Below are positions 1-64,000 of a DNA stretch of 64,000 bases, piece after piece. The number at the start of each line of letters is the position of its first letter. Within the stretch, counting starts at the first letter, position 1. The position numbers and the translations under genes are program-made. Source of the DNA: Trichothermofontia sichuanensis B231 (GTDB taxonomy: Bacteria > Cyanobacteriota > Cyanobacteriia > B231). The stretch spans positions 4,235,741 through 4,299,740 of the forward strand of contig NZ_CP110848.1 in assembly GCF_026240635.1 (NCBI RefSeq). Direction: 5' to 3'. The notes beneath the pieces are model-generated. The model was not told where the DNA came from. It made no database searches and saw only the letters and a program-made list of their open reading frames with translations.

Positions 1-19
1 TCGCTACGAGTTAGAGTGA

Positions 20-652
20 GTGCTCATGCTTCCCAGCCGTAGCTATGCCCCGGCCCCGCCTCAAGAGGCTGAAACCCGCACCCGAATTTTACTCTCTGCC
101 CGTCGGTTGTTCGCCAATCAAGGGTATGACGGCACCACGACGCGGGATCTGGCTCAGGCAGCGGGGGTGGCGGAGGGAACGTTATTCCGGCATTTTACGA
201 ATAAGAAAGCCATCCTGGTTGAAGTGGTGACCCAAGGCTGGGTGGAGATTCTCACAGACTTGTTGACAGAATTGAGTGAGATGGGCAGTTATAAGGCCGT
301 CGCGAAGGTGATGCATCGCCGGATGCTGCATTTCCGTGAAAATGCCGATTTGCTGAAGGTGTGTTTTATGGAGTCCCAGTTTCATCCTGATTTGCGCGAT
401 CGTATCCAAAAGGAGGTGATTGACAAGATGATGGATGTGGCGGAAGCCTTTTTTCAAACAGCAATGGATCGGGGGGTTTATCGACGGATGGACCCGAAGA
501 TTGTGGCACGGGTGTTTTTGGGGATGTTTACGGTAGCGGGGTTCAGCCAGGACACGATTATGGAACCGGGGGCATCGCCCAAGGCAATGCAGGAGATGGC
601 GGAAGGGCTTGCGGATATTTTCTTGAATGGGGTGCTAGCCCCCACCAGTTGA
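20..652 (+). CDS. TetR/AcrR-family transcriptional regulator
   Basis: A 210-residue DNA-binding repressor of the TetR type. The N-terminal helix-turn-helix (about residues 20-65) shows the family pattern: RILLSARRLFANQGYDGTT, then DLAQAAGVAEGTLFRHFTNK. The rest is the helical ligand-binding and dimerisation domain, which is not diagnostic of a ligand. Translation could begin at GTG 20 or at ATG 26; neither has a strong Shine-Dalgarno sequence and the window edge hides the promoter. It converges with the PBP4-type gene at 690-1793, and no obvious target gene lies beside it here. The family call is firm; ligand and regulon are unknown. Confidence 0.9.
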   Translation: MLMLPSRSYAPAPPQEAETRTRILLSARRLFANQGYDGTTTRDLAQAAGVAEGTLFRHFTNKKAILVEVVTQGWVEILTDLLTELSEMGSYKAVAKVMHRRMLHFRENADLLKVCFMESQFHPDLRDRIQKEVIDKMMDVAEAFFQTAMDRGVYRRMDPKIVARVFLGMFTVAGFSQDTIMEPGASPKAMQEMAEGLADIFLNGVLAPTS

Positions 653-689
653 AACGGTCCAGTACTTCTGGCTTCTGTGATGGTCTTGC

Positions 690-1793
690 CTACCGACAGG
701 GGGTTACTTGCGTTAGCAAGGTCGCAATGTGATCAATACCGCTGACGAGGGCTGTGCCATCCTGACTGGGATGGTTGGCCAGAATGCTAAAGGCCACAGT
801 GCCATAACCAGTACCATCGATATACCCAGAAAGCGCCCGGACCCCCCGTAGGGTTCCCGTCTTCGCATGAACCCGTCCCCGCGCAGGCGAGGATTGCAGC
901 CGATTCCGGAGGGTGCCGCTCACCCCAGCCACAGGCAGTGTTTCCCGAAAGAGTTTGGCATCCGGTGCGGTCATCATGGCCTTGAGCGTCTGGACTAGGG
1001 CAGTAGGAGTTGCCAAATTCTGGCGCGATAACCCAGACCCATCCACTTGCACAAAACTGGCAGGGTTTACCCCCAGAACGGCTAGAGCATCCCTGGCGAT
1101 CGCACTCCCGCCCATTTGTTTGAACAGGGTATCAGCAGCGGCATTATCGCTCCACCGATGGATGGCCGCGATCGTGTTGGGGAGTGAGGCCGATCGCGCT
1201 TTGAGTGCCGGGTTGTAGATCTGCAACGCAGCCGCTGTAGTGAACAGTTTGTTATTCGAGGCTGGAATGAGGTAGGTATCGGCATTGTGGCTATACAGGG
1301 GCATGGGTGATGTCACCGGCTCGACGAGAACGCCCCAGGTGCTGCCGGCATAACGGGGGCTATTGATGACCGCTGCAATCTGACTGATCAGTTGGGGAGG
1401 GCAAACATTTTCCGCGATCGGGGGGCGGGGGCTAGGCTGTTCCGGGGGCGGAACGGGAATCGGAATGGTCTGGGCGGGTGCTTCCGGGATAGGCCGTGCT
1501 CCCGGTGGCATGATGGGAGTGGGGGAAGCCGGTTGGCGAGCGTTGCCAGAACCCGAAACCCGAACCGTATCGACGACAAAGCCTTGGGCTTGATGAGCAG
1601 CTTGCGGTTGAACGGGAGTCCGGGCCTGGGTTTGAGTCGGATAAGTCTGAGTCGTGCGGACGGGAACGGTGACCGCTGGTCGCTGCTGTGCTAGGGCCGC
1701 GCCACTGTGGCCAACGATCGCCAGGGTGGTGATCAAGGTGGCGGATGGGAGACATCCTTGAAGCCAACCACAAATTCCTCGCATTGTTTTCAT
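690..1793 (-). CDS. Compact D-alanyl-D-alanine carboxypeptidase, S13 (PBP4) family
   Basis: Exported penicillin-binding protein that would trim or cleave cross-linked peptidoglycan peptides in the periplasm. A signal peptide ends near the ALA of residues 33-35, followed by a Pro-rich linker (about 91-127). The three active-site motifs are visible: S179-N-N-K182 (SxxK), S215-D-N (SxN) and K311-T-G (KTG). Only about 33 residues separate the SxxK and SxN motifs, whereas in E. coli PBP4 a large extra region of about 200 residues sits there, so this is a minimal version of the fold. The total of 367 residues is short for the family. The start is the ATG at 1791-1793. The family call is secure; the true substrate is inferred. 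Confidence 0.85.
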   Translation of the reverse strand: MKTMRGICGWLQGCLPSATLITTLAIVGHSGAALAQQRPAVTVPVRTTQTYPTQTQARTPVQPQAAHQAQGFVVDTVRVSGSGNARQPASPTPIMPPGARPIPEAPAQTIPIPVPPPEQPSPRPPIAENVCPPQLISQIAAVINSPRYAGSTWGVLVEPVTSPMPLYSHNADTYLIPASNNKLFTTAAALQIYNPALKARSASLPNTIAAIHRWSDNAAADTLFKQMGGSAIARDALAVLGVNPASFVQVDGSGLSRQNLATPTALVQTLKAMMTAPDAKLFRETLPVAGVSGTLRNRLQSSPARGRVHAKTGTLRGVRALSGYIDGTGYGTVAFSILANHPSQDGTALVSGIDHIATLLTQVTPCR

Positions 1794-2172
1794 TCCTTAT
1801 GTCGATCGCTAGGTAGATGGGTTTGACGCGGTAGATCACCCTTGTCCCAGCACAAACCGTCGCATAGCTGTAGCCATGTGCCGAACAAACACTAGAAATG
1901 GACAATGCCAACCCCTAAAACTAGGAGAAAACTTTCCTGGTGAAAGCAGTGATTGCTGAGATCCGTACTAATCCCTGGTGCCCATACCCTTCGCATGGCA
2001 CCAGGGGTAATCAGTACAGTTTCATAGAACTCATGCGTGAGCGGAAGTTCCCGGCGATCGTGAGGGCAATCGCCCCCAAGCTTAAGCCCCCAAGCTTAAA
2101 ATATCAGGCGCATTCCCAGCCAGTGATTCTCCAGTGGGGATGCTATACGAACGCCCATCGTGACCGATCTGC
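1794..2172. repeat. Intergenic region with a strong hairpin
   Basis: About 380 bases without a convincing gene. At 1973-2006 a perfect inverted repeat, CCCTGGTGCC and GGCACCAGGG, encloses a 14-base loop; less perfect pairing extends outwards through TACTAAT and GTAATCAGTA. There is no T-run, so it is not a classic terminator. An open frame across this region (1940-2176) has no recognisable protein character and was not called. Confidence 0.5.
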
Positions 2173-3027
2173 TTAACCATCCTCTGGATCAATCCCCAAT
2201 GCCCGCAACCGCGCAGCCAACTGCTCGGCCCGTTGCCGCTCCTGTTCCGCCCGTTGTCGCTCCTGTTCCGCCCGTTGTCGCTCCTGTTCCGCCCGTTGTC
2301 GCTCCTGTTCCGCCTGTTGCTCGGCCCGCTCAGCCCGCTCTTGGCGCGTGGGTACCCAATTTCCCTCAGCGTCGTACCAACGCAACCACAAGCCTTCTAC
2401 CCCGTCATAGGGGCCTGACCACACCCCTAACCCCAGTTCTAGCTCCGCGAACCAGAATTGAGGTTCTATCAAATCTACTGGCTCGTAGCAGCCCTCCTGG
2501 AGTTGAAATAATCGAAAATGATTTTCATAACGATCAAAAACGCCATAGTAGGGAATCTGTAAAATTTGCTCGTAGACTTCCCATTTCGTCGGCGGCTGAT
2601 GACTCCCCCGTGCTGTATGCCCCAGATCATCCTCTTCGGTTCCAGGCGATAACAACTCAATCACCAGAAATGGTGATACCTGCTCCTGCCAAACCACGTA
2701 ACTCCAGCGCAATTCCTGCTGACGGGTGGCCAGATTCACCCCCATGACGAGGAACCAATCCGGGCGCTTGTGCCAGAGTGGGTGTCGCCAATCATAGTAG
2801 AGATTGAGATCCGTACCAAAAAAGAGCGTTTCCCTGGCCAGAATGGGCGATTGGCACGTCTCTTGTAAGAGTCGCGGCTGCATCAGATGGAACTCGTCGG
2901 GCAATCCAAGCTCCTCCGGATCTTCGCTGGGTAGATCGTACATCGTGGGCAGCGTTTCACGGGGAGGCATAGACTGAAGCGCAGGTGGCAGCGGGGATTG
3001 GGGCATGGCGATCACCATCGGGCACAC
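2173..3027 (-). CDS. Uma2 family (DUF820) restriction-endonuclease-fold protein with coiled-coil tail
   Basis: A 284-residue protein of the Uma2/DUF820 family, a PD-(D/E)XK-like fold greatly expanded in cyanobacteria and of unproven function. Supporting motifs are the conserved KRPDWFLVMGV, SPFLVIELLSPG and WEVYEQILQIPYYGVFDR segments. The C-terminus carries a heptad-like tail made of four EQERQRA units encoded by a 21-bp tandem repeat (about 2236-2320), ending in AARLRALGIDP. The second Uma2 protein at 59202-59987 shares the same tail ending. Start is uncertain: ATG 3027 or the ATG four codons inside. Possible roles in DNA cleavage are inferred only from fold. Confidence 0.85.
   Translation of the reverse strand: MCPMVIAMPQSPLPPALQSMPPRETLPTMYDLPSEDPEELGLPDEFHLMQPRLLQETCQSPILARETLFFGTDLNLYYDWRHPLWHKRPDWFLVMGVNLATRQQELRWSYVVWQEQVSPFLVIELLSPGTEEDDLGHTARGSHQPPTKWEVYEQILQIPYYGVFDRYENHFRLFQLQEGCYEPVDLIEPQFWFAELELGLGVWSGPYDGVEGLWLRWYDAEGNWVPTRQERAERAEQQAEQERQRAEQERQRAEQERQRAEQERQRAEQLAARLRALGIDPEDG
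2236..2320. repeat. 21-bp tandem repeat inside the Uma2 gene
   Basis: About four near-identical copies of a 21-bp unit (CGCTCCTGTTCCGCCCGTTGT on this strand, rotations aside) encode EQERQRA heptads in a predicted charged coiled coil. Copy number is likely to vary between strains through slippage. Confidence 0.85.
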
Positions 3028-3105
3028 TGGTCTCAGCCTAGCATTTGGGACGGCTGGTCATCGAGCTTCAGTCGATGGCTACTAAGCAGGAGAGGGACTT
3101 AAAAA

Positions 3106-3215
3106 TCCGGCTCCCCTTCGCCCACAAGGGGTGAAGGAGTTGGGGGATGAGGGTTGCCAGTCGGATCCAGATCCGAACCTTAACTGTGTACTGAGTCAAT
3201 TAGGTAAAGGCTGTA
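3106..3215. repeat. Family A short repeat, partial copy
   Basis: Shares the right-hand half of the family A element (compare 34646-34869): a TTGGGGGATGAGGG core, a GGATC..GATCC block, CCTTAACTGTGTACTGAG and the terminal GGTAAAGGCTGTA. The left terminus is missing. It is followed within 16 bases by a family B copy. Confidence 0.75.
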
Positions 3216-3230
3216 CTCGGCCCCCACTCG

Positions 3231-3335
3231 TATAGTCATTACAATTTAGACTGAAACGGCCCCTCACCCCTAGCCCCTCTCCTAGAACGGGAGAGGCGAG
3301 TAAAAACTGTATCGTTCTTATTTGGATTGGCCATA
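3231..3335. repeat. Family B short repeat (MITE-like)
   Basis: About 105 bp running from TATAGTCATT to GGATTGGCCATA. The termini are imperfect inverted repeats of roughly 29 bp, both ending inward in ACAG-like sequence, and the centre is a hairpin of the CCCCTCTCC..GGAGAGG type. Non-coding. Other copies are at 5960, 7199, 28728, 34868, 45078 and 62886. Confidence 0.8.
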
Positions 3336-3357
3336 ACTAAGCATAGGGTAAGGCTGA

Positions 3358-4290
3358 CTAAGCCGTTTTCTGGGCAATCAGCGTGCGGTGACGGGGGCTG
3401 TTCAAGGTAACCGTTGGGGCCTGGAAACCCGCAGCCACGATCGCCGCTTCCAAATCCAGGTTGAAGTACTCATCCAAATAGGGTTCGGTGCTTTTGAGGA
3501 GGGTGAACACGTAGGGAGGCAAGCTGGCAAATACATCCGATCGCGGATTCATATCCATAATGGCCATATAGCCGCCTGGACGGACTAACCGATAGGCTTC
3601 TTGCAGAAGGGCGATCGCAGCTTGGGCGGGCAATTCATGGAAAACGAGACAGGCGGAGACTAAATCATAGGACGCGGCAGGGAGTCCCGTGGCCTCAGCG
3701 GCGGCGTGAATCCAGGTGATCGGGCGAGGACGCTTCTGGGTTTGGTGGTGGGCGATCGCCAGGAAATAGGGTGAGAGATCGATACCGGTTAGCTCCGCCT
3801 CCGGGTAGGTGTCCTGAAGGGTGACGGTACTCATGCCGACCCCGCAGCCCAGATCGACGATCGTGCGGGGGGTCGGCATTTGGGCGGTTAGGACTTGGTG
3901 ATAACTCTGGCGCAAACGGGCATCCCCCGTTGCCCCTGCTTCGGGCCAAATGCGGGCATGGACGGCACGGGCCGCAACTTCCACTTCCATCGCTGGTCGC
4001 CAGCCCAGGTTGCCTTCGTCGTAGGCATGGAATGAGGTTAGATAATAGTCGGGATAGGCGAGATCAGGGTTTTGAACGGCTGCCAAAGCAGTAGCCCAGG
4101 TTCCATCCCCCAGCGCTTGCAATGCCTGCACGTGTTGCCGCCAGGGGACCCCAATCTCTTCCGCCCGCTTGACCATCATGCTGCGGGCCTGGTGTTTAGC
4201 CAATTGGGCGATCGGCTTAATGGCTAACACGGTATTAATCAGGGTGGTGGTGAGACCAGCAGGCGCAGCGGTGGCAGCAGACATAGGCAT
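3358..4290 (-). CDS. Class I SAM-dependent methyltransferase
   Basis: A 310-residue methyltransferase. The C-terminal two thirds carry the SAM fold: motif I is IVDLGCGVGMSTVTL, followed by an acidic strand end in LTGIDLSPYFL, then ASYDLVSACLVFHELP and the LVRPGGYMAIMDMNP strand typical of small-molecule methyltransferases (UbiE/MenG-like group). The N-terminal ~130 residues are helical with no catalytic motif seen. It is transcribed away from chlP, 419 bp from it, and its substrate cannot be read from the sequence. A role in lipid or quinone methylation is possible but only inferred. Confidence 0.85.
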   Translation of the reverse strand: MPMSAATAAPAGLTTTLINTVLAIKPIAQLAKHQARSMMVKRAEEIGVPWRQHVQALQALGDGTWATALAAVQNPDLAYPDYYLTSFHAYDEGNLGWRPAMEVEVAARAVHARIWPEAGATGDARLRQSYHQVLTAQMPTPRTIVDLGCGVGMSTVTLQDTYPEAELTGIDLSPYFLAIAHHQTQKRPRPITWIHAAAEATGLPAASYDLVSACLVFHELPAQAAIALLQEAYRLVRPGGYMAIMDMNPRSDVFASLPPYVFTLLKSTEPYLDEYFNLDLEAAIVAAGFQAPTVTLNSPRHRTLIAQKTA

Positions 4291-4566
4291 TAGGATAGGG
4301 TGGTGAACAGGTCAAGTATGGCTCTGAGCCAGCATAGGCTAACCGTCGATCAGGGGTCAAGTTAACGCCGATGGTCACTGCGCAGACCTTGGAGCGGGTG
4401 AGGGCAACCGCCCATTCCCCCCGGCCCATCCCCAACCGATTGCCCAGAACCCACCCAGATCATTACTGTCTGTAAATTTTTACAATTGAATCTTGCCAAT
4501 TATTCCCAAAACCCTTCTATAATCAGGGCTTCATCCAACCTAACCTATCACAGCAATACTCCTTAT

Positions 4567-4601
4567 GTTTACGAAACATTCTCCTTTGTTTGCGAAACAT
4601 T
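4567..4601 (+). promoter_or_regulatory. Paired direct repeats upstream of chlP
   Basis: GTTTACGAAACATT at 4567-4580 and GTTTGCGAAACATT at 4588-4601 differ at one base and are spaced exactly 21 bp start to start, two helical turns. A TATATT box follows at 4606-4611. The arrangement suggests binding sites for an activator or repressor of chlP. The regulator is unknown. Confidence 0.45.
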
Positions 4602-4709
4602 AAGGTATATTGCGTTTCAGATACATCTCCAACTTTGGGAAGCGAGGGGGCCAAAGGTGCGTGATACCATCCAAAACGTTACCCCTAGAAGATTGACAGG
4701 AGAAAACCT

Positions 4710-5933
4710 TTGGCACTGCGGGTTGCTGTTGTTGGTTCTGGTCCGGCAGGTTCTTCCGCTGCCGAGACGTTAGCAAAAGCGGGTATTGAAACCTATTTAT
4801 TTGAGCGCAAGCTAGATAATGCTAAGCCCTGTGGCGGTGCGATTCCGTTGTGCATGGTCTCTGAGTTTGAGTTACCGCCGGAGATCATCGATCGCCGGGT
4901 GCGCAAGATGAAGATGATTTCACCCTCCAACATTGAGGTGAACATCGGTAGCACCCTCAAGGACGATGAGTACATTGGGATGTGCCGCCGGGAAGTGTTG
5001 GATAGCTTCCTGCGCAACCGGGCCAACAAGCTGGGCGCAACGCTGATCAATGGCACGGTGCATGGGGTGGATATGCCCCAAAACAGCACCGATCCCTACA
5101 CGCTCCACTACGCCGATCACTCTGATGGCAGCGTGGAAGGGGTAGCCAAAACGCTCCAGGTGGATCTGATCATTGGGGCTGATGGGGCCAACTCCCGGAT
5201 TGCCAAGGCAATGGATGCAGGGGATTACAACTACGCGATCGCCTTCCAAGAGCGCATCCGCCTGCCCGAAGACAAGATGGCCTACTACGAAGAATTAGCA
5301 GAAATGTACGTGGGCGATGATGTGTCCCCCGACTTTTACGCCTGGGTCTTCCCCAAATATGACCACGTGGCTGTCGGGACCGGCACCATGCAGGTCAACA
5401 AGATGAAGATTAAGCAACTGCAAGCGGGTATTCGGGCACGGGCCGCCAAGCGGTTGGAAGGTGGCAAAATTATCAAGGTGGAAGCCCATCCCATTCCGGA
5501 ACATCCCCGTCCACGTCGGGTTGTTGGCCGCATTGCCTTGGTGGGAGATGCGGCGGGTTATGTCACCAAATCCTCCGGTGAGGGGATTTACTTCGCCGCC
5601 AAGTCCGGGCGGATGTGTGCCGAGACGATCGTCGAAGCCTCCCGCAATGGTGCCCGCATTCCCACGGAAGAGGATCTGAAGGTATACCTGAACCGTTGGG
5701 ACAAAAAGTACGGCATGACCTACCTTGTATTGGATTGGCTGCAACGGATCTTTTACCGCTCCGATGCCACCCGCGAAGCCTTCGTGGAAATGTGCGCCGA
5801 CATTGACGTGCAAAGGCTAACCTTCGACAGCTACCTGTACAAGACTGTCGTGCCTGCCAATCCCCTGGTGCAGTTGAAGATTACAGCTAAGACGATTGGC
5901 AGTCTTCTCCGCGGCCATGCCCTCGCGCCCTAG
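4710..5933 (+). CDS. chlP: Geranylgeranyl reductase (chlorophyll phytyl side chain)
   Basis: Reduces the geranylgeranyl group of geranylgeranyl-diphosphate or -chlorophyllide to phytyl, supplying chlorophyll and tocopherol synthesis at the thylakoid. The 407-residue length equals the cyanobacterial family. The FAD Rossmann motif VAVVGSGPAGSSAAETLA is at the N-terminus, IIGADGANS is in the middle, and VVGRIALVGDAAGYVTKSSG is the second FAD contact. The start is an unusual TTG (4710-4712) preceded by ACAGGAGA at 4696-4703; the first residues MALRVAVVG fit the family exactly. The long upstream region holds paired repeats (4567-4601). It stands alone, followed by a family B repeat. Confidence 0.95.
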   Translation: MALRVAVVGSGPAGSSAAETLAKAGIETYLFERKLDNAKPCGGAIPLCMVSEFELPPEIIDRRVRKMKMISPSNIEVNIGSTLKDDEYIGMCRREVLDSFLRNRANKLGATLINGTVHGVDMPQNSTDPYTLHYADHSDGSVEGVAKTLQVDLIIGADGANSRIAKAMDAGDYNYAIAFQERIRLPEDKMAYYEELAEMYVGDDVSPDFYAWVFPKYDHVAVGTGTMQVNKMKIKQLQAGIRARAAKRLEGGKIIKVEAHPIPEHPRPRRVVGRIALVGDAAGYVTKSSGEGIYFAAKSGRMCAETIVEASRNGARIPTEEDLKVYLNRWDKKYGMTYLVLDWLQRIFYRSDATREAFVEMCADIDVQRLTFDSYLYKTVVPANPLVQLKITAKTIGSLLRGHALAP

Positions 5934-6609
5934 GTTTGTCATTCAGGCTCTCCTGGGTTTATGGTCAATCCAAATAAGAACGATACAGTTTTTCACTCGC
6001 CTCTCCCGCTCTGGGAGAGGGGCTGGAGGTGAGGGTGCTGTTTCAGCCTAAATTGCAATGGCTATACACCCAAATAGCGGCAGAGCCGTCAGTCAAAAGT
6101 CTAAATTCGACATTCAGGCCGGGGAGTGGGGCGATCGCAGCCATCGGCGTTTGGCAACCGGTGGTCCTCATCCTCTAGCCCCTGCTCCCAAGTTGGGCAA
6201 AAGGCAGCGAGCTTACCAGTTTCTCTCCCAAGCTGGGAGAGAAACTTAGGGGAAGGGTCAAGGATGAGGGTCGCAAATGTGGAAAGCCTCTGCGCGTGAG
6301 CATTGGCAGGGGTAGAAACCCCACAGGCGAGCCAGTGCAGAATCTTTCTTGTTAAGATCGCTAACTCTCCTGAAGCAACCATAAGTTCTTGAATTAAGAA
6401 TAGAGATAAGATGACTCGATGTCCGAGTCTCTTCCAGGGGTGTGGGCTGGAAAGCCAGCCAAAACCTTAACACCTCGCTGGCAAGGGGTGCGGCATGACA
6501 CGGTTAATGCTAAACCAGTAGTGTTATCAGGTTGAGTGGGGATTCCCGCAGCGCCGCGATCGTTTAGAGTCAGCGTTGTAGGAGCCTCAGAATCATCGAT
6601 AGGGGGGGT
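5934..6609. repeat. Intergenic region: family B copy and a second palindromic repeat
   Basis: Family B occupies 5960-6066 (TATGGTCAATCC to GCAATGGCTATA). At about 6165-6270 is another palindromic element: CCTCATCCTCTAGCCCC is answered by GGGGAAGGGTCAAGGATGAGGG, with an inner pair TTTCTCTCCCAAGC and GCTGGGAGAGAAA. The remaining 340 bases before the response regulator hold no gene that can be supported and presumably include its promoter. Confidence 0.65.
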
Positions 6610-6987
6610 ATGAGTACAGTTCTGGTCGTTGATGATAGCCATACCGCACGGGAAATGGTCGCTAAGCTTCTTAAGCAAAATGGGCTGGATGTGATTGAGG
6701 CCAGTGATGGCCTTGAGGCAAAGGAGTATTTGGCGACGAGTACACCGGATTTGGTGGTGACCGATGTGGTCATGCCCCGGATGAATGGATATGAACTCTG
6801 CCGCTGGATTAAGAGTGATCCCAAAACGCAACATACACCTGTCCTCATGTGTACCAGCAAAAACCAGGAGTTCGATCGCTACTGGGGAACCAAGCAAGGG
6901 GCCGATGCCTACATCACCAAACCCTTCCACCCGCCGGAAATGTTAAAAACGGTCAAGCAACTGTTACGCCAGGCCCAAAGTACCTAG
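6610..6987 (+). CDS. Single-domain CheY/PilH-like response regulator
   Basis: A 125-residue free-standing receiver domain. The acidic pair is in VLVVDDSH, the phospho-acceptor Asp is in LVVTDVVMPRMNGYEL, the Thr/Ser switch is in VLMCTSKN and the Lys in DAYITKPFHP. CRWIKSDPKTQHTPV resembles the PilG/PilH regulators of type IV pilus phototaxis in cyanobacteria. It is not in a pil/che operon here: both flanks are repeat-rich intergenic DNA, so its partner kinase lies elsewhere. Confidence is high for the receiver and moderate for the PilH-like assignment. Confidence 0.9.
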   Translation: MSTVLVVDDSHTAREMVAKLLKQNGLDVIEASDGLEAKEYLATSTPDLVVTDVVMPRMNGYELCRWIKSDPKTQHTPVLMCTSKNQEFDRYWGTKQGADAYITKPFHPPEMLKTVKQLLRQAQST

Positions 6988-7551
6988 CCCTGACAGAGAT
7001 AATCACTCAGTTGCCCTCACTGCTCACTGCTCTATCCTGACTCCTAAATCCCTTCTCCCGCAAGGGAGGAAGGGACTTTAACCCAAAATCCTGGTTCAAT
7101 GAGCACCGCGCGCTCTAGGAGAGGGGTAGGGGTGGGGGCAGTCCGAGTTTTGTCAGTCAATCAGGTACAGCTTTTACCTAATTTACTCAGTACACAATTA
7201 TAGTCAATCCAAATAAGAACGATACAGTTTTTCACTCCCCTCTCCCAGAGCGGGAGAGGGGCTGGGGGTGAGGGTGGTGTTTCAGCCTAAATTGCAATGA
7301 CTATAAGTACACAGTTAAGGTTTGGATCTGGATCCGACCGGCAACCCTCATCCCCCAACCCCTTTGCCTAAAAAGGGCGAAGGGGAGCCGGATTTGCCAG
7401 TCCCTCTCCCGCTCTGGGAGAAGGGACTTAGGGATGAGGGGCAAAGCAAAGTCCCTTTGCTGCTTGGGTAGGAGTCAGGATAGAGCAGTGAGAAATGAGG
7501 GCAACTGAGCGACTATTTCCATTCTGTTTCCTCTCTTTTCTCTCTTCTGCC
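6988..7551. repeat. Nested repeat cluster (families C, A and B)
   Basis: A repeat-only interval. Inverted copies of a family C segment lie at about 7000-7050 (ACTCAGTTGCCCTCACTGC to TATCCTGACTCCTA) and 7468-7515 (its reverse complement with few changes). Between them lies a family A element (about 7166-7450) that is itself split by a complete family B element at 7199-7305. B is flanked by AGTACACAAT (7189-7198) and AGTACACAGT (7306-7315), a duplication of sequence that occurs once in other A copies. Confidence 0.8.
7199..7305. mobile_element. Family B MITE inserted in family A, with target-site duplication
   Basis: A 107-bp non-coding element running from TATAGTCAATCC to GCAATGACTATA. The ends form an imperfect inverted repeat of about 29 bp. 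The eight bases AGTACACA are perfectly duplicated on either side (ten bases with one mismatch), and the uninterrupted host sequence can be read in family A copies such as 59100-59148. This is direct evidence that family B has moved as a unit. No transposase matching its ends was found in the window. Confidence 0.8.
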
Positions 7552-8280
7552 CTAGGAGCGCGATTGGGAAGGGTTACTGCGATTTTCGGCAGGTCGGATG
7601 GCCGAGCGTACCTGGCTACCGCTCAATTCGGCGGTGTGGGAGGGGGGATGCTTGCGCTGGAGCTGGTTACGACCATTGCGGATAATGCGCATCATCTCGT
7701 TGAGTTGCTGCTCGATCGAACTCAACACGCGATCGGCGTATTCATCCGCTCCCTGCTCTAGCGATTCACATTCCATCAGGGTACGGCGCTGGACCTCACT
7801 AAGTTCCTGTTGGGCTTGCCGTCGCATTTGCTCAATTTCCTGCAAGGTCTGCTCCCGTGCCGCTTCACATTCCTGCTGCACCTGTTGCCAGATTTGACGG
7901 GCTTCCATTTCCGCTTGCTGGATAATTCCCAACTCATCCTTAATCTGGGCAGCTCGCTGTTCAGCCGCTTCGATGATCGATCGGGCGTACTGTTCCGTTT
8001 CCAGTAAAATCTCCTCCCGCTGCTCGACGATTTCTTGGGCTTCCCGAAACGCCGCCGGCAAACTTAGACGCACCAAGTCCAACTGCTCCAAAAACTGCTC
8101 CTCATCGATGAGCGTCCAACGGGTGAGGGGAATGCGGGTACTGTCGAGGATCAGTTCTTCGAGGCGATTGAGTTCCCTTTGAATGTCTACATTATTCCCT
8201 CCTGCTGCTGAGGTGGGTCTGCTGGCGTAGCCTGATCCGTTACGATCGGGGTCAGTCCGAGAGGAGTCTTGGCGCAGCAT
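7552..8280 (-). CDS. DivIVA-like (Cdv3-type) coiled-coil cell-division protein
   Basis: A 242-residue, mostly helical protein. After a variable 30-residue N-terminus comes [17 protein letters not shown], then a long coiled coil (about residues 75-190) rich in Glu, Gln and Arg. This pattern and its position directly after coaD match the cyanobacterial DivIVA homologue Cdv3, which acts at the division site. The only ATG start (8280) lies 94 bases inside the 3' end of coaD; no other standard start exists before the conserved VDIQ segment, so the genes appear to overlap and be translationally coupled. The C-terminal 45 residues are basic and disordered. The Cdv3 assignment is from family memory, not alignment. 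Confidence 0.7.
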
Positions 8281-8750
8281 CGGTGATAAACATCCAGGGC
8301 GACGTGTTTAGGAACAAGATGATCGATCGAGCCATCAAACCGGGCCACTTCCTTGACAACACTACTGCTCAAAAAGCTATGTTCTGTCGAAGTAGCCAGG
8401 AAGACAGTTTCAACTTGATCAGCCAACGTTTTGTTGGTATGAGCCATCTGTAGCTCTAGTTCAAAGTCTGATAATACCCGTAACCCCCGTAAAATGACCT
8501 GAGCGTTGCGGGAACGCACATAGTTTACCGTTAGCCCGCTGAAACTATCCACCACCAAATTAGGTAAATGGGCCGTTGCGCGGCGAATTTGCTCCATGCG
8601 CTCTTGGACGGTAAACATTGGGGTTTTATTGGGATTTCGCAGCACTGCCACGATTACTGTCTCAAACAGCTTACAGCCGCGCTCGATAATGTCGAGGTGC
8701 CCTAGGGTAATAGGATCAAAGCTGCCGGGATAAACTGCGATCACGGTCAC
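8187..8750 (-). CDS. coaD: Phosphopantetheine adenylyltransferase
   Basis: Penultimate step of coenzyme A synthesis: ATP plus 4'-phosphopantetheine gives dephospho-CoA. The nucleotidyltransferase fold is clear: [17 protein letters not shown] carries the T/HxGH site, [22 protein letters not shown] is diagnostic of CoaD, and [14 protein letters not shown] is the ISSS-type motif. The normal ~160-residue enzyme ends near YHRCCA; a 25-residue Pro/Gln-rich tail follows. The gene ends ATG TAG just after a GGAGGG sequence. It overlaps the Cdv3-like gene by 94 bp on the same strand. Confidence 0.95.
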
Positions 8751-8952
8751 TCCAAGAAAACAATCGAGGATTTCTGCCCCACCTCATTCAGCCAGGAGTA
8801 TTACAGACTGACTAGAAGCCTATCAAAGTTATACCATTTTGCCCAACTGCCCCTGGTGTTAACCCCAGTAAATTTAAGGAAAGTCGCATGTTGCATTTGG
8901 TAGAACCCCACTACCCTGCTCTACCCGGAATGCCTGTGGCTGTGACGCCTGT

Positions 8953-9696
8953 CTACAGGGCCGACGATCGCCGGAGCACTGAGGCTAAGTCAGTTTTCCC
9001 AATTTCTTGCCACCCCATTGCTGGTAACGCAGCGGTCACCGTCCTTGGGAACTGCTGCCATTGCACCCAGCTTTGTCGCACTAACCAGAGGCCACTACTG
9101 CCCACCAAGCCGGCAATTGCCAGGCCAATGATCCCATCCAACCAAACCCAATTTAAGAACAGGATGGCGATCGCGGCCATGATCACGCCGATCGAACTGG
9201 CCAGATCGGCCAACGTGTGCAAAAAAACTCCCCGTAAATTCAGATCCTGCTGACTGCCGGGGTGTAATCGCCACAACCCGATGCCATTAATCAACAGTCC
9301 CACGATCGCTGTTAGCAACATGGGAAGGCTGATAACGATTGTGGGGGGATGATAAAGATGTTTGCACGCCTCCCACGCCATTAAACCTGCCATGAGCACT
9401 AGGCCGATCGCGTTCACGATCGCCGCGCCCAACTCCCAGCGAGGAGATCGGGAAGGGGCAAAGCGGTGTGTTAACCGGGTCATCGCTGTTGCACCTAGGG
9501 CGATCAGGATGGCGATCGCATCGGCCAGGGTATGGCCTGAATCGGCTTGCAGGGCCAAGCTATGGCTCAATCGCCCGATCACCCACTCCAGGACTGCAAA
9601 CCCCAGAATTAACCACAGAATTGGCCCTAATACCCGAACTTTCTGGGTTGGATGCAGACGATCAAGACACGCTGGGTTTGAACACGGATAGAGCAT
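8953..9696 (-). CDS. Cation diffusion facilitator family transporter without cytoplasmic domain
   Basis: A 247-residue membrane protein of the CDF family, which exports Zn2+ or similar divalent ions in exchange for protons. Six hydrophobic segments are present. The metal-site motifs are HTLAD in the second segment (ADSGHTLADAIAI) and HTLAD again in the fifth (GVFLHTLADLASS), the HxxxD pair usual for zinc transport. Typical CDFs continue with an 80-100-residue cytoplasmic domain; here the sequence stops about 40 residues after segment six. The N-terminus has a short Cys pair (CSNPAC). Substrate is inferred as zinc or a related ion. Confidence 0.85.
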   Translation of the reverse strand: MLYPCSNPACLDRLHPTQKVRVLGPILWLILGFAVLEWVIGRLSHSLALQADSGHTLADAIAILIALGATAMTRLTHRFAPSRSPRWELGAAIVNAIGLVLMAGLMAWEACKHLYHPPTIVISLPMLLTAIVGLLINGIGLWRLHPGSQQDLNLRGVFLHTLADLASSIGVIMAAIAILFLNWVWLDGIIGLAIAGLVGSSGLWLVRQSWVQWQQFPRTVTAALPAMGWQEIGKTDLASVLRRSSAL

Positions 9697-9733
9697 GGAT
9701 GCAGCATACTCAAGGACAAGGAACGGAAAACCC

Positions 9734-10591
9734 TTAACCCGCTTGACGGCACAAAAAGGGAATGAGTACCTGAGTCACCTTCTCATGCCAGTCTTCTTGG
9801 GGATAATGCCCAACTTGTTCTAATTTGACAACCTCTGTTTGGGGAACAGCCCTCGCAAATTGTGCCGCCACACTAAAGGGCAACCAGGGATCTGCCATGC
9901 CCCAAGCCACCAGCGTAGGCTGTTCCCAGGTTTGGAAGCCGGTTTCAATTTCCGCCAGCACCGTCGGCAGTTGTAGGTTACGCACCGTTGCCAGCAGTGC
10001 CCGTCCCACCGCCGAGGTTTTTAAATAGGGCCGCCGATACACATCCAACGCCTCATCTGGAACACGATAAAAACCGCCCCCCTCCAGGGTGCGATCGATC
10101 AGCAGCGGGTCCTGGGTGAGCATATCACCAATGAACGGCAGTCCCAGTTGTTTCAGTTTCCAGGGTAGGCGGACTGCGGTTGTCAGCGGTGTGTTAAAAA
10201 TAGCAAGGCGCTCAATGCGCTCGCGGTGGCGCAGGGCATATTGCAAGCCCACGGAGCCGACAAACCCCTGAACAACCAGGGAAAAGCGATCCAGAGCGAG
10301 GGCATCAACAAAATCAGCTAGGGCACTGAGATAGGCATCGGGGGTGTAGTGGCCAAAGTCGCGGGGTTCCGGCTTACTGGAAAATCCAGAGCCGATCCAG
10401 TCCGGCGCGATCGCCCGCATCCCCTGTGCCGTTAAGACTGGTAAGACCTCCCGCCAGCTATAGCTTTGGGAAGGAATGCCGTGCAACAGGAGCACAGGTG
10501 GTAACCCCCGTTCCTGCACCGGGAGACCCTCCCGATAGAACCACTGTAAGCCCCCCACCTCAAGCTGCTGCTCCGTTACCTTCATGCCCAC
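9734..10591 (-). CDS. Alpha/beta-fold hydrolase-like protein lacking the canonical nucleophile
   Basis: A 285-residue alpha/beta hydrolase relative closest in look to haloalkane dehalogenases and epoxide hydrolases. The oxyanion segment LLLHGIPSQSYSWR, the PDWIGSGFSSKP loop, an acid in WGMADPWLPF and a His in VGHYPQED are all present. At the nucleophile elbow, where Ser or Asp is expected, the sequence is LVVQGFVGSVG, giving Gly109 at the catalytic position. It may be a pseudo-enzyme or use another residue; cyanobacterial relatives with a VQG elbow are known to me but their function is not. The start is ATG 10591. Upstream is 180 bp of intergenic DNA. Confidence 0.8.
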   Translation of the reverse strand: MGMKVTEQQLEVGGLQWFYREGLPVQERGLPPVLLLHGIPSQSYSWREVLPVLTAQGMRAIAPDWIGSGFSSKPEPRDFGHYTPDAYLSALADFVDALALDRFSLVVQGFVGSVGLQYALRHRERIERLAIFNTPLTTAVRLPWKLKQLGLPFIGDMLTQDPLLIDRTLEGGGFYRVPDEALDVYRRPYLKTSAVGRALLATVRNLQLPTVLAEIETGFQTWEQPTLVAWGMADPWLPFSVAAQFARAVPQTEVVKLEQVGHYPQEDWHEKVTQVLIPFLCRQAG

Positions 10592-10802
10592 CGTGAACCT
10601 TTACTCTCCAGCCAAGCAAAATGCCTCCCCCCAGTATGCCAGGATGTGGTCGGGAAAGCTGAGGATTTTGATAAACCCGCCCTAATTGATTCGGTAAATT
10701 GATGGGTAAAGGGTAGGGGTGGGTTACACCAATCGCTGGCTGGGAAAATCATGACCCCGATAAACCCGCCCAATGTGTATCGTTTGGTTCCAGGAGAGAC
10801 GG

Positions 10803-11975
10803 GTGACAGCAACAAAATCCTATGCCCTCATTCACGAATGGCTGACCCCCAAGGCGACAGGTGGTTCAGAATTGGTTGTGCAGGCCATCCTAGAGCAGAT
10901 AGATGCCGATCTCTACGCCCTCATTGATTTTGAGTCCACCAATCCCGACAGCTATCTCTACCAACGGCGGATCGGGACCACGTTTCTGCAACACTTTCCC
11001 CGCGCTCGCAATGGCGTCCAGAAATATTTACCCCTATTACCCCTGGCGATCGAACAACTGGATTTACGCCAGTACGATGTGCTACTGTCCTCCTCCCATG
11101 CCGTTGCTAAGGGAGTTTTAACCGCGCCCCACCAACTCCACGTATGCTACTGCCATACCCCCATGCGCTACGCCTGGGACCTCACCTTTGATTATCTCCA
11201 GGGGAGTCGGGCTGGTCACGGGCTAATGGGCTGGCTCACGCGCTATCTCTTACACCATCTGCGTCAATGGGATGTCATTACCGCCAACCGGGTGGATTAT
11301 TTCATTGCCAACTCCCACCATACCGCCCGTCGCATCTGGCGCTGTTACCGTCGGCCTGCTGAAGTGATCTATCCCCCGGTGAATCTCGATCGCTTTCAGT
11401 GCCAACCGCAGAAACAGGATTTTTACCTCACCGTTTGCCGTCTCGTGCCCTACAAGCACGTGGATATCATCGTCGAAGCCTTTAATCAAATCGATCGCCC
11501 TCTGATTATCATTGGCGACGGCCCGGATCTCCCGCGTTTGCGGCAGATGGCACGTCCCCATATTCAATTTCTCGGCGCCCAACCAAATGCGATCGTCGAG
11601 CAGCACATGGCCCAGGCCAAAGCCTTTGTCTACGCTGCTTGTGAGGATTTTGGCATTGCTCCCGTTGAAGCCCAAGCCTGTGGAACCCCTGTCATTGGGT
11701 ATGCTAGGGGTGGGGTGGGAGAAACCGTGCGGGATCTCCGCCAAGAGCCAGGGATGGGAACAGGTATCCTGTTTAGTCCCCAAACGGCTGCCGCCCTCGT
11801 CACCGCCATCGAGACCTTTGAGCAATACCAGTCCAAATTCAGTCCAGAAGCTATCCGTAGGCAAGCAGAGCGCTTTAGCCCTGCGGTCTTTGCCCAACAC
11901 TACTGCCGCTTTCTGGAGCGCTGTATCGCTGAATTTGACCGTCAGGCAGTGATGCGACCCTCACCCTCACCCTAG
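10803..11975 (+). CDS. Family GT4 glycosyltransferase
   Basis: A 390-residue retaining glycosyltransferase of the GT-B fold, probably adding mannose or a similar sugar during exopolysaccharide synthesis. The N-terminus reads SYALIHEWLTPKATGGSELVV, the family acceptor domain; the donor domain has VCRLVPYKHVDIIVEA and the E-x7-E region ACEDFGIAPVEAQACGTPV. I chose GTG 10803 over an upstream ATG (10773) because AGGAG at 10792-10796 is correctly spaced only for the GTG and the conserved sequence begins right after it. It is the first gene of the polysaccharide region, followed by the sugar transferase. Confidence 0.9.
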   Translation: MTATKSYALIHEWLTPKATGGSELVVQAILEQIDADLYALIDFESTNPDSYLYQRRIGTTFLQHFPRARNGVQKYLPLLPLAIEQLDLRQYDVLLSSSHAVAKGVLTAPHQLHVCYCHTPMRYAWDLTFDYLQGSRAGHGLMGWLTRYLLHHLRQWDVITANRVDYFIANSHHTARRIWRCYRRPAEVIYPPVNLDRFQCQPQKQDFYLTVCRLVPYKHVDIIVEAFNQIDRPLIIIGDGPDLPRLRQMARPHIQFLGAQPNAIVEQHMAQAKAFVYAACEDFGIAPVEAQACGTPVIGYARGGVGETVRDLRQEPGMGTGILFSPQTAAALVTAIETFEQYQSKFSPEAIRRQAERFSPAVFAQHYCRFLERCIAEFDRQAVMRPSPSP

Positions 11976-12206
11976 GGATGACCTAGCACCTTGCAATGAT
12001 CCCCTGCACCCTGCATCAGGGGAGTGAGCGTGTTTTCGCTTGCCCTAGCAAATCGTGTTCCAGGCCACAGTTCTGCGGGCGATCGCGACAATTTTTACTC
12101 CAGATTAGGGTCTCTATGCTTAATTTTACGACTTAGCGCACCGGATCAGGGGGATCTGGCTTTATGATGATGACTGTGTGTGGTGTGGATTGTTGTAAGG
12201 AGTAAA

Positions 12207-12935
12207 ATGACTGCCGAAAGCCAACTCCTCTCCGGCAAGTTAGTGCGTACACTAGTTAAGCGGGGGTTTCAACCGCTTGCAGTTCGAGGTAGACGCAGGA
12301 GACTATCTCGCAGCCTGGACCGGGAGTTTTCCAAACGTGTGTTCGATATTGTCTTCTCACTAGCGGTCCTGATTCTCTTCTCTCCCCTCTACCTGCTGCT
12401 CGCGCTTCTGATTGCGCTGAGTTCACCAGGACCGATTTTCTACGTCCAAACTCGAATTGGACAACATCACCGGCCTTTTGGCTGTCTCAAGTTCCGCACG
12501 ATGGTCGAAAATGCGGATGAGGTGTTACTGGAGATGCTGGCAACCTCGCCCAATGTCAGGCAGGAGTTTGAAGATAATTTCAAGCTGAAACACGACCCCC
12601 GGATTACCTGGATCGGTCGTTTTTTACGTCTGACCAGTTTGGACGAGTTTCCCCAATTCTGGAATGTCCTGATGGGCGATATGAGTGTGGTTGGTCCGCG
12701 ACCCCTTGTCCCGGAGGAACTGTACAAGTACGAGCACCATATCCATAAGGTATTGACCATCAAACCAGGGATCACGGGCTTGTGGCAGGTATCGGGACGC
12801 AATGATATCCCCTATCCACGTCGGGTACAAATTGATACCTACTATGTGGATTGTCACAATCTCTGGACCGATCTCTGGATCGTGCTCAAGACGATCGGGG
12901 TCGTGCTATTCCCGAAAAACAACGGGGCTTACTGA
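12207..12935 (+). CDS. Polyprenyl-phosphate sugar-1-phosphate transferase (WcaJ/RfbP type)
   Basis: Starts repeat-unit assembly by moving a hexose-1-phosphate from a nucleotide sugar to undecaprenyl phosphate at the inner membrane. The 242-residue protein has KRVFDIV followed by a long hydrophobic re-entrant helix (about residues 48-75), then KFRTM, DEFPQFWNVLMGDMSVVGPRP and KPGITGLWQVSGR, all signature blocks of the bacterial sugar transferase domain. It lacks the N-terminal membrane domain of long WbaP-like forms. Start ATG 12207 follows TAAGGAG at 12196-12202. Confidence 0.93.
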   Translation: MTAESQLLSGKLVRTLVKRGFQPLAVRGRRRRLSRSLDREFSKRVFDIVFSLAVLILFSPLYLLLALLIALSSPGPIFYVQTRIGQHHRPFGCLKFRTMVENADEVLLEMLATSPNVRQEFEDNFKLKHDPRITWIGRFLRLTSLDEFPQFWNVLMGDMSVVGPRPLVPEELYKYEHHIHKVLTIKPGITGLWQVSGRNDIPYPRRVQIDTYYVDCHNLWTDLWIVLKTIGVVLFPKNNGAY

Positions 12936-13116
12936 CTGGGGGCTGCGATCGCGATCGCCGGCCCATCTGGACAGTTTAGCGCCAGTTCATCCTTGACTAA
13001 GGCTTGACTAAAGCGACGCACCTGAGTCGTCTAATTTTGCTAAGGGACGTTTAGGGGCGCTTCTGCTTCTGCGTGAGATTGGGGCGTCGCTGTTTAGTTA
13101 GGGTTTAGTTAGGGCG

Positions 13117-13177
13117 ACCGCTGACATCGGTTGACAGGGTTGACACCAGTTGACATCAGTTGACACCAGTTGGGGGT
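13117..13177. repeat. TTGACA-type short tandem repeats upstream of gmd
   Basis: Several head-to-tail copies of a ten-base unit (TTGACATCAG, TTGACACCAG) lie 100-150 bp before gmd; a GTTTAGTTAGG doublet is just upstream. They could supply repeated -35-like sequences or be simple slippage products. The rest of 12936-13273 shows no gene. Confidence 0.55.
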
Positions 13178-13273
13178 GAGGGGGGTACCCTGATCAGGGC
13201 ATCTTGGGTGTGTCTTAGGCAAACCTTCAAGGCATGGCGAAGATAGATGATCAGGTGAATGAATGGGTAGGCA

Positions 13274-14356
13274 ATGATGACAGACAACAAACGCGCCCTC
13301 ATTACAGGTGTTACTGGACAGGATGGTTCCTATCTCAGCGAATTACTGCTGGAAAAGGGGTATGAGGTACATGGGATTATCCGCCGGACTTCGACGTTTA
13401 ATACCGATCGCGTTAATCACCTCTACGTTGATCCCCATCGGGAAGAGGTACGTTTTTTCCTGCATTATGGCGATCTGACTGATGGCACAACCCTGCGGCG
13501 GCTTTTGGAGCAGGTCCAACCGACAGAAATCTATAACTTGGGTGCCCAATCCCACGTGCGGGTGAGCTTCGATGCCCCTGAATATACTGTTGATACAGTC
13601 GGTATGGGGACTTTGCGGTTACTCGAAGCGATTCGTGACTATCAGCAGCGCACGGGGATTCGGGTCCGCTTCTACCAGGCGGGGTCTTCGGAGATGTTCG
13701 GCTTGGTACAGGAAATTCCTCAAAAGGAAACAACGCCGTTTTATCCCCGCAGTCCCTATGCCTGCGCCAAGGTGTATGCCCACTGGCAAACGATCAACTA
13801 TCGGGAGGCTTACGGGTTATTTGCCTGTAATGGCATTCTGTTTAACCATGAGGGACCGCGCCGAGGAGAGACTTTTGTCACGCGCAAGATCACGCGGGCG
13901 ATCGCGCGTATTATCAACGGCACTCAGCGTAAACTCTACCTGGGTAATTTGGATGCCAAGCGCGACTGGGGTTATGCCAAGGACTATGTCCGGGCGATGT
14001 GGTTAATGTTACAGCAGGACGCCCCCGATGATTATGTGATTGCGACGGGCGAAACCCATTCAGTCCGGGAGTTTTTGGATTTGGCGTTTGGGTATGTCAA
14101 CCTCAACTGGCAGGATTTTGTGGAGTTTGACGAACGTTACCTGCGACCGACGGAGGTGGAGTTGCTCATCGGTGATGCCAGCAAGGCCCGCCAAAAGTTG
14201 GGCTGGCAGCCCTCTGTCACCTTTCCAGAGTTGGTTCGCCTGATGGTGGATGCCGATTTAGTTGCCTTGGGATTGCCCACTCCTAATGGTGATCGCTCAT
14301 TGTCTGAGATTGATCAAGCATTTATTCGGCACGACTCTGGTCAACTAGTGCCTTAA
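13274..14356 (+). CDS. gmd: GDP-mannose 4,6-dehydratase
   Basis: Converts GDP-D-mannose to GDP-4-keto-6-deoxymannose, the first step to GDP-L-fucose or GDP-rhamnose. The 360-residue short-chain dehydrogenase has the NADP site [14 protein letters not shown], the substrate loop GSSEMFG, the catalytic YxxxK in [12 protein letters not shown] and the family block [19 protein letters not shown]. Two ATGs (13274 and 13277) can serve as start. Together with the next gene, fcl, it forms the GDP-fucose pathway, fitting the surrounding polysaccharide genes. Confidence 0.95.
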
Positions 14357-14482
14357 GGGCGAGTAGAGAGGAGTCAAGGAAACCCTCTAAAATCTAAAAG
14401 ACACCTCAAATCTAAAAGACACCTTAAAAAAAGAATATAAAAACATCTCAGGTGAGCGTACTCAGGCGAGAGGAGCGGGAAG
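14357..14482. repeat. Direct repeat between gmd and fcl
   Basis: AAATCTAAAAGACACC occurs twice in tandem (about 14389-14425) in the AT-rich spacer, followed by an A-run. No gene is present. Function unknown. Confidence 0.5.
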
Positions 14483-15433
14483 ATGCAACCCCTGGACTTA
14501 AGCGATAAAAACATTTTGGTGACGGGGGGAGCCGGCTTCCTGGGGAAACGGGTAGTGGCCCAATTGGTGGCGGCGGGAGCTAACCCAGCGGCTATTAAGG
14601 TCCCGCGATCGCGCGATTGTGATCTCCGCCAACTGGCCCATTGCCGGGCGGCGGTTCGGGGCCAGGATATTATCATCCATCTAGCGGCCCATGTGGGGGG
14701 GATTGGCCTTAATCAGGCGAAGCCTGCCGAGTTATTCTATGACAACCTGATGATGGGTGCCCAATTGATCCACTGTGCCTATGAGGCTGGGGTTAAGAAG
14801 TTTGTCTGCATTGGCACAATCTGTGCCTATCCCAAGTTCACACCGGTTCCGTTCCATGAGGATGATCTCTGGAATGGTTACCCAGAGGAGACGAATGCCC
14901 CCTATGGTATTGCCAAAAAAGCCTTACTGGTGCAACTACAAGCCTATCGCCAGCAGTATGGTTTCAACGGGATTTATCTGTTACCCGTAAACCTCTACGG
15001 TCCAGAGGATAATTTCAACCCCGATAGCTCCCATGTGATTCCTGCGTTGATTCGTAAGGTCCATGAGGCCCAGCAACGGGGCGATCGCCAGATTCCGGTC
15101 TGGGGGGACGGTAGCCCGACGCGGGAATTCCTCTACGCTGATGATGCCGCCCGTGGCATTGTTATGGGAACGCAATTGTATGATGCGCCTGAGCCGGTGA
15201 ACCTGGGCACAGGGCAGGAAATTACTATCCGGGATTTGATTGCTCTGATCTGTGAGTTGATGGCTTATGACGGTGAGATCGTCTGGCAAACCGATAAACC
15301 CAACGGCCAACCTCGACGCTGCCTCGCCACCGATCGCGCTAAAACTGAATTTGGCTTTGTGGCCCAAATGCCTTTCCGCCAGGGGCTGGAAAATACGATC
15401 GCCTGGTATCGGCAACATGCTGGCGATTGCTGA
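14483..15433 (+). CDS. fcl: GDP-L-fucose synthase (3,5-epimerase/4-reductase)
   Basis: Acts on the Gmd product to give GDP-L-fucose. The 316-residue protein has the NADP motif [27 protein letters not shown] (diagnostic of GDP-fucose synthase), a Cys-containing [11 protein letters not shown], the catalytic Tyr/Lys in [12 protein letters not shown], and [32 protein letters not shown] precedes the ATG by a few bases. It is separated from gmd by 126 bp and is likely co-expressed with it. Confidence 0.94.
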
Positions 15434-15578
15434 CTCCCTGGGCCATGAGGGACAGGATATCTTGTGCAAGAGCCATTTGTGCAAGAGCCATGCGGGTGTT
15501 ACGGGTTGCGATCACTCGCTGACACCAGACCGGTAAACCAGGGCGTTATAGTGTTAAGGATTATCGTCTGCTGTCCCC

Positions 15579-18500
15579 ATGCCTAAACGTCGTCAACGCT
15601 CGGATGCCCCATCGCAATCGGTTACTCAAGGTGCCAGCCCTAACCATAACGGTCATTCTGCCAACGACTACCTGGCCCCGCAACCTAACTGCAATAGCCA
15701 GAATATGATTCGTATCCGGGGCGCACGGCAACATAATCTGAAGAATATTGACCTGGATCTGCCCCGCGATCGCCTGATCGTCTTCACCGGGGTGTCCGGG
15801 TCCGGTAAATCTTCCCTGGCCTTTGATACTATCTTTGCCGAGGGGCAACGTCGCTATGTGGAATCCCTCAGTGCCTACGCCCGCCAATTTCTGGGCCAGG
15901 TGGATAAGCCGGATGTGGATGCGATCGAAGGCTTAAGTCCTGCCATTTCGATCGACCAGAAATCGACGTCCCACAACCCCCGCTCCACCGTCGGTACGAT
16001 TACCGAGATCTACGACTATCTGCGTCTGCTCTATGGACGTGCGGGCGAACCCCACTGTCCCCACTGCGATCGCTCGATTGCGCCTCAAACAATTGACCAG
16101 ATGTGCGATCGCATTATGGAACTGCCCGATCGCACCCGCTTCCAAATCCTGGCCCCAGTCGTGCGGGGGAAAAAGGGAACCCATAAAAAGTTGCTCGCTA
16201 GCCTCGCGTCTGAGGGGTTTGCCCGGGTGCGGATCAACGGCGAAGTCCGGGAACTGGGGGATGCAATCGAGCTGGATAAAAACCAGAAGCACACGATCGA
16301 AATTGTCATCGATCGCCTGGTCAAAAAAGCGGGCATCCAAGAACGCCTGGTCGACTCTCTCACCACCTGTCTCAAACATGCGGATGGCATTGCTGTGATT
16401 GATCTAGTGGGGGATGCCCGTGATGGCACAGTCGTCCCCTTAGCAGAGCGTGCCTCTCCTGCTAATCGTAGTGACCTTTTCCAAGTCAAGGTGGCTGAAG
16501 GGGAGGGGGCCTACGTCACGAATGGACATTCTCCGCCGACGTCAGACCAACTGACCACCCTGGTCTTTTCCGAAAACTTTGCCTGCCCCGAACATGGCGC
16601 CGTGATCGAGGAACTGTCCCCCCGGCTGTTTTCGTTTAACTCACCCTACGGGGCCTGTCCTGACTGTCATGGGTTAGGCAGCCTGCGGGTCTTTTCGGCA
16701 GATCTGGTTATCCCCAATCCTGCTTTGCCCGTCTATGCGGCGATCGCCCCCTGGTCCGACAAGGACAACACCTACTACCTGTCCCTACTCTTCAGCGTGG
16801 GCAACGCCTTTGGGTTCGACATCAATACCCCCTGGGAAAACCTGTCCCCAACCCAACAGGACATCTTACTCAACGGTTCTCCCGACCCCATCCTGATCGA
16901 AGCCGATTCGCGCTATCGCCAGACTAAGGGCTACTACCGCCGCTTTGAGGGCATCCTGCCCATGCTGCAACGCCAATACCAGGAAACCAACTCCGATCTT
17001 TACAAACAAAAGCTGGAACAATACCTGATCGATCGCCCCTGTGCTACCTGTGGCGGTAAACGCCTCAAACCCGAAGCCCTGGCCGTTCGCCTGGGTCCCT
17101 ATTGCATTACTGACCTGACCAGTGTTTCGATTCGGGACTGCCTGGAGCGGGTGCGATCGCTCACCGGGGAATCCACCCCTGGGGGGACACCGCTCCTCTC
17201 GCCGCGCCAGTTGCAAATTGCCGATCTCGTTCTGCGGGAAATTCGGGCACGCTTGCAATTTCTCCTGGATGTGGGGTTGGATTATTTGACCCTCGATCGC
17301 TCCGCCCTAACCCTCTCTGGTGGTGAAGCGCAACGCATTCGCCTAGCCACCCAGATCGGCTCCGGCCTCACGGGGGTTCTCTACGTCCTCGATGAACCCA
17401 GCATTGGCCTGCACCAACGGGATAATGGTCGTCTCCTGCGCACCCTCACCAAACTGCGCGACTTAGGGAATACCCTGATCGTGGTGGAACACGATGAAGA
17501 AACGATCCGGGCCGCCGATCATCTCGTCGATATCGGTCCCGGTGCCGGGGTTCACGGGGGACAAATTGTCGCCCAGGGAGATCTGGCTACCCTGATGAAT
17601 GCGCCGGCTTCCCTCACGGGGGCCTATCTATCGGGTCGCCGCCGCATTGAAACCCCAACCCAACGGCGGGCAGGCAACGGTCGCAGCCTGCGCTTAAAAA
17701 ATGCCCGGCGCAATAACCTGAAAAACTTAGATGTGGAAATTCCCCTCGGCAAATTGGTGTGCATCACAGGGGTCTCCGGCTCTGGTAAATCCACCCTGAT
17801 CAATGAACTGCTCTATCCTGCCCTGCAACACCACTTTGGCCACAAGGTCCCCTTCCCCCAGGAGTTGGACGAAATTAAAGGCTTAAATGCCCTGGATAAG
17901 GCAATCGTCATTGACCAGTCTCCCATTGGCCGCACACCGCGATCGAACCCCGCCACCTATACCGGCACCTTCGACGCCATTCGTGATCTCTTTGCCCAGA
18001 CGATCGCGGCCAAGGCACGGGGCTACAAACCCGGCCAGTTCTCCTTTAACGTCAAGGGGGGCCGCTGCGAAGCCTGTGCGGGGCAAGGGGTTAACGTCAT
18101 CGAGATGAACTTTCTGCCCGATGTTTATGTCCAGTGCGAAGTGTGCAAAGGTGCCCGCTATAACCGGGAAACCCTTCAAGTCAAGTACAAAGGCTACTCG
18201 ATCGCCGATGTGTTGAACATGACCGTCGAAGAGGCCCTTGACTGTTTCCAGAACATTCCCCAGGCCGCCACCCGTCTACAAACGCTGGTGGATGTGGGCT
18301 TGGGCTACATTCGCCTGGGGCAACCTGCCCCCACCCTCTCCGGCGGTGAAGCCCAACGGGTCAAGCTAGCCTCGGAACTCTCGCGGCGGGCCACGGGCAA
18401 AACCCTCTACCTCATTGATGAACCCACCACCGGCCTATCCTTTTATGATGTTCATAAGCTCCTTGATGTCGTCCAACGTCTGGTTGACAAGGGCAACACC

Positions 18501-18692
18501 GTGCTGGTGATTGAACACAACCTTGATGTCATCCGCTGTGCCGACTGGATTATTGACCTGGGGCCAGAAGGGGGCGATCGGGGTGGCGAAATCATTGCGG
18601 CTGGAACACCCGAACAGGTTGCCCAAGTCCCAACCTCCTACACAGGTCAATATTTACGGCCAATTTTGCCAGCATTCGCCACCCCCATGTAA
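15579..18692 (+). CDS. uvrA: Excinuclease ABC subunit A
   Basis: DNA damage sensor of nucleotide excision repair, working as a dimer with UvrB. It carries two ABC ATPase halves: [19 protein letters not shown] and [16 protein letters not shown] in the first, [15 protein letters not shown] and [16 protein letters not shown] in the second. Zinc modules are visible as CPHC, CPDCHG with CATCGG, and CEACAGQG with CEVCKG. The 1037 residues include a 42-residue polar N-terminal extension before [17 protein letters not shown] 15705 is an alternative start nearer the usual length. It is flanked by polysaccharide genes but functionally unrelated to them. Confidence 0.96.
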
Positions 18693-18807
18693 AGAAATCT
18701 TGATCAATACCGATTAGCCGGCAGTGGCTTAAGTATATTTTCACGAAATACCCAAGTTAGTGAGAGCCAGAGAAAGTCAACGCAGAACTTGACCTTAGAT
18801 CAACAAA

Positions 18808-19628
18808 AGATATTGGAGAGTTTCAAGTAAGTAATGATAGCCTCCAATTTCGCAGTAACTCAATATTGCCATTGACGCGAAACTTTGCAAATAGTGCCAT
18901 TGTCAGATCGACCATTTCCAGACTTTTGGAGACAACCTTGCTTTTCCGCTTAAAGCGAGCAAACCAATGACGGTGATCTGAGTTGTTCCGTTCGATCGCC
19001 TTCGTTTCAGTCTTAGTTGCGACATGATAAGCATCCGGATGCTCGTCCAGCAGGGATTCAAAGCCCTGCCAACCATCGGTGCAGTAAACCGTAACTTGCC
19101 ACTGTGCTAAGCGTTCCAGCAGTCTCTCTACAGTCTCACAATCACGATTTCCCAATTCCCAGTCAATAAGTTGCCCATGATCACGGTCATACGCTTTCCA
19201 GATCCATATTCGGTTTTTTTTGACTCGACGAAATGCCAGAACTCATCTAACTCCACGACAACCACTTTGCCCGGTTCCGGCTTCTCAATATTGGCCCTAG
19301 CAAAGTCGCGAACCCAGTTCAACACCGCCTGAGCCGATACATCCAAGTTCTCAGCAATGGCATTCAGGGACAGACCACTAATATAGAGTAGAACCGCTTC
19401 TAACTTCATCCATAGGGGTTTACCTCGCTCTAGCTTCTCAGTTGTGAACTGGTAGTGACAGGACTTACACTTGAAGCGTTGGCGTCCAGCTACGAAGCCA
19501 TTCTTGACCACATGCGGGTGACCACACTTGACGCAACACTCTGCCATTGGACTATCCTTGACGCTTGATGGTAGACTTTTATAGTCTATTATAGAATATC
19601 ATTATTTACTTGAAACTCTCAGATATTG
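18808..19628 (-). mobile_element. Intact IS1-family insertion sequence with 8-bp target duplication
   Basis: The element proper is 18816-19620 (805 bp). Its terminal inverted repeats begin GAGAGTTTCAAGTAA and match over 24 bp with one difference. It is flanked by the direct repeat AGATATTG (18808-18815 and 19621-19628), proving insertion at this spot. Inside is a two-frame transposase with the IS1 gene order, an A8 slippery run and a complete DDE triad, so the copy looks active and recent. It lies between uvrA and a glycosyltransferase gene that starts 51 bp beyond it. Confidence 0.95.
18823..19547 (-). CDS. IS1-family transposase, InsAB made by -1 frameshifting
   Basis: The upstream frame (19547 to 19128) encodes an InsA-like protein of 139 residues with a zinc-finger start (CVKCGHPHVVKNG and CKSCHYQF) and a helix-turn-helix. 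The downstream frame (ending at 18823) encodes the rest of the catalytic domain. Eight T residues at 19214-19221 (A8 in the mRNA) lie where the frames join; a -1 slip gives VESKKNRIWIWKAYDRDHGQ and a fused product of about 241 residues. The catalytic acids are in VVELDEFW, YCTDGW and AIERNNS. This is the usual IS1 expression mode. Confidence 0.92.
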
Positions 19629-19671
19629 ACAGGGTAAGGCATAAGAATTTAGAACCATGAGAATTTAGAGC

Positions 19672-20757
19672 GTGAGAATTACCTTCATTTTGCGAACACT
19701 TGATCTAACCGGTGGCCTACGAGTAATTTCTATCTACGCTAGGGAACTACAAAAGCGTGGGCATGATGTATTGGTGATCTCATTTGACCCGCGTATGCTG
19801 AATCTACGCGCCTGCCTCAAACAGTTACTTAGTTGGCAGGGGAATCCGTTCAAGAAACTGGCCTTACCCCCCTCCCATCTTAATCTTGAGGAGATCAATT
19901 GCCGCCTGATTCGTCATCCACCCCCTCTCTTACCTACCGATGTCCCTGAGGGTGATCTGGTCATTGCAACCTGGTGGGAAACGGCTGAGTGGGTTGCTAA
20001 GCTCCCCAAACGCAAGGGTAAAAAAGTGTATTTTGTCCAGAACCATGAAGTTTACGATTATTTACCCTATGAACGAGCTAGGGCAACCTATCGATTACCG
20101 CTCCGTAAAGTTACGGTGTCTCGTTGGCTAGTCAATGTGATGCGGGATGAGTATGGTGATCAGCAGGTTGCCCTTGTCCCTAATAGTGTTGATACCAAAT
20201 TATTTTATGCACCCCCTCGGTCAAGGAATAGCATTCCAACGGTTGGAATGCTCTATGCGGAGGTCTATTGGAAGGGATGTGATCTGAGTATTCAGGCATT
20301 TACGATCGCCGCCCAGCGAATTCCTAATCTGCGCCTGATTGCCTTTGGCACCACTGATCCCTTGCCGAAATTGCCCTTACCGGCTAATACGCAATACTTC
20401 AAATCTCCCCCACAAGCTGCGCTCAGGGAGATATACAGCCAATGTGACGTTTGGCTGTTTGGCAGTCGTACAGAAGGCTTTGGTTTACCCATCTTAGAAG
20501 CAATGGCCTGTCGTACCCCTGTGATTGCAACACCGGCAGGCGCAGCACCAGAGCTTTTGGCTGATGGCACAGGTATCCTCGTTCCTTTAGAAGATCCCCA
20601 GGCAATGGCTGAGGCAATTATCACCCTCATGCAGTGTCCGCCATCAGATTGGCAACAAATGTCCGATCGCGCCTATGCTAAAGCAACTAGCTATACTTGG
20701 CAAGACGCAACCGATCGCTTCGAGGCTATCCTTTATGAAATTTTCCACGCTGATTGA
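19672..20757 (+). CDS. Family GT4 glycosyltransferase
   Basis: A 361-residue GT-B glycosyltransferase. The N-terminus (ITFILRTLDLTGGLRVISIYARELQKRGHDV, in part) is the glycine-rich acceptor loop; the donor side has VALVPNSVDTKLF and the GSRTEGFGLPILEAMACRTPVI block with its E-x7-E pair. The start is GTG 19672; the nearby ATG at 19657 runs into a stop. The insertion sequence ends 51 bp upstream, so its original promoter may have been displaced or replaced. It converges with the next glycosyltransferase. Confidence 0.9.
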   Translation: MRITFILRTLDLTGGLRVISIYARELQKRGHDVLVISFDPRMLNLRACLKQLLSWQGNPFKKLALPPSHLNLEEINCRLIRHPPPLLPTDVPEGDLVIATWWETAEWVAKLPKRKGKKVYFVQNHEVYDYLPYERARATYRLPLRKVTVSRWLVNVMRDEYGDQQVALVPNSVDTKLFYAPPRSRNSIPTVGMLYAEVYWKGCDLSIQAFTIAAQRIPNLRLIAFGTTDPLPKLPLPANTQYFKSPPQAALREIYSQCDVWLFGSRTEGFGLPILEAMACRTPVIATPAGAAPELLADGTGILVPLEDPQAMAEAIITLMQCPPSDWQQMSDRAYAKATSYTWQDATDRFEAILYEIFHAD

Positions 20758-20767
20758 GCGCTGATTA

Positions 20768-20803
20768 AGTATTTAGCTTATTTGAGCTTATTTGAGCTTA
20801 TTT
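20768..20803. repeat. Ten-base tandem repeat between convergent glycosyltransferases
   Basis: AGCTTATTTG is repeated three times head to tail, with a partial fourth unit before it, in the 48-bp gap between the two stop codons. No hairpin forms from it. Confidence 0.7.
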
Positions 20804-20805
20804 GA

Positions 20806-22113
20806 CTAAGCTGGTGACTCTCTACCTGCTAATACTTCCTGATATAAATCCAGGATTTTCTCAATCTTTCGTTCCCAAGTGAATTCACTAGCTCGTTCTA
20901 TAGCACTAATAGACATTTGATAGCGTAAGTCGGGATTTTCGAGAAGTTGCTCCAAATGCTGTTTTAACTGGGAAATCACGTATTCTCTGGATCTTGGTTC
21001 AATCCTAAATCCAGTTTTTTCGGTAACGTATTCACCAATTCCACCATTGTTTACGACAATACAGGGTAAACCCGATGCCATTGCTTCTAAGACAACAGCT
21101 CCACCAAATTCCCTAACAGAGGGAAAGCAGAAAATATCCGAACTTTGATAATAATTGCGAGTTTCTGCTTGAGGGACCCATCCAACAAATTCCACTTGCT
21201 CAGTTAGGTTAAGTGCTTTAACTAAGTTCTCCAAATGGATGCGTTCAGAGCCATCTCCTACAATTCTTAAGCAAACCCTAGCCTTAAAGTTAGGCGCTAA
21301 CCGATCCAGTGCAGCAATAATCATATCCGCGCCTTTATACGGAACAAGACGCCCAACAAATAAGAGGATAATACGATCATCTTCGCTAGACTTGAGCTTG
21401 ACTTGATTATGCTCCTTCTGTTCAAGTAGGTCCGATCTCAGAAAATCAGAGGTAATACCATTCTCATAAAACAGACAGATACGATCGTCACTGATAGCGA
21501 AAAGGTCTTTGAGTAAACTCAATGTATAGCTTGAGCCAGCCAAGACCTTGGTTGCCTTTTTATAGGTTCTGTGATAACCAGGAATTATCCAGCGGCCCAC
21601 TAGCCTGAGAAAATTGAAATATGCAAATTCCTCCATTGCGGTTTTACGAAAACCGGTAGGAAAAGGAACCCCTCCATTCACTGGACCAATCAGGAAAGGT
21701 GTATGCTGGCAAGCTGCGATCAGTGTAACCGGATAACGGGGCATCATTGGGGTGATCGCGTGAACAATATCATAGGATTCTAGCGCTACAGCCTCCTTAA
21801 AGTACCTAAAAACTTTCCAGTCAAATTCGGCATAGATAGGATATGTGAGGGTATTATGTAGAGGCCATATTATCTTATTTCCAATTCTACTTATTCGTGA
21901 TACGACCTGATAATAGTGAGCCATAAAATGGCTTTCGGAAATATAGATGATGTCTTGGTCAGCGTGACGTTTACTCAGGGCCGCTCGATTTCGCTCATGG
22001 GTTACCAGTGTTGTCTGAACAAATTTACTAATTCCCTGGTAATAACGATACCCTACTAGCGGCACCGATGCCCACTCAGGATTACATTGTTCAATAATTA
22101 ACAGGATTTTCAT
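20806..22113 (-). CDS. Family GT4 glycosyltransferase
   Basis: A 435-residue GT-B glycosyltransferase, presumably building cell-surface polysaccharide. The donor domain shows LLFVGRLVPYKGADMIIAAL, RIVGDGSERIHLENL, VEFVGWVPQ and VREFGGAVVLEAMASGLPCIV. Acceptor specificity is not readable. The coding sequence is noticeably richer in A and T than gmd, fcl and uvrA, which together with the neighbouring membrane polymerase suggests a separately acquired block. Start ATG 22113. Confidence 0.88.
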   Translation of the reverse strand: MKILLIIEQCNPEWASVPLVGYRYYQGISKFVQTTLVTHERNRAALSKRHADQDIIYISESHFMAHYYQVVSRISRIGNKIIWPLHNTLTYPIYAEFDWKVFRYFKEAVALESYDIVHAITPMMPRYPVTLIAACQHTPFLIGPVNGGVPFPTGFRKTAMEEFAYFNFLRLVGRWIIPGYHRTYKKATKVLAGSSYTLSLLKDLFAISDDRICLFYENGITSDFLRSDLLEQKEHNQVKLKSSEDDRIILLFVGRLVPYKGADMIIAALDRLAPNFKARVCLRIVGDGSERIHLENLVKALNLTEQVEFVGWVPQAETRNYYQSSDIFCFPSVREFGGAVVLEAMASGLPCIVVNNGGIGEYVTEKTGFRIEPRSREYVISQLKQHLEQLLENPDLRYQMSISAIERASEFTWERKIEKILDLYQEVLAGRESPA

Positions 22114-22764
22114 AGTGATTTACAATCCATAATTGTTAATAATAGCAGAAATCTGGGATATTAAACATCGTTTAATTGTTTGATAGCTACTAATATCTGA
22201 CAAATTTGTCATCAGGTGATATTCAGAGTACATCAATCTGGCGACGGTTATGCAGCCTAACCCAAGTAGATCGGCAAAATCAGACTTTTGTTTTCCAAAC
22301 TGGGCTAGGTAAACCTGTTGAATTTTAGTAACAAAAATTTATATCAATTTTAGGATGCTTATATTCTTTTATTCTACAATTTAATTTAAAGATATCTAGG
22401 ATATGTAAATGGCTCTTCTGGGATTTTGGGGTAAACAGTATCAGCAACTACAAATAAACGATCGGAAACGTTGAGTTTATGGTGGGGGCGCGTAGCGCCC
22501 CCACCATAAACTCAGGAGAGCCATGTAAATAACAGATATAAAATCTTGTTCTTCTGAGTTTATGGTTGGGATGCGTAGCGCCTCACCATAAAGTCGATGT
22601 CTCAGCTCATGGATTGATAGTCCTGATACTGGGTGCGCCAAGATCCCAGAAGAGCTTAAAATCTCAGATTTGAATCTTAAGATATTGCAGCTTTTCTGCT
22701 TAAATTGAGGATTAAGGTCATACTTTAATTTATTAGAAAATTGCAAACTTACTTTGTTTGAATC
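22114..22764. repeat. AT-rich intergenic region with a MITE-like palindromic element
   Basis: An element spans about 22409-22655. Its outer ends GCTCTTCTGGGAT and ATCCCAGAAGAGC are inverted repeats. Within it, 22473-22513 is a perfect 19-bp palindrome (arms beginning GAGTTTATGGTGG) around a three-base GTA loop, and a degraded relative of that hairpin is at 22557-22597. No protein in this stretch is convincing; an 89-codon frame on the minus strand runs across the palindromes and was rejected. Confidence 0.7.
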
Positions 22765-24243
22765 ATGTCTAAGAAAAAGATTCTCAACATTTTACTATAT
22801 CTGTATGGTTCTATATTTATATTTGCCTTTGTTTTACGAGGAGTATTAAATCCACTAATTTTCTTGATTTTATATGGATGGATATTAACGGTCATCTACT
22901 TCTTCAGAAAATATCCACCTCAACGGGTGCTAATTGTGGCCTTTATTGTAGCTACCCTTTTCTTGCCAGAATATTCATTATCAATTCGTGCTAATTTAGC
23001 AATTACAAAAACAACTGCAACTGCCTTAGGAGCCTTTTTAGCGACTTTGATCTTCTATCCAAATCGCCTATTAACCTTAAGGCCGGGTTGGTGTGATTTG
23101 CCGATGTTGATCTGGATGATTGGAACGATCCCATCCCAGATTCTAAATGGTTTAAGCCCTATAACACCTGTTATTCAGCATTGGTTAATTTGGGGCGCTC
23201 CATATCTACTCGGTCGTATTTTTATCAGAACTTTAGAGGATCTAAAGCAGTTGGCGATCGCTATTTTCTTAAGTGGTGTACTCTATGCTCCTCTTTGTTT
23301 AGTAGAGAATTTAAAGACACCCAACCTCCATCTCTGGGTCTATGGTTTTGCTGCTCGTAGCTCAGGTTATGAGCAGACTTTCAGATGGGGAGGGTATCGG
23401 CCAACAGTTTTTATGGAACATGGTCTAGCTGTTGGCATGTGGATGATGGCTGCAACGTTAATTGCCATCTGGCTATGGCAGACAAAAGCGATTCCTAAAA
23501 AGTTATGGAGTTATCCTACCAAGCTGATTGTATTTTGGTTGATTTTTGCTTTTATCCAAACTCGTTCAACAGGCGCATATCTATATTGTATTGTTGGTCT
23601 CTTAACCTTCATTTTTGCTAAATGGTTTCGCACGGCTTTGCCCATATTTCTTGTTGCATTAATATCGACTTCTTATGTATCCCTCGGTGCAGTTGGCAAG
23701 CTTTATAAAATTCCACAAGTGCGAGCTTTTATGGATCAAGAAGTTCAAGAAGAAAATGAGATAGATGCCCGTCAAGGCTCTTTTCGTTTTCGGATGCGAA
23801 ACGAGGAAGTTTTGTCTGAGCATGCACGTAAGAGATTTGTTTTTGGGTGGGGAGGATCGGGGCGCAACCGGGTTTTTGACGAGGAAGGGCGAGACATAAC
23901 AGTAACTGATAGTATTTGGATTATTGAGTTTGGCACTCGTGGGATTCTTGGGTTAGCAGGGTTTTTCCTGTCGTTAATCCTACCTGCGATCGGTTTCATC
24001 TGGCGTTATCCCCCTCGAACCTGGCAATTGCCTAAGGTAGCAGCGGCAGCGAGTTTAGCAACGGTATTGATTTTGTATACTTGGGATAGTGCGCTTAATG
24101 CGTTTCCCAATCCTGTTTATATTGTAGCTAGTGGCGGGTTGGCAACTGTCGCGATGAAGTCGAGGGAAGCGTTAGATGATCGCCGATCGCGCTCACCCGT
24201 ACCCCAAAAACGGTTACTTCCCATGCGAGCTTATCGGAATTGA
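22765..24243 (+). CDS. O-antigen ligase/polymerase-like integral membrane protein
   Basis: A 492-residue protein with about ten to twelve hydrophobic segments and a long polar loop near residues 325-375 (DQEVQEENEIDARQGSFRFRMRNE). This layout, with an Arg-rich periplasmic loop and the WGGSGRNRVF region before the last helices, fits the Wzy/WaaL polymerase-ligase group. It would polymerise or attach polysaccharide units outside the inner membrane. The N-terminal third is strongly AT-rich compared with flanking housekeeping genes. The polymerase-versus-ligase choice cannot be made from sequence. Confidence 0.75.
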   Translation: MSKKKILNILLYLYGSIFIFAFVLRGVLNPLIFLILYGWILTVIYFFRKYPPQRVLIVAFIVATLFLPEYSLSIRANLAITKTTATALGAFLATLIFYPNRLLTLRPGWCDLPMLIWMIGTIPSQILNGLSPITPVIQHWLIWGAPYLLGRIFIRTLEDLKQLAIAIFLSGVLYAPLCLVENLKTPNLHLWVYGFAARSSGYEQTFRWGGYRPTVFMEHGLAVGMWMMAATLIAIWLWQTKAIPKKLWSYPTKLIVFWLIFAFIQTRSTGAYLYCIVGLLTFIFAKWFRTALPIFLVALISTSYVSLGAVGKLYKIPQVRAFMDQEVQEENEIDARQGSFRFRMRNEEVLSEHARKRFVFGWGGSGRNRVFDEEGRDITVTDSIWIIEFGTRGILGLAGFFLSLILPAIGFIWRYPPRTWQLPKVAAAASLATVLILYTWDSALNAFPNPVYIVASGGLATVAMKSREALDDRRSRSPVPQKRLLPMRAYRN

Positions 24244-24256
24244 GGGGCTGAAGGCT

Positions 24257-24625
24257 CTAGTTTGGGTGTTGCTTCAGGTAGCTAAGTAACCAATTGGCGG
24301 CTGTTGCCCGACGGGTCAGACGGGGTTTGAGTTCTCCAATTTTGTAACCCGTAAAACCTAATACTTCCTTAAGTAATTGTTTATTTTCGGGTGGGATCGA
24401 TCGCGTTAATTGCACCGTCGCAGGGCGGGATTCTATAAAATTCGGTGGTTCCGGATAGCGATCGCGCCATTCTGCTGCCACTTGGCTACTGTCCCACCGG
24501 CCACTCACTGCATCATAGCGATACCCAAGGGCCTGCCAGACCAATTGATTGACTACTTCATCGGGGAGTTGATCATCAATAATGGCCTGGATTGTCGCGC
24601 GATCGAGGACAGGGAGTTCCATCAT
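24257..24625 (-). CDS. DUF1823 family protein
   Basis: A 122-residue soluble protein of the DUF1823 family found in cyanobacteria and plastids. Supporting segments are LVWQALGYRYDAVSGRWD, WRDRYPEPPNFI and SIPPENKQLLKEVLGF followed by a basic C-terminus. No catalytic motif is evident and the function is unknown. It converges with the membrane polymerase gene, leaving 13 bp between stops. Confidence 0.8.
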   Translation of the reverse strand: MMELPVLDRATIQAIIDDQLPDEVVNQLVWQALGYRYDAVSGRWDSSQVAAEWRDRYPEPPNFIESRPATVQLTRSIPPENKQLLKEVLGFTGYKIGELKPRLTRRATAANWLLSYLKQHPN

Positions 24626-24687
24626 GCCAATCTACTTATCGGGTTAAGGTCAGCTCATATCTTGCATCCTGAAGCCGTGATGCCCTT

Positions 24688-24866
24688 CCCGTCAAGTACA
24701 GCCTTTACCTCAATCATAAAGTACAGTTTTACCAGAGTAGGCTGGGGGCAGCCCGCTGGTGCGGCCCTCACCCCACTTGGGAGAAGGGGTTGGGGGATGA
24801 GGGCTGCCGGTCGGATCGAGAGCCAAACCTGAACGGTGTACTGAGTCAATTAGGTAAAGGTTGTAG
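24688..24866. repeat. Family A short repeat (MITE-like)
   Basis: A copy with both ends: TACAGCCTTTACCTCAATC at the left and GTCAATTAGGTAAAGGTTGTA at the right. It is shorter than the copy at 34646-34869, having one internal hairpin (CCCCACTTGGGAGAAGGGG). The rest of 24626-25085 holds a family C fragment (GGTTGACTGATAAATC near 24884) and otherwise nothing recognisable. Confidence 0.8.
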
Positions 24867-25085
24867 GAAGGAAGACTTTCGTCTCCGGGTTGACTGATAA
24901 ATCTTTGCTTCCACGTCTTTGTAGGGATGGGGTCGAGATCGAGGAGCTTAAGTGTTCAGACGATCGCAGCCACAACCGATGCGCAATCACAATAGCGATT
25001 CCCTGGTCAGGTTATGATTGAGTAACAGCGAGAACCTATACACTACCCTATACTTGAGGTTACTCGTGATTAACGTTGTCAATTT

Positions 25086-26093
25086 GTGCGTGTGTCTGTC
25101 GCCAACGCTTCCCGCCAGCCCTCCCCACTAGATGTGCCTGGGGCGTGTATGACCCTCCAGGTCGGGATTGATCAGGCGGGGCAGCGCCTCGATCGCTGGT
25201 TAACGGCGCAGTTAACCGCCCAGTTCCCCGAACTTTCCCGATCGCGTATCCAGAAATTGATTGAGCAGGGACAGGTTCAGCGCAATGGCTGTATCTGTAC
25301 CCGCAAGCAGGAACCCGTTCAGGTGGGTGATCGTCTCGTCGTCACCCTGCCGCCTGTCGTCCCTACAGAACTGCAACCGGAGGCCATGCCCCTGGATATT
25401 CTCTACGAAGATGACTACTTACTGGTCATCAATAAACCGGCGGGTTTGGTGGTACATCCGGCACCCGGCCATGCCACCGGGACCCTGGTACACGGGTTAC
25501 TGGCCCACTGCGATCGGCTTCCGGAAATTGCCGGTGCGCAACGTCCCGGCATTGTCCACCGCCTGGATAAAGATACTAGCGGTGCCATCGTCATTGCCAA
25601 AACCGATCTGGCCCACCACCACCTGCAACAGCAGCTACAGGCCAAGACGGCCTATCGGCTCTATGTCGCGGTGGTCCACGGTGCTCCCAGCCAAACCGCA
25701 GGCACAATCGATCTGCCGATCGGACGCCATCCCGTCGATCGCAAGCGCATGGCCGTCCTCCCCGGCGACCCCCGGGCACGGGCAGCGGTGACCCACTGGC
25801 AAGTTCTGGAGCGGCTGGGGAACTACACCCTGATGCAATTTCGGTTAGAAACCGGTCGTACCCACCAGATCCGGGTTCACAGTCGTGCGATCGGCTATCC
25901 CATCGTCGGTGATCCCGTCTATAGCTCAGGCCACGCCCCGCGATCGCTGGGGGTAAACCTACCAGGACAGGCCCTCCATGCCTGGAAACTCTGTTTTCAG
26001 CATCCGGTCACTGGCAAACTGATTGCGGTGACGGCTCCCTGGCCCCCTGTCCTTAAAACCTTGCTCACCGTCTTGCGCCAGCGGTGTTCCTAA
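25086..26093 (+). CDS. RluA/RluD-family pseudouridine synthase
   Basis: Isomerises uridines to pseudouridine in 23S rRNA. The 335-residue protein has an N-terminal S4 RNA-binding domain (SRSRIQKLIEQGQVQRNG) and the catalytic domain with LLVINKPAGLVVHPAPGH, the Asp-bearing RPGIVHRLDKDTSGAI and ETGRTHQIRVH. Size and S4 domain point to the RluD branch. It starts at GTG 25086; the core begins about 22 codons later at MTLQVG, an alternative start. It overlaps the next small gene by 10 bp. Confidence 0.92.
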   Translation: MRVSVANASRQPSPLDVPGACMTLQVGIDQAGQRLDRWLTAQLTAQFPELSRSRIQKLIEQGQVQRNGCICTRKQEPVQVGDRLVVTLPPVVPTELQPEAMPLDILYEDDYLLVINKPAGLVVHPAPGHATGTLVHGLLAHCDRLPEIAGAQRPGIVHRLDKDTSGAIVIAKTDLAHHHLQQQLQAKTAYRLYVAVVHGAPSQTAGTIDLPIGRHPVDRKRMAVLPGDPRARAAVTHWQVLERLGNYTLMQFRLETGRTHQIRVHSRAIGYPIVGDPVYSSGHAPRSLGVNLPGQALHAWKLCFQHPVTGKLIAVTAPWPPVLKTLLTVLRQRCS

Positions 26094-26512
26094 TCGAGCA
26101 CTGGCTAACCCGTAGATTTAACCCTGAGACAGATGTCAAGCGTAGGGGAGCCGGAAACAATGAAGGGGTAAGTGTCGTGTCTAACTTGGTCAGTTCCAGA
26201 TTATCTATGAATACACGCTATCCCGAAACAATGGATTCCTCCCCCGATACCCTGCGATTTAGCACGATCGAATGGGATGCGCAAACGCGATCGCAAGCGG
26301 CTGATATACTGGCCTTAATTGCTCAGATTGATGCGGCCCAGTCTGCGGTTGTGGTTGTCCTCAAACACGCCCATTGCCTGAGTGAACCAGCCGCCTACAG
26401 CCTGTGCCAATATCTTCTCACACAAAACCCCGACTACATTTCGCTCGTATTCACTGCTAGCGAAACTTCCCAAATCTCGCCCCTCCTCCGGCGCTACGGC
26501 AAGTGTTTCTAA
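26084..26512 (+). CDS. Hypothetical protein overlapping the pseudouridine synthase gene
   Basis: Not recognised. If translated from the first start it has 142 residues; an internal ATG at 26207 gives 102. The second half alternates hydrophobic strands and helices (AVVVVLKHAHCLSEPAAYSLCQYLL and ISLVFTASETSQISPLLRRYG, in part) and looks like a genuine soluble fold, while the first 40 residues look random. I therefore favour the inner start. Function and homology unknown. Confidence 0.45.
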   Translation: MFLIEHWLTRRFNPETDVKRRGAGNNEGVSVVSNLVSSRLSMNTRYPETMDSSPDTLRFSTIEWDAQTRSQAADILALIAQIDAAQSAVVVVLKHAHCLSEPAAYSLCQYLLTQNPDYISLVFTASETSQISPLLRRYGKCF

Positions 26513-26868
26513 AATCAGGTGAATCTACATCAATTGGGTAAACTCGGATAGGTTTTGGCTTCACACTGTTGGCTACGGCTGCATCTACTAATTCCTAGTT
26601 AATTGTTCTTATCAATTGTTTCGCTTAGCTATTTCAGACGGTCTATATGGTTGTTTCAAATCAGGATGGGGCAACAGGCCACTCAACAATTCCTAAAGAT
26701 CGACCAGATTGAGGAGTGAGGATAGAGGAGTGAGAAGTGAGGGAAACTAAGCGACTATCTCTGTCCTGTTTTGTCTTTTGGCTCTCCTCACGTGCAGAGA
26801 AAAGATTTATTAGTCAACCAAGCAGCACACCTCAATTGAGCGTGGCAGCCGACTGACAGACGGCTGCC
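26513..26868. repeat. Intergenic region with a family C repeat
   Basis: From about 26711 to 26823 runs a family C motif (GAGTGAGGATAGAGGAGTGAG, CTGTTTTGTCTTTTGGCTCTCC, ending in AGATTTATTAGTCAACC). Copies or parts of it occur near 7000, 7470, 24884, 45200 and 59155. No gene is evident in the remainder. Confidence 0.6.
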
Positions 26869-27567
26869 TTAGTAATAGCCATGCTCTTGCAGAAAAGCAT
26901 CGGTAATAGCGGGTTGCGGCAGGGCGGGTTCAGTGGCGTCAAGCGTTGTCATCGCCGTTCTAGCAGCCACTGGCCCCCCAAGTGCTAGAAACTTTTCAAC
27001 ATATTTGCCTAACACATCGGCCTCCAAATTGACCCGATCGCCCGGTTGTAAAAACCGTAGCGTGGTCTCCTGATAGGTCTGAGGGATCACCGCCACCTGG
27101 AAGTGGGTGCCCACCGCATCACACTCAGCCACGGTCAGGCTGATGCCATTCACCGCAATGCTCCCCTTAGGGATGATGTAGCGAGCGACGACGGCTGGGG
27201 CTTCGATGCTAATTGCCCAGGAACTCCCCGTTGGGTGTGCCGATCGCAGGATGCCCACACCATCGACATGGCCAGTCACGAAATGCCCCCCCAATTTGCC
27301 GCCCACCCGCAGGGCCGTCTCTAGGTTGACCGGCGCCGTTTGCGCTCCCAGCGTCGTGCGCCGTAAGGTTTCCGGAGAGGCAGTTGCCCGAAAACCCGTT
27401 GGCAGGATCGCCACCACCGTCAGGCAGACCCCATCCACCGCCACACTGTCCCCGATCGCCAAATCCCCCAGGATCAGTTCCCGGCCAGGGGGCCAACAGG
27501 TAATCTGTAATTGGTCACTACCGACCCGCTCTAGGCTGCCGATCGCCTGGACTAACCCTGTAAACAT
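26869..27567 (-). CDS. ribE: Riboflavin synthase alpha chain
   Basis: Dismutates two 6,7-dimethyl-8-ribityllumazine molecules to riboflavin. The two lumazine-binding halves are clear: MFTGLVQAIGSLE, DSVAVDGVCLTVV and GGHFVTGHVDGVG in the first; IPKGSIAVNGISLTVAE and QPGDRVNLEADVLGKYVEK in the second. I start it at ATG 27567, where GGAG lies seven bases upstream and the universal MFTG begins, instead of an ATG 15 codons further out. A short C-terminal extension follows the core. No FMN riboswitch signature was seen upstream. Confidence 0.95.
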   Translation of the reverse strand: MFTGLVQAIGSLERVGSDQLQITCWPPGRELILGDLAIGDSVAVDGVCLTVVAILPTGFRATASPETLRRTTLGAQTAPVNLETALRVGGKLGGHFVTGHVDGVGILRSAHPTGSSWAISIEAPAVVARYIIPKGSIAVNGISLTVAECDAVGTHFQVAVIPQTYQETTLRFLQPGDRVNLEADVLGKYVEKFLALGGPVAARTAMTTLDATEPALPQPAITDAFLQEHGYY

Positions 27568-28130
27568 CTCGATCTCCGTCACAAGGGGGCTATGGAGTGT
27601 AGGGTTGGTCACGCTCCATGCTTTATTGTTATTACGTGATTATTACCGGATCAGGGCTAAACGCCTAGGGAAGATCGATGTGCCAGAAGACAGTCTGATG
27701 GTAGTGGGGCAAGGACAAGGCATACTTAGACTTGGGTCTGTCAAAACTGTCAGGGACAACTGTGATCGCCCCTAGGGCATCAACGCACTCACCCCTTGTG
27801 AGGGTTGGCTATTCTTGCCTAGAGTCAGTACAATCCAAACATTCGCTCGGATAGCCTCCGGTTTTAGCGCTCTCTGATCTGTAACATGTTGGTACCGGTT
27901 CGGCACGATGGCTTCGGCTCTAGAAGGTTAACCTCCTAGGGGTGAGGCCGTCGGTTCGAGGCCAACAACGTGGGTAGGGTTAACCGGCTACTAGGGTCGG
28001 GTGCGGGTGCTGGAGCAATCACTACCGAGAAATCACTACCGAGACCCCTCCCCATCGTTTAATGTTGAAATAGGTGGAACATAATGGCTAGGGTCCCCTG
28101 CTTCCCTAAAGGTTCTAGAGGCTAAATCCT
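27568..28130. other. Intergenic region with a tRNA-like stretch
   Basis: The region lies between the divergent ribE and bifunctional-nuclease genes. At about 27902-27974 the plus strand can be drawn as a cloverleaf: D-stem CTTC/GAAG, a loop CTCCTAG that would place anticodon CCT, and a T-arm GTCGG TTCGAGG CCAAC. It has mismatches in three stems and no GG in the D-loop, so I do not call it a tRNA gene. Nothing else was recognised. Confidence 0.3.
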
Positions 28131-28634
28131 ATGATCGAGATGAAAATTGCTGGCATTGCCTTAGATGCGGTATCCCGTAGTCCCATCGTGATCCTCAAGG
28201 ATGATGCCGAGCGTCGGGCGTTGCCCATTTACATCGCTCATGAGCAGGCACGAGCGATTATCAATGCGCTGGAGAACCATGTTCCTCCCCGTCCCCTCAC
28301 CCATGACCTGCTGGTCAACCTCCTGGAAGCTTGGGATATAACCCTGGAACGGGTGGTGATCCACTCCCTACAAGACAATACTTTTTTCGCAGTGCTGACG
28401 GTCCGCCAAGGTGACGTGAAAAAAGACATTGACGCCCGCCCCAGTGATGCGATGGCGATCGCCCTGCGGACGGGTAGCCCCATCTGGGTATCGGAGGAAG
28501 TCATCCTCGATGCCTCTCTCCCCGTGGATCAGGAGGCCGACGAGGCCGAACAACAGGCCTTCCGGGATTTTGTCGCTAACCTGCGCCCGGAAGACTTTAA
28601 GCAGTACGATCGCTCGAGTCACAGGGACTCATAG
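28131..28634 (+). CDS. Bifunctional nuclease family protein (DUF151)
   Basis: A 167-residue member of the BFN/DUF151 family, conserved in cyanobacteria, plants and actinobacteria; some members show RNase and DNase activity. Signature segments are PIVILKDDAERRALPIYI, EHVPPRPLTHDLL-type sequence (here NHVPPRPLTHDLL) and IDARPSDAMAIALRTGSPIWVSEEV. The acidic C-terminus (DQEADEAEQQAFRDFVANL) is usual. It stands alone. The family is secure; the in vivo substrate is unknown. Confidence 0.88.
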   Translation: MIEMKIAGIALDAVSRSPIVILKDDAERRALPIYIAHEQARAIINALENHVPPRPLTHDLLVNLLEAWDITLERVVIHSLQDNTFFAVLTVRQGDVKKDIDARPSDAMAIALRTGSPIWVSEEVILDASLPVDQEADEAEQQAFRDFVANLRPEDFKQYDRSSHRDS

Positions 28635-28964
28635 TGGCCCCCAGTTGCCATCCACGCCGCGCTGAAGACGCAGTGATGCCTTAACTCACAACCAGACTTA
28701 AGGGCACTGCCCTTAAGCGGCAGGGCTTATGGTCAATCCAAATAAGAATGATACAGTTTTTCACTCCCCTCTTCGGCTCTGGGAGAGGGGCTGGGGGTGA
28801 GGGGGCTGTTTCAGCCTCAATTGCAATGACTATAACTCGCTTAAGCGTAGACCTGGCTGACACTCCCTCCTAATCTGCCAATGTGTCTAGAGCACTGTCT
28901 GGCAGCGATAGGGGACAAGGGATGATAGCAAGTGGGCAGTGACGCCCTAGCGGCTGTAGCTAAA
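28635..28964. repeat. Intergenic region with a palindrome and family B copy
   Basis: Family B occupies 28728-28834 (TATGGTCAATCC to GCAATGACTATA). Just before it, CTTAAGGGC and GCCCTTAAG form a perfect nine-base palindrome around ACT (28698-28718), a possible terminator without T-run for the preceding gene. No coding sequence is supported. Confidence 0.7.
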
Positions 28965-29036
28965 CTCCCCAGGTAGGATTCGAACCTACGACCAATCGGT
29001 TAACAGCCGACCGCTCTACCGCTGAGCTACTGAGGA
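28965..29036 (-). tRNA. tRNA-Asn (anticodon GTT)
   Basis: The minus strand folds as a 72-nt cloverleaf: acceptor TCCTCAG pairs with CTGGGGA, the D-arm is AGCTCAGCGGTAGAGC, the anticodon loop CTGTTAA gives GTT, and the T-arm is GTAGG TTCGAAT CCTAC. CCA is not encoded. Confidence 0.96.
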
Positions 29037-29236
29037 TCGCGCGTAAACCATACTAGCGACAAGAGGGAACCTTTGGCAAGAGCTAGCGGGAAAAAATTAC
29101 GACCCCCTAGATTAACGCCTCAGGAGACCTCGCGTAGTGACCTCCTCCCGACGCTCACCCTAGCGGGTACCGCGCGGGACTTATCGCTCCCCCAACCCCT
29201 CATTAGTTAAACTCAACAAGGGGTTTACTAAACAAT

Positions 29237-29255
29237 GGGGGGTAATGACACCCCC
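29237..29255 (-). terminator. Possible hairpin terminator after the NYN gene
   Basis: Directly after the stop codon, GGGGG and CCCCC arms enclose TGTCATTA (minus strand). Only a weak T-containing tail follows, so termination strength is doubtful. Confidence 0.35.
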
Positions 29256-29258
29256 TCC

Positions 29259-29831
29259 TTAGCAGCGATCGCCCCGGCGCAGACGGGCCAATTGCTGACG
29301 GACCTGAGGATCTAGGTGGTTGGCCAGCAAGCGATTTGGGGAGCGGCGGGTTTGCCCTTGCTTGCTCAGTTGTTGCTGGCGCGCTAGGTCAACATCAGCC
29401 GCCAGTTGTGCCGCAGACATACATTCGGCCCCGTAGCCCACCACCGTTAGCTGTTGGGCGCGATCGGACGTGGCCACAATCAGCCGTTGTTCAAAACGGC
29501 GCATATCCTGGCGAAAGCGAGAGCAAGACTTTTCAATGTAGGAATCGGCGGTTTCCCCGAATTTGGTGTAGTGAACCGATAGGGTATGGGTCATTCTCTC
29601 GTGACGCGAGTGTCCACCACGCCCCTGGGTGCCATTAGCGTATTGGGCATCAAACACCAACTGGGTTTCATACCCCCGAAATGCAGAGTAATTGATCAAG
29701 ATATTGACCAGCTGTTGCCGTGCCGATCGCAGATTTTGCCCATCTCGCAATGCCTGGAGGCTGGGCCATGTGCCAATAATGTTGTAGCCATCCACCAGCA
29801 GGACTGCCTGTGGGGGAGAAGATCGCACCAT
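29259..29831 (-). CDS. YacP-like NYN domain RNase
   Basis: A 190-residue NYN/PIN-like nuclease of the YacP group, homologous to ribosome-associated mRNA endonucleases such as Bacillus Rae1. The first conserved Asp is in VLLVDGYNIIG, further acids are in LVFDAQY and GETADSYIE, and the last in LIVATSDRAQQ. The basic tail (QGQTRRSPNRLLANHLDP) may bind RNA. No partner gene is adjacent. The nuclease fold is secure; the target is inferred. Confidence 0.88.
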   Translation of the reverse strand: MVRSSPPQAVLLVDGYNIIGTWPSLQALRDGQNLRSARQQLVNILINYSAFRGYETQLVFDAQYANGTQGRGGHSRHERMTHTLSVHYTKFGETADSYIEKSCSRFRQDMRRFEQRLIVATSDRAQQLTVVGYGAECMSAAQLAADVDLARQQQLSKQGQTRRSPNRLLANHLDPQVRQQLARLRRGDRC

Positions 29832-30431
29832 GCTGCGCGGGTATCTCGTAGAAGATCTTAGTCACATCATCCGGGAGAAAAGGTTGGTATGCTAGAGGCT
29901 ACCGGCTCCTCCCCTCCCTATTCCTATAGGATGACCTATCTATAGGAATATTAAATGATTGTGAAGGTGTTCGGGTGCATTTGGGTTACTGATTAGAGCC
30001 GTTTCCCCATCAGAGTGTCTTATCAGTCTATCCGGACAGCGGTACCCAACCCCAGAATGTCATAACAAACCAAGTTGCAACGATCGTTAAAGGCAACGGT
30101 TAGGGGCATCCCCCTTGAAGTCTTGGCATCAGGTCTCCATAGGAAAATGTCCAGGGAGAGGCACAGCGGGGGATAAGACCTGTCAGTCGGAGAGGACTCA
30201 GATTAGAATTTATCTGGGGTGCTCTAGCTCAACCGCAACGACCGGGGGAACTTGTTCCGATCCCTCCCTTATTTTTGTGTATTTACATGATATGACAGCC
30301 TAAGCGAACCAGTTCTCGTTGGATAACGACTACACTCCTCCTTGGTGCTCCCTACCCTTAGCAAAATGGCAGCGGGAGGGGGCAAGTTGATCAGATCAGT
30401 AAAGACTGCCCTGGCAGCAGGAGCGCGGTGC
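29832..30431. other. Intergenic region, no gene recognised
   Basis: About 600 bases between the divergently arranged NYN and cyclase genes. CTATAGGATGACCTATCTATAGG around 29923-29946 contains small inverted elements. No ORF with protein-like character, tRNA or named repeat was found; it presumably contains the promoters of both genes. Confidence 0.4.
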
Positions 30432-32873
30432 ATGAGGTCCCCAGACAGTAAAAAACCGAAGTTATTGGTTGTCGATGATGAGCCAGACAACCTGGATTTG
30501 CTGTACCGCACCTTCCGCCGCGAGTATCATGTTCTACGGGCAGAAAGTGGTCCCAAGGCACTGGAGATCTTAGAGCAAGAGGGCAACGTCGCAGTCATCA
30601 TTTCTGACCAGCGGATGCCAATGATGAGTGGGACGGAGTTCCTCAGTCTGACGGCGACTAAATACCCGGATACAATTCGGATTATCCTCACCGGTTATAC
30701 CGATGTGGAGGATCTGGTGGAGGCCATCAATGCGGGCCGGGTTTTTAAGTACGTCACCAAGCCTTGGGATGATCAGGAACTCAAGGCAGTGGTGAAGCAG
30801 GCGGTGGATACCCACAACGTCCTGCGTGCACGGACCCAAGAATTAGCCCGAACCCTGCGGCAGGAATCGCTGCTGAATGCGCTGACGAACACGATCCGTA
30901 GCGCTCTGGATTATCGCCAGATCCTCCAGACGATTGTCGAAGCGGTCGGACAATCCTTTGATGTGGATTACTGTTTACTGCGTCCCTGCCAGGATAACCA
31001 ACTCCAGGCAGAGACTTTTGTGTATCAGCGAGGCCAAGGACAGTCAGCCGCGACTACATTTGCAACCCTGGAAGCAGCTTTCCTTGACCCCCTGCCCGTG
31101 CCGCCAAACCACGCCCAGCTAACGATCGCTGAATTCCCGCTACAGAAAACTGTATGGGCGACGCGGGAAGTCCAACGGATTCATAATCTGGAGGAACTAG
31201 AAGTGGTGTGCCAGACAGCGCTCCCGCTGGCGGGGGGGGATCCGGTCGCGTACCAGCAGGAGCTACGGCAGATCTATGAAGCAATGGATATTCATGCCAG
31301 TTTGCTGGTTCCCTTGATCTGTCGCCAAGAATTGATGGCGGTTTTAGGGCTACATCAGTGTGGTCAGCCGCGCTTTTGGGATGAGGCCGATGTCACGCTG
31401 ATTAGCACGGTAGCGGATCAGGCTGCTTTGGCGTTGGCCCAGGCCCAATCCTACGAACGGGTGCGGGCACTGGCCCAGCGGGAATCCCTGGTCAATACCA
31501 TTACGACCGCGATTCGCTCTAGCCTCGACCCTGAACAGATTTTTGCCGCCATTACCCAACAGTTGGGGGAAGCGCTTCAGGTGGATAGCTGTGCCCTTTC
31601 CCTATGGTCGGAAGGTGATCAGTTTGTCCGGTGTGTGGGGTTATATACGCGGGAGTCGGGGAGCGGTGGTCCTGGCTCAGGGGCTAAGGGAGGTGAGACA
31701 CCTGCTCCGGTACATCGGATATCTCCCCTAGCGACGGGTGAACTGGGTGAAGTGGGGATCGGCTATCCGCAAGCGGAGGATGAGCGTTTGATGGCGATCA
31801 ACCATCGGCAATTGGAGGAGCGGTTATCTGGCAAGTCTGGCTCCTCTCCCGTGTCTTCTGCTTTGCCCCAATCCAGTGTCCCGATCGAAAGCAATCCAGC
31901 TCTGCAGCAGTTGTTGCTGCACCAGGAACCGGTGGTGATCGATGATGTGCAGCAGCATCCGGAGTTCCAGTTGCCGGACATGGTGCCCCATCCCCAAACC
32001 CGATCGCTGTTGATTGTGCCCTTGATAACCGATGGCAAAATTATTGGCAGTATTTCCCTGCGGCAGGTGGAAACGCCCCGCCGTTGGCAACCCAATGAGG
32101 TGGAGTTGGCACTGGCGGTGGCCACGCAAGCGGCGATCGCGGTGCAACAGTCGCGGTTATATCAGCGGGTAGCAGAACTGAATACCTATCTAACGGAATC
32201 GGTTCTGCGGCGATTCTTGCCGGCTTCTCTGGTTAAAAAAGCAGCCGTTGGGGAGTTGTCGTTAGATTTGAGTCCAGAACCGCGGTTAGTGACGATTTTA
32301 TTTAGTGATATTGTCGGTTTCACCCGGCTGGCGGGTCGGCTGAAGTCACGGCGGGTAGCGGCGTTGCTCAACGAATACCTGGAGGCGATGGTGGAGGCCA
32401 TTTTTGCGAACCGGGGAACGGTGGATAAGTTCTTGGGGGATGGCATTCTGGCGCTGTTTGGCGCACCGGAGGAGTTGCCCGCTGATGAGCAGGTTCGCTG
32501 TGCGATCGCGACGGCGCGTCAAATGCAGGTTAAGCTGATTGCCCTCAATGAACGGTGGGTCAGTCAGGGGATTGGTTCGATCCAGTTTCGGTGTGGGATT
32601 CACCAGGGCAGCGTGGTTGTTGGGATGTTCGGTAGCGCGGTGCGATCGGACTATACGGCGATCGGGCCAGCGGTGAATATTGCGGCACGGCTTCAGGAGG
32701 CAGCCACACCGGGCACAATTTTAGTATCGGCGCGGGTGGCGGGTTATCTTGACTCTAGCGATCTCCTCCAGGGCCATGCGTTGCATCTCAAGGGCGTGGA
32801 GCAGCCGTTTCAGGCGTTCACGGTGCGATCGTACAGCCAGGTCTCGGCTCAGGAATCGAGCGTCCGTAGTTAG
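30432..32873 (+). CDS. Receiver-GAF-GAF-adenylate cyclase signalling protein
   Basis: An 813-residue hybrid regulator that would make cAMP under control of a phosphorelay and GAF-bound ligands. Order: receiver (about 8-125; LLVVDDEPDNLDLLYRT, phospho-Asp in VIISDQRMPMMSG, Lys in KYVTKPWD), a helical linker, two GAF domains (about 145-330 and 345-580) and a class III cyclase (about 605-790). Metal Asps are in FSDIVGFT (about 624) and FLGDGI (Asp 670); Lys666 and the Thr in YTAIG fit ATP rather than GTP; N and R in VNIAARL complete the site. I start it at ATG 30432, preceded by GGAG, where the receiver homology begins; an in-frame start 30 codons upstream is less likely. Confidence 0.9.
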   Translation: MRSPDSKKPKLLVVDDEPDNLDLLYRTFRREYHVLRAESGPKALEILEQEGNVAVIISDQRMPMMSGTEFLSLTATKYPDTIRIILTGYTDVEDLVEAINAGRVFKYVTKPWDDQELKAVVKQAVDTHNVLRARTQELARTLRQESLLNALTNTIRSALDYRQILQTIVEAVGQSFDVDYCLLRPCQDNQLQAETFVYQRGQGQSAATTFATLEAAFLDPLPVPPNHAQLTIAEFPLQKTVWATREVQRIHNLEELEVVCQTALPLAGGDPVAYQQELRQIYEAMDIHASLLVPLICRQELMAVLGLHQCGQPRFWDEADVTLISTVADQAALALAQAQSYERVRALAQRESLVNTITTAIRSSLDPEQIFAAITQQLGEALQVDSCALSLWSEGDQFVRCVGLYTRESGSGGPGSGAKGGETPAPVHRISPLATGELGEVGIGYPQAEDERLMAINHRQLEERLSGKSGSSPVSSALPQSSVPIESNPALQQLLLHQEPVVIDDVQQHPEFQLPDMVPHPQTRSLLIVPLITDGKIIGSISLRQVETPRRWQPNEVELALAVATQAAIAVQQSRLYQRVAELNTYLTESVLRRFLPASLVKKAAVGELSLDLSPEPRLVTILFSDIVGFTRLAGRLKSRRVAALLNEYLEAMVEAIFANRGTVDKFLGDGILALFGAPEELPADEQVRCAIATARQMQVKLIALNERWVSQGIGSIQFRCGIHQGSVVVGMFGSAVRSDYTAIGPAVNIAARLQEAATPGTILVSARVAGYLDSSDLLQGHALHLKGVEQPFQAFTVRSYSQVSAQESSVRS

Positions 32874-32992
32874 TGCTCGGTTTGTGCGGCTAAGGTCCAG
32901 CGACCGGCGAGGGTTAGCCTTGTCACGGTAAACTGCTCAACAGGGATTAGGATGACTATGTCCGCTTGCTTGAACAGATTTCATACTGAGAT

Positions 32993-33592
32993 ATGGGGGC
33001 TGCGGTCACTGCTTCGACCATTCCAGATGTTTTTTGCGATCTCCCGACGTTAGTGACGCCCCGCTTGTGTTTGCGAAAATTGACGATCGCGGATGTGGAG
33101 GATGTGTTTGCCTATGCCTGTGATCCGCTGGTGTCGCGCTACACCCTCTGGCCAACCCATCGATCGCGGCTAGATAGTGAGCGCTTTATCGAGGCTGAGT
33201 TGGCCAAGTATGAGCATTTGCAACCAGGGACTTGGGGAATTGTGCATCAGGGCCATAACAAGGTGATTGGCACCTGTGGATTTGGAACGTGGCACATGGC
33301 CCATGCTCGGATTGAGGTGGGCTATGCCCTGGGGCGGGCCTACTGGGGCCAAGGGTTGATGCCGGAAGCCTTGCAAGCGGTGATCGCGTTTTGCTTTAGT
33401 ACACTGCCCCTGAACCGGATTGAAGCATTTTGTTTGGTGGAAAACCACGCCTCGGCCCGGGTGATGGAAAAGGTGGGGATGTGCTATGAGGGCTTACTGC
33501 GTCAGGCGATCTGTCACCAGGGACGCTATTGTGATCTCAAGCTCTATGCCATTTTACAGGCTGATTGGCAGCAGGCACACGCTAATCGCTAG
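32993..33592 (+). CDS. GNAT-family N-acetyltransferase (RimJ/RimL-like)
   Basis: A 199-residue acetyltransferase of the group that modifies ribosomal protein N-termini or small amines using acetyl-CoA. Typical segments are TPRLCLRKLTIADVEDVFAY, GTCGFGTWHMAHARIEVGYAL, the pyrophosphate loop in YWGQGLMPEALQAV, and NRIEAFCLVENHASARVMEKVGM. Substrate cannot be assigned. It starts at ATG 32993. Confidence 0.9.
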   Translation: MGAAVTASTIPDVFCDLPTLVTPRLCLRKLTIADVEDVFAYACDPLVSRYTLWPTHRSRLDSERFIEAELAKYEHLQPGTWGIVHQGHNKVIGTCGFGTWHMAHARIEVGYALGRAYWGQGLMPEALQAVIAFCFSTLPLNRIEAFCLVENHASARVMEKVGMCYEGLLRQAICHQGRYCDLKLYAILQADWQQAHANR

Positions 33593-33624
33593 GGAATGGG
33601 CTAGGGTCAGCGTTTAAGACCAGA

Positions 33625-34626
33625 TTGCTCGCTTGGAATGAAGGGAAGGGTACGGAGTTGAACCGCAAACGCATTTTTATCACTGGGGCCAGTGGTTGTA
33701 TTGGCCACTACCTGACCGATCGCCTGATCCAGACCACTGATCACGACCTCTACCTCCTGGTTCGCACCCCTGCCAAACTCCAATTCAACCCTCAGGCCCG
33801 TCCCGGCATTACCGTGCTCCAGGGTGACCTCGAACACATCGAGCAACATGCTGACCTGCTCAACACCATTGATCTTGCCATTCTCGCCGCCACTGCCTGG
33901 GGCGATCCCAAAACTACGGTCACGACCAACGTGGACAAAACCCTTACCCTCCTTACCCTCCTTAATCCAGACCGATGTGAGCGTGTTCTCTACTTCTCCA
34001 CTGCCAGTATCCTGGGCCGCGACAACCAACCCCTGCCGGCGGCGGGCTCTCTCGGCACTGACTACATCCGAACCAAATATGAGTGCTACCAACGCCTTGC
34101 CGAAACCCCGATCGCCGATCGCATTACCACCCTTTTCCCGACCTTGGTTCTGGGGGGGGGACCCGATAAGCCCTATTCCCATCTCTCCTCTGGTATCGCT
34201 GAGGTCGTGCGCTGGATTGATCTGATTCGGTTTTTCCAAGCCGACGCCAGCTTTCACTACATCCACGCCCAGGATATCGCCCAAGTGGTGACCTATTTAG
34301 TCGATCCCCCGGCAGACTTTATCCTTCCCCGCACGGTGGTGTTGGGGAATGCCGCCATTACGGTTAACCAGGCGATCGCTGAGACCTGCCATTACTGCCA
34401 CCGTCGGATCTACTTTCGGATTCCCTTAACCCTCTGGCTGGCCAACTTGCTGATTACGCTCTTCCGGGTCCAAATGGCCGACTGGGATCGCTTTTGCCTC
34501 CAGTATCGCCACTTTACTTACCAAAATCCGGTTAACCCAGCAACTTTTGGTCTCGCCCCCTACTGTGACACGTTTACGAAGGTGTTGGTGGTCAGTGGTA
34601 TCCGGCCAGGGGGCAATTCGGGTTAA
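33625..34626 (+). CDS. NAD(P)-dependent sugar epimerase/dehydratase-like protein
   Basis: A 333-residue extended short-chain dehydrogenase. The dinucleotide motif is IFITGASGCIGHYL, followed by VLQGDL and TNVDKTLTLL. The usual YxxxK is seen as DYIRTKYECYQ (Tyr..Lys), with FSTASILG as the Ser/Thr strand. Both candidate starts are TTG (33625 and 33658); the second, just before NRKRIFITG, may be the true one. Reaction unknown; atypical SDRs of this sort act on sugars or isoprenoids. Confidence 0.8.
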   Translation: MLAWNEGKGTELNRKRIFITGASGCIGHYLTDRLIQTTDHDLYLLVRTPAKLQFNPQARPGITVLQGDLEHIEQHADLLNTIDLAILAATAWGDPKTTVTTNVDKTLTLLTLLNPDRCERVLYFSTASILGRDNQPLPAAGSLGTDYIRTKYECYQRLAETPIADRITTLFPTLVLGGGPDKPYSHLSSGIAEVVRWIDLIRFFQADASFHYIHAQDIAQVVTYLVDPPADFILPRTVVLGNAAITVNQAIAETCHYCHRRIYFRIPLTLWLANLLITLFRVQMADWDRFCLQYRHFTYQNPVNPATFGLAPYCDTFTKVLVVSGIRPGGNSG

Positions 34627-34645
34627 GAGTTGTCCCGATCGGAGT

Positions 34646-34869
34646 TACAGCCTTTACCTCAACCATAAAGTACAGTTTTACAAAAGTAGGCTGGGTGCAG
34701 CCCGCTGGTACGGCCCTCACCCTAAATCCCTCTCCCAGAGCGGGAGAGGGACTTGCAAATCCGGCCTCCCTTCGCCCCACTTGGGAGAAGGGGTTGGGGG
34801 ATGAGGGCTGCGGGTTGGATTGAGATCCAAACCTTAACCATGTACTGAGTAAATTAAGTAAAGGCTGTA
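34646..34869. repeat. Family A short repeat, fullest copy (MITE-like)
   Basis: The reference copy, 224 bp, begins and ends with TACAGCCTTTAC in inverted orientation. Sequence similarity of the ends continues for about 28 bp. Two internal hairpins (CCCTCTCCCAGAGCGGGAGAGGG and CCCCACTTGGGAGAAGGGG, each written in part here) lie inside. No coding capacity. The ends resemble those of the IS630-type element at 47471-48500. Confidence 0.85.
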
Positions 34870-34970
34870 TAGTCATTGCAATTTAGGCTGAAACAGCACT
34901 CTGACCGCCAACCCCTCTCCCAGAGCGGGAGAGGGGCTTAGCCATCTCTTTCTAATCTGAAATAACTATA
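34868..34970. repeat. Family B short repeat, divergent copy
   Basis: It begins TATAGTCATTGCAATTTAGG, sharing its first bases with the end of the family A copy, keeps the central hairpin, and ends in a diverged AACTATA. The right half differs from other copies, so it is an old or recombinant element. Confidence 0.6.
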
Positions 34971-35150
34971 GCTAAGCAGGGGAACATTCGCCTGGGCAGG
35001 TGCTTCCCGACTAATGGGAACGTGACGGGTTCTGGGGGGGGGATACCCCTTGACGTATCCCAGGATAGATGCCAAATCTCCGACTGCTGCAATACAACTG
35101 AGGTAGGGAGTTGCATCATATACACACGTACAGGGCCATTCAGGGAAGCT

Positions 35151-38100
35151 ATGCCACGAGTCAACAGGCGGGGATTTTTCCAGCTAGGGTGTCCAGATTA
35201 CTACGCCATTCTGGGAATCCCGATCCAGTCCAGCCCAATAGCCATTCAGGCGCGGGGTACTCAGTTGAGCCGCTCCCTGGAAGCTGGGGCTAACCAAGCT
35301 CCGCCCGAGCGTCGTCCACTCATTGAACAATGGTTACGACAGGCTTTAACCCCAGCCCTAACCTACTTGAGCCAGGATGCCGATCGCCGAGCCTGTCTTG
35401 CCCAACTCTGGCGCACTGCCCAGCAGTCCTATCAACGGGTTCCGGAACAAATCCTGGTTAGTGAAGCTGCGCAACACCTGCTCCAGGTGGAGGACGGGGA
35501 AGTAGCCAGGTTTTATCGCTATTTTGTGACCCAGATCCGGAAGAGGCAATACCAACAGTTCTCTCGGATTTGGGAATTCACGGGGCAACTCAGTGAACTC
35601 AATCTGGCCTATCTATGGCGACTCATCCAACGCCAACAGGCGACAACCGCTCCCTCTGTCTCCAAGCCGAATAGCCCAGCGGTGGCTCCAGAATATCCCC
35701 TCACTCCTTTTTGCTATCGAGCACTCCAGACGGGCTATGCAAACCGAGTACAGATTCAACAGGCACTGGCGCAATACCAACAATACCAATCGAATCGCCC
35801 AGGGTCTTCCCAGGCGGCTCACCCGTCCCTCCCGCTGATCTTGGCGGCGATCGTGGGGCACCCTTTGCCCGTTACTCTGTCTCGGGATTATGAGCAGTTA
35901 CAACGCTTTGAGCACAGCCTGTACTATGGGGTGCCCTGGGTAGACCCCGATCGCTTACCCCTCAGCCCACCGGCTTGTCCTCCCCACGAAACCCTGGCCC
36001 GCATTGCCCAATTGGTCACGACCTACTGTGATCTGGAAACCTGTCAGCAATACCGTTGCTTGCCACTGGCAGAGGTCGGGCGCGGAGCGTCGCCGCCGGA
36101 GAATCGCCAGTTGATCGTGGGGATGGTGCATCCCGATGATACGGCGGCATATCAAGCGATCGCCGAGCGGGTGTCCTCCCATGCCGTTATCCTGCAACGG
36201 ATGGGGCTTTTGGCAGCCGACTTTGAGCAGTTGTGGCAAGGGGTATCCGATCTCCTGAGTGCGGCGTCGGTCCCCGTCCTATCGACAGAAACCCTCACAA
36301 CTCAGGTCGGGAGAACGCCTACCCTTAGCGGGCAGGCGGAGACAGCCTCTGAGACGCAGTCCGAAAGTTCTCAGGCGGCTGCCATCCCCCCTAAGCGCCA
36401 GTCCTCTTCTGGTTTGCCTATCGAAGCGATCATCCCGACAATTTTAGAGCGGGCGATCGCCGAGCAGGCATCAGAGATCCACATTGAACCTCAGGCGAAT
36501 AACCTGCGGGTACGGTTCCGCCTTCAGGGCATCCTGAAGGAGCGCATCCCCCCGCTCGCCCCCCAACTGATTCCGACGATTACGGCCTGTTGTAAAAGCA
36601 TGGCGGACCTGGAAGTGGGTACCCACACCCTGCCCCAGCAGGGGCGCTTCCAGCAAACCTTGCAAGGGCGGGAGATTGATTTTTTAGTCAATACGGTGCC
36701 CAGTCGCTATGGCGAGAAGATTGTCTTGCGGGTGCTTGATCCCCAAGCGATCGCTGATTTGGAAACCCATGTGGGGGATCCTTCCCTCCTATGGCAAATC
36801 CGGGACCTGATTAGTTACCCCACCGGGTTGCTGCTGGTTTCTGGCCCCCGCAGTTCGGGCAAATCGACGACCTTGTTCAGCATCCTGGCGGAACGGAATC
36901 AGGCAGGATTGAGTATTACGACGGTGGAAGATCCGATCGCCTATCGGCTGGCGGGCATTACCCAAACCGAGGTCAACCCGGCCAAGAACCTGGACTTCAA
37001 GGCCAGTATCCAGGCAGCCCTTGCCCAACAGCCCGACGTGTTGGTGGTGAGTGATATTCGCGATGCGGAGGTGGCAGCAGCAGTGTTTGAAGCCTCCCAG
37101 CGCTGTCTGGTCCTGTCAACCCTAGCGGCGGAGGGGACGGTGGATACGATCGCAGAACTGATGCGCCTGGCAGTTGACCCTGGGACGCTGACGCGATCGC
37201 TGCGGGGGATCATCCATCAGCGCCTGGTCCGGCTGGTGTGTCCGGCCTGCCGTATCCCCTACCAACCTACCCGCGATGACGTGGCCCAGTATGGCTTGGG
37301 GATAGATGATGTTGCCCAGGTCACCTTTTATCGAGCCGCCTCCCTTACCTCCCCCTTTACCGCCACTGAGATTGGGGCGGCCAGTGCCCATGTGTGTTCC
37401 TCCTGCCAGGGGACAGGCTACCAGGGGCGGCGGGCCTTGTTCGAGATCCTATTGATGACGGACGATATCCGGGCACTGCTATTACAGAATGGTTCCCTCC
37501 ATGAGGTGAAGCGCCTTGCCCTATGCCAGGGAATGATTCCACTTTGGAGCCAAGCCCTCACCCTAGCCTACCAGGGGAAAGTCGCCCTGGATGTTCTGGG
37601 GAATATCCCCTTTGATGGCACGATGCTGGCCTATGTTACCTCTGTGCCGTCACCCACTACCCGTGGGACGATTCCCCAACCCGCCCCTGCCTATGCTGAG
37701 ATCATTCCAGAGGGGGATACTTATGCTCCCCAGATGGCCCCAGTGCACGAAACCAAACTGGCGGAAAGTGCACCCCAGGCGGCTCCCGCGGTGGAGCAGG
37801 CCAAATATCGCAAACAGGGTCAGGAGGAGGTGTTATTGGCCCTGATTGAAATGTTTGAAGCGTTTGAATATGCTAAATCGTTGACCCGAACGAGTAGCCC
37901 AGGTGAAATGGCCATTCAGCGGGGCTATCAACAGATTTTCGATCGCTTGATTACCCGTCTAAGCGCTTTTGGTTTTGAACCGACCGCCTTTGTGGGGACA
38001 GCGTTTGACCCGCATCTGCATGAGGCGATCGCCGTTGAAACGACGGATCGGTTCCCCCATCGCACCATTCTGGAAGTCCAACAACAGGGGTATGCGATCG

Positions 38101-38159
38101 GTCCCAAAGTATTACGTCTTGCCCAGGTTAAGGTGGCGATCGCGCCTAACGCTGAGTAG
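35151..38159 (+). CDS. PilB/GspE-like secretion ATPase fused to a C-terminal GrpE domain, with J-like N-terminus
   Basis: A 1002-residue fusion. N-terminus (about 15-90): GCPDYYAILGI and a later LSQDADRRACLAQLW resemble the start and end of a J domain, but the HPD tripeptide is absent. Then come about 300 residues without clear motifs and a low-complexity linker. Residues about 440-770 are a PilB/GspE ATPase: ASEIHIEPQANNLRVRFRLQG, Walker A GPRSSGKST (565-573), TVEDPIAY, SDIRD (634-638) and the zinc Cys pairs 697/700 and 749/752. Residues about 888-998 are a GrpE nucleotide-exchange domain (GTAFDPHLHEAI, ILEVQQQGYAIG, KVLRLAQVKVA). The Walker B and His-box residues are changed. I start at ATG 35151; an upstream in-frame start adds 43 unlikely residues. 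The combination suggests coupling of DnaK chaperoning to pilus or secretion motors; that is inference. Confidence 0.85.
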   Translation: MPRVNRRGFFQLGCPDYYAILGIPIQSSPIAIQARGTQLSRSLEAGANQAPPERRPLIEQWLRQALTPALTYLSQDADRRACLAQLWRTAQQSYQRVPEQILVSEAAQHLLQVEDGEVARFYRYFVTQIRKRQYQQFSRIWEFTGQLSELNLAYLWRLIQRQQATTAPSVSKPNSPAVAPEYPLTPFCYRALQTGYANRVQIQQALAQYQQYQSNRPGSSQAAHPSLPLILAAIVGHPLPVTLSRDYEQLQRFEHSLYYGVPWVDPDRLPLSPPACPPHETLARIAQLVTTYCDLETCQQYRCLPLAEVGRGASPPENRQLIVGMVHPDDTAAYQAIAERVSSHAVILQRMGLLAADFEQLWQGVSDLLSAASVPVLSTETLTTQVGRTPTLSGQAETASETQSESSQAAAIPPKRQSSSGLPIEAIIPTILERAIAEQASEIHIEPQANNLRVRFRLQGILKERIPPLAPQLIPTITACCKSMADLEVGTHTLPQQGRFQQTLQGREIDFLVNTVPSRYGEKIVLRVLDPQAIADLETHVGDPSLLWQIRDLISYPTGLLLVSGPRSSGKSTTLFSILAERNQAGLSITTVEDPIAYRLAGITQTEVNPAKNLDFKASIQAALAQQPDVLVVSDIRDAEVAAAVFEASQRCLVLSTLAAEGTVDTIAELMRLAVDPGTLTRSLRGIIHQRLVRLVCPACRIPYQPTRDDVAQYGLGIDDVAQVTFYRAASLTSPFTATEIGAASAHVCSSCQGTGYQGRRALFEILLMTDDIRALLLQNGSLHEVKRLALCQGMIPLWSQALTLAYQGKVALDVLGNIPFDGTMLAYVTSVPSPTTRGTIPQPAPAYAEIIPEGDTYAPQMAPVHETKLAESAPQAAPAVEQAKYRKQGQEEVLLALIEMFEAFEYAKSLTRTSSPGEMAIQRGYQQIFDRLITRLSAFGFEPTAFVGTAFDPHLHEAIAVETTDRFPHRTILEVQQQGYAIGPKVLRLAQVKVAIAPNAE

Positions 38160-38276
38160 GTTAAGGGGGGGATGGCAGACCGGAAATGGGTTGCAAGGCT
38201 GGGAAATTGGAATAACAGGCCAGTCAATTGGAGTGATGACAGGCTAGAGGGCCTCATTGGGTGCATCTCACTTATG

Positions 38277-38377
38277 CGGCCCTCACCCTAAATCCCTCTC
38301 CCAGAGCGGGAGAGGGACTTGAAAATTAGGCTCCCCTTCTCCCCACTTAGGAGAAGGGGTTGGGGGATGAGGGCCGC
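38277..38377. repeat. Family A core repeat with its own inverted ends
   Basis: ATGCGGCCCTCACCC at the left and GATGAGGGCCGCAT at the right are inverted repeats around the two family A hairpins. Outer GCATCTCA and TGAGATGC (about 38263 and 38389) extend the symmetry. It lacks the usual TACAGCC ends. Confidence 0.65.
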
Positions 38378-38456
38378 ATCTTGCCCAACTGAGATGCTCC
38401 CGCCTCATTCCCCAGGTTTGTGGATCTCGTGGATCTATTTTGTTAGGGATATCGCC

Positions 38457-38859
38457 ATGAAACGATCGTTAGGTTGCCTGATCACCCTAACCGGCTGTCT
38501 AGGTTTGGTGTTAGTGAGTCCGGCCCAAGCCCAGCGGTGGCTCAATCGACCTGATTTTTTTGAGCAGGGACGCGAGCAATTTGAATAGGAGCAGACCTAG
38601 CCCAGGATGCGAATGGGACTTGACGCTGGTACAAAACCAGATTGTGGAGCAGGTGGGCACCGCCGCCAGTCCCGTTCAAACGCTTGAATTTTCGGGGAAT
38701 CCGGCCCAAGAATTTACCCTGAAGGATGCCACCGAAACGATTCAATTTCGTTTAGTTCTCCACCAAAACCGTCTTTTGGTTCTGGGAGTCAGCCAGCCGA
38801 ATGCGACTACTTCCGCCCCAACGGTAACCGCCTTTTTCGATTCCCTCACCTTCCTGTAA
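38457..38859 (+). pseudogene. Remnant of an exported lipoprotein-like/secreted protein gene
   Basis: ATG 38457 opens a clear signal peptide (GCLITLTGCLGLVLVSPAQA) followed by QRWLNRPDFFEQGREQFE and then a stop at 38586. In another frame, about 38620-38859 encodes VEQVGTAASPVQTLEFSG, EFTLKDATETIQFRL and FFDSLTFL, which resembles the C-terminus of cyanobacterial secreted proteins that begin with the same FFE-G-QFE pattern. The middle, usually over 100 residues, is missing. I read this as one gene broken by an internal deletion and frame change. Confidence 0.6.
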
Positions 38860-38961
38860 GCTGGATTAGCCCACCATTACGAGATCCCTTTGGCGTCACG
38901 CCGCGATCGCACCTCTTTACGGCGAGCAAATGGGAGGGCGTCACCGCTGGAGAATTGCATT

Positions 38962-40017
38962 ATGCCCAGTAAATCCGATCTGATTCGTAGCTTTAATCCT
39001 AATACCATTGCCCTCGATAATGGCAACTTGTTGGGGTTGCCGTTTGATTACGATACCGCAGATGTCATTGTGATTGGGGTGCCGTGGGAGGTAACGGTTT
39101 CCTATCGTCCGGGTACGGCTTGGGGGCCGCAGCGGGTGCTGGCAGCTTCTCGACAATTGGATATCTACGATTTTGATTATCCCGATGGTTGGCAACGGGG
39201 AATTTTTATGCTCCCGATCGCGGCTGACATCAAACAACAGAGTGATGATTTACGGACACGGGTTGAGCACATTCTGGAATGCCTGGAAAACGGGGCAGAT
39301 ATTGAGCATAATTCGGAACTGTGCGATACACGCGATGCGATTGAACAAGCCTGTTTAGCCCTCAATCAATGGCTGTTTGCACAAACTAAAGCAGCGATCG
39401 CAGCAGGAAAATGGGTCGGCATCCTTGGTGGGGATCATAGTGTACCCTTGGGGTATCTTCAGGCATTGGCTAGTCATTATGATAACTTCGGGATTTTGCA
39501 CATTGATGCCCATGCTGATCTGCGTGTCGCCTACGAAGGCTTTCAATTTTCCCATGCCTCAATTATGGATAACGTGTTGAAACTGCCCCAGGTGACGAAG
39601 TTAGTGCAAGTCGGGATTCGGGATCTGTGCCATGAGGAAATCGATCGCATTGGGCAGTCCGCAGGTCGGGTAGTGATGTATGCAGATCCCTGGCTGAAAT
39701 CAAAGCGATATCATGGGGTAACCTGGCAGGCATTGTGTGAACAAATCGTTGAACACCTGCCCCAGCAGGTCTACGTCAGCTTTGATATCGATGGTCTTGA
39801 TCCCAAACTGTGCCCCAATACCGGTACACCTGTCCCAGGCGGCTTGGAACTGGAAGAAGCGTTCTGTTTGTTTCGTGAAATTGTGCGCAGTGGTCGCCAA
39901 ATGATTGGGTTTGATGTGTGTGAAGTGGGGAATGGAGAATGGGATGCGAATGTCGGAGCACGGGCAGTTTATAAACTGTGTAACTTAATTGGATTACCCC
40001 CCCAGCCACGGCCATGA
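38962..40017 (+). CDS. Arginase/agmatinase-family ureohydrolase (possibly guanidine hydrolase)
   Basis: A 351-residue binuclear metal hydrolase that releases urea from a guanidino compound. Metal ligands are in ILGGDHSVPLG, HIDAHADLR and SFDIDGLDP. The N-terminal segment (LGLPFDYDTADVIVIGVPWEVTVSYRPGTAWGPQ, in part) is long relative to classic agmatinase and recalls the cyanobacterial group that includes guanidine hydrolase GdmH. Substrate choice between agmatine, arginine and guanidine cannot be made here. I use ATG 38962, where the family sequence starts, not a frame opening 24 codons earlier. Its stop overlaps the nfi start by four bases (ATGA), so the two are translationally coupled. Confidence 0.88.
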   Translation: MPSKSDLIRSFNPNTIALDNGNLLGLPFDYDTADVIVIGVPWEVTVSYRPGTAWGPQRVLAASRQLDIYDFDYPDGWQRGIFMLPIAADIKQQSDDLRTRVEHILECLENGADIEHNSELCDTRDAIEQACLALNQWLFAQTKAAIAAGKWVGILGGDHSVPLGYLQALASHYDNFGILHIDAHADLRVAYEGFQFSHASIMDNVLKLPQVTKLVQVGIRDLCHEEIDRIGQSAGRVVMYADPWLKSKRYHGVTWQALCEQIVEHLPQQVYVSFDIDGLDPKLCPNTGTPVPGGLELEEAFCLFREIVRSGRQMIGFDVCEVGNGEWDANVGARAVYKLCNLIGLPPQPRP

Positions 40018-40682
40018 CACTCCTTTCTCCCAATCATCCCTGGGCAACCACCCTAGAGGAAGCAAAAGCCATTCAGGACCAATTACGATCGCAGGTGATT
40101 CGCCAGGATCACCTTGGTCCGGTCAACTATGTTGCAGGCACTGATGTGGGGTTTGAAGAGGACTATACAATCACTAAGGCGGCTGTCGTTGTTCTCCGGT
40201 TTCCCAGTCTGGAACTTGTCGAAAGTCAGGTGGTGCGATCGCCGACGCTTTTCCCCTATATCCCCGGTTTCCTTTCTTTCCGCGAGGTTCCGGCCCTATT
40301 GCGCACCTTTGAACAGTTAAAAACCTTACCAGATCTCATCCTCTGCGACGGTCAAGGGATAGCCCATCCGCGTCGTTTTGGGTTGGCGTGTCATTTAGGG
40401 GTGCTGTTGGACCGTCCGACGATCGGGGTGGCTAAATCCCGTCTGATTGGCACCCATACTGAAGTGGCACCGACCAAGGGAAGTTATACCTGGCTCTATG
40501 AGGGTGAGGAAGTGGTTGGGGCAGTATTGCGATCGCGCGACCAGGTAAAACCCATCTATGTCTCGATCGGACACAGAATTACCTTACCAACGGCGATGGA
40601 TTTTGTCTGGCGGTGTATTACTAAATATCGGTTGCCCGAAACGACGCGCTGGGCCGATCGGCTGGCTTCCCAGACACCATAG
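40014..40682 (+). CDS. nfi: Endonuclease V
   Basis: Repairs deaminated bases by nicking DNA near inosine. The 222-residue protein has VAGTDVGF with the first metal Asp, the wedge-region block PYIPGFLSFREVPALL, LILCDGQGIAHPRRFGLACHLGVLL, and TIGVAKSRLIG. All are standard for Nfi. It is expressed from the same transcript as the ureohydrolase; no functional link is known. Confidence 0.94.
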   Translation: MTLLSPNHPWATTLEEAKAIQDQLRSQVIRQDHLGPVNYVAGTDVGFEEDYTITKAAVVVLRFPSLELVESQVVRSPTLFPYIPGFLSFREVPALLRTFEQLKTLPDLILCDGQGIAHPRRFGLACHLGVLLDRPTIGVAKSRLIGTHTEVAPTKGSYTWLYEGEEVVGAVLRSRDQVKPIYVSIGHRITLPTAMDFVWRCITKYRLPETTRWADRLASQTP

Positions 40683-40760
40683 CCTCTCTTCTGCGGCTAA
40701 ACGCCTAGGAGGTTAGAGTCAGATTAGTAAAGTTAGAAAGAGTCGAATGAGACCCTATAA

Positions 40761-40834
40761 TCGGGATGACTGGATTCGAACCAGCGGCCCCTTCGTCCCG
40801 AACGAAGTGCGCTACCAAGCTGCGCTACATCCCG
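40761..40834 (-). tRNA. tRNA-Pro (anticodon CGG)
   Basis: A 74-nt cloverleaf on the minus strand: acceptor CGGGATG/CATCCCG, D-arm GCGCAGCTTGGTAGCGC, anticodon stem CTTCG/CGAAG with loop TTCGGGA, and T-arm CTGG TTCGAAT CCAG. The discriminator is A and CCA is not encoded. Confidence 0.96.
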
Positions 40835-40938
40835 CAATCACTGATTAACAGTGCTTAGTTATTGTAGCATCCTTTGGCAAGATGCGACCCAATTTCTACG
40901 CAACGGTCCAACCTACACCCCCTAGCCCCTCTTCCTCC

Positions 40939-42417
40939 TCAGGCTTTGATAAATTTGTAAACTTCCTCATAGCGATCAACCGGATCGTGCCAGGAATAGT
41001 CATAGGCCATCCCCTGCTTCGCTAATTTTTGGAATTCCTCTGGGTAGTGGAACCACAGCCCGATCGCCCGATCCATCGCTGATTCAAGGGCGATATTGTC
41101 GGTTTGGAAGAACACATAGCCGTTACGTTTTTCAGGAGGATGGGCCTCGTCATAATCCCGATCGAAGACCGTGTTCACAAGACCACCTACCCCGCGCACG
41201 ATCGGGACTGTGCCATAGCGCAGCCCAATCATTTGGGTCAGACCGCAGGGTTCAAAGTTGCTAGGAACCACAATCATATCTGCCCCAGCGTAGATCAGGT
41301 GCGAGAGTTCCTCATTGAAACCTAATTCTAGGTGGCAGTCGGGGTTGTTGTTAAGATAATTCTTTTCATGCCAGAACCAGCTATTGATCTTGGCATCCGT
41401 GGCCGATCCCAACAGAACGAACTGTGCCCCGCGGCTCAAAGTGTAGTAAATGGCATGGTGGACTAGATGCACCCCCTTCTGCTCATCCAGACGACCGATA
41501 TAGGCCACGATCGGCTTGGGTTCATCCCGTAAGAGCAGTCGCTCGCGTAAGGCTTTACGGTTTTTGGCCTTAATTTCAAAGGTTTCGATCGTGTAGTGGT
41601 GGGGAATGTAGACATCGCTCGCCGGATTCCAAACGTCGTGATCAATCCCATTGAGAATGCCACCGAATTTAGACTGGTGAATTTCCAGAGTATGCCCTAA
41701 CCCATACCCACAAGACTCAAACCGAGCTTCCCAGGCATGGTGCGGTGAAACCGTATTCACGTAGTTCGAGTAAACGATTCCCCCCTTCATAAAGTTAATC
41801 CCAAAGGGGTTGAAGTTATCCCGCAGGCGATCGTAGCTAAAGTAATAAGCCGTATCCCGTAGACCCACAGCATGGAGCGAATCCGCCCCAGAAATCCCCT
41901 GGTGCTTAAAATTATGAATGGTGTAGCAAACCCGCTGGCGATCCATGCCATGCCATTTATAGATATCGTACAGGAGGACTGGTACCAAGCCCGTTTGCCA
42001 ATCGTGGCAGTGGAGAATATCGGGTCGCTTGCCGGTTTTCAAAAGAAATTCCAAGGCCGCCTTGCTAAAAAAGGCAAACCGCATGTGGTCATCCCGCGAG
42101 CCGTAGTAGTGGCCCCGATTGAAGAAGTTTTCGTTGGAATGGGGTTGAATAAAGAAACATAACCGCCCATGTACCCAACCGCAAAAAACGGTTGTGTGGA
42201 TAGCACCATTGCCCCAGGGTACCCATAGATCGCGATAGGCTTCGTGCAGGTCAAAAATGTGATCGTAGCGCATGCAATCGTACATTGGCAGGATGATCTC
42301 AACGCAATGATCCCGTGTCTCCAATTCACGGCTGAGGCCATAGACAACGTCGCCAAGACCGCCAGCCTTGATGACAGGGGCGCATTCCGATGCGATCTGC
42401 ACAATATACATACCCAC
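40939..42417 (-). CDS. glgA: Glycogen synthase, cyanobacterial GlgA2-like
   Basis: Extends alpha-1,4-glucan using ADP-glucose (GT5). The 492-residue GT-B enzyme has the ADP-glucose site KAGGLGDVVYGLSREL at the N-terminus, DILHCHDWQTGLVPVL, GIDHDVWNP, YIGRLDEQKGVHL and the C-terminal FEPCGLTQMIGLRYGTVPIVRGVGGL with its Glu. SECAPVIKAGG and NEELSHLIYAGADMI fit the second, GlgA2-like cyanobacterial type rather than the E. coli form; that subgroup call is tentative. ATG 42411 (two codons in) is an alternative start. Confidence 0.93.
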   Translation of the reverse strand: MGMYIVQIASECAPVIKAGGLGDVVYGLSRELETRDHCVEIILPMYDCMRYDHIFDLHEAYRDLWVPWGNGAIHTTVFCGWVHGRLCFFIQPHSNENFFNRGHYYGSRDDHMRFAFFSKAALEFLLKTGKRPDILHCHDWQTGLVPVLLYDIYKWHGMDRQRVCYTIHNFKHQGISGADSLHAVGLRDTAYYFSYDRLRDNFNPFGINFMKGGIVYSNYVNTVSPHHAWEARFESCGYGLGHTLEIHQSKFGGILNGIDHDVWNPASDVYIPHHYTIETFEIKAKNRKALRERLLLRDEPKPIVAYIGRLDEQKGVHLVHHAIYYTLSRGAQFVLLGSATDAKINSWFWHEKNYLNNNPDCHLELGFNEELSHLIYAGADMIVVPSNFEPCGLTQMIGLRYGTVPIVRGVGGLVNTVFDRDYDEAHPPEKRNGYVFFQTDNIALESAMDRAIGLWFHYPEEFQKLAKQGMAYDYSWHDPVDRYEEVYKFIKA

Positions 42418-42506
42418 TCCTGGCTTTACGAAAATTTAATTTTCTATATAATTTTCTACCATTTTTTGGAGAAAAATACTTATAAAGGCCCCAGGTAGAG
42501 CCATTA

Positions 42507-42671
42507 CCTAATTTACTCGGTACCCAATTAAAGTTGGGATCGGGATCCGACCGGCAGCCCACATCCCCCAACCCCTTCGCCCCGTTTGGGAGAAGGAAAC
42601 CCTCACCCGTGGGCGGTAGCCAGCCTACCCAGGTAAAACTGGACTTGATGATTGGGGTAAAGGCTGTATCT
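42507..42671. repeat. Family A short repeat in the glgA upstream region
   Basis: About 165 bp, opposite orientation to 34646: it opens CCATTACCTAATTTACTCGGTACC and closes GGGGTAAAGGCTGTA. It lies about 90 bp upstream of glgA, so it may carry or disturb promoter sequence. The rest of 42418-42758 is without recognised features. Confidence 0.75.
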
Positions 42672-42758
42672 CAAGGACGAAGGGATAAAACGGTGAGCAT
42701 CCAGAGAGCTAAGATCGGGACTGCTAGGCATCCAGTGTACAGCGAGGAAGGGCAAGGA

Positions 42759-43190
42759 TCATCGTCGCCCAATTTCCATCAGATAGGCTTCGCCCAAATC
42801 TTGACCCGCGATCACAATCGGTTGATAGCGGGCTTCCCCCTGGATGTGGAGGGTATCACCCACCTGGGGTAATGGGGCAGTGGTTAACACCCAAATGCTC
42901 CCACTATTATCCTGAAGCCGATAGGCACCACCCTCAAGCAGGGGGGCCACCTCCACCACTTGTCCCCGCAATTGGGCCTGGGTTGCGGTCGCTTCTCCGG
43001 GGGAGATGCCTCGGGAGCGGGAGGCGTGAACTTGGCTCAGGATCTGGCTAATCGGGGTCGCCTTACTGGCGGTGAAGTCTACTGGGCTGCTGGATTCAAT
43101 TCGTTGGGCAAGGTTACCGCAACTGAGCAGCCCTCCTGTCAGGGCGATCGCTCCCATCAGGCGGGATAGCCGTTGTCTCACCCTCTTCAT
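42759..43190 (-). CDS. Small lipoprotein with OB-fold-like domain
   Basis: From ATG 43190 the product has 143 residues: a basic start, a hydrophobic core and the lipobox LLSCGN, so Cys near residue 24 would be lipidated. The mature part (TATQAQLRGQVVEVAPLLEGGAYRLQDNSGSIWVLT, in part) has the strand pattern and conserved Q-D-x-S-G-x-I-W-V of a small OB-fold domain found in exported proteins. Function unknown. An ATG eight codons upstream is possible but adds a polar stretch that would weaken the signal peptide. Confidence 0.7.
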   Translation of the reverse strand: MKRVRQRLSRLMGAIALTGGLLSCGNLAQRIESSSPVDFTASKATPISQILSQVHASRSRGISPGEATATQAQLRGQVVEVAPLLEGGAYRLQDNSGSIWVLTTAPLPQVGDTLHIQGEARYQPIVIAGQDLGEAYLMEIGRR

Positions 43191-43224
43191 GGCATCGATG
43201 GCTCTAGACGACACTACCCCTACT

Positions 43225-43854
43225 CTAATCGGCCACCAGTTCGGTATTTAGCTCGTTCACGGGGCGGCGTTTTAATTCCACCGACTGCGATCGCGGTAGC
43301 AGGTCAAAGATATCCCGCATGACATCATCTACCTGCTCAAAGGGTAAAATCCCGGTTTCGTTAAAGACCACCTTGCCAGCCGGATTAAAGATCACCGTTT
43401 GGGGAACCAGTCCCTGGTAGTAGTAGCTGGGTTGGTTGGGGTCATGGCTAGGTTCGGATGGTAGGGAATCGACATTGATTGGGATCAAGTCAGCGACACG
43501 GCCATAGAACGCCTGGAGTTGGGACAATACGGCGGAATATTGCTTGCAATCCCGGCTGTCTTCGACATACAGCATCATGATGGTGGCGCGATCGGGCCGC
43601 TGGCGTGACTGCTGGAGGGTAACACGGGGGGGAACCAGGGAGCCGTTGCCGGCATAAAGTGCAAAGATGTTGCCGTCAAAGCGATCGTCATTCAAGCCAG
43701 CGAAGGCTGGGGCTGGCTGGAACAGGGCGAAGTTGATCACTGTGAGGGTAATTGCCAGCAAGCCGAAGGTGGCGATACGCGCGATCGTCCACTGTCCATA
43801 CTGCCTGAGGGAGGTTAAGATTGGCTGACAGCCGCCTGCCCAATGATTGGTCAT
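43225..43854 (-). CDS. Thioredoxin-like membrane protein, probable photosystem I accumulation factor
   Basis: A 209-residue protein with one transmembrane segment (about 26-50, ending PAPAFA) that anchors or exports a thioredoxin-like domain. The strand ATIMMLYVEDSRDCKQYSAVL holds one Cys at the position of the CxxC motif, and GLVPQTVIFNPAGKVVFNETG is the cis-Pro region. This matches the cyanobacterial family annotated as thylakoid membrane photosystem I accumulation factor. With one Cys it is unlikely to act as a dithiol oxidoreductase. The assignment is from pattern memory. It lies 34 bp upstream of the lipoprotein gene, probably in one operon. Confidence 0.7.
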   Translation of the reverse strand: MTNHWAGGCQPILTSLRQYGQWTIARIATFGLLAITLTVINFALFQPAPAFAGLNDDRFDGNIFALYAGNGSLVPPRVTLQQSRQRPDRATIMMLYVEDSRDCKQYSAVLSQLQAFYGRVADLIPINVDSLPSEPSHDPNQPSYYYQGLVPQTVIFNPAGKVVFNETGILPFEQVDDVMRDIFDLLPRSQSVELKRRPVNELNTELVAD

Positions 43855-44072
43855 GACTGGTTTTCTGCTGCGTGAACAATTGTTAATCTATTGTGTCGTA
43901 AATTGGGTTGCAACTGTATTCTCTGAACCCTACCTGCCGGTGCTCGTAACCTGTAGACGAGCCGAAGTTTCGGCATACCTGCCATGAGGGGGACGGTTGC
44001 GCCGCCGAGTGGCAAACTGCCTTTTCTGTGCTAGGACTACGCTAGGATCGTCCTGGAAACACCAGTCTCCAC

Positions 44073-44492
44073 ATGGTGCAGAGTCATCGTCAGATCTGGC
44101 TGAACTTCCTGGCCCTGCTGCCCGGTACTGCCCTTACCGTGTTAACGATCGCCGTTGCCTTTCTACGTTTTTATGACGAACAAGACTTCCACTTCCTCCA
44201 ACTCGTCACCCACCCTAGAGCCTGGAGCAACCGACTCACCGTGGCAGCCCTCCTGGTGGCGCTGGCTAATTTCGGCGTTGAGTGGCACAGTCGAAACCGA
44301 GAAGCAGATCGCCGCATTGCAGAAGAGCAACGCCGAGTTGCAGAGCAGGAACAAGCGGCTCGCCGAGCTGCAATCGAAACTGAACGCGATCTTGCACTCC
44401 TGACCTTCCTGGTTGAGCCTTCCGATGACAACTGCCGCAAGCTGGTCCAAGTCTTGGCCGTCCTCCAGGAATATCGCGATACCCTGGCTTAA
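44073..44492 (+). CDS. Hypothetical two-helix membrane protein with coiled coil
   Basis: 139 residues. Two hydrophobic segments (about 11-30 and 54-68) are followed by a charged coiled coil rich in Arg, Glu and Ala (about 70-107; EADRRIAEEQRRVAEQEQ) and a short helical end. It looks like a genuine membrane-anchored protein but I do not recognise the family. It stands alone after a 218-bp gap from the divergent photosystem factor gene. Confidence 0.6.
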   Translation: MVQSHRQIWLNFLALLPGTALTVLTIAVAFLRFYDEQDFHFLQLVTHPRAWSNRLTVAALLVALANFGVEWHSRNREADRRIAEEQRRVAEQEQAARRAAIETERDLALLTFLVEPSDDNCRKLVQVLAVLQEYRDTLA

Positions 44493-44691
44493 TGTTTCGT
44501 AAGTCTCCTAAGGGTGCTGTAGAGTTCAATAGGGGACTGCTCATGTCCAAACCGTTCAACTACTGCCATCTGCCTGGCCCCAGTCACTGCGCCACAAACC
44601 TCGTCGCTGCTCATTACTCTGGGGAAAACAACCCGACGATCGGGGCTGCCCTGTGACTTGCCCTGATCCCCAACGGAGGGTGCGAGCGGGG

Positions 44692-44886
44692 CTATGCCAC
44701 CCGCAACCGTCCCTGTTGCAGCGCCTCAAATACCTGGTTTACCAGGTCATGCTCCCGTGGCTCAATCACCTCTTTATCTAATAGTGTCATCAGTAATTCT
44801 TGATCCATACGGCTGATGCGACGGGTTGCCAAGATCTGGCTGACCAGTTGTTCGAGAGATTGGGAGGAGAAGCGTGACACTGCCAT
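44692..44886 (-). CDS. Small conserved cyanobacterial protein
   Basis: From ATG 44886 a 64-residue helical protein: MAVSRFSSQSLEQLVSQIL, RRISRMDQELLMTLL, then EVIEPREHDLVNQVFEALQQGRLRVA (in part). It resembles a short cyanobacterial hypothetical family with a helical hairpin. A start 17 codons upstream (44937) is less likely because the added residues look random. Function unknown. Confidence 0.6.
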   Translation of the reverse strand: MAVSRFSSQSLEQLVSQILATRRISRMDQELLMTLLDKEVIEPREHDLVNQVFEALQQGRLRVA

Positions 44887-44937
44887 GACCGATAACCCTA
44901 ATATGCCTCTGCTGTCCTTAGTATCGCGCTCACCCAC

Positions 44938-45336
44938 AGTTGCCTCAGTGACAATTCCGTTGCAATACCCGTGATTTTACGGTCCTGGCTTTGTGACACC
45001 CCCCACCTACACCCTGTGAGTGAAATCACCCAAAATCCCCGCTCTACCAACTGGCTTGCTGCGGGAGCATCCTAATTTATAGTCATTGCAATTTAGGCTG
45101 AAACAGCCCCCTCACCCCCAGCCCCTCTCCCAGAGCGGGAGAGGGGAGTGAAAAACTGTATCGTTCTTATTTGGATTGACCATAAGAAGAAAAAAAACGC
45201 TTCTCCAGGTTGACTGATAAATCCTTTCCCCTTATATGAGGAGAGAGAAGAGAGGAAAGAGAAGAGAGATGGTCACTCAGTTTCCCTCACTTCTCACTCC
45301 TCTATCCTCACTCCTATTCTTAGGTAATGCTATTCT
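44938..45336. repeat. Intergenic region: family B and family C repeats
   Basis: Family B lies at 45078-45184 (TATAGTCATTGC to GGATTGACCATA). A family C copy, the best preserved, lies at about 45195-45318: GGTTGACTGATAAATCC, GGAGAGAGAAGAGAGGAAAG, CCCTCACTTCTCACTCC, CTATCCTCACTCCT. No gene is present. Confidence 0.75.
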
Positions 45337-47470
45337 ATGGATAAACTCGTTGCTCAGTATCTTGAACAAGTCCGCCTGCGTCTACTTGATCTAAGCGGTC
45401 GGAATCGGCTCCTCAACTTCAAATTTTCAGAACGATCCCCTACCCAGGTTAGATTGTCGATGAGTTGCCTGACCAGGTTTTTGAGGAACTGGAAAGGGGC
45501 ACTAGACTAACGATCGCTTCACTACCAGAACCGCCGGATCACCCAAGGGACGAGGAGGATGATGCGTTTCGTCTCCTGCTGGAAGCAATGCGTGATACGG
45601 ATGAGGAGTATCTTACTGCTGTTGCTGCTCTTGATGAAACTGATCGTGATTCAGAAGAGTTTCAGCAAATTGAGCGGAGACTGCGGGATAAAGTCCGCGA
45701 GGAACTAGAGATGCCCCCTCGCACTGACCTGCGATCGCTGAGCAGAACAGACTATGCTAATCACCTGGGTATCAATCCCAGCTATGAATTGCCGACTTTG
45801 CAGTCTGACGGTGCGGGTCAGCCTGCCCATCGGGATAAGAAGTTGCAAACCTTGCTTTATCCCAATGAGTTAGCGCGCAAGTTAGTGGGCCTGCGGGAGG
45901 GTGCACGTAAATCAATTGAAGAAAGTGGACTTAATACCCTTTACTTAGCGTTTGGCATGTTGGAGTGGTATGAAGCTGAACAATCCGATCGGCGGCTTCT
46001 GGCACCGCTGTTACTGTATCCAGTCACTCTAGAGCAAACGCTTCGTAGCGGATAATACTTCTATACAATTAGAGCATTCGATGCAGTGCCAGAACAAAAC
46101 TTTAGTTTAAGAGAACGCTTACGACGAGACTATGGCATCCAAATACCCACTTTTATACATTCAGTAAATATTAATGGTCAGGCTGCTGATACGCCTGAAT
46201 CTTATTTTCAAAAGATTCAAGACATTATTTGCGATTTCCCTCGATGGCGAGTACGGCGTTTCTTAACCCTGAGTTTATTCTCGTTTCGAGGAATTGCACT
46301 TTTTCATGACTTGAATCCTGAGCGATGGCCCGGTGAATCGATACTGAGAAATCAATTAATATCTTCTATCCTTTGTGGTCAGGAAACTGCTAGCGAAGAT
46401 GCGATCGCCCTAGATTACGATGTAGATGATCCAGCGATAGCTAATCGCATCCCCCTGCTGATTACAGACGCAGATGCCTCCCAGTTTTCAGCGATCGTTG
46501 ACGTAATCGATGGTAAAAGTTTAGTGATTGAAGGTCCTCCAGGGACAGGTAAGAGTCAAACGATTACAAATCTAATTGCTGTTGCAATCTTTTTACGAAC
46601 AGATAAAACGCAGGGTGGAGCAGGAACCGTCGCTAGATGTTGCTGACGAATTAAGAGATAAAATCAACGAATGGAGTCAACTTAAGCAACAGTTATCTCG
46701 TTATGTCATGCTGCTGAATCAGCCGGCGGGAAGAATAGGCAAAACCATTCAGGAAGTATTCTGGTCTTATCAACAAGCACAGGCGATAATAGCTGATATT
46801 TCAGTACCCTCTGGTATCGAGGCTTTGCGAGATGAACAGGCACCAAAAATGACACTCGCTGATTTTCAGGGTAAATGTCAACATCTCAGGGAACTGCGTC
46901 AACAGCATCAGGAACTCATCCAGAGGTATGGCCAGGTTGAAAATCATCCCTGGTATGGATTAACGAATCATAATCTGTCCCTGATTGAACAAGGTGATTT
47001 ACGGGCACATTCCCAAATGTGGTTAAATAGCTTAAATCAGCTTTATCGTGAATGGCAACAAATTGCTATAGTATTAGGATTTGACCCAGAGTTAACATTA
47101 GCAGAAATTCAGAAAATACAGCATAAATTAGGAAGTTTTCCTGCCTCAAATGACTTGGTTGAGATGGCATTACTACCCGTTTTTAAGACGATCGCAATAT
47201 GTGATGCTGTTGCCTCACTGACAAAGCAATTGAGAGAGCTTAAGCTCCAAAAGCAAAACTTAATTCAATTTTTCCAGCAGGGAGTCCTCTCCTCTGAACT
47301 AAGTCAATTCAGATCTTTATTGGGTCAGCCACAAAGTAGCGAGGATGAGGTTCAAAGTATATCCAGTATTATTCAAAACCTGCGTGCACAAATTCCTGAG
47401 CTTTGTAATCCTGCCCATCATGCTTTGCTTCAATAAATTCGTTTGCTTCTGAGCTAATTGAAAAGTTTAA

Positions 47471-48500
47471 TACAGCCTTTCCCTTCCTGATGAGGTACAA
47501 TACCAATCAAAGACTTGTATGCCAAGGTAGCACGCCATGAAGCCCTATGCCATTGAATTTCGTCAGAAGATTATTGATGTCTATGAATCTGAGCCGATCT
47601 CGCAAAGAAACTTAGCAGAACGCTTTTGTGTTGCCAAGAGCTTTGTCCAGAAATTATTGAAACAACGTCGTGAAACTGGCTCAATCGCGCCCAAGATTCG
47701 GACCAAACAAACGCCAACTAAACTCAATGAGGAACAGTTGGCAGTGCTTGCCCGCATCCTGGAAGAACATAATGATGCCACCTTAGACGAGTTACGTCAA
47801 TTATTGCTAGACGAGACCGGTGTCAGCGTCAGCCGCTCGACCATTGACCGGATGCTCAAGAAACTGGCAATCACATTAAAAAAAACGCTCCATGCCGATG
47901 AAAAGGAGAGTGAAGCCGTCCAGGAAAAACGGTTCCAATTTTGGCAGTTAGTGCAAGGCATTCTCGCTCAAGACATGATTTCCATCGATGAATCTGGCAT
48001 TAACCTAGCCTTAACTCGTTGACGTGCCCGATCACCTAAAGGTAAACGTGCTCATGGTAAACGTCCTCAGAAGCGGGGTAAAAATGTGTCCGTGATTGGC
48101 GAATTGGCTTCCAGGGGATGATTACTCATGTTGCGGTGATGGGCAGCGTTGATAAGTTGACTTTTGCAGCCTTTATTGCCTGTAAGTTAGTGTCGAAACT
48201 ATGGGCCGGAGCTTGCGTCTTTGTTGATAATTGCTCCATTCATATTAATGAGGAGATTACCAAAATGATCACGGCGGCAGGTGCCCAGTTGATTTATTTA
48301 CCACCCTATTCACCTGATTGCTCACCCATTGAGAATTTCTGGTCTAAGATCAAGGCCATATTACGTGCGCTTCAGGCGCGTTCATATCCCGACCTTGCTG
48401 AGGCGCTTGAGACAGCTTTTAGTCAAGTTTCTGATGCGGATATTGAACACTGGTATACTCATTGTTGTTATTGTACCTCACCAGACTAGGAAATGCTGTA
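47471..48500 (+). mobile_element. IS630-family insertion sequence, internally frameshifted
   Basis: The ends TACAGCCTTTCCC (left) and, inverted, TACAGCATTTCC (right) share a further GATGAGGTACAATA / GGTGAGGTACAATA block. TA at both ends is the expected target duplication. It is inserted in the helicase-nuclease pseudogene just before the nuclease domain. The transposase reading frame is broken twice (stop at 48020-48022 and a shift near 48112), so this copy cannot move by itself. Confidence 0.88.
47537..48489 (+). pseudogene. IS630-family transposase, two frame breaks
   Basis: The first part (47537-48022) is the helix-turn-helix region (YAIEFRQKIIDVY, RNLAERFCVAKSFVQKLLKQ) and the first catalytic Asp in ISIDESGINL. 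Frame is lost at ALTR; the segment SPKGKRAHGKRPQKRGKNVSVI is readable in the next frame, and 48118-48489 continues with FVDNCSIH and YSPDCSPIENFWSKIK, the other Asp and Glu. All three DDE acids survive but no full product can be made without two recodings. Confidence 0.88.
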
Positions 48501-48886
48501 TTTAGAATATGCCCAAACTCAGCGATTACAAACAGCAGTTGTAACTGGCAGAGAACCAGAGAGTGACTTTGAGGTTTTTGTCGCGAAGCGGCTGCGTCAG
48601 CATGGATACGAAGTTGTCCCCCAAGTAGGTGTTTCTGGATATTTCATTGATTTAGCTGTCCTTACCCCTGAACAACCTAATACCTATCTACTGGGAATTG
48701 AATGTGATGACGCCACCTATCATTCAGCGAAAGCCGCACGCGATCGCGATCGTCTGCGTCAACAAGTCTTAGAACAATTAGGTTGGCACCTTTACCGAAT
48801 TTGGTCCACAGACTGGTTTACCAACCCTAACGCTGAGACTGAAAAACTCATTACATACCTACAAAGGCTAAGGTAGGCTAATTAAG

Positions 48887-49149
48887 CGGAACCTATAGGT
48901 CTATCCTCAAGTTGGTCTGAGTATAGGATTTATCGGGATTAGACACAGGATCTGCAAATTTTTGAGATTGACCAGTTCGGGTGAGAACAGGAAGGCAATG
49001 TGTGGTCAAGGCAGGTCAGCCTCTTCTAGCCGGGATGGTCCGTCTACAACGGCATTCTCCAGATGTAGCTTTACCTAATTTACTCAGTACAAGCTTAAGG
49101 AGTTAGAGTGAGGGTCGCACAGGGGGGATGTTTGTAATCTCTTCCCCCC
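48887..49149. repeat. Spacer with a family A end fragment
   Basis: TTTACCTAATTTACTCAGTAC at about 49069-49091 is one end of family A; the rest is absent. The remaining bases between the pseudogene and the VWA gene have no recognised feature. Confidence 0.55.
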
Positions 49150-49938
49150 CTAACTCCCAAATCCGCCTAAGCTTGACTGGCTGAAGGCTGTTGCGCTCTG
49201 ACTGACACGCAGGGCTGACTGGGAGAATAGCTGGAAGGCTTGCTGAATTTCCTTGTGGCCATTGCCGGGGGTAAGAATCCACTCGTCGCGGATACCCATG
49301 TCGTGGAAAACCTGCCGGAAGTTGGTGGAGCCGCCATCATCGATACCCATCGCCGCAATGATGTGATTTTCTGCCCGTAGCATATCCTGGACGAGCGATC
49401 GCACGGTTTTCGCTGTCGCTCGTTGGGAGTGGGCATCAGCACCATCAGTGATTAAGAGGGTAATGGTCCGAACGGGGACGCCATTATCGGCAAATTCCTG
49501 GGCTTTGGCTAAGACGGTTCCTAATAACACCACGGTTTGATCGTAGAGGGGGGTTCCCTGGTTGGGATCATAGTTGTGGCTGTCCATCAGTCTTGCTTGG
49601 GTAACCGGGCAATAGGGGTAGAGGACGGTGCCGTTGAGATAGCGGTTGTGGATGAGGATGTTGTCTTTTTGGGCTGAGGATTGGAGGACATTGACGACGG
49701 TGTTATGGCCGGCACAAACGACCTGGGTATTGCCAGAAAAACGAATGGAACCAGAGTCGTCGGGCATGATGGTGACCAGAACGACTTCGCTGGCCGTTAC
49801 GTCATCGATCGCGATTCCTAAACCGGCTTGAATTTGGACACCGATATCGATGATATTCAGGGCTTGGAAGGAGGTGTTCGAGAGTAACCCTTCGTTTTGG
49901 GCGGATTGGAAGAGGTCGTTCAGGTTAGGGGTGGACAT
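49150..49938 (-). CDS. VWA-domain protein (TerY-like), last gene of the NAD/phospho-signalling set
   Basis: A 262-residue von Willebrand factor A protein. The metal-ion-dependent adhesion site is complete: DDSGS (DxSxS) in IMPDDSGSIRF, Thr in NQGTPLYDQ and TLLITDGADAH. It is the TerY component type found with a PP2C phosphatase and a kinase, both encoded upstream on the same strand. The C-terminus is Ser-rich (FSQSALRVSQSATAFSQSS). I start it at ATG 49938, eight bases after GGAG; the 26 further upstream codons run through a repeat and are not protein-like. Its partner is presumably the kinase/phosphatase pair. Confidence 0.85.
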   Translation of the reverse strand: MSTPNLNDLFQSAQNEGLLSNTSFQALNIIDIGVQIQAGLGIAIDDVTASEVVLVTIMPDDSGSIRFSGNTQVVCAGHNTVVNVLQSSAQKDNILIHNRYLNGTVLYPYCPVTQARLMDSHNYDPNQGTPLYDQTVVLLGTVLAKAQEFADNGVPVRTITLLITDGADAHSQRATAKTVRSLVQDMLRAENHIIAAMGIDDGGSTNFRQVFHDMGIRDEWILTPGNGHKEIQQAFQLFSQSALRVSQSATAFSQSSLGGFGS

Positions 49939-49981
49939 GGGTAAGCTCCTTATGCAAAAAAGTGCAACGTATCTTTCGGGA

Positions 49982-50056
49982 ACCACCAAGGCACTAAGGA
50001 CACCAAGGGTCACCAAGAGCTTGGTGTTTTCTTAGTGCTCTTGGTGTCTTGGTGGT
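49982..50056. repeat. CACCAAG-type inverted repeat between hydrolase and VWA genes
   Basis: ACCACCAAG (49982-49990) pairs with CTTGGTGGT (50048-50056) and several further CACCAAG/CTTGGTG blocks pair in between, giving a long imperfect hairpin. A related stretch (GTGTCTTGGTGTCTTTGTGG) lies at 55590-55610 at the other end of the island. It may process or attenuate the operon mRNA. Confidence 0.6.
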
Positions 50057-50077
50057 GAACACAAAGCCTTGAGAAGA

Positions 50078-51124
50078 TTAGAGAGAAATTCCTGGCCAAG
50101 ACGCGATCGCATCCACCGACTGCACCAAATGCATCCCCGCGGCAGCAAACCGTTGAAACGCCTGATCTGCTTCCTGGCTAAAGTCCACAATACCGGGTAC
50201 TACAACGGGTGAAGTACAATCCTCCAGCAAATACACCTTTTCCGTAAGCGCCGGCTCTTGGCTTTGAATTTCCGTCAGCAGATCCGCGATTGTCCAGGCC
50301 ACACAATGACTTTTAGCCTGCCCAGCAATAATGACCACATCAAATTCCAATAGACGCTGAATAAACCGGGTATTCTTCTGCGCAATTGGACGACGATCAG
50401 GCCCTTCCAACACCTCTGGCCGTAGAACCGAATAATTTTCAGTTAAGGGATTACCTCCCTTAATTTCAAACCGAGTCTGGCTATGGCGGGCAATGTTATG
50501 GAAAAAACAGGCCTCCTCTACCGCTGAAACCAGAGCATGACCAATCCCTCCCAACATGGAATGATAGGGCCAGATCGTGAGGGGAAATTTACCGGCATCG
50601 GCGAGTTGTTGGACATAATGGAGAGCGTGTTGCTGGAGCGCCATATAGTTCCCTTGGGCGAGGCTATAGGCGATCGCCGGATTAACTTTCCAAATACCCG
50701 CCTTCACCTCATCCAGTTGAATCATCTGCATGGGGTTGGGATGTTCGCCCGCATCATTAACCCAAAAAACAGGATGAAAAATCTGGGTAGCAGTATGGGT
50801 ATCCATCGTGGAGGCAATTTCGGTAATGACTCCTAGATTGCGGTAGATGAATTCGCAAAGGCGGATATTATCCTCGATCGCACCGCGTCCTGATTTACCG
50901 CCCACAAACAGCTCAAATTCGGGGATACAAAAGGTGTTTTGCACATCGACCAGCATTAAACAAATGCGAGTTTTATCCTTGGCTGCGGGTTGGAGATGAT
51001 GCTGTTTAGCCCAGGCTTCAGCCGCTGCCGCTCGCTCTTGATAGGGAACCCGCCAGACTTCACCCACGCGATCGGCTTGAAAGTGTTGGGGAATAGGCAA
51101 TTGATTCAGTGCTGTTGTAGTCAT
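50078..51124 (-). CDS. Nicotinamidase-like cysteine hydrolase (isochorismatase superfamily)
   Basis: From ATG 51124 (GGAG nearby) it has 348 residues, longer than PncA (about 200). The catalytic Asp is in LMLVDVQNTFC, the metal region in ASTMDTHTATQIF (Asp and His), and the nucleophile Cys in AGQAKSHCVAWTIADLL. TIWPYHSMLGG corresponds to the WPxHC-like segment of nicotinamidases. It would deamidate nicotinamide or a related amide, so it fits beside the ADP-ribosyl hydrolase and NrtR. The long inserted segments mean the exact substrate is unproven. Confidence 0.8.
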   Translation of the reverse strand: MTTTALNQLPIPQHFQADRVGEVWRVPYQERAAAAEAWAKQHHLQPAAKDKTRICLMLVDVQNTFCIPEFELFVGGKSGRGAIEDNIRLCEFIYRNLGVITEIASTMDTHTATQIFHPVFWVNDAGEHPNPMQMIQLDEVKAGIWKVNPAIAYSLAQGNYMALQQHALHYVQQLADAGKFPLTIWPYHSMLGGIGHALVSAVEEACFFHNIARHSQTRFEIKGGNPLTENYSVLRPEVLEGPDRRPIAQKNTRFIQRLLEFDVVIIAGQAKSHCVAWTIADLLTEIQSQEPALTEKVYLLEDCTSPVVVPGIVDFSQEADQAFQRFAAAGMHLVQSVDAIASWPGISL

Positions 51125-51175
51125 AATTTTCAGACTCCAAATAATCAATTTAGATAAGCAGAAACAGGATGTTAC

Positions 51176-51670
51176 TTAAGTGATTTGCAACTTTTGAATT
51201 GTTCTGGCCCGAACGACATATAGACCATCCTTAGCAGGAAGTAGCATACAACTGCTATCAACAAAGGGTTCGGTTTCGGGGAAGTGCTGAGTAACCACCA
51301 ACTGTCCCGATTGGGGTTCAATACGCACGATTCCCTCATCTGTCGCCACAAAAAGAAAATGATGAACGGCACAGTGGCCCTGTAATCGCGTTAACCAGTG
51401 GGTTTCGTGGCCTGCTAAGACCGTCGTTGCGACCAAAGTGCCGTCCGCGTTAATGACCGCCACATAGTTTTGAATTTTGCCCTGGCTTTGGACAGCCCAG
51501 AATAGCCAAGCGTAGTCACGACTAAAGGTACAGGCCACATCAAGCAGTTGACCGTGCCAGGGGGGTAATTGGACGCGATCGTTGAGGCCCGATCGCTCAG
51601 TATTAAACACAAAAGCCGTATTCAGATTCCCAGCCTGATATAAACCTAACCCAAATTTTTCGCCAACCTA
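51176..51670 (-). pseudogene. C-terminal continuation of the kinase gene beyond an in-frame TAG
   Basis: In the same frame as the kinase, the codons directly after the TAG (51668-51670) read VGEKFGLGLYQAGNLNTAFVF and continue without break for 164 codons to the next stop at 51176. The sequence is beta-rich (VAVINADGTLVATTVL, FLFVATDEGIVRIEPQSGQL) and continues the repetitive sensor-like domain that begins before the stop. The nonsense codon most simply replaces TGG (Trp). A separate product could start at ATG 51610, but it would lack the first strands. Alternatives are readthrough or a sequencing error. Confidence 0.75.
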
Positions 51671-53056
51671 AATCTGCGTTTGATTATGCAGAACATCACC
51701 AATATAAACAGGCGTTAAGGGATGATTGCGATACAGTTGTCCCTGATGTAGCCAATAATAGTGATCGGCATTTGCCGCGAAACCAAGGTATTGCCGATCA
51801 CAGACTAGACAACTCGGATCAACAGCCAACCGAATAGGCATCTGATCGGGCGTCAGGATAATCACCTGCCCATCTTTAGCAACCAGGGTGGATCGCCCTT
51901 GAATCTGGAAGTGTAGACGAGGATCAAGGTCGCTGTGCAGGACGATCGTGCCTGCTTCCCGCCGAAAAGCCCCTGCTTCGTGGTAAAGCCAGCCGAGTTG
52001 GCGATTTTGGACCGTTGCCAGGAGAATAATCCCCGGCGTTGCAAATATAGACTCAGCACGGACTATGCCTTGTACCCTTGTTGGCTGCGAGGGAATAGGG
52101 GAACGCTGGGTACACTGGGGACACTGGGAACGGGCGTGTTCTAATCCACAGGTTAGGCAAGTTGTCCATTGCAGGTTATCCAGGAGCGATCGTGGCATTT
52201 CCCCCCGTAAATCTTGCTCAAATACCTGATAGAAATAGTGCAAGAGACTATCGGGTAAAATATCTGGTTTTAGGGCAGGTTTAGGATAACGTACCTGGGG
52301 ATGGAAGATACTAATGCGATGGAGCGATCGGGCAGCATGGGGAATGGGTGGATCGGATTTACCCGGCTTATAAACGCCACCATAGGGATGAACAAATAAG
52401 AAACATTGCATTAACATAACGGCAAAAGCATACCAATCGGATTCCGGAGTATAGGATTTTTGCAATTGGGGAACATTCGCTTGGGCATCGCATAAACAGG
52501 GATCGATAAAGCGATCAGTAAAGACGTGACACAGAAATGCACCAAACTGGAAGGAATCAGTATCAATAATATAGGCTTGATCATTCTTTATGAGGACATT
52601 GAGATCATTAAAATCACCAATGATAATTCCCAATTGATGGAGCGTATGAACGGTGCGATGCAAATCCTGAAGAATGGTCGTGACTTGTTGAGCCGAAATA
52701 CCCGTTTGACGAAAGCTCCGTTCGCTATAGTGCAAGAGGAGATTGGCCGGGGTAAGGAGGGACATGGTATACCCAAGGATGTTTTGCCCAGCGCGATCGT
52801 TCGCTAAATCCTGGGGACAGATAACGCGATCGGGTAAATTCTGAGGAAACTGGCGTAGCTTTTGCTGGTGTTCCTGTAGACGTAGCTGCGCGGCTTGTTG
52901 CAATTGGGGAGAGGCTTGATAATCAGGATGATCGGGCGGCTTAAAGAGCTTGAGGGCTTGACCTTTGCCCAGATCGTAAATATCCGCTTCGCCGCCTTTG
53001 CCAATCAGTTGACTGGGTTTAAGTCGCAGGCGTTTATGGTTAAGGTAAACATCCAT
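51668..53056 (-). CDS. Atypical protein kinase with zinc ribbon (TerY-P kinase type), truncated by TAG
   Basis: 462 residues to the TAG. The N-terminal kinase fold has the Gly loop LIGKGGEADIY, Lys in QALKLFKPP, a catalytic loop GIIIGDFNDLNVLI (Asp and Asn kept, HRD altered) and the metal Asp in YIIDTDSF. Residues about 310-330 are a zinc ribbon (CLTCGLEHARSQCPQC), followed by a beta-rich sensor domain cut off mid-way. This architecture matches the kinase of TerY-phosphorylation triads. It overlaps the ADP-ribosylglycohydrolase gene by 17 bp, so the two are coupled. With the stop suppressed the protein would have 626 residues. Confidence 0.85.
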   Translation of the reverse strand: MDVYLNHKRLRLKPSQLIGKGGEADIYDLGKGQALKLFKPPDHPDYQASPQLQQAAQLRLQEHQQKLRQFPQNLPDRVICPQDLANDRAGQNILGYTMSLLTPANLLLHYSERSFRQTGISAQQVTTILQDLHRTVHTLHQLGIIIGDFNDLNVLIKNDQAYIIDTDSFQFGAFLCHVFTDRFIDPCLCDAQANVPQLQKSYTPESDWYAFAVMLMQCFLFVHPYGGVYKPGKSDPPIPHAARSLHRISIFHPQVRYPKPALKPDILPDSLLHYFYQVFEQDLRGEMPRSLLDNLQWTTCLTCGLEHARSQCPQCTQRSPIPSQPTRVQGIVRAESIFATPGIILLATVQNRQLGWLYHEAGAFRREAGTIVLHSDLDPRLHFQIQGRSTLVAKDGQVIILTPDQMPIRLAVDPSCLVCDRQYLGFAANADHYYWLHQGQLYRNHPLTPVYIGDVLHNQTQI

Positions 53057-53816
53057 AGGTGTGCATAAACTGCTCAGTGACGGTGCGGAGACGGGGGTCT
53101 AAACGGGTTAACACTTCAGTGGCAATGGGTGCTGGGACTCCCCCATAAAAGGCTTGGGCGATTCCTCCAGTAATGCAGGCAATCGTGTCACTATCGCCCC
53201 CGATCGACACCGCATTACGAATGGCATCTTCAAAATCGGTTGATTCCAGAAAGGCAATAATGGCCTGGGGGACTGACCCCTGACAGGACACATCAAAGCG
53301 ATAGGACGGACGGATTTCAGCTAAGGTACGGTTCAAGTCATACCCAAAAGTTGATTCAACATAGGTTTTAATCTCAGCTTTGGAGTGTCCGATTCGAGCG
53401 AGGAAAATTGCTGCTGCCGTTGCCTGGGCACCGCGAATGCCATCGGGATGGTTGTGGGTGACGGCTGCACTCGCCATTGCCATTTGTAAGACCGTATCCA
53501 GGGCATCCCCAGCATAGGCAACCGGACTAACGCGCATGGCTGAACCATTGTCCCAACTGTTATAGGGACTCCGACGCTTAAGGGTTGCCCAGAGCGTGAA
53601 ATTCTTGCCATAGCCCGCTAATGGAAACCAGGCGTAATAGCGGTGCAAATTATCCACATAATCCCCCTGGTTAAGCAAGGTATCCGCGATCGCAACCGTC
53701 AACACGGTATCATCGGTAAAATGACTTCGGCGACTAAACAGGGTAAAATCCTTACTTTTGCAATTTTGCCATTCATAAATCGAACCAATCATGTCACCCG
53801 CGATCGCGCCTAACAT
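53040..53816 (-). CDS. ADP-ribosylglycohydrolase (DraG/ARH family)
   Basis: A 258-residue hydrolase removing ADP-ribose from proteins or other acceptors. Both binuclear metal motifs are intact: SHFTDDTVLTVAIADTL near the start and SIGGDSDTIACITGGIAQA near the end; GAIAGDMIGS is the usual opening and NGSAMRVSPVAYA the substrate loop. It overlaps the phosphatase gene by 7 bp and the kinase gene by 17 bp, the middle of a tightly packed operon. With the nicotinamidase-like enzyme and NrtR it brings NAD/ADP-ribose turnover into this signalling set. The target is unknown. Confidence 0.92.
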   Translation of the reverse strand: MLGAIAGDMIGSIYEWQNCKSKDFTLFSRRSHFTDDTVLTVAIADTLLNQGDYVDNLHRYYAWFPLAGYGKNFTLWATLKRRSPYNSWDNGSAMRVSPVAYAGDALDTVLQMAMASAAVTHNHPDGIRGAQATAAAIFLARIGHSKAEIKTYVESTFGYDLNRTLAEIRPSYRFDVSCQGSVPQAIIAFLESTDFEDAIRNAVSIGGDSDTIACITGGIAQAFYGGVPAPIATEVLTRLDPRLRTVTEQFMHTYGCLP

Positions 53817-54643
53817 AGGGGTACCTCCCGTGATTTTCTTCTCATGAGAACTAGGGTCGTATCATCTTCTAGCAGTCCACTCTGCCGTTCTAGCACCTGA
53901 GTTTGCCAGTTGGGTTGAATCACTTCCCGATTACACCGCACCAAATAACGACGCACCTGATCAGGATTCCGAAAATAGCGATCGTCCTGCCAAAATGGCG
54001 TAAACATCTCTGGCATGAGATCAACATCGGCAAGCAATGGATCAAGCGTTTTCGCTAAATCCTGTACCCCATCCGTGCCAATCAAGAGGGTGTTAACCGT
54101 AGCCGTCGATCGCGGGTAGACTGTGAACTGGAGATCCGCCATTGAAAAATGGTTGGGAAATAACCCATAGGCCAGGTAGGGAGGCCGATTATCCGCGATC
54201 GTTCCTTGCAGCAACACCTCCTCATTGAGCATCGCCACCCCATCCCCCAGGGAGAAAATTACCGTGATTTCGGCAGTGACAATTACGCCGACGATCGTGA
54301 ATAAAAAATAGTCCCAAATCACCGTTTCTAGCGCAGATCCCAAGCCTGTCGCCACCTGCCGGATCTGGTTCAGAAGCTCCTGTTGCAGTTCGGGCCAAAA
54401 GTCAGGGTCTTGCAGTTTCGGTTGGCCGCGTTCGCACTGGCGATCGAGACTAGCCACAACCCATCTCGCCCCCAACTGGGCACCCACTTCACTGTGGGGA
54501 GAACTCCCACACCCATCACACACCACCGCGATCGTGCGATCGAGCTTGGCTTGGACGGCGTAGGCATCCTGGTTATTGCGGCCAAGCCGCCGATGTTCCC
54601 GTCCGATGACTGACCCAGCGGCGATGTCAAAGACTGTGTTCAT
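53810..54643 (-). CDS. PP2C-family serine/threonine phosphatase, first gene of the operon
   Basis: 277 residues. Metal-binding motifs of PP2C appear in order: GREHRRLGRNNQDAYAV, AVVCDGCGSSPHSEVGA, LLIGTDGVQDL and GLLEDDTTLVLM. It would reverse phosphorylation by the kinase two genes downstream and control the VWA protein. ATG 54643 is preceded by only five bases before the palindromic operator at 54648-54668, so repressor binding there should block its transcription or translation start directly. Confidence 0.92.
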   Translation of the reverse strand: MNTVFDIAAGSVIGREHRRLGRNNQDAYAVQAKLDRTIAVVCDGCGSSPHSEVGAQLGARWVVASLDRQCERGQPKLQDPDFWPELQQELLNQIRQVATGLGSALETVIWDYFLFTIVGVIVTAEITVIFSLGDGVAMLNEEVLLQGTIADNRPPYLAYGLFPNHFSMADLQFTVYPRSTATVNTLLIGTDGVQDLAKTLDPLLADVDLMPEMFTPFWQDDRYFRNPDQVRRYLVRCNREVIQPNWQTQVLERQSGLLEDDTTLVLMRRKSREVPLC

Positions 54644-54647
54644 GGAC

Positions 54648-54692
54648 TTAGTGTTGAGAATACACTAAATATAGGTGTAAAGACTACACTAT
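54648..54692. promoter_or_regulatory. Tandem 21-bp palindromes, probable NrtR operator
   Basis: Operator 1 (54648-54668) is TTAGTGT, seven bases, ACACTAA: a perfect palindrome. Operator 2 (54672-54692) has the same 7-7-7 geometry, TAGGTGT and ACACTAT, keeping GTGT/ACAC. Centres are 24 bp apart. It lies between the phosphatase operon and the divergent NrtR-like gene. A 21-bp palindromic site fits NrtR-family repressors; the binding is inferred. Confidence 0.7.
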
Positions 54693-54779
54693 GTCAAGGC
54701 CGGATTTTGAATTGCAGCGTTTTACAATGGAGTCAGCCATAAAGTGTCAGCCATAGAGTCAGCCTCCACCCCTGCCGCC

Positions 54780-54866
54780 ATGATTGCCGTCCCCCACTAC
54801 ATCAGCCCCCAGGACTATCTCGACCTCGAACGCCACAGCTACAGTGATAGCCGTCATAAATATCCG
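54780..54866 (+). pseudogene. N-terminal fragment of a Uma2 (DUF820) gene
   Basis: ATG 54780 begins IAVPHYISPQDYLDLERHS followed by YSDSRHKY, a typical Uma2 N-terminus, and then homology stops abruptly at about 54866, 18 bases before the NrtR start. It is a relic of a longer gene, probably cut when the regulator region was joined here. Confidence 0.7.
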
Positions 54867-54883
54867 ATACCTTTGTGGTTGCG

Positions 54884-55573
54884 ATGCCCCATACCTACCT
54901 CTATCCCCGACCGGCCCTGACCGTTGACTGTGTGGTGTTTGGGCTAGATGACGAGGATCTGAAAGTGATCTTGATTCAACGGGATTTACCGCCTTTTTCT
55001 GGTCAGTGGGCGCTTCCCGGTGGCTTTGTGCGGCTAGAGGAAACCCTGGATGCGGCGGCCCGGCGCGAGTTACAGGAGGAAACAGGACTGGAGGACGTTT
55101 TTCTGGAACAGTTTTATACCTTTGGCAGTCTCGATCGCGATCCGCGGGAGCGGGTGGTGAGTGTGGCCTACTACGGCCTGGTCAATTTGCGTGATTATCA
55201 GATCCAGGCTACTACGGATGCGCGGGATACGGCCTGGTTCCCGGTGCAGCAGTTACCCAATCTGCCATTTGACCATAATCAAATTGTGGCAATGGCCTAC
55301 GATCGTCTGCGCACCAAAGTTCGTTATGAACCGATTGGCTTTGAACTCTTACCGGAAAAATTCACCCTCACCCAACTGCAAACTCTTTACGAAAAAGTCC
55401 TTGGCCAACCCTTAGATAAACGCAACTTCCGCAAAAAGATTCTGAAAATGGGCCTGCTCATTGAACTAGACGAAGTGGAAAAAAACGTCCCCCACCGGGC
55501 CGCCCGCCTCTACCAATTTGATCAGCAAAAATATCAACATCTCAAACAATCCGGCTTTAATTTTGAGCTTTAA
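54884..55573 (+). CDS. NrtR-type Nudix transcriptional regulator
   Basis: 230 residues. The N-terminal Nudix domain senses or hydrolyses ADP-ribose-type ligands; its Nudix box is complete ([17 protein letters not shown] then QEETGL). The C-terminal winged helix ([26 protein letters not shown], in part, then MGLLIEL) is the NrtR DNA-binding domain. NrtR proteins repress NAD salvage and ADP-ribose genes and are released by ADP-ribose. It is transcribed away from the phosphatase-ADP-ribosylglycohydrolase operon, sharing the palindromic operators. ATG 54884 is preferred over GTG 54875; no good Shine-Dalgarno is visible. Retained catalytic Glu residues mean enzyme activity is possible. Confidence 0.88.
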
Positions 55574-55605
55574 TCTGCCTATCCCCTTCGTGTCTTGGTG
55601 TCTTT

Positions 55606-57369
55606 GTGGTTCCCAAAGCCTCTCGGTTTAAGAAGATTTTCCCAACCCCCTGGGGTATGCCCCTCCTCCTGGCGATCGCCCTGGGGACGGGCCTCCGCTT
55701 CTGGCGACTCGCCGCCAAACCTCTCTGGCTCGATGAAATCCTGACCGCCCTCTTCAGCCTCGGTCAAAGCTATCAAGTCGTCCCCTTAGCGCAAACGATC
55801 AGTTTCTCCGATCTGCTGGATCTGTTTCACCTCCAACCGACGACTTGTGCCGCGATCGCCGCGACCGTTACCCAGGAATCCACCCATCCCCCCCTCTTTT
55901 TCTGCTGGATGCACCAGTGGCTTAGCTGGTTAGGCCCGGCACCAGACCTGACGAGTCTCACCTGGCAACTGCGATCATTCCCAGCCCTGATGGGGGTGTT
56001 GCTGATTGGGCTACTTTACTGGCTCCATCGGGTAGCCTTTGGCCCGTGGGCTGGGATTTGGGGGGCAATGCTGATGGCCGTTTCCCCCTTTGCGGTTTAT
56101 CTTTCCCAGGAAGCCCGACACTACACGTTGCCGATGGTTTGGCTGACGCTGGCCCTGATTTGTCTGATCCAGATACAGCGGGATCTCTATCAAAGTCAGC
56201 GCTTCCATCCTCCCTACTGGTTGGGTTGGATTGTAGCTAATAGCTTAGGACTCTATACCCACTATTTTTTCCTTATGGCTGTGGTGGCGCAGGTGGGCGT
56301 TTTGCTAGGCCGATCGCTGTGGGAACGGCGGTGGTTGACCCGTGGACAACTAGGGGTGATTGGGTTGGCGATCGGGGGCGTGGGGTTGGCCTATGGGCCG
56401 TGGCTGGCAACGTTACAGGGCCATGCCGATCGCGGTGAAACCAGTTGGCTCCAGTTGACGAATCCGTTCGCGCCGATTTATCAAACCGTCCTCACCTGGG
56501 TGGCAATGGTGGTGGCCTTGCCGGTCGAAAATCAGCCCTGGTGGATTGTGGGACTGATGGGAATACTGACGTTGGGATTCCTTGTTTGGTTGGGGCGCGT
56601 GGCCGTCCGCGGGGGTGTTAGCCTGTGGCGATCGCCGACTACCCATTTGGAAACCTGGACATTATTGGGATTTATAGTACTCGTGTTGCTCCAATTTTGG
56701 GCGATCGCCTATGGCTTAAATCGGGATATCACGATCGCGCCTCGCTATAGCTTTGTTTATTACCCGGCAGTGTGTACCCTATTGGCAGCCGCCTGCTGGC
56801 AAGGCATTGTTCACACACCCGGAGATCACTTTCATCCATCGATCAGACCATCTATTTTTAACAAAGGTTGTAATCAAAATCTCTTCCCGATCGTATTTTT
56901 TATACTCTCATTACTCAGTAGCCTTTTTGTCATTTGGAATTTAACGTTCACCAAACCCTTTCAGCCGCAACGGGTTGCCTATCATTTGGGATCGGCACCG
57001 GATCAGGCATTGATGATCGCGATCGGCTACAAAAACTTCCAGGATGTCGCCTTGGGCCTCAGTTTCGCCCTCGCATTGCCACCCTTTTATCCCCAAATCA
57101 ATCAGGCTGCTTTTGCCTTTCTCCAACGCATTCCCAATTACGACGGGGCATGGCAAACTTTGGCAACCCTGCCCCACCCCCCAACGCCGTTAAACTTGTG
57201 GGTCATTAGCCCAGAACTCCGCCGCCGGGACTATCCAGCACAGCTAACACTGGCTAATGGGGTCATTTGCGCGATCGATCCCCAACACCACTACCGGGTG
57301 GGTATTCCCTACCAGCGGTACTACTGCCCTGATCAACGTAAAGACCAGATTGTGCACGGTACTCAATAG
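55606..57369 (+). CDS. ArnT/GT39-like integral membrane glycosyltransferase
   Basis: 587 residues with about ten hydrophobic segments. The first loop has RLAAKPLWLDEILTALFSLG, with the Asp-Glu pair of polyprenol-phosphate sugar transferases (GT39/PMT/ArnT fold), and GTGLRFWRL precedes it. YLSQEARHYTLPMVWL is the second family block. It would transfer a sugar from a lipid carrier on the outer side of the membrane. It starts at GTG 55606 or ATG 55657; the preceding 30 bases are a CTTGGTGTC-type repeat. Acceptor unknown. Confidence 0.82.
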   Translation: MVPKASRFKKIFPTPWGMPLLLAIALGTGLRFWRLAAKPLWLDEILTALFSLGQSYQVVPLAQTISFSDLLDLFHLQPTTCAAIAATVTQESTHPPLFFCWMHQWLSWLGPAPDLTSLTWQLRSFPALMGVLLIGLLYWLHRVAFGPWAGIWGAMLMAVSPFAVYLSQEARHYTLPMVWLTLALICLIQIQRDLYQSQRFHPPYWLGWIVANSLGLYTHYFFLMAVVAQVGVLLGRSLWERRWLTRGQLGVIGLAIGGVGLAYGPWLATLQGHADRGETSWLQLTNPFAPIYQTVLTWVAMVVALPVENQPWWIVGLMGILTLGFLVWLGRVAVRGGVSLWRSPTTHLETWTLLGFIVLVLLQFWAIAYGLNRDITIAPRYSFVYYPAVCTLLAAACWQGIVHTPGDHFHPSIRPSIFNKGCNQNLFPIVFFILSLLSSLFVIWNLTFTKPFQPQRVAYHLGSAPDQALMIAIGYKNFQDVALGLSFALALPPFYPQINQAAFAFLQRIPNYDGAWQTLATLPHPPTPLNLWVISPELRRRDYPAQLTLANGVICAIDPQHHYRVGIPYQRYYCPDQRKDQIVHGTQ

Positions 57370-57527
57370 TAACTTTGATTACGGTTTGATCCCACAAACT
57401 TTGCTAGAGGATGAAGCTAATACACTGCAGGTATTAAGAATCCTTGGTGTTCCGGATCACTAACGGGGTATCTGTGATAGGTTCTTAAAAATAAGATTGT
57501 TGTCGATCGCACCCAATCCTAATTGCC

Positions 57528-58961
57528 GTGGCACTTGATAACTACGAACCAGGGGACTTTTACGATGAATTGTTTGAGGCCAAGGGCAAACCACGCCCTG
57601 AAGCCCAGTTACTAGTGCAACGTCTCAGTTCTCTCTCCCTAGAGGAAATCAAGCAGCGGCAACAAGCAGCCCAGAATGCCCTGTTTAGCTTGGGGGCAAC
57701 TTTCAATGTCTATAGTGATGACCAGGGCACAGAGCGGATTCTGCCGTTTGACATCATTCCCCGCATTGTGGCTGCCCCAGAATGGGATTACCTGGAGCGG
57801 GGCTTGAAGCAGCGCATTGAGGCCCTCAATTTATTCATTGATGATGTTTATCACGACCAGAAAATCATTCAAGATGGGGTTATTCCAAGGGATATCATAG
57901 AGTCTTCTAAAGGTTTTCTCAAACCCTGTATTGGGCTGAAGCCACCGGGTAAGATCTGGTGCCATATTACGGGGACAGATTTGGTTCGCGATCGCGATGG
58001 TCAGTGGTATGTCCTAGAGGATAATTTACGTTGCCCATCAGGCGTTTCCTACGTGCTAGAAAATCGCCGCGTTATGAAGGGCACCTTTCCACAGGTCTTC
58101 CAAACCCTCGCTATTAAACCTGTTGAAGACTACTCTAGCCACCTGCTGGAAACCCTGCTGAATTTAGCGCCTCCCCACCTGGATGATCCCACAGTAGTTG
58201 TCCTAACGCCTGGGATCTACAATTCGGCCTATTTTGAGCATTCTTTCCTCGCCCAGCAGATGGGCGTAGAGTTGGTTGAGGGGCGTGATCTGGTCGTAGA
58301 AAATGGCTATCTACAAATGCGGACAACGAAGGGATTGCAGCGGGTAGATGTCATCTACCGTCGAATTGATGATGACTTTATTGATCCGCTGGTTTTTCGG
58401 CCTGATTCCCTCCTGGGAGTTCCTGGTATTATGGAGGTGTATCGCTCTGGTCGTCTAGCGATCGCGAATGCTCTGGGGACTGGGGTTGCCGATGACAAGG
58501 TAGTTTATACCTATGTCCCGAAGATGATTCGCTACTATCTGGGTGAAGACGCTATCTTACAGAATGTTCCCACCTATGTGTGTTGGGAAGAGCAGCAACG
58601 GACTTATGTTCTGGAACACCTGGATCAATTAGTAGTTAAGGCCGCCAATGAATCCGGTGGCTATGGGATGTTAATGGGTGCCCACTCCAGTCCAGCCGAA
58701 CGGGAAGAATTTGCCCAGCGGATTGTTGCCAATCCTAGGGGATACATTGCCCAACCCACCCTGTGTTTATCACGGGTACCCACCTTACTGGATGGAGATT
58801 TTGAAGGCTGCCATGTGGATCTACGTCCATATATCCTCTATGGTAAGCAGATCTATGTGAATCCTGGCGGACTCACCCGCGTGGCCTTGCGTCGGGGGTC
58901 GCTGGTCGTCAATTCTTCCCAAGGAGGGGGCAGTAAGGATACCTGGGTTGTGGCGTCTTGA
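57528..58961 (+). CDS. Circularly permuted ATP-grasp type 2 protein (DUF403/404/407 region)
   Basis: A 477-residue enzyme of the circularly permuted ATP-grasp family, presumed to form amide bonds in small peptide or cofactor synthesis. The pattern FYDELFEAKGKPRPEAQLL at the start, GTDLVRDRDGQWYVLEDNLRCPSGVSYVLENR (in part), VDVIYRRIDDDFIDP and KAANESGGYGMLMG are family blocks including the ATP-binding Glu/Asn. The start is GTG 57528 (MALDNYEPGDF). In many bacteria an alpha-E protein and a transglutaminase follow; here neither does. Confidence 0.9.
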   Translation: MALDNYEPGDFYDELFEAKGKPRPEAQLLVQRLSSLSLEEIKQRQQAAQNALFSLGATFNVYSDDQGTERILPFDIIPRIVAAPEWDYLERGLKQRIEALNLFIDDVYHDQKIIQDGVIPRDIIESSKGFLKPCIGLKPPGKIWCHITGTDLVRDRDGQWYVLEDNLRCPSGVSYVLENRRVMKGTFPQVFQTLAIKPVEDYSSHLLETLLNLAPPHLDDPTVVVLTPGIYNSAYFEHSFLAQQMGVELVEGRDLVVENGYLQMRTTKGLQRVDVIYRRIDDDFIDPLVFRPDSLLGVPGIMEVYRSGRLAIANALGTGVADDKVVYTYVPKMIRYYLGEDAILQNVPTYVCWEEQQRTYVLEHLDQLVVKAANESGGYGMLMGAHSSPAEREEFAQRIVANPRGYIAQPTLCLSRVPTLLDGDFEGCHVDLRPYILYGKQIYVNPGGLTRVALRRGSLVVNSSQGGGSKDTWVVAS

Positions 58962-58969
58962 AGCTCATC

Positions 58970-59150
58970 TTCTCCCAAAAAGTGCGAAGGGGAGTCGGAT
59001 TTTTAAGCCCCGCTCCGGCTCTGGGAGAGGGATTTAGGGTGAGGGTTTGCTTCTCCCCACTTGGGAGAAGGGGTTGGGGGATGAGGACTGCCGGTCGGAT
59101 CGAGATCCAAACCTTAACTGTGTACTGAGTAAATTAGGTAAAGACTGTAT
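58970..59150. repeat. Family A short repeat, one end lost
   Basis: It contains both hairpins and the right end (CCTTAACTGTGTACTGAGTAAATTAGGTAAAG, in part, to CTGTA). The left TACAGCC terminus is missing. A family C tail (CTCTCCTCACGTGAGG then TTGTCAGTCAACTA) follows to 59210. Confidence 0.75.
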
Positions 59151-59201
59151 CTCCGTTCTCTTTCCTCGCTTCTCTCTCCTCACGTGAGGGGGGAAAATTT
59201 G

Positions 59202-59987
59202 TCAGTCAACTAAGGTATCCGGGTCAACTCCTAATTCTCGTAATCGGGCTGCCAAGCGATCGGCCCGTTGGCGTTCTCGCTCTGCCCGTTCTTCACCCGT
59301 TAAGAGCAAATTGCCCGCCGCATCCCACCAACGCAACCACGGCAGTACCATCCCTTCATATTCCCCCTCCCATATTCCCAATTCAACTTGCATTAGGGGA
59401 ATGGGGTAGTGACCGCGATCGTTCGCTGGGACGCTTTGATAGCGCCCCTCCACTAACTGATAGAGTTCGATGCTAGCCTTTCTGACATCATAAATACCGT
59501 AGTAAGGGATCCGTATCGCTTGCTCGTAGACCCAAAATTTACCGGGCTTCTGGGTTGTGCCCGTGACAGCGGAGGGGGGCGTTGTATCCCGTTCTTCTGA
59601 ACCATCCCCAGAGACAAACTCCAGGGCAATCAGCGGAGCCACGTATTCCTGCCACAGGACGTAGGAGCGGCGAAACTGACCGTTGAGCAGGGGGGGGACA
59701 TTCGGCACATAAAACCAATCGGGACATTCAGCCCCTTTTTCGGGAGGATCGGTTAAGCGCCAGTAGATGCCACAATCCTGGCCAATACAAAATTGTTGGT
59801 CGGGATGCCGCTGGTTCAAGATGGGCAGGATGGAACTGGTGAGAATAATACTTTGGGGATGTTCCTGAAAGTTTTTCACAAAGGTCCCATCCGATTCCGG
59901 CAGTTGGGTGTGATCGGGTAGTGCTAGCGTTGGGTGAGTGGTCTGATTAGCGATCTGATTAGTGGTCTGAATTAAAGGCGTTGTCAC
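59202..59987 (-). CDS. Uma2 family (DUF820) protein
   Basis: 261 residues. The family core is seen in CPDWFYVPNVPP, YVAPLIALEFVSGDGSEERD, FWVYEQAIRIPYYGIYD and VELGIWEGEYEGM. The C-terminus GEERAERERQRADRLAARL ends RELGVDP, the same tail as the Uma2 protein at 2173-3027 but without the tandem heptads. Function unproven; a nuclease fold is predicted for the family. It is divergent from the copper ATPase gene. Confidence 0.85.
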   Translation of the reverse strand: MTTPLIQTTNQIANQTTHPTLALPDHTQLPESDGTFVKNFQEHPQSIILTSSILPILNQRHPDQQFCIGQDCGIYWRLTDPPEKGAECPDWFYVPNVPPLLNGQFRRSYVLWQEYVAPLIALEFVSGDGSEERDTTPPSAVTGTTQKPGKFWVYEQAIRIPYYGIYDVRKASIELYQLVEGRYQSVPANDRGHYPIPLMQVELGIWEGEYEGMVLPWLRWWDAAGNLLLTGEERAERERQRADRLAARLRELGVDPDTLVD

Positions 59988-60165
59988 GATCGCACACCAA
60001 ATAGAATTCGTCTGATCGTTGGTTCGATTATAACGGCTTTCTGTGACTGGCCTGAGCCAGTCGCTTGCCTGGGATCAGGTTACTGTCGAACCGCTTGACC
60101 CTCCAGCTAGCTGTAACCTTTATCTTCTAAGAAGACCACCAGGGCTGTTAGGAAGGAGTGCGCCA

Positions 60166-62475
60166 ATGACCAGCCAGCTTTTACGCCTTAAGGGTATGGG
60201 GTGTGCCGCCTGTGCCGATGCGATCGAGCGCGTCCTGCGTAAAACCCCCGGCGTTGTCACCTGTAGCGTTAACTTTGGGGCCGAACAGGCCAGCGTGGAA
60301 TACGACGAACAGCAGGTGGATTTGGCCACCTTGCAACAAGCGATTGCCAAAGCGGGTTACGAAGCGATTTCCCTGGATACGGTTGCCGCCTCAACCCCAG
60401 AGGCTGAGGCGGATGCGGTTGCAATCCAGGAAGCTACCCAATTCCGGCGCAAGCTGATCTTGGGCGGTGTCGTCAGTGCGATTTTGGTGATCGGGGGCCT
60501 GCCGATAATGACGGGGCTGCACCTGCCCTTCCTTCCCCACTGGTTACACCATCCCTACCTGCAACTGATCCTGGCGACGCCGGTACAATTCTGGTGTGGC
60601 CGATCGTTCTACATCGGTGCCTGGAGAGCACTTAAACGGGGCAGTGCTGATATGAATACCCTCGTAGTGCTGGGAACCAGTACCGCCTACTTCTACTCGC
60701 TCCTGCCCACCTTTTTCCCCGCTTTTTTCCAAGCACAAGGACTGCCCACGGCGGTGTACTACGAAGCAGCGGCGGTGGTGATTACGTTAATCCTCTTGGG
60801 ACGAATGTTGGAAAGTCAGGCACGGCGCAAAACCTCGGCGGCGATCCGAAAGCTCATGGGCTTGCAACCGAAAACAGCACGGGTGTTGCGGGCTGGGCGG
60901 GAAGTGGAAATCCCGATCGCCCAGGTCCAAGTAGGTGACCTCATCCGGGTTCGCCCTGGGGAGAAAATCCCGGTCGATGGTGAGGTGGTTAGCGGTCATT
61001 CCACGGTGGATGAGTCAATGGTGACCGGGGAAAGCTTGCCCGTGACGAAGACAGTCGGCGATGAGGTGATCGGAGCGACGATTAACAAAACCGGGTCCTT
61101 CCAATTTCGCGCCACCCGTGTGGGTGAGGAAACCGTGTTGGCCCAGATCGTGCAACTGGTGCAGGCAGCCCAGGCGGCTAAGGTTCCCATCCAGGGTCTG
61201 GCCGATCGCGTCATCCATTGGTTTGTTCCGGCGGTTCTGGGAGTGGCGATCGTCACGTTCTGCGTGTGGTTTTTCCTGGCAGGGAATTTAACCCTGGCCT
61301 TGTTGACGACGGTGAGTGTGTTGATCATTGCCTGTCCCTGCGCCCTGGGACTGGCTACACCCACCTCGATCATGGTGGGCACAGGGAAGGGAGCCGAGCA
61401 GGGCATCTTAATCAAGGGCGGTGATAGCCTGGAACTGGCCCATCAAATCCAGACGATCGTCCTCGATAAAACCGGCACCCTGACAGTGGGCAAACCCACC
61501 GTCACCCAATTTGTCACCTACCAAGGGACAGCCAATCGTCAGGAACTCAAACTGCTACGCCTGGTCGCTGCCGTTGAATACCACTCCGAGCATCCCCTCG
61601 CCGAGGCGATCGGCCGGTATGCCGAAACCCAGGGGATTGCCACCCGTGAAGCCGATCTCCCCCCCGTAACCCAGTTTTCGGCATTGGCAGGACGCGGTGT
61701 GCAGGCCACCGTCTCAGATCATTGGGTGCAAATTGGAACCCAACGCTGGCTCACTGAACAAGAGATTGCGGTCAAGGTGGAACCCCTCTATAGTCGATCG
61801 CTGGTCTGGGAAGCGCAGCAGCAAACGGTGGTGTGGATCGCGATCGATGGCCAGGTTGAGGCGGTGATGGCGATCGCTGATGCCCTGAAGCCAACGGCAG
61901 CGGCGGCAGTGCGTGCGCTGAAACGATTGGGTCTCAACGTGGTCATGCTCACGGGCGATAACCGCGCGACTGCCGAGGCGATCGCGCAACAAGTGGGCAT
62001 TCAAACGGTTTTTGCCGAAGTCCGCCCCGACCAAAAAGCCGCTGTTATTGAATCCCTGCAACATTCAACAGTCACAATTGACAATTCCAAGCCGTCTCGA
62101 ACGATCGTGGCAATGGTCGGGGATGGCATTAATGATGCACCTGCCTTAGCTCAGGCAGATGTGGGGATTGCGATCGGAACCGGGACGGATGTGGCGATCG
62201 CGGCCAGTGATATTACGCTCATTTCCGGGGATTTGTGGGGGATTGTGACCGCGATTCAACTCAGTCGAGCAACGATGGCCAACATTCGCCAAAACTTGTT
62301 TTTCGCATTTATTTATAATGTGCTGGCGATTCCGATCGCAGCAGGTATTCTCTATCCCTTATTCGGCTGGTTGCTCAATCCAATTCTGGCGGGTGCTGCA
62401 ATGGCATTTAGCTCAGTTTCAGTGGTCATGAATGCGCTGCGGTTACGACGGTTTCAACCCCGGCATTCTCTATGA
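60166..62475 (+). CDS. Copper-translocating P1B-type ATPase
   Basis: 769 residues from ATG 60166, which follows GGAAGGAG; a frame opening 41 codons earlier has no family character. One N-terminal heavy-metal domain carries [12 protein letters not shown]. Membrane helices follow, with TGES, the CPC motif in [15 protein letters not shown], the phosphorylated [15 protein letters not shown] and [21 protein letters not shown]. In cyanobacteria two such ATPases exist, CtaA (import towards plastocyanin) and PacS (thylakoid); which one this is cannot be told with certainty. Confidence 0.93.
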
Positions 62476-62485
62476 ATTCCTAATT

Positions 62486-62851
62486 TTAGCTACCCCGATA
62501 GGTGCTATAGGACCACGGAGAAGTTAAGAGCGGTACATGGTAGTGGGCATTAGCATCGGCAATGCCAAAGCGAATAGGCACCTGATCTAAAAAAGGTGGT
62601 GGGCCAGCCAGAAGGGTGGGCGATCGTTGGGCAAAATAATCCCCTACGCTAAAGATCAGTTCATAAATACCTACTTGCAAATTACCATCGTCAAGCAACG
62701 GCTGATCGGTACGGCCATCAGCATTGGTCACGCAGGTTTTGAGGTGGGTGCGGATTCCCGTATCAGGCGCGATCGTCCATAACTCCAGGGTCATCCGGGC
62801 CGCCGGACATCCATTCGCTGTATCCAGGACATGAGTTGTTAATTTGCCCAT
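62486..62851 (-). CDS. uraH: 5-hydroxyisourate hydrolase (transthyretin-like)
   Basis: Hydrolyses 5-hydroxyisourate in urate breakdown. The 121-residue protein has the N-terminal [14 protein letters not shown] with its catalytic His, and ends [18 protein letters not shown], the diagnostic C-terminal YRGS. Size is exactly that of the family. It converges with the copper ATPase gene (10 bp between stops). No other urate-pathway gene is present in the window. Confidence 0.95.
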
Positions 62852-63362
62852 CTTGAAGGTGCCGATGATTGGTAAGGTTGGCTTATATGGTCAATCCAAA
62901 TAAGAACGATACAATTTTCACTCCCCTCTCCCGTTCTGGGAGAGGGGCTGGGGGTGAGGGAGCTGTTTCAGCCTAAATTGCAATGACTATAAGTTAGTGA
63001 GTATTATTAAACCAAATTGGCTCCCGTCGCCCGTTCTGGGAGAGGGGCTGGGGGTGAGGGCAACCAGCCATCCTTTAGTTTAATGATTAATGTAATGATT
63101 GATTAATGTCATGATTAATGAGCGCAGTCTTCTTAGCTAGCCCCTAGGTTAGACCCTAGCCTATGCAAGACCCCAACTAAGCGGAGAACCCACCTAGGCA
63201 TCCTCCCCCGATGCCGCAACTTTAAACCTATAGTTGTAAACCTATAGTTGAGAACGTATAGTTAAACGGACAAACGGATAAACGATTCCCTGGGTTGTAC
63301 TGACCGCAATTTGTCCACATTTTTAATTTGCCCAGATTTTTTGTGTATTACGCTAACTCCCC
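62852..63362. repeat. Intergenic region: family B copy and short AT repeats
   Basis: Family B spans 62886-62991. A lone copy of its hairpin core (CCGTTCTGGGAGAGGGGCTGG) is at 63030-63055. Then come TAATGATTAATG-type direct repeats (63080-63120) and CCTATAGTTG repeats (63226-63261) before the M3 peptidase gene. No gene is seen. Confidence 0.7.
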
Positions 63363-64000
63363 ATGACTGCAACTGCTACCCAAGTTGATAATCCCCTGCT
63401 GATCGGCACTGGCCTACCGCCTTTTGACCAGATCCAACCGGAACACGTGGTTCCCGGTATGACCCAGGCTTTGGCCGAAGCCCACGATCGCCTCACCCAT
63501 CTGGAAGAAAGTTTCACCCCCACTTGGGAGGGGTTAATGGTACCGCTGCAACAGTTGCAGGAGCGGTTGTCCTGGAGTTGGAACATCGTCGGGCATTTGA
63601 TGTCGGTCAAAAACAGCCCGGAACTCCGGCAGGCCCACGAAACCATGCAGCCAGAGGTCATCAAATTCTGGGTCCGGTTGAACCAGAGTCAGGCCCTCTA
63701 TACCGGCTATCAGCAGTTGGCTGAACAGCGCGATCGCCTAACTGAAACCCAGCAACGTATCCTGGATACGACCCTGCGGGATGCGGAACTGTCTGGGGTT
63801 GGGCTAACGGGCGAAACACGGGAACGGTTTAATGCCATTCAGATGGAATTAGCCGATCTGGGGACACGCTTTTCCAACCAGGTGCTCGATGCCACCAAAG
63901 CCTATAGCCTCATCCTCAGCGATCCAGCAGACATTGCCGGACTGCCCCCCAGCCTCCTGGCCCAGGCCGCCCAAGCTGCACGGGATGCCGGTCACCCTGA
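63363..64000 (+). CDS. M3-family metallopeptidase (oligopeptidase A-like), partial
   Basis: The gene begins at ATG 63363 and runs off the window after about 212 codons. The N-terminus NPLLIGTGLPPFDQIQPEHVVPGM matches the oligopeptidase A/PrlC start, followed by WEGLMVPLQQLQERLSWSWNIVGHL and a helical domain. The zinc motif HEFGH would lie beyond the edge, so activity cannot be checked. It degrades short peptides in the cytoplasm. Confidence 0.88.
   Translation, partial: MTATATQVDNPLLIGTGLPPFDQIQPEHVVPGMTQALAEAHDRLTHLEESFTPTWEGLMVPLQQLQERLSWSWNIVGHLMSVKNSPELRQAHETMQPEVIKFWVRLNQSQALYTGYQQLAEQRDRLTETQQRILDTTLRDAELSGVGLTGETRERFNAIQMELADLGTRFSNQVLDATKAYSLILSDPADIAGLPPSLLAQAAQAARDAGHP

Follow-up and report, generated by a model that had tools for sequence, protein, structure and literature searches.

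A gene of the hot-spring cyanobacterium Trichothermofontia sichuanensis B231 joins a DnaJ3-type J region, a degenerate PilB-type ATPase and a GrpE module in one polypeptide, which we propose, with a probability of roughly one half, to be a non-catalytic adaptor of the cyanobacterial DnaK1/type IV pilus chaperone system. We favour a natural fused adaptor because the three parent families are already tied to one pilus-associated chaperone system, and this is the best-supported reading, ranking above those of an active motor, a decoy or a relic. Expression, binding, localisation and function of the fusion are what we infer here. When genes are found fused in nature, this is independent evidence that the separate proteins act in concert. 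Here the joined families are those reported, from two-hybrid assays and genetics, to cooperate with DnaK1 at the pilus motor of cyanobacteria, and the same genome keeps the separate DnaJ3, PilB and GrpE genes alongside it.

The gene and its reading frame

The fusion gene lies at 35151..38159 of the window (the whole stretch of 64,000 nucleotides that was analysed) on the + strand, as do all features of the fusion given below. From the ATG at 35151 to the stop ending at 38159 it forms one uninterrupted frame of 1002 codons plus stop, with no internal stop. A longer start at the GTG at 35022 is possible; we used ATG 35151, which coincides in the alignment with the start positions of related proteins. 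The encoded protein consists of the J-type region (residues 1-176), the PilB ATPase (about 177-820), a P/A-rich linker and GrpE (882-996). A frame as long as this without a stop would arise with a probability of 1.8e-11 from the gene's own positional base composition and is therefore more than chance. The initial annotation of a PilB/GspE-type ATPase fused to GrpE was borne out by this single 1002-residue frame, in which Pfam recognises both T2SSE and GrpE.

It is extremely improbable that an assembly error or chance joined the three canonical genes, a danger that the initial annotation had raised for two genes. Apart from the rarity of the architecture, we found nothing in favour of such an artefact. 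The genome consists of one contig with 4,436,989 bases, and two sequencing technologies, both deep, cover the published assembly (387x Nanopore and 181x short-read; PMC10172474). The frame is single throughout, and canonical DnaJ3, PilB and GrpE genes are intact at separate loci of the same genome. The fusion modules share just about 30-36% identity with these canonical proteins, and are too diverged for a mis-join of the canonical genes to have yielded the fusion.

The J-type region

Residues 1-176 (35151..35678) matched cyanobacterial J-TPR proteins alone besides the fusion itself, at 60-77 bits, when compared by phmmer with the ORFs of all compared loci, including this genome's other J-protein loci. 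The Pfam DnaJ profile had no match in these residues, whereas it gave 45 bits with the genome's own J-TPR paralogue. The AlphaFold2 (AF2) model of the module (mean pLDDT 89, pTM 0.84) can be superposed on J domains of known structure, with about 65-70 residues fitted at about 2.2-3 Å and Foldseek probabilities of up to 1.00, which is supportive rather than decisive because the E-values are about 0.3-1. In the alignment, the HPD motif, retained by all 24 of 24 relatives, is replaced by EAG (residues 44-46; 35280..35288). The DnaJ3-specific (SELNL) helix TGQLSELNLAYL (residues 144-155; 35580..35615) keeps five of six conserved columns. A Pfam scan found no TPR in the fusion, and the DnaJ3-like part stops near residue 165, with PilB next. 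The J-like N-terminus lacking HPD, as first noticed in the letters of the sequence, is upheld by the J-TPR homology and the HPD-to-EAG alignment. Judged by homology, this J-like region is real, and it is specifically DnaJ3-like, not a generic J.

The J-TPR protein of this genome has 331 residues and carries both HPD and TPR; in two other genomes, the J-TPR gene adjoins an inositol-monophosphatase-like gene (suhB-type by sequence reading). DnaJ3 (Sll1384) contains TPRs, alone in this among the DnaJ proteins of Synechocystis (PMC12288463; PMC9948308). We assigned the J-TPR protein to DnaJ3/Sll1384 by architecture, the published DnaJ3 being compared by description, not by sequence.

The PilB-type module

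Residues about 177-820 (35679..37610) align with the genome's own PilB over 629 columns at 36% identity, and Pfam T2SSE matched residues 422-809 (E 1.1e-77, 261.7 bits, cut-off 24.9). The scores stayed below the NCBIfam equivalog cut-offs for PilB (299.7 of 675.65 bits) and GspE (305.5 of 630.25), and the fusion retains 104 of the 192 columns (54%) that are invariant in 20 cyanobacterial PilB proteins. The alignment showed that Walker A, GPRSSGKST (residues 565-573; 36843..36869), keeps its invariant Lys, and that both CxxC pairs of zinc cysteines (697-700 and 749-752; 37239..37406) persist. Walker B is degenerate, reading DVLVVSDIRD with GE changed to SD (629-638; 37035..37064), and so is the His box, with TLHTND changed to TLAAEG (649-663; 37095..37139). 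EDPIE has become EDPIA, AERR has become GTHT and DFRV has become DFLV. The module specifically resembles cyanobacterial PilB in sequence, and it is probably a pseudo-ATPase, since it no longer has the catalytic Glu or the His box and several invariant Arg are missing. The initial description as a bona fide secretion ATPase holds for the fold, which is certain, but it was too strong on activity.

The fusion could instead be an active alternative pilus or secretion ATPase, with Asp replacing Glu and the DnaK co-chaperone modules regulating it. The intact Walker A, both cysteine pairs and the recognisable whole T2SSE fold fit this alternative, yet we consider it improbable, as the His box has been lost along with the catalytic Glu, several invariant Arg and the Glu of EDPIE, and 16 of 41 conserved columns survive in the stretch from Walker B to the His box.

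In addition to the canonical pilB-pilT-pilC cluster, the genome encodes a second GspE/PilB-type ATPase of 559 residues (C1:2616192 on; L049:6193-7872) and a PilT-like ATPase whose N-terminus is P-rich (C1:4111711 on; L050:6712-8247).

The linker and the GrpE module

The P/A-rich linker (residues 821-881; 37611..37793) contains 11 Ala and 10 Pro in 61 residues and has low pLDDT where modelled. In the following module (residues 882-996; 37794..38138), Pfam GrpE (PF01025) was matched with an E-value of 3.9e-21 and 75.9 bits against a cut-off of 25.8, so the C-terminus did not fail the GrpE profile, which would have spoken against the fusion. The best NCBIfam GrpE score, 75.9 bits, lies below the equivalog cut-off of 184. 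The AF2 model of residues 846-1002 has a mean pLDDT of 74 and a pTM of 0.54, and all 11 Foldseek matches at E<0.001 were GrpE chains (best 8e-8). The beta-domain pattern, FDPxxHEA and GYxxGxxVLRxAxVKVA, is present, extending from FDPHLHEAI (952-960) to QQGYAIGPKVLRLAQVKVA (978-996) at 38004..38138, with 17 of 26 conserved columns kept. Profile, motifs and model agree with the GrpE beta-domain that had been proposed for the C-terminus. At the positions of E. coli GrpE R183 and V192, residues which we take to matter for DnaK, the fusion has Lys and Val, respectively. The stalk is shortened: the alignment has a gap there, three of 11 conserved columns are kept and no stalk helix of the length sought was found. 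Dimerisation is in doubt because the stalk and the helical bundle are poorly conserved.

We also considered a family of HTH-GrpE-like proteins as the source of this module and found no support for it; the GrpE module of the fusion gave no match to the family at E up to 10. The member in this genome (C1:1964294-1964983 on the - strand; L003:1486-2178) has 230 residues and combines a weak GrpE-like beta-domain with a Cro/C1-type HTH (PF13443). Among the 39 cyanobacterial genomes searched, B231 among them, 35 had a match to this protein, in some of them in the C-terminal half alone.

Paralogues, decay and distribution

Read from its sequence, the fusion is a diverged paralogue of three genes that have intact copies in the same genome. 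It forms a very long branch in each of the module trees (9.97, 3.9 and 10 changes per column); its placement is not fixed, so an origin from the genome's own paralogues and a transfer both fit. The decay has been uneven. Three of 11 conserved columns are kept from HPD to helix III, and the stretch from Walker B to the His box is similarly eroded, whereas Walker A retains 13 of 19 and the SELNL helix and the GrpE beta-domain are largely kept. These last three are the parts that persist once catalysis is lost. We read this as a maintained protein that lost catalysis, since the catalytic residues disappeared while the frame stayed stop-free, codon usage remained like that of host genes and motifs were kept.

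A relic heading for loss, with no present function, would also show the long branches in all three modules, the lost catalytic residues and the confinement to one genome among the matches listed in class-wide searches. We regard this as quite unlikely, given 1002 codons without a stop though about 3.7% of single substitutions would create one, the host-like codon usage and the specific motifs retained in all three modules. Somewhat less remote, albeit still unlikely, is a dominant-negative decoy, which, lacking exchange activity itself, would dampen the system by entering mixed rings with PilB or by blocking DnaK1. The loss of catalytic sites from two modules while partner-facing parts persist is compatible with such a decoy, as is its coexistence with intact gene copies. 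However, no part of the GrpE module is better preserved than the beta-domain, which carries out nucleotide exchange in the known complexes, and mixed rings are uncertain with just 54% of the invariant PilB columns kept.

Class-wide searches with the N-terminal 397 residues (291 genomes) and the C-terminal 321 residues (390 genomes), both counts including this one, gave no second fusion among the matches listed. The domain-architecture survey suggested at the outset thus yielded no second example among the matches listed from up to 389 other genomes of the class. The listed matches in other genomes were separate J-TPR or PilB genes with about 41% identity or less; these searches list the best matches and might overlook a fusion that is partial or far more diverged. 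B231 is the sole genome of its order in the survey, and the order of genome G006 is likewise represented by one genome. Two scans of genome contigs found no relative with the fusion architecture, the second returning just one Verrucomicrobia and one Planctomycetota stretch at 30-34% identity. Full-text searches of open-licence papers found no description of such a fusion, and within that literature the initial statement that none was known is not contradicted.

The flanking DNA

Two copies of a hairpin repeat, 88% identical, bracket the fusion (window 34692-34811 and 38258-38377). As the repeat core CCCTCTCCCAGAGCGGGAGAGGG occurs in 176 exact copies across the genome, we set the repeat aside as a cause of the fusion. 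All listed copies from 1.968 to 2.909 Mb lie on the + strand, while earlier copies are mixed. Rfam had no match in window 34400-39000, and promoter and terminator scans gave nothing above shuffles. Downstream, at 38457-38859, a short signal-peptide-like ORF and a likely gene body lie in different frames with a T run at about 38556; they are likely the same gene, either frameshifted or affected by a sequencing error. Upstream, at 30342-32873, a protein with response regulator, GAF and adenylate/guanylate cyclase domains is encoded. cAMP affects motility in some cyanobacteria, and a link between this cyclase protein and the fusion is therefore possible.

A candidate adaptor of the DnaK1/pilus system

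As a chaperone system, DnaK1, DnaJ3 and GrpE interact with active type IV pilus motors, and Nostoc requires this system for polysaccharide production; in two-hybrid assays DnaK1 contacted PilB, DnaJ3 and GrpE each (PMC9239167; reviewed in PMC12288463). Since the module identities match these published DnaK1 partners, the fusion unites DnaJ3, PilB and GrpE. The initial view of a motor bracketed by J and GrpE modules holds in its three parts, by sequence and model, and is refined to a DnaJ3-type J region and a PilB-type ATPase from families of DnaK1 partners. In this genome, grpE adjoins pilB on the opposite strand, with dnaK and dnaJ following grpE, and a GrpE homologue occurs in 14 of 20 pilB neighbourhoods fetched from other cyanobacteria.

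Together with this published partnership and gene neighbourhood, the adaptor reading draws on the domains and folds assigned to the modules, the J region's match to the J-TPR family alone among the sequences compared, the preferential loss of catalytic stretches, the stop-free frame with host-like codons, and the intact separate copies of all three genes. Against it stand the restriction to one known genome, the doubtful GrpE dimerisation, the DnaK1-PilB contact that, although observed in Nostoc, was not seen in Synechocystis (PMC9239167), and the fact that no type IV pilus gene was seen near the fusion in window 30-44 kb.

As an adaptor, the fusion could join or mimic the extension motor through its PilB fold, which may still bind ATP, while the DnaJ3-specific helical region would supply contacts with the motor or with clients. 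At the C-terminus, the GrpE head on its flexible linker would engage DnaK and stimulate the release of nucleotide, and in this way DnaK might be held and recycled at a motor on which the fusion is docked. The J part should not by itself stimulate the DnaK ATPase because HPD is gone, nor should the motor part drive pilus extension in the absence of the catalytic Glu and the His box.

A bolder reading, which we put forward tentatively and hold to be less probable than the adaptor, is a single-chain pseudo-motor, a PilB-shaped subunit in or beside the pilus motor whose own nucleotide-exchange head drives or times the DnaK cycle there. If true, it would couple Hsp70 directly to a pilus or secretion ATPase in a manner that would be new. 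The fusion offers a compact, testable construct with which to study how the state of the pilus motor is sensed by an Hsp70 system and how that system controls polysaccharide output.

Comparison with known systems

The published DnaK1/DnaJ3/GrpE pilus system comprises the same families, namely TPR-type DnaJ3, GrpE and the DnaK1-contacted PilB; its parts are separate, whereas the fusion is one polypeptide without TPR or HPD and with a degenerate motor. With DnaJ3/Sll1384, the fusion shares the SELNL helix and probably the J-type fold, but neither the HPD nor the TPR of DnaJ3. Cyanobacterial PilB aligns over the whole module, including the N-terminal domain, N2D, Walker A and the zinc cysteines; the fusion differs in lacking the catalytic Glu, the His box and the C-terminal Cys-rich tail and in bearing the additional J and GrpE modules. 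The helical part and the beta-domain of GrpE (PF01025) are both found in the fusion, above the curated cut-off, albeit with a shortened stalk and tethered to another protein. Finally, the cyanobacterial HTH-GrpE-like protein also carries a GrpE-like beta-domain on a non-GrpE partner, but it constitutes a separate, widespread family.

Follow-up and report, generated by a model that had tools for sequence, protein, structure and literature searches.

The 64,000-nucleotide stretch of Trichothermofontia sichuanensis B231 DNA analyzed here (the window) carries a gene for a PP2C-family protein phosphatase and a divergent gene for an NrtR-type regulator, with two palindromic sites between them. The locus raises the question of which protein recognizes these sites, which of the two genes it controls, and what signal it obeys. 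Based on site sequence and spacing, promoter embedding, conservation, co-occurrence, and the recognition helix of the regulator, all of which were computed, we infer repression, its ligand, and a physiological role, and we consider it highly probable that tandem NrtR operators repress the PP2C operon until a nucleotide ligand, likely ADP-ribose, induces it.

The proximal site, operator 1 (positions 54648 to 54668), reads TTAGTGT-TGAGAAT-ACACTAA and is a perfect inverted repeat of 7-bp arms around a 7-bp spacer (7-N7-7), as the initial annotation had described. The distal site, operator 2 (54672 to 54692), reads TAGGTGT-AAAGACT-ACACTAT, an imperfect inverted repeat with GTGT/ACAC cores and the same N7 spacing; it was also correctly annotated as lying 24 bp further, measured start to start, and a 3-bp gap (54669 to 54671) separates the two. 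Operator 1 does adjoin the PP2C start codon (leftward from 54643), but the intervening distance, given as 5 bp, is 4 bases (54644 to 54647). On the other side, 182 bp separate the end of operator 2 from a possible GTG start of nrtR (54875), and 191 bp separate it from the likelier ATG (54884).

Such repeats could arise by chance or represent an RNA hairpin or terminator to which no protein binds. When repeats of any sequence are counted, the window has 16 perfect 7-N7-7 inverted repeats, compared with 3.75 in mononucleotide shuffles, and the pattern with up to three mismatches was found twice in the 64 kb where 1.42 occurrences were expected. Because such repeats and near matches are not unusual in the window, the palindrome by itself carries little weight. 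The exact sequence TTAGTGT-N7-ACACTAA occurs once in the 4.44-Mb genome, and none of 20,000 shuffles yielded two GTGT-N7-ACAC sites within the 240-bp intergenic region. Additionally, our search found no terminator-like site, and the predicted transcript begins downstream of operator 2.

We regard conservation, as judged by sequence comparison, as the decisive evidence for the sites, above the palindrome itself. We fetched 80 loci (1.1 Mb) by NrtR protein similarity, without using the DNA motif in the search, from cyanobacteria, planctomycetes, verrucomicrobia, myxobacteria, Bacteroidota, and others. In these loci, the counts of which include closely related genomes, AGTGT-N7-ACACT occurs 55 times, and spacers of 0 to 6 and 8 to 15 give 0 to 2 occurrences each. 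In the 300 bp that precede nrtR, there are 62 occurrences of GTGT-N7-ACAC (45 loci), compared with at most 6 for other spacers and at most 2 for ten control half-sites in the same test. The consensus operator over the loci is CTTAGTGT-N7-ACACTAAG. Barring artifacts in the alignments, this spacer-specific conservation rules out a chance palindrome, and with the N7 spacing and half-site alone conserved over great distances, a fortuitous repeat or hairpin is an extremely improbable explanation. Recurrence of the arrangement across distant bacterial phyla argues for genuine control, albeit of a type already known; the operator motif may already be on record in the NrtR literature or in RegPrecise.

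A PP2C query of 291 genomes of the class returned 44 positive genomes, 41 of which also encode this NrtR (P = 2e-29, uncorrected for phylogeny). Besides the window's own, 29 cyanobacterial PP2C loci were examined; a site lies within 260 bp upstream of PP2C in 27 of them, and 25 carry a pair. Phylogenetic footprinting near orthologous clusters had been named as a test of the palindrome, and the 80 NrtR loci and 29 PP2C loci together bear it out. The two PP2C loci without a site are L103, from a genome with no match to this NrtR, and L114 (genome G008), which lacks an upstream site even though NrtR is encoded elsewhere in the genome. Genome G110 has PP2C, no NrtR match, and no intact site. In G068 and G087, nrtR is distant from PP2C (about 0.9 Mb and 2.1 Mb, respectively), yet the twin sites remain at PP2C, which argues for control in trans. 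The spacing of twin sites varies among loci (22 to 31, 37, and 52 to 61 bp), which does not support strict helical phasing or point to cooperative binding along one face of the helix. Locus L109 (genome G005) has a second twin operator at 3479 to 3521, with its own TTGACA, before a kinase gene apart from PP2C and the ADP-ribosylglycohydrolase (ARH) gene, and this duplication is a natural test of the regulon. We rejected a genome-wide regulon in B231 because the site model, which was built with both window sites and so scores them partly by construction, matches these two sites alone at E values up to 10. The only other exact copies of AGTGT-N7-ACACT in the genome are two, both inside open reading frames (ORFs).

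The regulator gene (54884 to 55573, plus strand, with the alternative GTG start at 54875) encodes the N-terminal Nudix domain (PF00293, 77.5 bits; cutoff, 21.1) and the C-terminal winged helix (PF21906, 102.9 bits; cutoff, 27) of the NrtR family, and further family traits found here are the N7 palindromic operator by the target genes and a link to genes of NAD metabolism. Among solved structures, phmmer placed BtAraR nearest (210.8 bits, versus 126.5 for SoNrtR). In the crystal structure of BtAraR with the operator GTGT-TACTTTT-ACAC, residues K179, R180, N181, and K184 read GTGT, and K204 and R205 contact the minor groove (PMC4666351). The window protein has the recognition helix DKRNFRK, identical to D178 to K184 of BtAraR; the contacts K179, R180, N181, K184, and R205 are all kept, and K204 is replaced by His. 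One search peptide for the 80 loci contained DKRNFRK, so the conservation of this helix and of the Nudix box among those loci is partly built in; the clean test is the unbiased set of 21 NrtRs collected through PP2C, all of which have DKRNFR and 19 of which have Lys at position 184. The conserved palindrome and the BtAraR recognition residues support the neighboring regulator as the protein that acts here, and the twin sites are very probably its operators.

We consider it very unlikely that the operators belong to a different regulator with nrtR as a mere neighbor. Divergent neighbors do not always regulate each other, and L114 lacks a site despite the NrtR in its genome. Against this, the sites track the NrtR subfamily through cyanobacteria, planctomycetes, verrucomicrobia, myxobacteria, and others even where the target genes are unlike, and the recognition helix matches that of the solved GTGT-N7-ACAC complex. 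The B231 genome also encodes a second, classical-looking NrtR (G000:C1:3560497-3561195; L006 1150-1926) that follows a nucleotidyltransferase gene resembling NMN adenylyltransferase. This paralogue has a degenerate Nudix box and a different recognition helix without K179, R180, and K184, and no site of the GTGT-N7-ACAC type was found nearby.

Binding by the adjacent NrtR would act chiefly on the PP2C promoter. We predict a leftward promoter TTGACA-18-TATATT (54697 to 54668), with the −35 element at 54692 to 54697 and the −10 element at 54668 to 54673, both on the minus strand, matching 11 of 12 consensus bases. Operator 2 occupies the 18-bp spacer, and operator 1 starts at the last base of the −10 element and lies over the predicted transcription start and leader. 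In relatives, where the −35 position and the TAxxxT of the −10 element are conserved, the arrangement is TTGACA-TAGTGT-N7-ACAC-TATxxT, and the spacer measures 17 bp. TTGAC precedes GTGT by 8 bp at 23 noncyanobacterial and 44 cyanobacterial oriented sites (counts that include closely related genomes), a sharp peak at a single position. The distal site filling the predicted PP2C promoter spacer, conserved in cyanobacteria and other phyla, is new here. A protein bound to an operator inside a promoter should obstruct RNA polymerase, which makes repression the natural interpretation.

With site 2 in a conserved promoter spacer and site 1 over the start, both would mainly serve the PP2C operon. The initial annotation had the second site facing nrtR, which is at odds with its conserved placement inside the leftward promoter. 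As for the accompanying proposal that one protein could control both directions, promoter embedding supports it on the PP2C side, and on the nrtR side it is plausible in relatives and uncertain here. Specifically, control of nrtR is plausible where the gene starts within about 10 to 100 bp of the sites, as in many relatives; NrtR may limit its own gene in this genome, but the case is uncertain and weaker because nrtR lies ∼190 bp from the operators. We found no clear nrtR promoter in the window. A short ORF between the operators and nrtR (54780 to 54920, plus strand; MIAVPHYISPQDYLDLERHS...) resembles the N terminus of a Uma2-type protein, had no Pfam match at such a length, and is perhaps a remnant that displaced nrtR from the operators.

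The operon itself is encoded on the minus strand. The gene for the PP2C-family phosphatase (53810 to 54643; PF13672, E = 8.9e-21) comes first and is followed by that for an ADP-ribosylglycohydrolase family protein (53040 to 53816; PF03747, E = 2e-36). Next is a protein-kinase-like gene (51176 to 53056), which is an uninterrupted ORF of about 620 codons in relatives. Here, a lone in-frame stop (51668 to 51670, after residue 462) divides it into an N-terminal part (51668 to 53056; weak Pkinase match below the Pfam cutoff) and a C-terminal part in the same frame (51176 to 51610), and this stop is either a genuine nonsense change or a sequencing error. A nicotinamidase-like protein of the isochorismatase superfamily (50078 to 51148) matched PncA structures weakly in a profile comparison (E = 4e-4) and gave an NCBIfam match to PRK11609 below the cutoff (E = 0.0024); its residues D68, K230, and C282 are invariant by alignment, and we take them as candidates for the Asp/Lys/Cys triad of nicotinamidases. 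The last product (49150 to 50016) had no Pfam match and is called vWA-like by motifs only (invariant DxSxS, T, and TDG; model pLDDT, 66). Together, these proteins are predicted to remove and recycle ADP-ribose. We detected no ADP-ribosyltransferase among the operon proteins scanned, and a PADLOC scan for defense systems gave weak matches only. Next to the far end of the cluster (47537 to 48489) is a transposase-like ORF pair, IS630-type by eye and apparently interrupted. Elsewhere in the window, positions 20000 to 24000 have a GC content of 0.42, compared with about 0.54 around them; the ORFs there resemble those of glycosyltransferases and membrane proteins, and the segment may be an acquired polysaccharide cluster.

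In other phyla, the genes linked to the motif include those for NAPRT, NadE, nicotinamidase/PncA-like proteins, PnuC, Prs, Tpt1/KptA, and ADP-ribosylglycohydrolases; this set suggests that NAD breakdown provides the signal. Based on analogy with the family, we favor ADP-ribose as the probable inducer. In the binding pocket, R98 of SoNrtR, an ADP-ribose contact, is kept as Arg here and in 78 of 80 homologues. SoNrtR Lys76 and Asn43, which hold the α-phosphate of ADP-ribose, are replaced by Glu and Leu in the window protein, so the ligand could differ from ADP-ribose. The AraR residues Gly89, Phe36, and Leu67, which belong to a pocket closed to nucleotides, correspond to Arg, Leu, and Glu.

A less likely but appreciable possibility is that the adjacent NrtR binds the sites and responds to another nucleotide or sugar, such as phosphorylated ADP-ribose, NAD, or a pentose. 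The nearest solved structure, BtAraR, is arabinose responsive, two phosphate contacts of SoNrtR are missing, and ligands within the NrtR family are varied (PMC4666351). However, the associated genes in the various phyla serve NAD salvage and ADP-ribose turnover rather than pentose use, Arg stands where AraR has Gly89, and the intact Nudix box is expected for a nucleoside-diphosphate ligand. We retain ADP-ribose as the preferred inducer.

The window protein and every one of the 21 unbiased relatives retain an intact Nudix box, GX5EX7REUXEEXGU; in SoNrtR, BtAraR, and the NrtR paralogue of this genome, the box is degenerate. An impaired Nudix signature is usual in characterized NrtR and AraR proteins, though not a family criterion, and its absence here separates this protein from them without excluding it from the family. 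Because the box is intact, the repressor might hydrolyze its own ligand, raising the question of whether a transcription factor is able to degrade the molecule that induces it. We tentatively propose, as a rather speculative idea, that in cyanobacteria and myxobacteria a bifunctional NrtR may both sense and hydrolyze ADP-ribose, which would make induction of the operon self-limiting and give a timer-like response when ADP-ribosylation is reversed.

The mechanism that we propose would operate as follows. Without inducer, one NrtR dimer would occupy each 21-bp site, and dimers between the −35 and −10 elements and over the start would exclude RNA polymerase from the PP2C operon. Breakdown of NAD, or removal of ADP-ribose from macromolecules, would raise the level of a nucleotide ligand, most likely ADP-ribose; its binding by the Nudix domain would move the winged helices out of register and turn the operon on. 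The products would then remove ADP-ribose and return nicotinamide to NAD salvage.

Known NrtR-family systems resemble this one in part. The operators of BtAraR in Bacteroides share the GTGT-N7-ACAC core, the 21-bp motif, and the tandem gap, the araR sites also being 3 bp apart (PMC4666351), and the protein shares the DKRNFRK stretch and the wing residue Arg205. The targets of BtAraR, however, are arabinose genes; its ligand is L-arabinose, held in a pocket that nucleotides cannot enter, and its Nudix box is degenerate (PMC4666351). The system described here has ADP-ribose/NAD targets, Arg in place of Gly89, and an intact box. The classical NrtRs of NAD metabolism (Shewanella, Synechocystis, and M. 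smegmatis) are likewise Nudix and winged-helix repressors of NAD genes, and the M. smegmatis palindrome, GTTTTCGA-N7-TCGAAAAC, has the same N7 spacer (PMC6800001). They differ in the half-site, the recognition helix (QGKSFRR in SoNrtR), and the impaired Nudix box, and genes for PP2C, the kinase, the vWA protein, and ADP-ribosylglycohydrolase are among the targets here. We also considered the radiation-induced arh genes of Arthrospira but rejected a connection, as those are different genes adjoining an XRE-type regulator.

A predicted ADP-ribose-removal module with PP2C and a kinase is now tied to a specific, widely conserved operator, so that a function thus far proposed from gene neighborhoods becomes testable, and the motif offers a means of listing regulon members in any genome. 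The closest proposal is that of systems centered on ADP-ribosylglycohydrolase (ARG), in which Nudix transcription factors are combined with phosphatases and chaperone-like vWA proteins; section 3.8 of PMC9503650 predicts that they reverse ADP-ribosylation in viral conflict. Common to both are an ADP-ribosylglycohydrolase, a phosphatase, a vWA protein (identified here by motifs), and a Nudix-HTH repressor that, in that section, is predicted to be induced by released ADP-ribose. Within section 3.8, the phosphatases are not PP2C and no operator is given. Compared with the systems described there, ours has PP2C, additional kinase-like and nicotinamidase-like genes, and related regulators on ordinary NAD salvage; because simple NAD-salvage operons of other phyla carry the same operator, the cluster is as likely to serve housekeeping or stress responses as defense.
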